NCBI GenBank assembly: GCA_017405085.1
Contig: JAFRBB010000022.1
Location: 1-32,210 of the forward strand
Source: Eubacteriaceae bacterium
GTDB taxonomy: Bacteria; Bacillota; Clostridia; Eubacteriales; Eubacteriaceae
Direction: 5' to 3'
DNA length: 32,210 nucleotides
Part shown: positions 1 through 32,210 of the stretch, piece after piece
How the letters are laid out: each line of letters starts with the position of its first letter
Numbering within the stretch: the stretch's first letter is position 1
Notes under the pieces: generated by a model
Databases searched by the model: none
What the model was told of the DNA's origin: nothing
The model's input: the letters and a program-made list of their open reading frames with translations, nothing else
Translations under genes and position numbers: made by a program

Positions 1-203
1 CAGACGAACAACAACGGTTATTGGTAGCCTGACAGCCTGACATAGTTTAAACACTGGTATATCCGATATGCCTTGAGACAATACATTTTCTACCTAAAGG
101 TCACCACATTTTTTAATTTACACCAAATTTAGGACTTGACTGTCGTATAAACTATGTTTACTTGGTTTGATCATGCTCTCTAGAAGTTCATGTTCGGTTT
201 AAA
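1..203. other. left-edge AT-rich non-coding stretch
   Basis: I see no gene here. It lies downstream of the decayed transposase and probably contains that element's left end, but I could not align a convincing terminal inverted repeat with the other side (about 1125-1190). A short tandem repeat of CCTGACA occurs near 27-41. Confidence 0.4.
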
Positions 204-1121
204 TCATGCCATCAGCTCACGGCGTTTTTCAATTGGACTTAGCCAATCAAGTACGGACATCGGTATTCTGTTTGCGCGATATAGGTTGCGTCTCATTTGC
301 GGCTTCAGATCTTCGTAATCATAAAAGCTCATGTGGTTATAAAAATACTCTTGATCGTTGCGGTGGCTTCGTTCTACCTTGCCGTTATGCCAGGGAGTTA
401 GGGGACGAATTTATTTTATGAGTGATTCCCAGCTGCTCGCAAAGTATATCAAAGGCATGTTTTCTTTTTGGCGGTCTAATATTTGTGAATTCAGGGCCAT
501 TATCGGTTTGGATAATCATAGGAGAATAGTCAAAATGAGCAATTGCAAGCTTTACGAACTGAACGGTGTAATAACTGCCGTATTCAGGGAACGGGTAGAT
601 AAACCGTTCTCTGGAAGCTTCATCAATCATGGTGTATTGGTAAAATTTCTGACCGTCATCACCGGCATAACAGGCACGTGGAACATGTTTAACATCCATC
701 TGCCATTTAACACCTAATTCCGTAGGGGTGTCATATTTCCACAATGAGATTTCTTTTTTGTTGAAGGTGCCTTGGATGAATAACCAAGGCGTCGATAGAC
801 ACGATAAAGGGAGCCGGGATGACGTCTATAGCCTTTCTGTGGGCGTAATTTTCCATACATCTCACAGACAGAAATCTTAGGATTGCGGCGATGAAGATTC
901 TTAATCCACGTGAGTTCTTCCTCAGTATGCGCATTAGGATGGGGTGTTTTGGGCCGGCGTGACTTATCCATTAAGGATTCCGGTGTTCCATCGTATCTCT
1001 TGTTCCAACGCATGAGAGAAGATTTAGAGATGTGGTAACGACGGCATACGAAGGCAACACTGTATTCCGGATTACGTTAAAGTTTAACTGCATGGATTCT
1101 TGTTTGAAGTTCATGTGGATA
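204..1121 (-). pseudogene. decayed DDE transposase (IS3/IS481-like integrase core)
   Basis: Read on the minus strand, three frames join into one transposase. An N-terminal helix-turn-helix part (about 1115-735, with residues such as SVAFVCRRYHISKSSLMRWN) is followed by an integrase core (about 744-410) and a C-terminal tail (about 410-204) ending at TGA 206-204. The DDE triad is visible: Asp in WQMDVK, Asp in QTDNGPEF and Glu in NGKVERSH. Three lesions break it: an in-frame TAA at 1077-1079, a missing base in the A run near 735-742, and an extra base in ATAAATT near 408-415. Repairing the last one restores KIIRPLTPWHNGKVERSH. No start codon remains in the N-terminal frame, which is closed by TAA TAA just upstream at 1122-1127. 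The two indels sit in short A runs, so sequencing error is an alternative for them, but the nonsense codon is not explained that way. The exact IS family is uncertain. Confidence 0.85.
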
Positions 1122-1204
1122 TTATTAGTATGTAAGTGTTTTTGTACATGAGAATAAGTGTCACATCTATTGTAACGCTACAAAAAAATCCAACTTATAT
1201 TTTA

Positions 1205-1233
1205 TTGACGCCATGATAATATTCTGATATATT
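1205..1233 (+). promoter_or_regulatory. sigma-A-type promoter upstream of leader
   Basis: TTGACG (1205-1210) and TATATT (1228-1233) are separated by 17 bp. Transcription would begin near 1240 and run into the folded terminator at 1287-1358, then about 160 nt further to the AAA+ gene. Confidence 0.55.
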
Positions 1234-1286
1234 TATAGAGCAATATTCGCAAGCGGTTATATCGTTTGATTATCTATTAGATTATC

Positions 1287-1358
1287 AAGCCGATATGTTT
1301 ATCGTCAGTCAAAGGGATTTTTATGCCCTTTTGAAGATGTTAACATATCGGCTTTTTT
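1287..1358 (+). terminator. branched rho-independent terminator / possible attenuator
   Basis: A perfect 13-bp stem pairs AAGCCGATATGTT (1287-1299) with AACATATCGGCTT (1342-1354) and is followed by a T run. The 42-nt loop holds its own hairpin, AAAGGG (1311-1316) with CCCTTT (1326-1331). An upstream ATATCG at 1259-1264 duplicates part of the 3' arm and could pair with CGATAT at 1291-1296 as a weak antiterminator. It could instead simply end the transcript of a small RNA started at about 1240. Confidence 0.65.
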
Positions 1359-1384
1359 GTTGTGCCGATTGTGGTCTTTGACAA

Positions 1385-1504
1385 TTAAACCCGCGAATGC
1401 ACCGGACGGCCGGCCTTGAATGTGATGCCATGACCTCCTAAAACAGCGAGCGCACCAAGGAATAGTCCGATGCAGATTGCGATTTTTATTTTCAAAATAA
1501 TCAT
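1385..1504 (-). CDS. possible 39-aa single-pass membrane peptide or gene remnant
   Basis: ATG (1504-1502) to TAA (1387-1385) on the minus strand encodes 39 residues with a clear hydrophobic stretch, [16 protein letters not shown]. There is no ribosome binding site in the right place, because the strand upstream is the complement of the + strand AAGGAGG. The composition looks more protein-like than chance, so it could be the remaining start of a membrane protein gene, or an accident. I do not recognise it. Confidence 0.2.
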
Positions 1505-1521
1505 TTAAGGAGGCACAGATT

Positions 1522-3369
1522 ATGTCAAACGATGTTAAAAAAATGAGTAATGAAGCAATAGCGAATATAGCGGTTTTATCTTTTAAGAATTGTGAGGAGC
1601 TTTACGAACGCGAAAAATGCACATTCGAAGCAAGCAAGAGATTTTTTCAGTCGGCTTTACAACTTGACGCTGAACAGCATATTGAATTTCGGCTCGAGTG
1701 TAATAAACAATTCAAATGCGAAGTGGTGGCTTTTTCAGGACGAAATGATGTGTCAACCGATGATTTTCGTTGGATTTTTAAGCGGTGTGCGAACACTGTC
1801 GAGGCGGTACCGAAGATCAAAGAGACGATGGATCAAAACAAGAGAATCACGTATGCCCTTAGCTATACGTCGGACGAAACGAGAGAACAAGATCGTAGCA
1901 GAAGAAGATCATCATATTCCGATGAGTATTTTCAACAGATGCTTGATGAAATGCAAGATACAGGAGCATCCATTAGCATTCAAGCTGGTGTAGATTACGA
2001 GGGAAATCTTTTGAGTAAGGTCATCATTGAAATGCCGTCTTCCATGACGTTACGGATGAGAACCATGGTTTCTTTTGCCTTTCCCGATACTCGAGCTAAA
2101 ATCGTCACGGATGGGAATAACGCGGGTTATAGCGATATGCCTGTTCATTGTATTAAACAATTTATGGAGGGACTGCTCGACGCGCTAATGCAACGGAAGC
2201 AAGAGGAAAAGACCGAAAACCATGATGAGGAAGACACACAAGCATTGACGAGCGCTGACGCTGAGACTGACACGGCGGATGCGAGCGCGCCCAAGACAGG
2301 CAAAACGCCGATTGAGGAGCTGGGGCTGAGCGTTAGGTCATACGCTTGCTTGAAACGAGCCGGCGTCGACAGTGTTGAAACGCTGCAAACCTTGAGTGAA
2401 AAGGATTTTCGTCATATCAGAAACCTTGGCAGGAAATCGATGAATGAGATAAAACATCGACTTAAGGAATACATTATAATTAACGACTTAGACTTTATGA
2501 ATGCAGAACCGGTTCAGCTTGTCGGTCCGAGTTATACGGATATGCTGAACAAACTTGTTGGCCTTGAGGACGTCAAAGAACAGGTCAGGAAAATCACCGC
2601 TTTTGCCAAGATGAAGCAGGATATGGAAAGACTGGGCAAAACCGACATGCCGGTTGTCCTTAATATGGCGTTTAAAGGAAATCCGGGGACGGCAAAAACC
2701 ACGGTGGCAAGGATTATCGCGGGTATATTCAATGAGATCGGACTGCTTTCAAGTAATGAGATTGTCGAAGTGGGACGTGCTGACCTTGTGGGTAAGTATA
2801 CGGGGGAAACAGCTAACAAAGTCAAGGAGGTGTTTCAAAAGGCAAAAGGCAAATTACTTTTTATCGACGAGGCTTATTCTCTGTTAGATCAATGGGAATG
2901 GTCGTTCGGAGACGAAGCCATCAATACGATTGTTCAGGAAATGGAGAACAACCGAAATGAGATGGTGGTGGTTTTCGCCGGATATCCGGATAAAATGAAG
3001 GATTTTCTCGAACGTAATCCGGGCTTAAAATCCCGCGTTCCGTTTCATATTGATTTCGCGGATTACACGTCGGAGGAGATGATGGACATCGAGCGAATGG
3101 AAGCCGAAAATAGAGGATTTACGATTTTGACCGAAGCAAAAGAAAAGCTTGAATCCATTTGCAAAAAGGCATGCGGACATCCTGAAATGGGTAATGGTCG
3201 GTTTTGCAGAAATCTCGTGGAAAACGCGATCCTCAATTACGCGTCAAGGGTCTACGGCAAAGGGGAAGATGAGCCCACCGGAGAATTTGTTCTGACTGGG
3301 GATGATTTCGTCCTTCCTAAAGATATAAAGGAAGAAACGAAGGCTGCGCCAATGGGATTTTTGGCGTAG
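1522..3369 (+). CDS. alpha-CTD-like / CbxX-SpoVK-type AAA+ ATPase fusion protein
   Basis: This 615-aa protein has three parts. Residues 1-225 match nothing I recognise. After an acidic Ala/Thr/Asp-rich linker (226-260), residues 262-317 form a helix-hairpin-helix module like the RNA polymerase alpha C-terminal domain (core [17 protein letters not shown], then [13 protein letters not shown]). Residues 340-600 are an AAA+ ATPase of the CbxX/CfqX/SpoVK/EccA kind: Walker A GNPGTAKT (386-393), pore-loop-like GKYTG (424-428), Walker B LLFIDE (445-450), sensor 1 at FAGYPDKM (485-492), arginine-finger candidates R498/R504 and a sensor-2-like GNGRFCRN. Relatives remodel protein complexes (rubisco activase CbbX, type VII secretion EccA, sporulation SpoVK). 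The substrate here is unknown. The start follows AAGGAGG by about 8 nt. It is a single-gene unit with its own leader and terminator, next to a dead transposase. No transmembrane segment is seen. Confidence 0.85.
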
Positions 3370-3375
3370 CTTTTT
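3343..3375 (+). terminator. terminator overlapping the 3' end of the AAA+ gene
   Basis: GCTGCGCCAA (3343-3352) pairs with TTGGCGTAGC (3361-3370) over 10 bp including one G-U pair, with an 8-nt loop and then TTTTT. The stop codon TAG (3367-3369) lies inside the 3' arm, so the terminator is partly coding. Confidence 0.8.
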
Positions 3376-3411
3376 CGCCCTTTAGGCATTAACTGCCATT
3401 GATTTATGTAA

Positions 3412-3627
3412 GAAATCCGACAAGCCCGATTTCAAATTGAGAAAATCCAGCACCGAAAATATTTGAACGATAAGCCCGAAGTTTTTATTCAAGCACTATT
3501 AGGGTTGTACGCGCATTTTAAAAGTGTCGGAAGCAGCGAAATCAACCTATTTTTGAGGATGAATGTCTTCTTAAAGATCACAGGATTTTCGAGATATTTC
3601 TTGCTTTTATGGTCTATGCTGATATAA
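3412..3627 (+). pseudogene. open stretch of 71 codons, possible gene remnant
   Basis: After TAA at 3409-3411 one frame stays open for 71 codons to TAA 3625-3627, with a protein-like composition (for example KPEVFIQALLGLYAHF). It lacks a credible start and ribosome binding site, and its end overlaps the promoter of the next gene. It may be a decayed fragment or chance. I do not recognise the family. Confidence 0.15.
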
Positions 3628-3628
3628 T
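3601..3628 (+). promoter_or_regulatory. promoter of the rubredoxin-flavin reductase gene
   Basis: A perfect TATAAT (3623-3628) lies 16 bp downstream of TTGCTT (3601-3606, 4 of 6 consensus). The start codon is 33 nt past the -10, with AAAGGAGG in between. Confidence 0.6.
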
Positions 3629-3660
3629 AACTCTATCAAAGATAAAGGAGGCTCGTCGAA

Positions 3661-4302
3661 ATGAAAAAATGGAAATGCACAGTATGCGGTTATATTCACG
3701 AAGGCCCCACGCCGCCGGATAAATGTCCGATTTGCGGGGTTGGTCCCGAAAAGTTTGTAGAGATTACGGATGAGACGGATCAAGGTGCTGTCCGTGAGCT
3801 GCAGGAAGGTCCCGATGCCAAAATCGAACCTTCGGACGCAAAGCTCGATGAGCTGATGTTTAACATGAGTTATGGGCTTTATGTGGTCACCGCTGTTGAC
3901 GGGGACAAAGTTAACGGCATGATCTCCAACAGTTTTATGCAGGTGACCTCGGAGCCGCTTCAAGCGTCTGTTTGTATTAATAAGGATAATTTGACCGGTG
4001 ATATGATTGCCAAGACCAAGCAGTTTGCCGTCTCCATTTTAAATCAAACCAATCATGATCTGGTTCCGCGTTTCGGTTTCCAAAGCGGCCACAAAGTGGA
4101 TAAATTTGCTGATTTTGATTATTTTAAAGGAGAGGTGACCGGATGTCCCGCGATTCCCGGGACCATTTGCTATTTGGAAATTGATGTCGACCAAATGATT
4201 GATCTTGGAACCCACAACATGTTCATCGGTCGTGTCGTCGGCGGGAAAAAACTCTCCGGCGGAGACCCGATGACTTATGCCTATTACCGAAAGACCAGAT
4301 AA
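3661..4302 (+). CDS. rubredoxin-like / flavin reductase (flavoredoxin-type) fusion
   Basis: This 213-aa redox protein begins with a short rubredoxin-like module whose four iron ligands are C6, C9, C22 and C25 (KCTVCGY and KCPICG). From about residue 60 it continues as an FMN-binding split-barrel flavin reductase domain ([29 protein letters not shown]-type core and the end [14 protein letters not shown]). Family relatives pass electrons from NAD(P)H through FMN to rubredoxin for oxygen or NO detoxification in anaerobes; the Moorella high-molecular-weight rubredoxin carries the two modules in the other order. The rubredoxin is of the short rubrerythrin-tail kind. The gene stands alone, with its own TATAAT promoter and an AAAGGAGG site before the ATG. 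It is probably cytoplasmic, with no signal or membrane segment. The electron acceptor cannot be inferred, since no flavodiiron protein lies beside it. Confidence 0.85.
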
Positions 4303-4425
4303 AACCCGGTGAAGCGACGCGTCATCAAGAATAAAAAGGTTTGATAAAGCTTTTCGTTGTAGAATTATAGACAGTGAAGGTGTCAACCATCACGACATCA
4401 AAAAACGTATCAGATAGAGAACAGA

Positions 4426-4452
4426 CGCCCTTGACGTCCATTCGCAAGGGCG
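4426..4452 (+). promoter_or_regulatory. hairpin just upstream of the cytidylate-kinase-like gene
   Basis: CGCCCTTG (4426-4433) pairs perfectly with CAAGGGCG (4445-4452) around an 11-nt loop. It ends 12 nt before the AAGGAGG site and has no T run, so it looks more like a leader RNA structure than a terminator. A weak promoter may lie upstream (TTGATA at 4341-4346). Confidence 0.4.
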
Positions 4453-4475
4453 CCTGCTTTCACAAGGAGGCAGCC

Positions 4476-5135
4476 ATGATTGGTCGCATGATCATCACAA
4501 TATCTAGACAATTCGGAAGCGGCGGACGAAACATCGGTGAGCGCATCGCGAAAAAGCGGGGCATCCCCTTCTATGACAATGAGCTCATTATTGAGGGCGC
4601 GAAAGAAAGCGGCGTTGATCCTGAAATGGTCAAGTCTCTGGAGGAAACCCCGACAAAAGCCATGCTTTATGCCCTGTCCGGCGGGGGAGGCGGGTCCTTT
4701 TTCGGCGGCTTCTCACCCGTGATCGACATGCCGATTACCGATAAACTTTTTGTGGCTCAATCAGAGGTGATCAGACGGTTGGCCACTGAGGCGGAAAAGG
4801 GTTGCGTCATTGTCGGACGTGCAGCGGATTATGTGCTTCGGGATGATCCTGATACCCTCAACATCTTCATTCATCGAGATTTTGACGAAAGGGTTAATCA
4901 GGTGGCCAAGCGCTATGATCTCACGCGAAAAAAAGCCCATGACCGCGTGAAAAAAATTGACAAACAGCGTGCGGGCTATTATAGTTATTATGCAGATAAA
5001 CATTGGGGACAGGTTGACAATTACGACCTTTGCCTCAATAGCGGAATATTAGGCGAAGACGGTTGTGTGGCGGTCATTGATGCCACCATCGACAACATGC
5101 TGCTTCGCAGAAAGGCAAGGAGAAAAAATGGCTAA
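4476..5135 (+). CDS. cytidylate kinase-like family protein
   Basis: A 219-aa protein of the cytidylate-kinase-like P-loop family (Cytidylate_kin2 type). The N-terminus IITISRQFGSGGRNIGERIA carries the modified P-loop typical of this family, followed by LIIEGAKESGV, the nucleotide-binding GCVIVGRAADYVLRDDP and FIHRDFDERVNQVAKRYDL, and a Lys/Arg-rich lid (KKAHDRVKKIDKQRAGYY). A glycine-rich loop, SGGGGGSFFGGFSP, sits in the middle. It presumably phosphorylates a nucleotide or nucleoside, but true CMP kinase activity is not established for this family. A longer frame opens at 4374; I choose ATG 4476 because AAGGAGG lies 5-11 nt upstream and the homology starts there. The gene overlaps the glutaredoxin gene by 8 bp (ATGGCTAA), so the two are co-translated. 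It heads a small operon with the glutaredoxin and YdbC genes. Confidence 0.8.
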   Translation: MIGRMIITISRQFGSGGRNIGERIAKKRGIPFYDNELIIEGAKESGVDPEMVKSLEETPTKAMLYALSGGGGGSFFGGFSPVIDMPITDKLFVAQSEVIRRLATEAEKGCVIVGRAADYVLRDDPDTLNIFIHRDFDERVNQVAKRYDLTRKKAHDRVKKIDKQRAGYYSYYADKHWGQVDNYDLCLNSGILGEDGCVAVIDATIDNMLLRRKARRKNG

Positions 5136-5388
5136 AGCAACCATCACCTGCTACACATGGCCCCATTGCCCTTATTGCAACAAAGCCAAGGGATTGCTTG
5201 ACAAGCTGGAGCTTGAGTATACCGATATTGACATCTATGGCAAGCCGGAAGAAAAACAACGGTTGATTGACGCAACGGGCCAAACGACGGTTCCTTACAT
5301 ATTTTTTAACGACAAACTCATCGGCGGATGCGATGATTTATTCGCGCTTTATGAAAGCGGTAAGCTTGACGAAGCGCTCACGCAATAA
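5128..5388 (+). CDS. glutaredoxin
   Basis: An 86-aa thioredoxin-fold protein with the dithiol active site CPYC (C14, C17), the cis-proline segment TVPYIFF and the glutathione-site motif GGCDDL. This is the normal length and layout of a class I glutaredoxin, or of a glutaredoxin-like disulfide reductase where glutathione is absent. It reduces disulfides in the cytoplasm. An upstream in-frame ATG exists at 5065 but lies inside the previous gene; the start at 5128 has AAGGAG before it and gives the family's standard N-terminus (ATITCYTWPHCPYC). It overlaps the cytidylate-kinase-like gene by 8 bp and precedes the YdbC gene by 11 bp. Confidence 0.92.
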   Translation: MAKATITCYTWPHCPYCNKAKGLLDKLELEYTDIDIYGKPEEKQRLIDATGQTTVPYIFFNDKLIGGCDDLFALYESGKLDEALTQ

Positions 5389-5399
5389 AAGGAGACACC

Positions 5400-5621
5400 A
5401 TGGCAGGCATTAAATACGATATTGTTGAGGAAATCGGCGTGTTGTCCGAAGGCGCGAACGGTTGGCAAAAAGAGCTCAACCTGGTCAGCTGGAACGACCG
5501 CGAACCCAAATATGATCTCAGAGACTGGTCGCCGGAGCACGAGCGCATGCGCAAAGGCATCACTTTAAGCGCCGATGAACTGGCTGAACTCAAGGCAATA
5601 TTAAACGAAATGGACATCTGA
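5400..5621 (+). CDS. ydbC: YdbC family PC4-like ssDNA-binding protein
   Basis: A 73-aa protein with the signature of the YdbC/PC4 family (GVLSEGANGWQKELNLVSWN, then KYDLRDWSPEHERM.KGITLS). The Lactococcus YdbC homologue is a homodimeric single-stranded-DNA binder related to the eukaryotic coactivator PC4. The length matches complete family members. A clear AAAGGAG precedes the ATG. It is the last gene of the cytidylate-kinase-like/glutaredoxin operon and is followed at once by a terminator. The family is sometimes mislabelled as seryl-tRNA synthetase. Its cellular role in Firmicutes is not well defined; ssDNA binding in transcription or repair is the likely activity. Confidence 0.88.
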   Translation: MAGIKYDIVEEIGVLSEGANGWQKELNLVSWNDREPKYDLRDWSPEHERMRKGITLSADELAELKAILNEMDI

Positions 5622-5628
5622 AAAACAG

Positions 5629-5658
5629 ACCTTCGAGCATCTGTCTTGAAGGTTTTTT
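5629..5658 (+). terminator. terminator of the cytidylate-kinase-like/glutaredoxin/ydbC operon
   Basis: ACCTTC (5629-5634) pairs with GAAGGT (5648-5653), followed by a T run to 5657. It begins 8 nt after the ydbC stop codon. Confidence 0.75.
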
Positions 5659-5669
5659 GATGTGATAAG

Positions 5670-5698
5670 TTGAACACGGATTGACGTTATGTTAAAAT
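5670..5698 (+). promoter_or_regulatory. promoter of the yebC gene
   Basis: TTGAAC (5670-5675) and TAAAAT (5693-5698) are separated by exactly 17 bp, 44 nt upstream of the start codon. Confidence 0.7.
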
Positions 5699-5742
5699 AA
5701 AACAATATTGAAAAAAACGCAAGTAATGATTCGGAGGTAACC

Positions 5743-6465
5743 ATGTCAGGACATTCAAAATGGGCCAATATCAAAAACAGAAAAGGAAAACAGGACGCGG
5801 CTAAGGGAAAAATTTTCACCAAAATGGCGAAACTCATTGCCGTCGCGGCCAGAGAAGGCGGCAGCGATCCCGAAATGAACGCCAAGCTGCGTGATGCCGT
5901 GGCCAAAGCCAAAGCGGCCAATATGCCAAACGACAACATTGACCGCGCCATCAAAAAAGGCGCTGGAGAACTGGCCGGCACCGTCTATGAAGAAATCACC
6001 TATGAAGGCTACGGTCCCGGCGGTGTTGCCGTCATCGTCAACGCCCTCACCGATAATAAAAATCGAACGGCCGGCGACATTCGTCACGCTTTTGACAAAA
6101 ACGGCGGCAATCTCGGAACCAACGGCTGTGTGGCCTATCTGTTCACCAAAGCTGGGCGTATCATGATTGAAAAGAAAGACGGCCTGGATGAGGATGAACT
6201 CATGATGATTGCGCTGGACGCCGGCGCGGAAGACATGGAGACCTCCGAAGACGGCTATGAAATCAAGACGGCTCCCGAGGATTTCGCCAAGGTCATGGAC
6301 GCCCTCGGTGAGGCCGGTGTAGAGGTCTTATCCGGAGAGATCGCGATGATTCCCTCCACAGAAACAGACATCTCGGAGGACGACGCCAAAAAAATGGAAA
6401 AAATGCTCGACATGTTTGACGACAACGACGACGTTCAGGAAGTCTGGCACAATTGGAACCAATAA
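5743..6465 (+). CDS. yebC: YebC/PmpR family protein
   Basis: A 240-aa member of the YebC/PmpR family, full length, beginning with the family signature [20 protein letters not shown] and continuing with [30 protein letters not shown] and [19 protein letters not shown]. The acidic C-terminal third ([20 protein letters not shown]) is also typical. The family was described as transcriptional regulators; more recent work links YebC-type proteins to ribosome function at difficult proline stretches. Which applies here is not visible. It has its own promoter and an AGGAGGT-like ribosome binding site (CGGAGGTAACC). The neighbouring ruvC/ruvA genes found beside yebC in many bacteria are absent here. 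Confidence 0.95.
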
Positions 6466-6701
6466 ATGATTAATGATTCATGCTGAAATCTGTCTTATCT
6501 GGATTTTAAATTGAGAAAAACTCACGATCCACGAAGCATGATCCAAAAAGGCTCCCTCTCCAGGAGATGGAGCAGTCACGCATTAGCGTGACTGAGGGTG
6601 GGGCGCGCCGATAGGCGTTATCAAATAGGTTACGCTATCATAAAGCAAAAGAGAAAAAGGAACTCGGCTTTGCCGAGTTTCATCCAGAATGATTAATCAT
6701 T
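6465..6701. repeat. folded MITE-like or palindromic intergenic element
   Basis: The 237-bp gap after yebC is bounded by the direct repeat AATGATTAAT (6465-6474 and 6688-6697), the right copy of which extends into a 14-bp perfect palindrome (6688-6701). Inside are nested hairpins: GCTCC/GGAGC (6551-6555/6569-6573), AGTCACGC/GCGTGACT with an ATTA loop (6574-6593), CCCTC/GAGGG enclosing both (6554-6558/6594-6598), GATAGGCGT with ACGCTATC (about 6610-6639) and AACTCGGC/GCCGAGTT (6661-6668/6672-6679). The left boundary overlaps the yebC stop codon, which makes a true target-site duplication uncertain. No transposase is encoded. Confidence 0.5.
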
Positions 6702-6718
6702 AAAATAAGGAGGTTTCG

Positions 6719-7006
6719 ATGAATAAAAACAGTTTTTCCGCCCGCTCGGTCATCATCTATCTGGTCATTTCCATTATCATGACATTGCTCACCGCATCTT
6801 TTGTTTTGGAAAGTGTCTATCACAATTCCGACAGCATCGCCATGACGCCTCAGGGCATCAAAGCCGTTTACGAAAGCTGCATCGGCGCTTTGGATTTTTC
6901 CGATGCCGCGATGGCTTTGCAAAATACAACGTCGGTTCAAACAACCACCAACACTCAGGCGCCGGGGACCACTGCCGAACAGGCACCGCAGACATCCGCG
7001 CAATGA
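6719..7006 (+). CDS. small single-pass membrane protein, unknown
   Basis: A 95-aa protein I do not recognise. Residues about 9-31 (ARSVIIYLVISIIMTLLTAS) form one transmembrane helix or an uncleaved signal anchor after a short positively charged start. The rest would face outside and ends in a Thr/Gln/Ala-rich low-complexity tail (about 68-95) resembling a spacer. AAGGAGG lies 5-6 nt before the ATG, so it is probably translated. It sits alone between the folded element at 6465-6701 and a terminator-like hairpin at 7033. No cell-wall sorting motif is seen. Confidence 0.65.
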   Translation: MNKNSFSARSVIIYLVISIIMTLLTASFVLESVYHNSDSIAMTPQGIKAVYESCIGALDFSDAAMALQNTTSVQTTTNTQAPGTTAEQAPQTSAQ

Positions 7007-7032
7007 TAAAAAAGATCAATTATCACCAAAGG

Positions 7033-7059
7033 AAAAAGTAAGGCCGTGCCTTGCTTTTT
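7033..7059 (+). terminator. bidirectional terminator after the 95-aa membrane protein gene
   Basis: AAAAAGTAAGGC (7033-7044) pairs with GCCTTGCTTTTT (7048-7059) over 12 bp with one G-U and a 3-nt loop. The A run on the left and T run on the right would let it act in both directions. Confidence 0.75.
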
Positions 7060-7380
7060 CTGCATTTGAGCGATAAGCTCTTGTCAAGGGGCTGTGTGCT
7101 TTGGCACGATTGCGTGTCAAAGCACATCGACATTTGACAAAGCAACGGACGTGAGCACATTGCGCGATTCCACCCGCTTCGCGGGGTAGGTTCGCATGGG
7201 TAAGCCGTGCACTTTTCCACCCGCTGCGCTTGATAAGTTCGCATGAGCCAAATCAAAGATTTGGCTGCTCACTTAAGCGCGGGTGCGAATGGTTGCCGAA
7301 CCCGGGAGCGTAGCGGAGCAATTCGGGCTTATCGCTTAGCTCTCTCACTCGAATCCAAATGTGGTGAGCAAAATACTATA
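7060..7380 (-). repeat. palindromic repeat block, copy A of a dispersed family
   Basis: This non-coding block carries several hairpins: a long stem TGTGCTTTGGCACG/CGTGTCAAAGCACA (7095-7126) inside TTGTCAA/TTGACAA (7081-7087/7134-7140), CCCGC/GCGGG (about 7173-7185), CCAAATC/GATTTGG with a TTT loop, and a GAGCGTAGC hairpin (7296-7326). Its part 7216-7274 matches 27819-27877 in opposite orientation with about 6 differences in 59 nt. I see no gene in it. Confidence 0.75.
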
Positions 7381-7406
7381 CCAAAGTCAAAACGAAAAGA
7401 GGCAAT

Positions 7407-8894
7407 ATGAAAATCGTATCACCTTCGGAAATGGCCATAATGGATCAAAAGACTATCGAAGCGGGCATCACTGATTATGAACTCATGGAGCGCGCCGGCA
7501 CACGATGTGCGGAAATTATCATCCGTGATATTACTGCCGGAGAAAAAATTCTTGTGCTTTGCGGAACGGGCAATAACGGCGGAGACGGTTTGGTCATCGC
7601 AAGGTTGTTATACCATGCCGGATATGCCGTCACGACCTACATTTTCGGCGATCCCTCGAAAATGACGCCCTCTTGCAAAAAGAATGTTGAGAGACTGAAA
7701 GCCATCGGCGCATCTGTCCGATTAGGATCAAACGCTGAGTCTGTCTATTTCGCGAAAGCCGATGTGATCATCGACGCGGTATTTGGAAACGGACTCAAAA
7801 ACAGGCCGATTTCCCCGGATATGAAAGCTGTCTTTGATGCGGTGAATGAGGGGAACGCCCGGGTATTCGCCATCGACAGTCCTTCGGGACTTCGGGGGGA
7901 TAACGGTAAAACCATCGGAGCCGCCATCAAAGCGGACCGGACTTTGGTGATTCAAAATATCAAAACGGGCCTGCTACTAAACGAAGGCCCCGATACTGCC
8001 GGTGAGATCTGCATCGTTGATGTGGGCATTGACGAGAATACCGTGGAGACGGGCAAATATCGTTTGACCATTGATGATTTAAGCCCGATTGGAGGGAGAA
8101 AAAAACAATCCCACAAATATCAATACGGCTATGTCGGTGTCATCGCCGGGAGCCGGGGCATGCTCGGCGCGGGATTGCTTGCCTGCTCAGCCGCCATCAA
8201 AACCGGGGCCGGTCTTGTCGAAGGGTGGGTCGATGACCAGATCTATCCCATCATGGCTGCCAAAATGCCTTGGGAAATCATGGTCAAACCCTATGGGAAA
8301 CGCGTTGACGCCCTTGAAGCGTCCAAAGTAACGGTTTGGCTCTACGGTCCGGGATGCGGCAGAACCACCAATGACGGCGAACTGCTCCGGGCGCTTTTGG
8401 GTAGCGATAAACCCGTTGTCATTGACGCCGATGGGCTTTGGCATTTGTCAAGGCATCGTGATCTTCTGAAAAACCATCGCGCGCCCCTCGTGATCTCGCC
8501 CCACATCGGAGAATTTTGCGCCCTTTCCGGAATCGGTCAACAGGAATTAAGCGAAGATCCCGTTGCCATCGGGCGGTCCTTTGCGAAAGAAAACAATTTG
8601 ATACTCATCTTGAAAAATCATCACACGATGATCTTTACACCGGACGGCTGTGTCCGTTTTAACATGACGGGCAATCCCGGAATGGCCACAGCGGGCTCTG
8701 GAGACGTTCTTGCCGGGATGCTCGCAGGGTTTATTGCTCAGACAGAGGATCTCACCGTGGCGGTACAAAGGGCTGTTTGCATCCACGGTCTTGCCGGCGA
8801 TATGGCCCGGGATCATGTGGGGGAATGCTCCCTTACGGCTTCCGATATCATCAAGGCCCTTCCCGGGGCCATCCGACGAATCACTGAACCGTGA
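7407..8894 (+). CDS. nnr: bifunctional NAD(P)H-hydrate epimerase / ADP-dependent NAD(P)H-hydrate dehydratase
   Basis: A 495-aa repair enzyme for hydrated nicotinamide cofactors. The N-terminal half (about 1-210, YjeF_N fold) is the epimerase, with GTGNNGGDG at 53-61, VIDAVFGNGLKNRPI and FAIDSPSGLRGDNG. The C-terminal half (about 220-495) is the ribokinase-like dehydratase, with GYVGVIAGSRGMLGAG, VIDADGLWHLSRH, ISPHIGEFCALSG and the catalytic GNPGMATAGSGD (422-433) whose final Asp433 is the expected base. The length is normal for the fused bacterial form. Together they convert R- and S-NAD(P)HX back to NAD(P)H using ADP. A modest GAGG lies before the ATG. It stands first in the run leading to miaB, 57 nt downstream; no promoter was convincing in the repeat block upstream. 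Confidence 0.95.
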   Translation: MKIVSPSEMAIMDQKTIEAGITDYELMERAGTRCAEIIIRDITAGEKILVLCGTGNNGGDGLVIARLLYHAGYAVTTYIFGDPSKMTPSCKKNVERLKAIGASVRLGSNAESVYFAKADVIIDAVFGNGLKNRPISPDMKAVFDAVNEGNARVFAIDSPSGLRGDNGKTIGAAIKADRTLVIQNIKTGLLLNEGPDTAGEICIVDVGIDENTVETGKYRLTIDDLSPIGGRKKQSHKYQYGYVGVIAGSRGMLGAGLLACSAAIKTGAGLVEGWVDDQIYPIMAAKMPWEIMVKPYGKRVDALEASKVTVWLYGPGCGRTTNDGELLRALLGSDKPVVIDADGLWHLSRHRDLLKNHRAPLVISPHIGEFCALSGIGQQELSEDPVAIGRSFAKENNLILILKNHHTMIFTPDGCVRFNMTGNPGMATAGSGDVLAGMLAGFIAQTEDLTVAVQRAVCIHGLAGDMARDHVGECSLTASDIIKALPGAIRRITEP

Positions 8895-8951
8895 TGTCAG
8901 CAATTCCCGAAACGACCGGGTACTATTTAAAATAAGCATTAGAGAAAAAAT

Positions 8952-10274
8952 ATGAACAAAACCTATAAAATCATGACTTATGGCTGTCAAATGAACGAGA
9001 ACGATTCAGAAAAACTCTCGGGCATGCTAAAAGCCATGGGCTACACCAAAACAGAAGACGAAAAAACGGCCGGAGTTGTCATTTTAAACACCTGTTCAGT
9101 CAGAGAAAACGCCGATGTCCGGGTTTTCGGTAATCTCGGCGCTTTCAAAAGTTATAAAAAAACCAATCCGGAAATGGTCCTCGCCGTTTGCGGCTGCATG
9201 ATGCAGCAACCTCATATCGTTGAGGAAATCAAAACAAAAAATCCCCAGGTTGACATTGTTTTCGGCACCCATAACCTGCATCGTTTCCCGGAACTTTTAA
9301 CCAAGCATTTAACCTCCGATGAGCGTGTGTTTGAAATATTTGAAGATGACGATGGGCTGGTGGAAAATCTGCCCGTGGACCGACGGTATCCTTTCAAAAG
9401 CTACGTGTCCATCATGAAAGGCTGCAATAACTTCTGCACTTATTGCATCGTGCCTTACACCCGGGGCAGGGAAGTCAGCCGCCCCCATCAAAAGATCATT
9501 GAGGAAATCAAAAATCTCGTCACCGACGGTTGCCTTGAGGTCACCCTTCTCGGACAAAATGTCAACTCCTACGGCAATGACAGAGCAGACGATTATCATT
9601 TTGCCGATTTGCTCAGAGACGCAAATGCTATTGACGGACTGAGGCGCATTCGGTTTATGACATCCCATCCCAAGGATTTTACCGATGAGGTGATCGAGGC
9701 CATTGCCGAATGTGAAAAAGTGTGTCCGGCCATTCATTTGGCAGTCCAGTCCGGAAGCACCGCTGTTTTAAAAGCCATGCACCGGGGATATACCAAAGAA
9801 CACATCATCGCTTTGGTTCAAAAAATCCGTGCGCAAATTCCCGAAGCCGCCATCACCACCGACATCATCGTCGGCTTTCCCGGTGAGACGGAAGCGGATT
9901 TTGAAGATACCCTTGATGTCGTTCGCGCCTGTCATTTTGACGCGGCCTTTTCCTTCATCTATTCTAAACGAACCGGCACGCCGGCGGCGACGATGGACGG
10001 TCAAATCCCCAGCGAGGTCGGGCATGACCGCCTCAACAGGCTTTTGGCCTGTCTTCATGAAATCGGAGCCGATCAAAACGCGCCTTATCACGACCGGGAC
10101 GTCGAGGTGCTCGTCGAAGGCCAAAGCAAGCACAATCCCGGACGACTGACCGGCAGAACTCAAAACGGCAAACTGGTTAACTTTGACGGAGATCCGAAAA
10201 GCATCGGCACCATTGTCACCGTTCATATCGATGAGGCCAAAACCTTCAGCCTGGACGGCAGACAGATTTTTTAG
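8952..10274 (+). CDS. miaB: tRNA-2-methylthio-N6-dimethylallyladenosine synthase
   Basis: A 440-aa radical SAM methylthiotransferase. The UPF0004 domain carries the auxiliary cluster ligands C12 (YGCQMNENDSE), C48 (NTCSVRENA) and C82 (CGCMMQQ). The radical SAM motif is C158, C162, C165 (GCNNFCTYCIVPYTRGREVS). A C-terminal TRAM domain (about 375-438, VEVLVEGQSKHNPGRLTGRT) binds tRNA. The VRENAD and PYTRGRE motifs separate MiaB from MtaB and RimO. It adds the methylthio group to i6A37 made by MiaA, encoded in the same cluster. It precedes mutS by 20 nt and is probably in one transcript with mutS-mutL-miaA, an arrangement common in Clostridia. Confidence 0.96.
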   Translation: MNKTYKIMTYGCQMNENDSEKLSGMLKAMGYTKTEDEKTAGVVILNTCSVRENADVRVFGNLGAFKSYKKTNPEMVLAVCGCMMQQPHIVEEIKTKNPQVDIVFGTHNLHRFPELLTKHLTSDERVFEIFEDDDGLVENLPVDRRYPFKSYVSIMKGCNNFCTYCIVPYTRGREVSRPHQKIIEEIKNLVTDGCLEVTLLGQNVNSYGNDRADDYHFADLLRDANAIDGLRRIRFMTSHPKDFTDEVIEAIAECEKVCPAIHLAVQSGSTAVLKAMHRGYTKEHIIALVQKIRAQIPEAAITTDIIVGFPGETEADFEDTLDVVRACHFDAAFSFIYSKRTGTPAATMDGQIPSEVGHDRLNRLLACLHEIGADQNAPYHDRDVEVLVEGQSKHNPGRLTGRTQNGKLVNFDGDPKSIGTIVTVHIDEAKTFSLDGRQIF

Positions 10275-10294
10275 AATTAGAAAAGGAGAACACC

Positions 10295-12940
10295 ATGGGA
10301 CTGACGCCAATGATGCGCCAATATCTCGCTGTCCATGAGCGTGTGCCCGACGCCATCTTGTTTTTTCGTCTCGGTGACTTTTACGAAATGTTTTTTGACG
10401 ATGCCGTTACGGCATCCAAAGAGCTGGAAATCGTGCTGACGGGCAAGGATTGCGGCCTTGAGGAGCGGGCGCCGATGTGCGGTGTGCCTTATCATTCGGC
10501 GGAAAGCTACATCGCCAAGTTGGTCGAAAAAGGGCACAAGGTCGCTGTTTGCGAACAGATGGAGGATCCAAAGGCGGCAAAAGGCATCGTCGAAAGAGAT
10601 ATCGTGAGGATTGTCTCACCGGGGACCATCAGCTCCGACGATTACATCAAAGCATCCGAAAATAATTATCTCGTGTCTCTCTGCCTTGATCGCCAGATTA
10701 TCGGCCTTGCCTATACCGACGTGTCCACCGGCGCTTTTTACGCCACGGAAATACCGTCAGAAAAAGATGACCGTCATCTTCAAAACGAGCTTGGTAGAAT
10801 CGCGCCTTCGGAAATCGTGTTGAATCCCGCACTCTACAAAAAAGAAGGATTTCTAAAATCCTTGGAGACGCGCTTTAGCTGCATGACGGATTTGGTCGAA
10901 CAAAGCACGTTTGAATTGGGCGCCTGCAAAAAACGCGTCAAGGAGCATTTTCATGTCTATGCCTTGGATGCCCTCGGAATGGAAGGTCATGACGCGGCGG
11001 TCCGCGCCGCCGGAGCCTTGCTTGCTTATATTGATGAAACCCAAAAAACCGAGTCTGCCCATATCAATCATCTCGCGTATTATCAGACTGACGCTTATAT
11101 GCTCCTCGATCTCTCCGCCAGGAAACATCTGGAACTCACCGAAACCATGCGAAGCGGCGAAAAACGGGGAAGTCTGCTTTGGGTGCTTGATCACAGCGTG
11201 ACGGCCATGGGCGCGAGAATGCTCAGGCAATGGGTCATCTCGCCGCTCATTCGGGCAGATGAAATCAAAACGAGACAAAGGGATGTCGAGGAACTCACCA
11301 ATAATACCAGCAGTTTTAAAGAACTGAAGGCCTGCCTTGGAAAAATTTATGATATCGAGCGCATTTGCGCCAAGGCGGCCTATGGTACTTTAAATCCCAA
11401 AGATCTCCTTGCCCTCAAGCAATCCCTACGGGTCATGCCGAATCTGACAAACGTTATTTCCGACATGAATGCCCCCGGTCTATTTGAAAAATACGGTCGT
11501 TGCGATCAACTGACGGATATTTATGAACTGATTGATTCGGCCATTAACGACGACGCGCCTTTTGCCTTAAAAGACGGCAATGTGATCAAAAAAGGCTATC
11601 ATCCCGAGGTGGATAAAACCCGGGAAGCCAGTCTCAAGGGCAAGGACTGGCTTCGGGATCTGGAAACGGCGGAACGGGAAAAAACCGGCATCAAAAATCT
11701 CAAAGTGAAATACAACAAAGTTTTCGGTTACTTCATTGAGGTCACAAAATCCAATTTGGACTTAGTCCCAGAATCTTATATCCGAAAACAAACCCTTACC
11801 GGTTCCGAACGCTTTTTCACCACCGAACTCAAAGCCATGGAAACGGAAATTCTCGGCGCCGAGGAAAAGCTTTCCCGCCTTGAGTATCAATTGTTTCGGG
11901 AGATCCGCGAAAAAATTGTCGAGCAGATCGGACGCATTCAGGCTTTGGCAAGCAAGATCGCGACCTTGGACGCCACTTTTGCTTTGGCAACAGCGGCCGC
12001 CATCGGTCATTATGTCAAACCTGAAATTGCCGAAGACGGCGTCATCGACATTCGCGGCGGCCGTCATCCCGCGGCGGAAGCTTTGATGGAAAAAAACACC
12101 TTTATCGCCAACGATTGCCTGCTCAATCAGGATGACAACCGCATGATGCTGATCACCGGTCCCAACATGGCCGGTAAATCCACCTACATCAGACAGGTTG
12201 CCATTATCACATTGATGGCACAAATCGGTTCTTTTGTCCCGGCGGATTTTGCCCATATCGGCATTGTCGACCGCGTGTTTACCCGGGTTGGCGCGTCCGA
12301 TGATCTTACCACTGGTCAAAGCACATTTATGGTGGAAATGTCTGAAGTGTCCAATATTTTAAAAAACGCCACACCGAAAAGTCTCGTCATTTTGGACGAA
12401 ATCGGGAGGGGAACCAGCACTTTTGACGGAATCAGCATCGCCTGGGCCGTTGTGGAATATCTTCTCAATCCCAAAATCTGCGGTGCCAAAACATTGTTCG
12501 CTACCCATTATCATGAGCTCACCGAACTGGAAAGTCTGGAAAAAGGCATTCACAATTACAGCATCGGCCTTAAAGAAACCCAAAACGGCGTCATCTTTTT
12601 GCGTAAGATCAAATCCGGCGCCGCCGATAAAAGCTACGGCATCGAAGTGGCAACGCTGGCGGGCTTTCCCAAAAGCGTCACCAAACGGGCCAAATCGGTC
12701 CTTCGAGAACTGGAAAAAGGCGAGAAGACATACAGAGAAGGTCTTTTTGATCATGACGCTTCCCGTGTGGCGGAAGATCAGATCAGTTTTATCACAATGG
12801 CCCAAAACACCTTAACCGAGACAGAAAGACAAGTTCTTGACGATTTGAAAGACATTGAGATCAATACGATGACGCCCATGGAAGCCATCAATACCCTTAG
12901 CGCCCTTAAAACAGCGCTCACCGCCGGAGGATCAACATGA
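10295..12940 (+). CDS. mutS: DNA mismatch repair protein MutS
   Basis: An 881-aa full-length MutS. The mismatch-reading Phe-x-Glu is F29-Y30-E31 in RLGDFYEMFFDDA. The connector, lever and clamp domains fill the middle, and the C-terminal ABC ATPase has Walker A GPNMAGKST (about 622-630), the signature STFMVEMSE, Walker B VILDEIGRGTST and the His loop FATHYHELTELE. It recognises mismatches and small loops and recruits MutL. The start follows AAAAGGAG closely. Its last four bases (ATGA) contain the mutL start codon, so the two repair proteins are translationally coupled. Confidence 0.97.
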   Translation: MGLTPMMRQYLAVHERVPDAILFFRLGDFYEMFFDDAVTASKELEIVLTGKDCGLEERAPMCGVPYHSAESYIAKLVEKGHKVAVCEQMEDPKAAKGIVERDIVRIVSPGTISSDDYIKASENNYLVSLCLDRQIIGLAYTDVSTGAFYATEIPSEKDDRHLQNELGRIAPSEIVLNPALYKKEGFLKSLETRFSCMTDLVEQSTFELGACKKRVKEHFHVYALDALGMEGHDAAVRAAGALLAYIDETQKTESAHINHLAYYQTDAYMLLDLSARKHLELTETMRSGEKRGSLLWVLDHSVTAMGARMLRQWVISPLIRADEIKTRQRDVEELTNNTSSFKELKACLGKIYDIERICAKAAYGTLNPKDLLALKQSLRVMPNLTNVISDMNAPGLFEKYGRCDQLTDIYELIDSAINDDAPFALKDGNVIKKGYHPEVDKTREASLKGKDWLRDLETAEREKTGIKNLKVKYNKVFGYFIEVTKSNLDLVPESYIRKQTLTGSERFFTTELKAMETEILGAEEKLSRLEYQLFREIREKIVEQIGRIQALASKIATLDATFALATAAAIGHYVKPEIAEDGVIDIRGGRHPAAEALMEKNTFIANDCLLNQDDNRMMLITGPNMAGKSTYIRQVAIITLMAQIGSFVPADFAHIGIVDRVFTRVGASDDLTTGQSTFMVEMSEVSNILKNATPKSLVILDEIGRGTSTFDGISIAWAVVEYLLNPKICGAKTLFATHYHELTELESLEKGIHNYSIGLKETQNGVIFLRKIKSGAADKSYGIEVATLAGFPKSVTKRAKSVLRELEKGEKTYREGLFDHDASRVAEDQISFITMAQNTLTETERQVLDDLKDIEINTMTPMEAINTLSALKTALTAGGST

Positions 12941-14931
12941 AAATAAAAATGCTCAGTCGGGAAACCATCGAGAAAATAGCGGCGGGAGAGGTCATTGTCC
13001 GCCCGGAGTCTGTGGTCAAAGAGCTCGTTGAAAACGCCGTTGACGCCGGAGCTTCTCAAATCGACGTGATGATTGAGGAAGGCGGAAAAAAACGAATCCG
13101 CGTCACGGATAACGGTTCCGGTATTGCGTATAATGAAATTCCGTTAGCCTTTGAGCGCCATGCCACCAGCAAACTGACGACGATTGACGATCTTTCCGCT
13201 ATCGACACACTGGGATTTCGCGGTGAAGCCCTCGCTTCCATTGCCGCCGTCAGTCGAGTGTCGGTGACAACCATTGCGGAGGAAGAGGAAATGGGAAGTC
13301 ATACGGTGCTCGAGGGCGGAAAAGTTGTTGTCAGAGACATGATTTCTTACAATCGAGGAACGGATATCGACGTTACCGATCTGTTTTACAACGTTCCGGC
13401 GCGAAAGAAGCACATGTTAAAAAGCAGTAAAGAAGAAAGCGCTGTCCATGATTTAATGGAGCGTTTGGCTCTTTCGCATCCCGAAATCGCATTCTCTTAT
13501 GACCGCGATGGGAAAAAAGTCTTTACTACGTCCGGAAATGGTTCGGTCGCAGAGGTGATTGCCTGTCTTTACGGAAAAAGCTTTTTATCCGGCATGCGCG
13601 AAATCGATGTGACCAACGATCCGATGAAAGTTCGCGGTTACATCGGAGATATCACGCAGACCCGAGGAAGAAGGGATCGTCAGATTTTCTTTTTAAACGG
13701 CCGCTATGTCCGAAATCGGGAGCTTTCTCATTCCTTTGAGAGCGCGTATGAAGGCTATTTGATGAACCATCGTCATCCTTCGGGCATTCTCTTTATCACC
13801 CTTCCGGGACACATGATTGATGTGAACATGCATCCGGCAAAAACCGTCGTCGGAATTTTAAATGAAAGTCTGGTCGGTATTTTGTTTCGTCAGGGTATTC
13901 GAAGCGCCCTCCGTGCCCAGGATTTGTCGGTTGATCTAACCAATCAAATGCCGAGTTCTTCCAAAACATCCTCAAAATCTGATCTCGACATTCAGATGAC
14001 CGTCGATTTGCCGGGGATCTCACCCGACGATCCTTTCACGTCTGTCGACTATCAAGGGAGAAAAAAAGACTCGCCGGTCAAAACGGTAAGCTCAGAATTT
14101 ACCGATTTGCGCGGCCAACATTTTGTGGCGGAAGAGAGATCCTCGTTTCGGCCCGTTTCCCATAACACGGATCAAAACGCGGCGAAAATTGAGAAGACGC
14201 CTGATCTCGAAAAAGGGGAAAACCCGGCAAAATCTGCTGATTTTCTGACTAGAGGGCCCCTTATTGTCAGCGCTTCGTCATCGCAAGAAGATAAATCCAT
14301 CAATCCGCTTCACCCTGTGGGGGAAGGGGAAAATCAGTCCAAGGGTATCAATTTTTCTGGCTGCCGCGTGGTCGGTCAACTTTTTAAAACCTACGTTTTA
14401 CTCGAGCGCGAAAATGATATTATCATGATCGATCAACACGCGGCCCATGAGGCTTTTTATTTTGAAACGCTGCGGAGAAAATTTGAAAACAACGAGGGAT
14501 TTGATGCTCAGACACTTTTGATACCCGTGCCCGTCGACGTGTCAAAAAAGATCATGGCGGATTTTAACGACCTTGAGGCTTCACTTCAAAAACTTGGCTT
14601 CGAATGTGATGTTTTCGGAGATGACGCGCTCATGGTCCGTTCGGTTCCAGTGCTTTTCGGAAATCCATTGGAGGCTCATGCGGTCGTTTTGTTTATCGAA
14701 AGCTTAACGGCGTCGGATGATACCCTGCGTCGTGATTTGTACTATCGCATAGCGACAATGGCATGTAAAAGCGCAATCAAGGGCAACATGCACCTTGAAG
14801 AGTCGGAAATCGAGACGCTGCTCAGACGCTTGGAAAGTTTAGCCAATCCGTTTACCTGTCCCCATGGACGGCCGATTATTCTAAGACTTTCCCGATACGC
14901 TCTTGAAAAATTGTTTAAGCGGGTGGTTTGA
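12937..14931 (+). CDS. mutL: DNA mismatch repair endonuclease MutL
   Basis: A 664-aa MutL. The GHKL ATPase domain at the N-terminus shows ELVENAVDAGA, VTDNGSGI, HATSKL and DTLGFRGEALASI. A poorly conserved linker covers about 330-470. The C-terminal domain is the nicking type: DQHAAHEAFYFE at 499-510 fits the metal-binding D-Q-H-A-x2-E-x4-E motif, with ACKSAIK (from 609) and CPHGRP (641-646) completing the endonuclease site. This agrees with a bacterium that lacks MutH and uses MutL itself for strand incision. It overlaps mutS by 4 bp and ends 1 nt before the miaA start. Confidence 0.97.
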   Translation: MKIKMLSRETIEKIAAGEVIVRPESVVKELVENAVDAGASQIDVMIEEGGKKRIRVTDNGSGIAYNEIPLAFERHATSKLTTIDDLSAIDTLGFRGEALASIAAVSRVSVTTIAEEEEMGSHTVLEGGKVVVRDMISYNRGTDIDVTDLFYNVPARKKHMLKSSKEESAVHDLMERLALSHPEIAFSYDRDGKKVFTTSGNGSVAEVIACLYGKSFLSGMREIDVTNDPMKVRGYIGDITQTRGRRDRQIFFLNGRYVRNRELSHSFESAYEGYLMNHRHPSGILFITLPGHMIDVNMHPAKTVVGILNESLVGILFRQGIRSALRAQDLSVDLTNQMPSSSKTSSKSDLDIQMTVDLPGISPDDPFTSVDYQGRKKDSPVKTVSSEFTDLRGQHFVAEERSSFRPVSHNTDQNAAKIEKTPDLEKGENPAKSADFLTRGPLIVSASSSQEDKSINPLHPVGEGENQSKGINFSGCRVVGQLFKTYVLLERENDIIMIDQHAAHEAFYFETLRRKFENNEGFDAQTLLIPVPVDVSKKIMADFNDLEASLQKLGFECDVFGDDALMVRSVPVLFGNPLEAHAVVLFIESLTASDDTLRRDLYYRIATMACKSAIKGNMHLEESEIETLLRRLESLANPFTCPHGRPIILRLSRYALEKLFKRVV

Positions 14932-14932
14932 C

Positions 14933-15880
14933 ATGAAAGCACATATACCGGTCATCGTCGGCGCGACGGCTTCGGGTAAGACTGACACCGCGGTGGCCTT
15001 CGCCAAAAAAACGGATGGAGAAATCATTTCTGCCGATTCCATGCAGATTTACACAGAGATGGCCATCGGAACCGCAAAACCGACGCCTTCGGAAATGAAA
15101 GGCGTTGCCCATCACTTGATCGATTGCGTCTCGCCGAAAGAAGCCTATAGTGTCGCGCGGTTTCAAAAAGACGCTTTTCATGCCATCTCCGATATTTTGG
15201 GCAGAAAGAAAACGCCGGTGATTGCCGGCGGAACAGGTCTATACATCAACGCGCTGACAAAGCCCTGGAGCTTTTCCGGACCTGAGGATACAACGGTTCT
15301 TCGTCGTTCCCTTGAGGATGACTATGATAAAAACGGCGCGGAAACCATGTGGCAGGCCCTGCACGCTGTGGATCCCTTGACTGCCGAGAAAATCCACCCT
15401 CATAACAAGCAAAGGCTGGTGCGGGCTCTGGAAATCTATCATTCGACAGGAAAACCAAAATCATTTTGGGATGAGAAAGCCGCAAATATCGATATGCCTT
15501 ATCATTATGCGATCATGGGATTGACCATGCCAAGGGAGATATTATACGAACGGATTAACAGACGGGTCGATCTCATGATCAAAAAAGGCTTGCCGGAGGA
15601 AGTAAAAGCACTGCTTGATAAGGGATATGATCCTGAATTGACATCCCTTCAGGCCATCGGCTATAAAGAACTCATCCCCGCCGTCAAAGGGGAGATACCA
15701 TTATCCGAAGCCGTCGAGACCCTTAAAAAAAACACCCGTCATTTTGCCAAAAGGCAGTTGACATGGTTTAGAAAAGACCACAGAATTGTCACCTTTGACA
15801 TTACAGCTTATGACTCTCCCGAAACCCTCGCCGGAGCGATGGTAGCCCATTATCAAAAACAACTGGACGGAAACAAATAG
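14933..15880 (+). CDS. miaA: tRNA dimethylallyltransferase
   Basis: A 315-aa enzyme that transfers a dimethylallyl group to A37 of tRNAs reading UNN codons, the substrate for MiaB. The P-loop GATASGKTDTAVAFA is at the N-terminus, followed by ISADSMQIYTEMAIGTAKP, HHLIDCVSP and PVIAGGTGLYINAL, and later by KQRLVRALEIYHSTGKP and LQAIGYKEL, all typical. A longer frame opens at 14903 inside mutL; I choose ATG 14933 because it gives the normal family N-terminus and length and sits 1 nt past the mutL stop. The ribosome binding site is weak (GGGTGG), which suits translational coupling to mutL. Confidence 0.95.
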   Translation: MKAHIPVIVGATASGKTDTAVAFAKKTDGEIISADSMQIYTEMAIGTAKPTPSEMKGVAHHLIDCVSPKEAYSVARFQKDAFHAISDILGRKKTPVIAGGTGLYINALTKPWSFSGPEDTTVLRRSLEDDYDKNGAETMWQALHAVDPLTAEKIHPHNKQRLVRALEIYHSTGKPKSFWDEKAANIDMPYHYAIMGLTMPREILYERINRRVDLMIKKGLPEEVKALLDKGYDPELTSLQAIGYKELIPAVKGEIPLSEAVETLKKNTRHFAKRQLTWFRKDHRIVTFDITAYDSPETLAGAMVAHYQKQLDGNK

Positions 15881-15970
15881 ATAATGGACTATCCTCAAAC
15901 AAAAAAACAATCACACAATACAAAAATGAGCGTGCGGTATTCATAGACGCAACGCGAAAAAGGAAACATT

Positions 15971-17266
15971 TTGAAAACACAGGATATTTTAGTCAATCAA
16001 TTTAATATTTCCCAAAAGACTCTAAATTTTGTGGAAAACATTCGTCAACAGATTCAGCCTCGTTTGGATGAACGGGATAAACTTGCGGAGATCCATCAAT
16101 ATCGCGTCATCGCGGCGATGCAGCACGCAGGTTTAAGTGATCGTCATTTCGCCGGAACGACAGGGTACGGCTATAATGATGCCGGAAGAGAGGCCATTGA
16201 ACAGATTTACGCCGAACTATTCGGGGCTGAAGCGGCGCTCGTCAGACCGCATATTACCTGCGGGACCCACGCGATTTCCCTCTGTCTTTTCGGTGTGCTT
16301 CGCCCGGGTGATGAACTGCTTGCCATCAGCGGCGCACCCTATGACACCATCGTAAGTGTCATCGGCGCGGATGGCAGAGAGAAAAACGAAGGCACCTTAA
16401 CGGATTTCGGCGTGACCTATCAGCAGGTTGATTTAACGCCCGACGGAAAATTTGACGAGCCTAGAATTCTCGCGTCGATTACTTCTAAAACGAAAATGAT
16501 ATATATTCAGCGCTCCACGGGATATGCCTGGCGAAAAGCGCTCACAATGGAGGCCATTGCCGATATCACTGCCAAGGTTAAAGCGGCCAAGCCCGATGTC
16601 GTTGTGTTTGTCGATAATTGCTATGGTGAATTATTGGACGAATATGAACCCACGGCAGTAGGCGCCGATCTGGTGGCGGGATCGTTGATCAAAAACATCG
16701 GGGGCGGCATCGCGCCGTCGGGAGGCTATGTTGCCGGAAAATCAACATGGGTGGCACGATGTGCCGCAAGGCTCTCAGCTCCTGGAATTGCCGGAGAAAC
16801 GGGCGCGACCATCGGCATCAACCGTTTATTTTTTCAGGGGCTTTTTTTGGCGCCGAAAGTGACGGCAGAGGCTTTAAAAAGCGCCATTCTGGTCGGAGCG
16901 GCCTATCAGGCATTGGGATTTGACGTCTGTCCGCTTCCTGAGGACTACCGCAGCGATATCATACAAAGTGTGAAACTTGGCAGTCCCGATGCTGTCAAAA
17001 TTTTCTGTCGCGCTGTTCAAGAAGCGGCGCCGGTGGATGCTTTTGTCACACCGGAACCCTGGGACATGCCCGGCTATGCCGATCCTGTCATCATGGCTGC
17101 GGGAGCCTTTATCCAAGGATCTTCCATCGAGCTCAGTGCCGACGCTCCGATGCGAAAGCCCTATATTGTCTATTTCCAAGGCGGCTTAACCCATGCCCAC
17201 GGAAAGCTTGGATTGCTTTTGACATTAGAGCGCCTTTCGGAAGCAGGAATCATTACCCTGCCTTGA
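15971..17266 (+). CDS. ynbB: methionine gamma-lyase family PLP enzyme (YnbB/aluminium-resistance family)
   Basis: A 431-aa fold-type I PLP protein of the family called methionine gamma-lyase family or aluminium resistance protein, represented by Bacillus YnbB. Visible features are AGTTGYGYNDAGREAIEQIYAELFGAE (quoted in pieces: TGYGYNDAGRE and EQIYAELFGAE), the cofactor Asp in VFVDNCYGEL, and the PLP lysine K241 in SLIKNIGGGIAPSGGY. The C-terminus ends in YFQGGLTHAHGKLGLLLTL, also conserved. The true reaction is not established; a C-S lyase is the usual guess. The start is TTG, with AAAAAGGAAA upstream. It lies 90 nt after miaA; in Bacillus and many Clostridia hfq and often hflX lie between the two, and both are missing here. 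Confidence 0.88.
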   Translation: MKTQDILVNQFNISQKTLNFVENIRQQIQPRLDERDKLAEIHQYRVIAAMQHAGLSDRHFAGTTGYGYNDAGREAIEQIYAELFGAEAALVRPHITCGTHAISLCLFGVLRPGDELLAISGAPYDTIVSVIGADGREKNEGTLTDFGVTYQQVDLTPDGKFDEPRILASITSKTKMIYIQRSTGYAWRKALTMEAIADITAKVKAAKPDVVVFVDNCYGELLDEYEPTAVGADLVAGSLIKNIGGGIAPSGGYVAGKSTWVARCAARLSAPGIAGETGATIGINRLFFQGLFLAPKVTAEALKSAILVGAAYQALGFDVCPLPEDYRSDIIQSVKLGSPDAVKIFCRAVQEAAPVDAFVTPEPWDMPGYADPVIMAAGAFIQGSSIELSADAPMRKPYIVYFQGGLTHAHGKLGLLLTLERLSEAGIITLP

Positions 17267-17332
17267 ATGATTTGACAATTTAAAAGGCTCATAACGAGAA
17301 AAAATGTCAGTATTTTTAGCATAGGAGAAATT

Positions 17333-18202
17333 ATGATTTCAAAAGAAAAAATCGAACGGATTAACGCCCTGGCGCGAAAGAAAAAAGCCGAGGGACTATC
17401 TCCCGAAGAACAAGCGGAGCAACAAGCCCTTCGAAAAGAATATCTCGCTGCGATTCGCGGTAATCTTAAATCACAGCTTGACAATATTCGATTTGTCGAC
17501 GACAAAGCGCCGGAATCGTACAGCCCCGAGGAAAAAGCGCATGTTGAAGCGCTCAGCGACAAACTCGGCCGCGAATACGAGGCCCAAAAGGATATGGGTA
17601 ATCCCGCCAAGCCTGAGGGAAAAGCAGGCCTTGAAATGGTTGAAACCATGAATGAGCACCATGCGCCCCTCACCGATTGGGCCCTTGGCTATATTGACTT
17701 TCATACGGACGATCATGTCCTTGACGTCGGCTGCGGCGGCGGCGCGGCGCTGGCCAAGATTTCAACGATGGTCCCGGATGGCAAGCTCACTGGCGTAGAT
17801 TATTCACCGGTGTCTGTGGAAGCGAGCCGAAAACACAATCAAATGGATCTTGATAGCGGTAAGCTCGATGTGATTCTAGCGTCGGTTTCCGATTTGCCTT
17901 TTGACAACGATGTGTTTGATGTCGCGGTGACTTTTGAAAGTCACTATTTTTGGCCTTCCCTTGCGGATGATATCAAATCCGTTTACCGTGTCATTAAACC
18001 CGGCGGGAAGCTTTTGCTGGCATCTGAAATTTATCAATATGACGGACTTGATGCAAAAGCTCTCGCTAACGTGCAAAAATATAACCTTAACAATTTGAGC
18101 AAAGCTGAATTTGAGACTTTGTTTGTGGATGCCGGTTTCAAGGAAGTGGCGATTCATACCAAAGAAGGCACCGATTGGCTTTGCGTAGAAGGCGTGAAAT
18201 AA
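17333..18202 (+). CDS. DUF896 (YnzC)–class I SAM methyltransferase fusion
   Basis: A 289-aa protein made of two modules normally found apart. Residues 1-56 match the DUF896/YnzC family (MISKEKIERINALARKKKAE, then EEQAEQQALRKEYLAAIRGN), which in Bacillus is a separate protein of about 77 aa encoded in the SOS-induced yneA-yneB-ynzC operon. After a charged linker, residues from about 100 form a class I SAM-dependent methyltransferase, with motif I VLDVGCGGGAALAKIS (about 128-143), GVDYSPVSVEASRKHN, LASVSDLPFDNDVFDVAVTF and VIKPGGKLLLASE. The methyl acceptor is unknown; the UbiE-like type is mostly used on small molecules. Both modules are in one uninterrupted frame behind GGAGAAATT ATG. It follows ynbB and precedes an M18 aminopeptidase, neither of which suggests a substrate. 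Confidence 0.85.
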   Translation: MISKEKIERINALARKKKAEGLSPEEQAEQQALRKEYLAAIRGNLKSQLDNIRFVDDKAPESYSPEEKAHVEALSDKLGREYEAQKDMGNPAKPEGKAGLEMVETMNEHHAPLTDWALGYIDFHTDDHVLDVGCGGGAALAKISTMVPDGKLTGVDYSPVSVEASRKHNQMDLDSGKLDVILASVSDLPFDNDVFDVAVTFESHYFWPSLADDIKSVYRVIKPGGKLLLASEIYQYDGLDAKALANVQKYNLNNLSKAEFETLFVDAGFKEVAIHTKEGTDWLCVEGVK

Positions 18203-18217
18203 GCAGGGGGTTGACAG

Positions 18218-18268
18218 CATCGATCATATCGATGAACGTTGACTAAGCGTTGCGATTCTTGATATAAA
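18218..18268 (+). promoter_or_regulatory. promoter with upstream palindrome before the M18 peptidase gene
   Basis: TTGACT (18239-18244) and TATAAA (18263-18268) are 18 bp apart. Just upstream lies a perfect palindrome, CATCGAT (18218-18224) and ATCGATG (18228-18234), around a 3-nt centre. It may be an operator or, without a T run, part of a weak end signal for the preceding gene. Confidence 0.5.
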
Positions 18269-18313
18269 GCGGAAATCGGGAAACCCATTCAATGAAAAAA
18301 TCAGGAGGAAATC

Positions 18314-19738
18314 ATGTCAGAAACTAAATCACAAGTTGAGAATCTAAAACTCACTTTTAAACCCGTATGGCAGCAAATGGACGAAATAGATGTGAAGGCA
18401 ACGGAAGCCTACGCAAAAGAATATTTGTCTTTTTTGGACGCAGCTAAAACCGAAAGACTTTGTGCCAAAGAAGCCCTTCGCCAAGCCGAAGCCAAGGGGT
18501 TTAAATCCATCGATTATTACCGTGAAAAAGGCGCGGTCAAACCGGGAGACAAAGTTTATGTTAATCATCGCGGGAAAGCCGTGATTTTATACGAAATCGG
18601 AAGCGAGCCGTTGGAAAATGGTATGCTTATTGTCGGCGCGCATTTGGATTGTCCGAGACTCGATTTAAAACCGATGCCTCTTTATGAAGATCACGACATC
18701 GCTTATGTGAAAACTCATTATTATGGCGGTATCAAAAAATATCAATGGTTTACCATTCCCTTGGCCATTTACGGCTCGGTCTTTAAAAAGGACGGCACCG
18801 AAGTGAATGTGGCCGTCGGTGATGGCCCCGATGATCCCGTCTTTGTGATTAGTGATTTACTTCCTCATCTCTCTCAAGAAATGGTTGTCAAAAAAGTGAG
18901 TGATGCCTTTAAAGGGGAAGCGATGAATCCCATTGTCGGCAGCAGACCGTTGCCCGATGAGGAAGGCGACGCTGTCAAAGCTGCGGTGTTAAAATGGCTT
19001 GATGAAGCTTACGGCATCAGCGAAGCGGATTTTGCCAGTGCTGAGCTTGAGATTGTTCCCGCCGGTCATGCCCGGGAAATCGGCTTTGATCGGGGAATGA
19101 TCGGCGCTTTCGGACAGGATGATCGGGTTTGTTCTTTCGCGGCGATTTCCGCAATCTTTGATGCGGGGACTCCGGCAGGCAAAACCCGCTGCGTCATTTT
19201 GGCGGATAAAGAAGAAATCGGAAGCTACGGCAATACGGGCATGCAGTCGCGCTTTTTTGAAAATGAAACGGTGGAACTGGCCGTTTTGATGGGCGAGCAT
19301 AGTGCGAGCCTTGCCACCCGCCGTTGTCTCGCGAATTCCAAATGCTTGTCCGCTGACGTAACCGCGGGTTATGATCCCAATTTTACAGGGACGCATGATT
19401 TGACCAACGCGTCCTTTATCGGATACGGCGTCACCCTAAAAAAATACGGCGGCGCTCGAGGAAAATCCGGCGGTAGCGACGCCAATCCGGAATTTTTGGC
19501 GGCGCTTCGCGATTGCTTTGACAGGGAAGATGTTGTCTGGCAAATGGGTGAGATGGGCCGCATCGATCTGGGAGGCGGCGGAACCATTGCCTATATGTTG
19601 GCTAATTACGGCATGGATGTGGTGGACTGCGGCACGCCGGTTTTGAGTATGCACGCGCCTTTCGAACAGGCCGCTAAACCCGATGCTTTTATGACCTATA
19701 AAGCCTACCGCGCCTTTTTCCGCTATCATTGGGCATAA
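18314..19738 (+). CDS. M18 family aminopeptidase
   Basis: A 474-aa zinc aminopeptidase of family M18 (aspartyl aminopeptidase/ApeB/aminopeptidase I type), near the usual length. Expected metal and catalytic residues are visible: H110 and D112 in GAHLDCPRLDLKP, an Asp in FGQDDRVC (269-270), E300-E301 in LADKEEIGSYGNTG, D348 in LSADVTAGYDPN and H447 in SMHAPFE. It removes N-terminal, often acidic, residues from cytoplasmic peptides, and the family forms dodecamers. No signal peptide is seen. A good AGGAGG precedes the ATG, and it has its own promoter. Downstream comes the rnf promoter region, so it is likely monocistronic. Confidence 0.93.
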   Translation: MSETKSQVENLKLTFKPVWQQMDEIDVKATEAYAKEYLSFLDAAKTERLCAKEALRQAEAKGFKSIDYYREKGAVKPGDKVYVNHRGKAVILYEIGSEPLENGMLIVGAHLDCPRLDLKPMPLYEDHDIAYVKTHYYGGIKKYQWFTIPLAIYGSVFKKDGTEVNVAVGDGPDDPVFVISDLLPHLSQEMVVKKVSDAFKGEAMNPIVGSRPLPDEEGDAVKAAVLKWLDEAYGISEADFASAELEIVPAGHAREIGFDRGMIGAFGQDDRVCSFAAISAIFDAGTPAGKTRCVILADKEEIGSYGNTGMQSRFFENETVELAVLMGEHSASLATRRCLANSKCLSADVTAGYDPNFTGTHDLTNASFIGYGVTLKKYGGARGKSGGSDANPEFLAALRDCFDREDVVWQMGEMGRIDLGGGGTIAYMLANYGMDVVDCGTPVLSMHAPFEQAAKPDAFMTYKAYRAFFRYHWA

Positions 19739-19752
19739 ATGAGATAAGCATT

Positions 19753-19796
19753 TTGTCGGACAACTGTTTGTCACAAACACATTTTTTGCGTATAAC
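19753..19796 (+). promoter_or_regulatory. rnf operon promoter with two palindromes at the -35
   Basis: TTGTCA (19768-19773) and TATAAC (19791-19796) are 17 bp apart, about 97 nt before rnfC. The -35 lies inside the perfect palindrome GTTTGT-C-ACAAAC (19766-19778), and a second one, TTGTC-G-GACAA (19753-19763), sits just upstream. The placement suits an operator; the sequence does not match the clostridial Rex box. Confidence 0.55.
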
Positions 19797-19892
19797 ATAA
19801 CAATAATGGATAAATTTTGATTTAAATCTGTATTTTTTGTCCATTTATGATAGAATACTTAAAATTTCTTAAAGAATAAGAGGTGTTTAGAC

Positions 19893-21239
19893 TTGCAAAG
19901 AAGGAAAAGTTCTTTCAAGGGCGGCATCCATCCGCCATATCATAAAGAAAGAACGAAGAATGTGCCGGCGGATGTCGGAAAGGAGCCGAATATCGTGACG
20001 ATACCGATGTCTTTGCATATCGGAGCCCCATGCAAACCTATCGTCAAACGGGGAGATTATGTTTATCTCGGGCAAAAAATCGGAGAGGCCCAGGGATTCG
20101 TGTCCGCACCGATACATTCCAGTGTTTCCGGAACGGTTAAATCCGTTGGTGAAATGCCTCATCCCAACGGAGACAACGTGATGAGTGTCGTGATTGAGTC
20201 CGATGGGCAAAACACGGTGGATCCGTCAATCAAACCTTATGATAGCTATACGTCATACGCGCCGGAGGAGATTATCAATATTATTCGCGAAGCCGGCATT
20301 GTCGGACTTGGCGGCGCGACGTTTCCCACGCATGTGAAGCTTTCGGTTCCGTCGGATAAAAAAGTTGATTGCGTCATTTTGAACGGCGCTGAATGCGAGC
20401 CTTATCTGACGGCGGACGATCATCTGATGCAGATGCGTCCCGAAAAGGTTGTGACAGGCCTGAAAATCGCGATGCGAGCGGTAGGCGTAAACAAGGGCTA
20501 TATTGGCATTGAGGATAACAAGCCTGAAGCCATCGAGAAAATCGAAGTGGCGATTGACGGGGATTCCAGCATTGAGCTGGTCAGTCTCGCGACAAAATAT
20601 CCCCAGGGCGCCGAAAAGCAACTGATTACGGCGGTTACCGGCAGGGAAGTGCCCTCGGGCGGTCTTCCCGCGGATGCCGGCGTTGTGGCGATGAATGTCG
20701 GAACGGCGGCGCAGATCGCGACGACCTTTGAGACAGGAATGCCTTTATTCAAACGCTTTTTGACCTGCACCGGCGATGCCGTTAAAAACCCTCGCACCTT
20801 GGAGGTCAAAATCGGCGTTAAGCTTCAAGATGTGATTGATCAATGCGGCGGATTTGTGGAAGCACCCGGCAAAGTCATCATGGGCGGACCGATGATGGGC
20901 GTCTCTCAATTTTCGACGGATGTCTCTGTTATGAAGGGGACCTCGGGCATTTTGTGCTTGACCAAAGCCTCGGCTTATATTCCGGAGCCTTCGGCGTGTA
21001 TTCGCTGCGGGCGTTGCGTCGCGGCCTGTCCCATTCATCTGGAGCCTCTATATCTGGCTTCATTCGCGGAGCATAATCAATTTGATAAATGTGATGATTA
21101 TCACATTTTGGACTGCATTGAATGCGGTAGCTGCGCGTTTTCATGTCCGGCGAAGCGAATGCTCGTTTCGTCTATTCGCATGGGCAAACGCCAGGTGCAA
21201 GCCGAACGAAAGAAAAAGGCGGTGAAGAAGAATGCCTGA
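19893..21239 (+). CDS. rnfC: electron transport complex subunit RnfC
   Basis: The 448-aa peripheral, NADH-side subunit of the Rnf ferredoxin:NAD+ oxidoreductase, which couples electron flow to Na+ or H+ export at the cytoplasmic membrane. The start (FKGGIHPPYHKE) is typical. Next come IGAPCKPIVKRGDYVYLGQK and the FMN/NADH-binding region GIVGLGGATFPTHVKL with ILNGAECEPYLT. Two [4Fe-4S] sites follow: C369/C372/C375/C379 (CIRCGRCVAACP) and C408/C411/C414/C418 (CIECGSCAFSCP). The start is TTG behind AGAGGTG. It is the first gene of the operon, giving the clostridial order C-D-G-E-A-B, and it overlaps rnfD by 8 bp. Confidence 0.96.
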   Translation: MQRRKSSFKGGIHPPYHKERTKNVPADVGKEPNIVTIPMSLHIGAPCKPIVKRGDYVYLGQKIGEAQGFVSAPIHSSVSGTVKSVGEMPHPNGDNVMSVVIESDGQNTVDPSIKPYDSYTSYAPEEIINIIREAGIVGLGGATFPTHVKLSVPSDKKVDCVILNGAECEPYLTADDHLMQMRPEKVVTGLKIAMRAVGVNKGYIGIEDNKPEAIEKIEVAIDGDSSIELVSLATKYPQGAEKQLITAVTGREVPSGGLPADAGVVAMNVGTAAQIATTFETGMPLFKRFLTCTGDAVKNPRTLEVKIGVKLQDVIDQCGGFVEAPGKVIMGGPMMGVSQFSTDVSVMKGTSGILCLTKASAYIPEPSACIRCGRCVAACPIHLEPLYLASFAEHNQFDKCDDYHILDCIECGSCAFSCPAKRMLVSSIRMGKRQVQAERKKKAVKKNA

Positions 21240-22224
21240 AAATAATATGATGCTTACCGTTTCATCGTCTCCGCATATCAGACACAAGGATACGACTGCC
21301 GGAATTATGCAAAATGTGGTTATCGCGCTCATGCCGGCATTATTAGTGGCGTGTTACGTTTTTGGCGTAAAGGCTTTCGCCATTGTCGCTGTTTGCGTGG
21401 CCGGCTGTGTCTTGACGGAGTTCGCAATTGAAAAAATCTTTAAGCTTCCCGTCACAATCAGTGATTGGAGCGCGGTGGTGACAGGCGTGCTTCTCGGCTT
21501 TAATATGCCCGTGAACGCTCCAATCTGGATGTGCTTAATCGGTTCAGTTTTTGCCATCGGCATCGCCAAAATGTTTTTCGGCGGTCTCGGCAAAAACTTT
21601 ATGAATCCGGCATTGGCCGGCAGAGCCTTTCTTTTGGCGTCATGGCCGACGCATATGACGGGTTCCGCTTTTATTCCGCTATCGGACACTTACACATCTG
21701 CGACGCCGCTGGCCATCTTGAAAGAAGGCAGCAATTTGGGCGCCCTTCCGAGTAATCTCGATATGTTTTTGGGATTGAACGGCGTGTACGGGAGTATTGG
21801 AGAAATATCGGCTCTCGCGCTATTAATCGGCGGTATTTATCTGCTGGTTCGCGGGATTATCAATTGGCGCATTCCGACGGTTTATTTGGGAACAGTGGCC
21901 GTGATATCGTTGATTTTCGGTCAGGATCCCATTTTTATGCTGTGTTCCGGCGGTTTGATGCTTGGCGCTTTCTTTATGGCGACGGATTATGTGACATCTC
22001 CCGTGACACCGAAAGGTCAAATTATTTACGCTTTCGGCTGCGGCCTGATGACAATGATTATCAGACTTTTCGGCGGATATCCCGAAGGGGTGTCGTATTC
22101 CATTCTTCTTATGAATATGGCTGCTCCACTCATTGAACGCTATACAAAACCCAAAGTCTACGGTGTCGCGAAACCCAAGAAATTCGGGAAAAAGGACAAG
22201 AAAGAAGGTGAGGGCGATGACTGA
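21232..22224 (+). CDS. rnfD: electron transport complex subunit RnfD
   Basis: A 330-aa integral membrane subunit of Rnf with many hydrophobic helices (for example VVIALMPALLVACYVFGV and FAIVAVCVAGCVLTEFAI). The covalently bound FMN site is expected at Thr158 in YTSATPLAI, the RnfD form of the S/T-G/A-A-T flavinylation motif. The charged C-terminus (KPKKFGKKDKKEGEGDD) is probably cytoplasmic. It overlaps rnfC by 8 bp and rnfG by 8 bp, so translation of the three is tightly coupled. Relatives include NqrB, but the neighbours settle the identity as Rnf. Confidence 0.95.
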   Translation: MPENNMMLTVSSSPHIRHKDTTAGIMQNVVIALMPALLVACYVFGVKAFAIVAVCVAGCVLTEFAIEKIFKLPVTISDWSAVVTGVLLGFNMPVNAPIWMCLIGSVFAIGIAKMFFGGLGKNFMNPALAGRAFLLASWPTHMTGSAFIPLSDTYTSATPLAILKEGSNLGALPSNLDMFLGLNGVYGSIGEISALALLIGGIYLLVRGIINWRIPTVYLGTVAVISLIFGQDPIFMLCSGGLMLGAFFMATDYVTSPVTPKGQIIYAFGCGLMTMIIRLFGGYPEGVSYSILLMNMAAPLIERYTKPKVYGVAKPKKFGKKDKKEGEGDD

Positions 22225-22849
22225 TAAATCAAAATCGGCAAGTATCGATTTTAAAAAAGTCATGCGGCTCGCGCTGACATTGTTTGTTTTCGCGGCTGTT
22301 GCGGCGCTTTGCCTCGGCGTGGTCAATTATATTACCAAAGATACCATTGCCAAAGGGAAAGAGAAGGCCAATGTGGAAGCCAGACAAAAGGTTTTGAGCG
22401 AGGCCGAAGATTTTCGCGAAGTGCCGGGCATCGACAAAATCGCGGCGTCGGTTGACGCGGAAAACGCGGGTATCGTGGCTGAAGCGTATACCGGATATAA
22501 AAACGGTGAGATTGTGGGCTATACCATCAAGACCAAGCCTAAGGGATACGGCGGCGACGTTGAAGTGCTGACCGGCATTGGAAAAGACGGTAAAATCGTC
22601 GGTATTACCATCCTGAGTCAATCGGAAACCGCGGGTCTCGGCGCGCGCTCGACAGAAAGTGAATGGCAGGCACAATACGCCGGACTTGACGCTTCCAAGG
22701 AAGTGTCAGTGTCTAAAAACGGCGCTGATTCATCAAAAAATGAAATTCAGGCGATTACCGGGGCGACCATTACGTCCAAAGCGGTGACCCTCGGTGTCAA
22801 TACATCCGAAAAGGTGTATAAAGCCATTTCCGCCGGAGGTAAACAATAA
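22217..22849 (+). CDS. rnfG: electron transport complex subunit RnfG
   Basis: A 210-aa Rnf subunit with one N-terminal transmembrane helix (about 16-37, LALTLFVFAAVAALCLGVVN) and a large domain outside the membrane. FMN is attached to a Thr in the flavinylation motif TGAT (181-184, context QAITGATITSK). The segment EIVGYTIKTKPKGYGG and LSQSETAGLG are also family features. A longer frame begins at 22133 inside rnfD; I choose ATG 22217 because GGTGAGGG lies just upstream and the shorter N-terminus fits the family. It ends on the base where rnfE starts. Confidence 0.94.
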   Translation: MTDKSKSASIDFKKVMRLALTLFVFAAVAALCLGVVNYITKDTIAKGKEKANVEARQKVLSEAEDFREVPGIDKIAASVDAENAGIVAEAYTGYKNGEIVGYTIKTKPKGYGGDVEVLTGIGKDGKIVGITILSQSETAGLGARSTESEWQAQYAGLDASKEVSVSKNGADSSKNEIQAITGATITSKAVTLGVNTSEKVYKAISAGGKQ

Positions 22850-23529
22850 TGAATATTAAATATTTAACCAATGGCTTTTTTAAAGAAAACCCAATTTTTA
22901 AGTTGGTGCTCGGTATGTGCCCGGCGTTGGCTGTCACAACCGCGGCTTTAAACGGTCTGGGCATGGGGCTTTCGACAACGGCTGTTTTGATTTGCTCCAA
23001 TGTGGTCATCTCGTTACTACGCAAGGTGATTCCTGATGAAATCCGCATACCGGCGTTTATCGTGGTAATCGCGTCCTTCGTGACGATTGTCGGAATGGTC
23101 ATGGAGGCTTATACACCGGCACTTTTCGCGACGCTGGGGATTTATATTCCCTTGATCGTCGTCAACTGTATCATTATGGGGCGTGCCGAAGCGTTTGCCT
23201 TTAACAATGGTGTGTTGGATTCGTTTTTGGACGGTCTCGGTATGGGGCTCGGCTTTACGCTTGCGCTTACCGTTGTCGGCGCGATTCGTGAGATTTTGGG
23301 ATCGGGTTCCATTTTCGGAATCAGCCTGTTCGGCGCGAGCTTTGAACCGGCGCTGATCTTCATTATGCCTCCCGGCGCGTTTTTGACCTTTGGGCTGATT
23401 ATGGCGCTTTTAAACAAGTTTGAAAAGAACCGCCAAAACAAGGCTAAGTTGAAGAGCGCTTCGGAAAAAGACAGCAAAGCCAACGCGGACGCGGCGGTTC
23501 AGGAGCAAACGGGAGGTGAAGCAGCGTGA
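22849..23529 (+). CDS. rnfE: electron transport complex subunit RnfE
   Basis: A 226-aa polytopic membrane protein of the RnfA/RnfE family. The family core is visible in ENPIFKLVLGMCPALAVTT, GIYIPLIVVNCIIMGRAEAF and LDGLGMGLGFTLALTVVGAI. In known Rnf structures the conserved Cys in CPAL and VNC are linked to an iron-sulfur centre shared with RnfA inside the membrane. The C-terminal tail (KSASEKDSKANADAAVQEQT) is charged and low in complexity, longer than the minimal family. Its ATG shares one base with the rnfG stop, and it overlaps rnfA by 4 bp. Confidence 0.95.
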   Translation: MNIKYLTNGFFKENPIFKLVLGMCPALAVTTAALNGLGMGLSTTAVLICSNVVISLLRKVIPDEIRIPAFIVVIASFVTIVGMVMEAYTPALFATLGIYIPLIVVNCIIMGRAEAFAFNNGVLDSFLDGLGMGLGFTLALTVVGAIREILGSGSIFGISLFGASFEPALIFIMPPGAFLTFGLIMALLNKFEKNRQNKAKLKSASEKDSKANADAAVQEQTGGEAA

Positions 23530-24098
23530 AAATTTTTACGATTTTAGTTGCGGGCATTTTTGTCAACAATTATCTGCTGTCCCGTTTCTTGGGGATTTGC
23601 TCTTTTCTGGGTGTCTCTAAAAAGCTCGATACATCCATCGGGATGAGCGCGGCGGTGGTCTTTGTCATGACGCTGGCCTCCGCTATTACTTATGTAGTAC
23701 AGTACGCCATTTTAAATCCGCTGGGTCTTCAGTATTTGCAGACGATCGCTTTTATCGTGGTTATTGCCTCGCTGGTGCAGCTGGTGGAAATGTTTATTAA
23801 GAAAACCAGTCCTTCGCTATATATGGCTCTCGGTGTGTATTTACCGCTGATTACCACGAACTGTGCGGTGCTCGGCGTGACGATTTTAAACATTCAGAGT
23901 GGCTACACCTTTATTGAAAGTGTGGTTAGCGGCGCTGCCGGAGCTCTCGGTTATTCTCTGGCGATTATTCTCTTCGCGGCTATTCGTGAACGTCAGGAAC
24001 TCAACGATACGCCTGATGTACTTGAAGGATTTCCGACGGCGCTCATTTCCGCGAGTTTGATGGCCATTGCCTTCTTGGGCTTTTCAGGAATGATCTAG
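23526..24098 (+). CDS. rnfA: electron transport complex subunit RnfA
   Basis: A 190-aa polytopic membrane protein, paralogue and partner of RnfE. Conserved segments are NNYLLSRFLGICSFLGVSKK, VYLPLITTNCAVLGVTIL and ILFAAIRERQEL; the two Cys (GICSF and TNCAV) would pair with those of RnfE for the intramembrane iron-sulfur centre. The length is normal. The start codon is GTG within GTGA, overlapping the rnfE stop, with GGAGGTGAAGC as ribosome binding site. It is followed by rnfB 15 nt later. Confidence 0.95.
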   Translation: MKIFTILVAGIFVNNYLLSRFLGICSFLGVSKKLDTSIGMSAAVVFVMTLASAITYVVQYAILNPLGLQYLQTIAFIVVIASLVQLVEMFIKKTSPSLYMALGVYLPLITTNCAVLGVTILNIQSGYTFIESVVSGAAGALGYSLAIILFAAIRERQELNDTPDVLEGFPTALISASLMAIAFLGFSGMI

Positions 24099-24113
24099 GG
24101 AGGTGTCTTTCAG

Positions 24114-24983
24114 ATGATAAATGCGATTATTACACCGGTAGTGGTGATGGGCCTTTTGGGTCTTGTCTTTGGCGGAATTCTGGCTTTTGCTTCTCAAAAG
24201 CTAGCTGTGCCGCAGGATGAGCGTGTGCCGAAAGTGCGCGCAAAGCTTCCCGGCGCCAATTGCGGCGGCTGCGGTTTTCCCGGTTGCGATGCCCTCGCTG
24301 CCGCAATTGTGAGCGGTGAGGCGCCGGTTAATGGGTGTCCCGTCGGCGGCGCGAAAGTGGCGGAAGCCGTTGCCGAAGTCATGGGCGCGGATGCCGGCGC
24401 AACGGAGCCGATGGCGGCGAGGGTGTTGTGTAACGGCGATTGTGAAAAGGCACCAAGACGCGCGGATTATTATGGGATTGCCGATTGCCGTGAAGCGGTG
24501 ATCGCCAACGGCGGTCCGAAAACCTGTCGCTTTGGCTGTATCGGTCTTGGAACCTGTGTCAAAAACTGCGCGTTTGACGCGCTGACCATGGGGGAAAACG
24601 GTCTTCCGGTCGTTAAGGTGGATGCGTGTACATCCTGTGGGAAATGCGTGGATGTATGCCCCCGCTCGGTGATTGAGCTCATTCCGAAAAACAGCATCGT
24701 CCATGTCAATTGCAGATCGAAAGAAAAGGGAAAAATCGTCCGGACGGCCTGTTCTGCCGGATGTATTGGCTGTAAGGCTTGCGAAAAGGTTTGTCCTGCC
24801 GGGGCGATTACGGTGACGGATAATCTGGCGCGAATTGATTACGAAAAATGTATCAATTGCGGCGCTTGCGTGAGAAAATGTCCGACCGGTGCCCTGGTTA
24901 AAGAAGATCGTGTTGTCCCAAGAAAAAAATTGATCAAAAAACCAAAGCCCGATGCGGATGATTCAGAAAACATAACTGAATAA
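24114..24983 (+). CDS. rnfB: electron transport complex subunit RnfB (ferredoxin-oxidising)
   Basis: A 289-aa Rnf subunit that takes electrons from reduced ferredoxin. One N-terminal transmembrane helix (about 4-26, [20 protein letters not shown]) is followed by a domain with the four-Cys cluster motif beginning [14 protein letters not shown], a Cys-rich segment CNGDC...[15 protein letters not shown], and further ferredoxin-type sites: [24 protein letters not shown] and [12 protein letters not shown]. This extended set is typical of clostridial RnfB. GGGAGGTG precedes the ATG. It is the last operon gene, and a strong terminator starts 16 nt after its stop. Confidence 0.96.
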
Positions 24984-24998
24984 AATCTTATCATCAAG

Positions 24999-25028
24999 AA
25001 ACGGTTTCGATTTTAGAGACCGTTTTTT
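24999..25028 (+). terminator. rnf operon terminator
   Basis: AAACGGTTTC (24999-25008) pairs with GAGACCGTTT (25016-25025) over 10 bp with one G-U and a 7-nt loop, followed by more T. TCATCAA and TTGATGA flank it and could lengthen the stem. Confidence 0.85.
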
Positions 25029-25080
25029 GAGTTGATGATGATCATTTTTGGCATTTCTATTTTTTGTCACTTCCTGCATG

Positions 25081-25109
25081 TTGAATTATCTGAAAAACAA
25101 GTGTAAAAT
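25081..25109 (+). promoter_or_regulatory. promoter of the cysteine desulfurase gene
   Basis: TTGAAT (25081-25086) and TAAAAT (25104-25109) are 17 bp apart, 42 nt before the start codon. Confidence 0.7.
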
Positions 25110-25151
25110 ATGATGATTGAATATTGATTTTTTAAGCAATTCGGAGGATTT

Positions 25152-26315
25152 ATGACCGAAAAAAATATGTTTTATCTCGATAACGCGGCAACCTCACCTT
25201 TGCATCCCGATGTTAAAGAGACGATGACCCGGGCCTTTGATCTTTTCGGCAATCCGTCGTCGCTGTATGATTTGGGCATTGATAACGAGAAACGTATCAA
25301 CGTTGCTAAACAAACCATTGCCGGCGAGATCGGCGCAAAACCGGAGGAAATCTTTTTTACCTCGGGGGGAACCGAAGGCGACAACATGCTGATTAAAGGC
25401 GTGATTGAAAATACGAGACGGGATATTTTGAGCCGAAGCCGCATCATCACAACGAGCATTGAGCATCCGGCGGTGAAGGATGTTTTTAAAATGTATGAAA
25501 ATCACGGTATTGATGTGGTTTGGCTGCCGGTTGATTCACAGGGTTATGTTGACCTCGATGCTTTTCGCGATGTCATGACGGCGAACACGATATTGGTCAG
25601 TGTCATCGGCGTCAACAATGAGATCGGGACTGTTCAAAATTTGAAAGAAATTGGGCAGATCATCAAATCCATCAATCCGAGATGTTTTTTTCACAGTGAT
25701 TATGTTCAAGGATTTATGAAGCATCCGGTGAACGTGAAGGCGTGTCATATTGATGGCCTGACGATGTGTGCGCATAAAATCAACGGCCCCAAAGGTGTCG
25801 GCGCGGTTTATCTTAATCGGGATTTTCGCATTAAGCCTTTGCTTTTGGGCGGCGGTCAGGAAAAAGGGCTTCGCTCGGGCACCGAAAACGTCCTCGGCAT
25901 TCTGGGATTTGAGGCGGCGGTGATCGTGTGGAAAAATCCTGATATCCGGATCCGACTGAAGGAAATGAAAGCCATGTTTTCTGAGCGACTCACAAAGGTT
26001 TCGGATGTCAATATCGTCAGCCCCGAAACGGGAAGTCCCGCTGTGCTCAGCGCCTCGGTCAAGGGTGTACGCGGTGAGGTGCTTCTTCACAGTTTAGAGC
26101 GGCGTGGCGTTTATATCTCGACCGGCTCGGCTTGTTCATCTCACAAAAAAGAGAAAAACGCGGTGTTAAAAGCCATTGGTCTCGCGCCGGAATGGATTGA
26201 GGGGACGATTCGCATCAGTTTTTCGGCGGTGACCAGGATGTCCGACGCGCGTGCCGCCGCGCAGATTATCGCTGAGGAAATTGAGATGCTTCGTCGGTTA
26301 GTTCGGAAAGATTGA
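25152..26315 (+). CDS. cysteine desulfurase (NifS/NifZ-like, partner of ThiI)
   Basis: A 387-aa PLP enzyme that removes sulfur from cysteine and hands it on as a persulfide. The N-terminus YLDNAATSPLHPDV, TSGGTEGDNMLIKG and SIEHPAVKD are typical. The PLP lysine is K209 (CAHKINGPKG) and the catalytic cysteine is C328 (STGSACSSHKKEKN). The PLP-ring region reads HSDYVQGFMK rather than the common H-x-D-A-x-Q-A form, with Tyr in place of Ala. The position directly before thiI, as with Bacillus nifZ, points to s4U tRNA thiolation as its job rather than general Fe-S assembly. CGGAGG precedes the ATG. Confidence 0.9.
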   Translation: MTEKNMFYLDNAATSPLHPDVKETMTRAFDLFGNPSSLYDLGIDNEKRINVAKQTIAGEIGAKPEEIFFTSGGTEGDNMLIKGVIENTRRDILSRSRIITTSIEHPAVKDVFKMYENHGIDVVWLPVDSQGYVDLDAFRDVMTANTILVSVIGVNNEIGTVQNLKEIGQIIKSINPRCFFHSDYVQGFMKHPVNVKACHIDGLTMCAHKINGPKGVGAVYLNRDFRIKPLLLGGGQEKGLRSGTENVLGILGFEAAVIVWKNPDIRIRLKEMKAMFSERLTKVSDVNIVSPETGSPAVLSASVKGVRGEVLLHSLERRGVYISTGSACSSHKKEKNAVLKAIGLAPEWIEGTIRISFSAVTRMSDARAAAQIIAEEIEMLRRLVRKD

Positions 26316-26316
26316 C

Positions 26317-26455
26317 GTAAGCCACGCAGACCTCGTGCCCTTCGGGCATTTCGGTCGCGGCGTGCGCCGCATATTCGGCAATCTGATCATGCCGCCTTGC
26401 TCGCGTTTACGCGGCAATTCGCCATGTCAGATTCCGACTGCGTGGCTTACTTTTT
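26317..26455 (+). repeat. 134-bp palindromic element between the desulfurase and thiI genes
   Basis: A perfect 13-bp inverted repeat, GTAAGCCACGCAG (26317-26329) and CTGCGTGGCTTAC (26438-26450), starts 1 nt after the desulfurase stop and is followed by TTTTT. The 108-nt interior folds further: TGCCC/GGGCA (26336-26348), GCGGCG/CGCCGC (26357-26370), and CGCG-TTTA-CGCG near 26403-26412. It could terminate or attenuate transcription into thiI, or be an inserted palindromic unit. Confidence 0.75.
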
Positions 26456-26478
26456 CGCGGAAGATAAGGAGTTTGCAT

Positions 26479-27642
26479 TTGGAAAAACAATCAATCATTT
26501 TAGTCCGTTACGGGGAAATCAGCCTGAAGGGTTTAAACCGGCATGTGTTTATTGATTTACTCGTCAAAAATATCAGAAATACGTTAAAGCATATTGACGA
26601 TGTTTCCGTTCGTAAAATTCAGGGTCGTATAATCGTAACCCTTCCGGCGGACAAGGCAGAGGCCGCGGCTGAGATGCTTACTCGCGTTTTCGGTATTGTA
26701 TCCATCAGTATTGCGGCAGTGGTACCCTCGGAAATGGCAGCCATTGAAGAAGCGGTTCTAGTCGAAGCGCGGAGGCACCCCTTTGACACGTTCCGGGTAT
26801 CCGCCAAGCGCGGCAACAAAAAATTTCCGATGAAATCACCGGACATCGCCCGTCATCTGGGCGGAACGGTGCTCAAAAACATTCCCGGCAAAAAGGTGAA
26901 AATGCAGGGAGCCGATCTGGACATCTGGGTTGAGGTGCGCGATGAGACATATGTGTATAGCAAGTTTATCCCTTGCCGCGGCGGTCTTCCCGTGGGTTCG
27001 AGCGGAAAAGGCGTCCTTTTGTTATCCGGTGGCATTGACAGTCCCGTCGCGGGGTATATGATGGCCAAGCGCGGGATTCGTCCGGTTTGCGTGTATTTTC
27101 ACAGTTTCCCCTATACCAGTGATCGCGCGAAAGAAAAAGTCATCGATCTCGCGAAGATTCTCTCACGGTATACCGGGCGCATCGATTTATACGTGATTCC
27201 TTTTACGGATATTCAGACGAAAATCGTCCGGGAATGTCCCGAACGTCAAACGACGATTATTATTCGTCGCTTTATGATGCGCATTGCAGAGCGCATCGCG
27301 TCGATGACCGGCGCGGGATCACTGATGACCGGCGAAAGTCTGGGACAAGTTGCCAGTCAGACTCAGGAAGGGCTCGCGGCGACGAACGCTGTCGTGTCTA
27401 AGCCTGTGCTTCGTCCGCTTATCGGCATGGATAAACAGGAAATTGTGAAAATTGCTGAGGATATCGGCACTTTTGAGACGTCGATTTTGCCCTATGAAGA
27501 TTGTTGTACGATTTTTGTGCCCAAGCATCCGGAAACGAAACCGAAGCTTGCTTTTGTTGAGCGAGGCGAAGCACCGATGATGGCTGATGCTGAGGCGATG
27601 ATCACCCAGGCGGTCGAAGACGCGGAAATCGTCAGACTTTAG
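26479..27642 (+). CDS. thiI: tRNA 4-thiouridine synthase (sulfurtransferase) ThiI
   Basis: A 387-aa ThiI of the short type found in Firmicutes: N-terminal ferredoxin-like and THUMP domains (LVRYGEISLKGLNRHVF, then VEVRDETYVYSKF) and the adenylating PP-loop domain with LLLSGGIDSPVAGYMMAKRG (SGGIDS at 183-188). There is no rhodanese domain. The Cys pair C342/C343 in YEDCCTIFVPKHP lies where the sulfur-handling cysteine is expected. It makes s4U8 in tRNA using sulfur from the desulfurase encoded upstream. A longer frame opens at 26335 but runs through the palindromic element; I choose TTG 26479 because AAGGAG lies 7 nt upstream and the homology starts there. Confidence 0.92.
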   Translation: MEKQSIILVRYGEISLKGLNRHVFIDLLVKNIRNTLKHIDDVSVRKIQGRIIVTLPADKAEAAAEMLTRVFGIVSISIAAVVPSEMAAIEEAVLVEARRHPFDTFRVSAKRGNKKFPMKSPDIARHLGGTVLKNIPGKKVKMQGADLDIWVEVRDETYVYSKFIPCRGGLPVGSSGKGVLLLSGGIDSPVAGYMMAKRGIRPVCVYFHSFPYTSDRAKEKVIDLAKILSRYTGRIDLYVIPFTDIQTKIVRECPERQTTIIIRRFMMRIAERIASMTGAGSLMTGESLGQVASQTQEGLAATNAVVSKPVLRPLIGMDKQEIVKIAEDIGTFETSILPYEDCCTIFVPKHPETKPKLAFVERGEAPMMADAEAMITQAVEDAEIVRL

Positions 27643-27960
27643 GCAGTAGTCCGGCTTTGTGGGTAAGCCGCGAGCGTGACGAGCGGCGCTTTAGCGAGGA
27701 ACAGCCGTTCCGAGCGGATGTTTTCGAGCAAAGCGAGAAAACTGCCCAAAAAAGACAAGTCAAAACCTAACGGAGCGTGACGAGCGGCGCATGAGTGAGG
27801 AACAGCCGTTCCGAACGTAAGTGAGCATCCAAATCTTTGATTTGGCCTATGCAAACTTATCGAGCGAAGCGGGTGGAGATGATTGTGAGCGTAGCGAGCA
27901 ATCTGACCAAAATCATTCCTCTGTTTGTCGCGTTATCGTTCATGATTTGTTGTTATGGGT
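27643..27960 (+). repeat. palindromic repeat block, copy B of a dispersed family
   Basis: This gap holds two 46-nt direct repeats with about 5 differences (27671-27716 and 27772-27817, each containing GGAACAGCCGTTCC), then the 59-nt sequence 27819-27877 that matches 7216-7274 in opposite orientation. Hairpins with a common GC-nnn-GC centre and different, self-complementary flanks occur at 27720-27742 (GTTTTC/GAAAAC) and 27881-27903 (GATTG/CAATC). I see no gene in it. Confidence 0.8.
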
Positions 27961-27978
27961 TTTCAGGATGGTGGTCCA

Positions 27979-28557
27979 ATGGGAAGAATTGCTGAGGAAA
28001 AAAAGAACTATATTATGGAGACGGCAAGGGGCGCTTTTATCGAAAATGGCTATGCCGGTGTGACGATGCGGCAGATTTATCAAAAATGCGGTATTAGTAA
28101 AAGCGGCATTTATGTCTATTTTTCTTCGATAAAAGATTTGTTTTTGGCGGTCCTTCAGCGTGATGCCCATTCGCTTCGGCAGGCAGTGGACATTGAAATC
28201 TGGGAAGGGCGACCGGCAGAATTCATTTTGACGGACATCATGAATGTGTATCGGGAAGAGATGCTTGGCCGAAAGCCGTCTCTCGCTCGGGCGACCTATG
28301 AATTTTTGATGGCCAATCCCGATGAGCGCGCTTTTTATCGAAGTCAGATTGATGATTTGACGTCGGTAATTGTTACAGTTATAGAATATGGCATGGAAAG
28401 CGGCAGTTTTGTGGTCTGTGACGCGCGGGCGTGGGCATCGCACATCGCGGATGTGCTGTTTGGCATGGTGCTGACGGTACCGCTGAGCGGCTATTCGGAG
28501 GACGAAGTGTCTAATAAACTCACTTTTCTTATTCGGCCATTGTTAATGGATTTATAG
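27979..28557 (+). CDS. TetR/AcrR family transcriptional regulator
   Basis: A 192-aa regulator. The N-terminal TetR helix-turn-helix is clear: IMETARGAFIENGYAGVTMR, then IYQKCGISKSGIYVYFSSIK with the family's Y-F-x-S-K turn. The rest (about 60-192) is a helical ligand domain without recognisable specificity. It starts at ATG 27979 behind GGATGGTGG; an in-frame ATG at 27955 is possible but lies farther from the homology. It stands alone, followed by a terminator, and no transporter or enzyme target is beside it, so the inducer and target are unknown. Confidence 0.88.
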   Translation: MGRIAEEKKNYIMETARGAFIENGYAGVTMRQIYQKCGISKSGIYVYFSSIKDLFLAVLQRDAHSLRQAVDIEIWEGRPAEFILTDIMNVYREEMLGRKPSLARATYEFLMANPDERAFYRSQIDDLTSVIVTVIEYGMESGSFVVCDARAWASHIADVLFGMVLTVPLSGYSEDEVSNKLTFLIRPLLMDL

Positions 28558-28613
28558 CGGCTGGATTTAGATAGCTTATCTTTCAGCTTTGACAAAATTT
28601 ACATTAAATTTAG

Positions 28614-28650
28614 AGACATTGATGTTTTGTAGATATCAATGTCTTATTTT
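28614..28650 (+). terminator. terminator after the TetR gene
   Basis: AGACATTGAT (28614-28623) pairs perfectly with ATCAATGTCT (28635-28644), followed by the T-rich TATTTTATT. Confidence 0.7.
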
Positions 28651-28684
28651 ATTCTTAAATTGTATATTTATTTATATAAAAAGA

Positions 28685-28713
28685 TAGACAAATTAATAAA
28701 ATGGGTGTATGAT
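28685..28713 (+). promoter_or_regulatory. candidate promoter of the ribbon-helix-helix gene
   Basis: TAGACA (28685-28690) and TATGAT (28708-28713) are 17 bp apart, each one mismatch from consensus. Transcription would start near 28720, right at the AAGGAG site, so the leader would be very short. Confidence 0.4.
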
Positions 28714-28733
28714 GATTCCAAGGAGTGATCAAT

Positions 28734-29366
28734 ATGAAAAAAAGTTTATACAGTTTGACGCTTTTTGATGAGGTGATTGAGCGTGTTGATCAGTTGGCCT
28801 ACGAAAACCGCACGAATCGCTCTCAATTGATCAATGATATTCTGGCGCAATATGTTGGTCTGGAGACGCCGGAGCAGAAGATTCAATCGGTGCTTGAGGA
28901 ACTAGATGACAATTTCAGCGACGTGCTGTCGGTCAGTCAAATCGTTAAACACAACAGCATTCAATTCGGCAAAAGCTTGAAATATAAATACCGCCCGAAA
29001 ATCGTGTATTGTTTTGAGTTTAAGCGGGACGACGGCGCGCCTTACGCAGAGTTTAAAATCAGTTCCCGTACTAAAAGCGAGGCCCTCAACCGGCATTTTG
29101 ATCAGTTTTTCGGTCAAATCGACAGGATCGAAAAGAATCACGGCCGTCTGGATCCCGAAGATTGTGAATGTGACACCGGGCATAAGTTTGTCAGACGATT
29201 TAAACGCGAAGGAGCCGTCACCCGGGATGAAGCGGCGCTCACGGATTTTCTGACTCGTTATTTAAAAATGATTGATACCGCGATGAACGCTTATTTTTCC
29301 GTCGACGGGGAAGGCAACATCGCAGATACCATCAATACCATTTATTCAGACTATTTTAACGAATAG
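28734..29366 (+). CDS. ribbon-helix-helix (CopG-like) domain protein, unknown C-terminus
   Basis: A 210-aa protein. Residues 1-45 look like a ribbon-helix-helix DNA-binding domain: a beta strand SLYSLTLFDEVIERVDQLA, then NRTNRSQLINDILAQYVGL. The remaining 165 residues are not recognised; they are mixed alpha/beta and charged, with a small cluster DPEDCECDTGH near residue 138-148 that could bind metal but is short. No membrane segment is present. AAGGAG lies 8 nt before ATG 28734; a GTG at 28725 is in frame but overlaps that site. It sits 95 nt upstream of clpB in the same direction with no clear terminator between, so the two may be cotranscribed. A role in controlling clpB is only a guess from position. 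Confidence 0.65.
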   Translation: MKKSLYSLTLFDEVIERVDQLAYENRTNRSQLINDILAQYVGLETPEQKIQSVLEELDDNFSDVLSVSQIVKHNSIQFGKSLKYKYRPKIVYCFEFKRDDGAPYAEFKISSRTKSEALNRHFDQFFGQIDRIEKNHGRLDPEDCECDTGHKFVRRFKREGAVTRDEAALTDFLTRYLKMIDTAMNAYFSVDGEGNIADTINTIYSDYFNE

Positions 29367-29461
29367 TGAACTGTCAGAAAAAAATCACAAACAAATTAAA
29401 TTTAACCGATTGTTCAAAATACGGACAGTCGAAACTTAAAGACAGAAAGAGGTGAAATTTT

Positions 29462-32068
29462 ATGGATATGAATATGTTAACACAAAAAACGATCGAGGCG
29501 CTCAAAAACGCGGAGCAAATCGCTCTCGATCACAACCATATGGAAATCGAACCGGATCATCTGATGCTCTCGCTCCTGTCCCAGGAAGGCGGCATTGTGG
29601 CCAGACTCATTGAGAAATTGGGCAAGACGACCTATCCGATGATTGAGGAGCTTAAAAAGGACATTGAGAAAAAGCCCAGTGTGTCCGGACCGGGAAGAGA
29701 ACCCGGGAAAATCTATATTAATCAGGACACGGATAAGGTTTTAAACGAGGCTTATAAGCGGGCTAAAGCCATGAATGACCAATACATTTCCGTTGAGCAT
29801 TTACTGCTGGGAATGTTTGTTTTGCCGGCGGACCATAATGTGCGGAAGCTTTTGTCCCGGCATGGCATTGATGAGGCCGATGTGAAGAACGCACTTTCGG
29901 ACCTGCGCGGCAATCAGAATGTGACGTCGGATCATCCTGAGTCGACTTATGAAGCACTCTCGCAGTACGGCCATGATTTGGTGCAGGATTGCATTGATAA
30001 TAAGCTTGATCCCGTCATCGGCCGAGATTCGGAAATTCGCCATGTCATCCGCATTTTATCCCGTAAGACCAAGAACAATCCGGTGCTTATCGGAGAGCCT
30101 GGTGTCGGCAAAACTGCTATTGTCGAAGGGCTGGCGGCGCGAATCGTCGCAGGTGATGTGCCGGAAGGCCTTAAAAACAAGCGCATTATTTCGCTGGATA
30201 TGGGGGCTATTGTCGCTGGGGCGAAATATCGCGGTGAATTTGAGGAACGCTTTAAAGCGGTACTTAAAGAAGTGAAGGATTCTGACGGGGAAATCATTCT
30301 TTTTATTGATGAACTCCATACGATCATCGGCGCAGGGAAAAGTGACGGTGCCATGGATGCCGGCAATATGTTAAAACCGATGCTCGCTCGGGGAGAGCTT
30401 CACTGTATCGGCGCCACCACCCTTGACGAATACCGAAAGTATATCGAAAAAGACCCGGCCCTTGAACGCCGTTTCCAACCTGTTTTGGTGGATGAACCAA
30501 CGGTGGCGGACACAATCTCCATTCTTCGCGGCTTGAAGGAGCGTTACGAAATTTTCCACGGTGTGAAGATCATGGACAACGCGATTGTCGCGGCGGCCAC
30601 GCTGTCGGACCGTTATATTTCCGACCGGTTTCTGCCTGACAAAGCCAGTGATTTGATTGATGAAGCCTGCGCGATGATTCGCACCGAAATTGACTCGATG
30701 CCCGAGGAAATGGACGAAATCAACCGTAAAATCATTCAATTGGAAATTGAGGAAGCGGCGCTGAAAAAAGAAGACGATCAGCTCAGTCGTGAACGCTTGT
30801 CTAAACTTCAGAAGGAACTGGCTGACGAGCGCGAAAAATTCGATGTGATGAAGATTCAATGGGACAATGAAAAACGGTCCGTGGAAGATGTGCAAAAACT
30901 CAAAGAAACCATTGAGCAGGTCAGTCATGAAATCGAAAAAGCGGAACGCGATTATGATCTCAACAAAGCGGCAGAACTCAAATACGGCAAACTGCCGGAA
31001 CTGAAAAAACAAATGGAAGCCATGGAAAAAGCCGCTGAAGCCAAGGGTTATGACGACAACTTGATTCGCGAGCGAGTATCCGAAGAAGAAGTTGCTGAAG
31101 TGATTTCCAATTGGACGGGTATTCCCTTGAGCAAATTGATGTCCGGTGAAAGAGAAAAGCTCCTCCATTTGGAAGAGGCCATTAAAAAGCGTGTTATCGG
31201 TCAGGATGAGCCTATCGAAAAGGTATGCGACGCCATCATCCGTTCCCGTGCGGGCATCAAAAATCCGAACAGTCCGATCGGTTCGTTTTTATTCCTCGGA
31301 CCCACAGGTGTTGGAAAAACGGAGCTTGCCAAGACTGTCGCAGCGGAGCTTTTTGACTCAGAAGATAATATGATTCGCATTGACATGAGCGAATATATGG
31401 AAAAATTCTCAGTCAGCCGCTTGATCGGGGCACCTCCGGGATATGTGGGCTATGAAGAAGGTGGTCAGCTTACGGAAGCAGTTCGTCGTAAACCCTACAG
31501 TGTCATTTTACTTGATGAGGTGGAAAAGGCACACAAGGATGTCTTTAACGTGCTTTTGCAGATCTTAGATGACGGCCGTGTAACTGATTCCCAGGGACGA
31601 ACCGTTGATTTTAAGAACACGATCATCATCATGACGAGTAACATGGGTTCGGAAAAGATTCTCGATGGCATCGATGCCGACGGGAATATCAAACCGGAAA
31701 CGGAAGAAGCGGTGATGAATTCGCTGACGTTGTATTTCCGTCCGGAATTTATCAACCGGATTGATGAAGTGGTACTGTATAAGCCTCTCGGAAAGGATTC
31801 CATCGGACAGATTGTGGATTTGATGATTGCCGATCTGCAGAAGCGTTTGGATGACAGACAGATCACGGTGACGCTTTCGGACGCTGCCAAACAGGCAGTA
31901 ATCGACGGGGGATATAACGCGGCTTATGGTGCCAGACCGTTGAAACGTTACATTCAAAAATATGTTGAAACGCCGCTGGCCAAGTGCATCCTGGAAGGGG
32001 ATTTGCACCAGGGCGACACAGTGATGGTGGACTACGCTGACGGCCGTTTTGTGACGAAACCGCAGTGA
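29462..32068 (+). CDS. clpB: ATP-dependent chaperone ClpB
   Basis: An 868-aa full-length ClpB disaggregase. The N domain (1-about 150) is followed by AAA-1 with GEPGVGKT (211-218) and [14 protein letters not shown], then the long coiled-coil middle domain (about 400-530, Glu/Lys-rich) that separates ClpB from ClpA/ClpC, and AAA-2 with GPTGVGKT (613-620), the pore loop [14 protein letters not shown], Walker [11 protein letters not shown] and the sensor-2 region [11 protein letters not shown]. With DnaK it pulls proteins out of aggregates in the cytoplasm. It carries no IGF/L loop for ClpP, as expected. AAGAGGTG precedes the ATG. In the 95-bp upstream gap I see neither a CIRCE element nor a CtsR heptad repeat. 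Confidence 0.96.
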
Positions 32069-32113
32069 GCTTGGGTTTGTCAAGTAAAGTGTGTAAGTTT
32101 TTTTGATTTTTTT

Positions 32114-32145
32114 GTGGTCGGGAAGTCCCGACCACTTTCTCTGAT
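32114..32145 (+). terminator. terminator after clpB
   Basis: GTGGTCGGG (32114-32122) pairs perfectly with CCCGACCAC (32127-32135) around an AAGT loop, followed by TTTCTCT. A T-rich run lies on the left as well (32099-32113), so the sequence is not a simple canonical terminator. Confidence 0.6.
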
Positions 32146-32210
32146 TCTTTGATCAATTGCCACAATATTTGATGTGCGATATAAAACATTGTTGTTTGTT
32201 CAAAGCTTAC

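Follow-up and report, generated by a model that had tools for sequence, protein, structure and literature searches.

A 59-nt repeat that was noted twice, in opposite orientation, in a 32,210-nt stretch of Eubacteriaceae DNA (hereafter the window; contig C63 of the source draft genome, G000) is, with a probability that we put at about 0.7, a 60-bp non-autonomous mobile DNA element. The anatomy of the unit, its copy number and the traces of its insertion are all visible in the sequence, and from them we infer how it may move.

Two copies of a 60-nt unit in the window

As described in the initial annotation, positions 7216-7274 (minus) and 27819-27877 (plus) are identical at 53 of 59 bases, and the hairpin CCAAATC-TTT-GATTTGG is found in both copies. 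Profile and covariance searches place the real unit one base beyond this 59-mer, at 60 nt from TAAG to TGGA (TAAGTGAGC...GCGGGTGGA). Self-BLAST of the window returned the two copies as its strongest repeat pair (60 nt, 90% identity, E = 1.6e-16), well beyond what chance would give. Both indeed lie in gene-free spacers: copy 1 in 7007-7406, flanked by a 95-aa open reading frame (ORF) and yjeF, with yebC as the next gene upstream, and copy 2 in 27643-27954, flanked by thiI and a tetR-type regulator gene (Table 1). Copy 2 splits a repeat, M1-M2, between ...CCGAACG and GATGATTG..., and the filled and uninterrupted states of this host repeat occur 100 nt apart within the window.

Elsewhere in the window, a 615-aa ORF (1522-3369) combines an RNA polymerase alpha C-terminal domain with an AAA ATPase domain, and a 48-nt near-palindrome (28652-28699) lies between the tetR-type gene and the following ORF.

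Table 1. Element copies, host repeats and a longer relative; positions are those of the window unless a contig is given.
Feature	Position	Strand	Basis
60-nt element, copy 1	7216-7275	minus	profile and covariance-model match over the whole unit; 90% identity to copy 2
60-nt element, copy 2	27818-27877	plus	profile and model match; self-BLAST
Partial copy, 3' half ATGCGAACCTACCCCGCGAAGCGGGTGGA, after GGCTTACCC (end of another repeat)	7170-7200	minus	profile positions 29-59
Repeat array containing copy 1	7068-7392, right edge approximate	no strand	alignment with G001 locus L096
Uninterrupted M1-M2 host repeat, empty target CCGAGCG^GATG at 27716/27717	27672-27772	plus	
Second M1-M2 repeat, split by copy 2	27773-27817 + 27878-27915	plus	
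73-nt relative TAAGTGACGATCCAAG...TTGG...ATCGGAACTTATCCGTAGCGAAGCGGA, longer loop	G000 C34:13060-13132, C49:492-564, C34:3030-3102; G001 C27:216-288		

Copy number and range

The source genome (G000; 2.2 Mb, 70 contigs, 96% complete) was searched together with uncultured Eubacterium RUG12931 (G001; 75% complete), the sole other same-genus genome among those searched. A covariance model was built from a 53-copy alignment (A1), which takes 53 of 58 full copies and omits C67:136436 (a deletion), two C52 copies, C6:7865 and C34:3371. At a cut-off of E 0.001 the model gave 60 matches in G000 (some of them partial, a few of the 73-nt relative) and 21 in G001, rather than only two copies in the genome, and among 38 other genomes of the family two had one weak match apiece. 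An order-wide run over 67 genomes with stricter filters returned 57 matches in G000, 21 in G001 and one weak match in each of the same two others. With at most three mismatches allowed, the 26-nt 3' tail was found at 49 places in G000 and 19 in G001, against 0 for a reversed-pattern control.

The two window copies are neither a product of chance nor a local duplication. The initial proposal of a dispersed family, possibly mobile or structural, is supported by these dozens of copies, by filled and uninterrupted sites and by a covarying structure. Searches beyond these genomes gave no match in viral contigs (exact 27-nt pattern), in plasmids (copy 2 region) or in phages (copy 1 region), and a literature search returned no mention of the element or of RUG12931 among the matches listed. 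In both drafts, contig ends frequently fall in or near these repeats, so that copy numbers in such genomes are probably underestimated.

A covarying hairpin with a conserved tail

The element folds into a bulged hairpin, TAAGT-GA-GCAT-CCAAATC-TTT-GATTTGG-nnn-ATGC-GA-ACTTA, followed by a conserved 18-nt tail, TCGAGCGAAGCGGGTGGA. The 16 base pairs are arranged as the TAAGT stem, a GA-GA internal loop, GCAT, a 3-nt bulge and a 7-bp stem closed by a 3-nt loop, and pairing is kept in 98.4% of cells over 50 distinct rows. Cells in which both sides had changed numbered 39, compared with 9.6 in shuffled alignments (0 of 500 shuffles reached 39), and the covariation score was 0.165, compared with 0.094 (s.d. 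0.006) in shuffles and at most 0.04 in slid versions of the structure; the count of pairs with double changes, 4, was not above shuffles (147 of 500 reached 4). Compensatory changes turn CCAAATC/GATTTGG into CTAAATT/AATTTAG or CTGAATT/AATTCAG, and GCAT/ATGC into GCGT/ACGC, which points to recognition of structure rather than of stem sequence. The consensus fold leaves the tail unpaired, yet the tail is conserved; in some copies it carries CCCCGCGAAGCGGG, which pairs in the one such copy that was folded. Rfam gave no match in the window at the gathering score and, at a lax threshold over 7000-7410, none overlapping the element.

The repeat had been described as lacking coding capacity, a description that has to be qualified: one minus-strand frame is open in 35 of the 39 copies of exactly 60 nt (two further frames are each open in 10 of these 39), and one copy sits inside a gene in this very frame. 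This copy (G000, C17:22212-22271) sits within a 363-aa old-yellow-enzyme-type ORF, to which it adds 20 codons, in frame and without a stop. The emptied ORF reads YGGSTENRIR, and every one of 27 homologous loci fits this form with a better score than the filled one; these loci amount to 25 distinct genes, L111/L128 and L113/L127 each being two pieces of one gene, and the comparison omits the G001 match L117, which is itself a copy of the element.

Junctions and uninterrupted target sites

Grouping 64 of 65 copies by their flanks (one had too little flank) yielded 26 contexts. Five context groups, made up of seven copies that are tandem neighbours or deletion forms, were then removed, and 21 contexts with 57 copies remained. 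The contexts are this few because many copies nest in other repeats that may have spread together; larger repeated blocks hold 17 copies in one M1-M2 context, 8 in an A-type context and 7 on the other M1 strand. Information content is 0.85-1.86 bits over positions 1-11 and the final 22 of the element (16 context representatives in the full-copy set); it does not exceed 0.35 bits at any of the 12 positions flanking either end, apart from 0.77 at +4 (21 contexts). The sole target tendencies are T or A at -1 (18 of 21 contexts) and G at +4 (15 of 21).

A direct flanking repeat of at least 3 nt was found in none of the 21 contexts, and repeats of 1-2 nt occurred near chance. In 12 of the 21 contexts, comprising 46 of the 57 copies, the joined flanks match an uninterrupted counterpart; one of these, for sC58, was discounted as a 26-nt match arising by chance, and 11 contexts were accepted. 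In nine accepted counterparts the 4 nt next to the junction are free of indels; the other two, sC73 and sC2 (a weak case with a further gap), differ there by 1 nt. Ten contexts are without an accepted counterpart in the available sequence, one of which, the in-gene copy on C17, is covered by the protein homologs described above. As read from these alignments, the junctions show no target duplication and, where a counterpart is comparable, no loss.

At several sites the element seems to have entered at the 3' edge of a hairpin loop (for example CTTTTGTGC^CAAAAG), but strict targeting of such loops is not supported: over 21 contexts their predicted frequency was 0.15 at the junction and ranged from 0.01 to 0.16 when the position was shifted by as much as 15 nt, and perfect stems were no more numerous at the junction than at neighbouring offsets. 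Among the 52 copies with called genes on both sides (from a crude ORF script), the nearest genes are arranged -+ in 21 cases, ++ in 13, +- in 11 and -- in 7; no single arrangement emerges, and the element lies mostly between genes. Head-to-tail and nested copies were also observed.

Orthologous sites in the second genome

Comparison of orthologous sites showed an array-free yjeF locus in G001 and a pair of arrays that differ by one unit. In this pair, G000 C58:18.2-19.0 kb and G001 C130 align along much of their length, and the stem of one G001 element contains another element, a 59-nt variant that the G000 ortholog does not have; the difference is exactly one unit, and no sequence is missing around it. 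The nested copy reads as a gain in G001, because it is the interrupted copy that departs from the 60-nt consensus. Where the window has the array of about 325 nt with copy 1, the orthologous yjeF locus of G001 reads ...CTGCATTT TATGTT GAAAAGAGG...; conversely, an array at G001 C237 corresponds to a shorter, different sequence at G000 C23. Each of these two larger differences may be a gain in one genome or a loss in the other. The thiI gene adjoining copy 2 had no full match in G001, a 75% complete assembly.

Composite forms and neighbouring repeats

Longer versions of the element were present in both genomes. A 106-nt form (C25:7380 and C6:16861) carries a 46-nt insert in the hairpin with both ends kept, and a 119-nt nested form with proper ends occurs at three G001 sites (C130, C110 and C19). 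That composite copies keep their ends suggests that the signal for mobility resides there and not in the interior of the hairpin. The 73-nt relative likewise keeps the TAAGTGA start and a similar tail, and other short repeats, with ends GTAAGCCGTGC, are joined to element halves at its stem. A 48-nt form that the model reported at C60:28504 proved to be the end of a GTAAGCC-type repeat fused to the 3' half of the element, not a separate unit. Reading up to 260 nt upstream of nine extra 3' tails, two of which sit at contig starts with one common sequence, we found neither the end of a gene cassette nor a gene-bearing long version of the element.

Several other repeats were seen alongside. A repeat of about 150 nt, GTAAGCCGTGCA...TGCACGGCTTAC, is joined to element halves in G000 (C6:1-172, C25:1-172, C2, C60, C11 and C58:18.3-18.5 kb); the C6 and C25 copies are identical at 171 of 172 positions, and both contigs start in it. 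The larger repeat at 7069-7336 of the window has inverted AGCGATAAGC ends (7069-7078 and 7327-7336), and AGCGATAAGC sites number 30 in G000 and 30 in G001, compared with 3 and 1 for a reversed control. The M1-M2 repeat, present at 27661-27772 of the window and at many other loci, contains the hairpins GAGGAACAGCCGTTCCGAG and TTTTCGAGCAAAGCGAGAAAA, whose stems seem compensatory by eye (GATTGT/GCAATC versus GTTTTC/GAAAAC).

Candidate enzymes and a proposed mode of movement

A single Y1 transposase was found in G000, an IS200/IS605 tnpA beside tnpB, with hairpin ends of its own (CCCACCCACTTTAGTGGGTGGG); it was rejected as the mobiliser, as these ends do not resemble the element. Matches to AGCGATAAGC beside this IS605 fall within apparent coding sequence and are probably due to chance. 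In G001 there is one decayed Y1 gene, IS200-like by eye. A REP-associated Y1 transposase (RAYT) was found in neither G000 nor G001, both incomplete drafts, and a GTAG or CGTC tag is absent at both ends of the element. We also discarded a RAYT link through relatives: near 15 Y1 loci (12 from genus g3 and 3 from g5, with about 1.6 kb on each side), the model gave a single match at E 0.33 and no element-like hairpin, and the g3 hairpin described below was not found there at E 0.01.

In the mechanism that we propose, an enzyme acting in trans would recognise the ends of the element, probably as a folded single strand, and the insertion step would leave no duplication, as in single-strand (HUH/Y1-like) transposition or site-specific recombination. 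The enzyme may be so far unrecognised or may since have been lost, or it may be a resident one whose own ends differ from those of the element.

A possible relative at tRNA genes in genus g3

A hairpin in genus g3 of the same family, which we take to be possibly Acetobacterium, has the same 17-nt core, CCAAATCTTTGATTTGG, and the same TAAGT/ACTTA base, with a compensatory change from TAAGT/ACTTA to TAAGC/GCTTA. It comes after 5' pieces of tRNA-Lys, tRNA-Leu and other tRNA genes that break off at the D-loop position. Twenty loci gave 21 distinct rows (23 before L194, which repeats both rows of L176, was removed), and 16 of these rows have a GG[TC]A^TAAG junction. Intact tRNA genes are nearby in the eight g3 loci scanned for tRNAs. 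BLAST gave matches in 19 of 19 g3 genomes searched, many of them partial and obtained with a query that included flanking tRNA sequence. The tail differs from that of the element; the two hairpins are likely homologous, to judge by model matches at E ~5e-4 (~31 bits) in two of the 38 genomes. This hairpin (TAAGTAGAGAACCCAAATCTTTGATTTGGTGTGAATCACTTA; L132, L133 and L175-L194) often stands in tandem units near intact tRNA-Lys and tRNA-Leu genes.

Alternative explanations

The element might instead be a strict REP, spread by a RAYT since lost or missing from the assemblies. Its small imperfect hairpin, its mostly intergenic and clustered copies, its duplication-free junctions, as in IS200/IS605-type transposition, and the decayed IS200-like gene in G001 all suit such an origin; the unlike ends of the only Y1 element in G000, the absence of a GTAG or CGTC tag and the lone E 0.33 match at 15 Y1 loci of relatives speak against it, and we regard it as unlikely. 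Less probable still is that the hairpin is kept for a function, as a terminator, a stabiliser of mRNA 3' ends or a protein-binding site, with its spread being secondary: the conserved structure with compensatory changes and the mostly intergenic location would agree with this, whereas the inconsistent gene arrangement (on crude gene calls), the lack of an Rfam match and the nesting of copies in arrays and in a gene would not.

It is very improbable that recombination or gene conversion among spacers rich in repeats, and not the insertion of a unit, gave rise to the copies. Many copies do lie within larger repeated blocks, but the same ends recur in 21 contexts, including unique coding DNA, and the orthologous pair differs by exactly one unit; at those sites this explanation is refuted as far as the assemblies are right. 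An artefact of draft assembly, which the frequent contig ends in or near repeats might bring to mind, can be given almost no weight, since two genomes share the same units, the same ends and partly the same arrays, and the in-gene copy keeps the reading frame.

Insertion of a small mobile unit remains our preferred reading. More tentatively, and with considerable doubt as to the whole, it may represent ultra-small mobile DNA of a new kind in the Eubacterium family: two ends (TAAGTG and the tail GCGGGTGGA) enclosing a tolerant interior (57-60, 106 or 119 nt), inserted without duplication by an enzyme outside both the RAYTs and the known IS transposases, nesting in itself and in other repeats, and with a distant relative at the tRNA D-loop position in a sister genus. 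It has long been asked how palindromes of 20-100 nt come to be spread over bacterial genomes, and this family offers clean material for the question, with exact ends, uninterrupted sites, a one-unit difference between species, an in-frame copy and, so far, no enzyme of the expected type found.

Comparison with known systems

Like REPs and REPINs, which are thought to be moved by an IS200-like enzyme, the element is a very small imperfect hairpin, dispersed, mostly extragenic and clustered, with some copies in genes. It differs in that no RAYT was found, in the missing GTAG tag, in its length of 60 nt, in its mostly unpaired 18-nt tail and in its nested and head-to-tail copies. REPs are tagged by a tetranucleotide, GTAG or CGTC, where the hairpin begins at its foot (PMC3733652); the element instead starts with TAAG or TAAA and ends with GGA in the 53-copy alignment. 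According to the same article, CGTC-tagged REPs, including some Rickettsia palindromic elements (RPEs), have no dedicated transposase; its passages on CGTC repeats name five phyla, and the words Firmicutes and Clostridi- are absent from that text (PMC3733652). These REPs and the element are both short palindromes without a known transposase that also occur within genes, and the element differs in its stem and in having no CGTC tag. The one in-frame insertion in a protein gene, on C17, resembles those of RPEs.

MITEs such as RUP, Correia/NEMIS and ERIC are, according to the Delihas review (PMC2229807), non-autonomous, without a transposase of their own, and known to insert in frame into genes. 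Unlike them, the element has no terminal inverted repeats (5' TAAGTG, 3' GGTGGA) and no target duplication; it is also smaller than the 100-200 bp given for MITEs in that review (PMC2229807). The MITE trait of sharing ends with a resident insertion sequence does not hold for the IS200/IS605 in C7, the one compared. A mini-element derived from IS200/IS605 would differ in having a fixed short target motif, whereas the 5' flanks here carry at most 0.35 bits. The core motifs of integron attC sites are not apparent in the element consensus. The cyanobacterial SDRs of Elhai et al. (2008) are reportedly tiny mobile repeats that also nest in other repeats; they differ from the element in lineage, sequence and size. 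Overall, the element behaves like a REP or MITE and is best filed beside the palindromic repeats that have no dedicated transposase, outside the named families.
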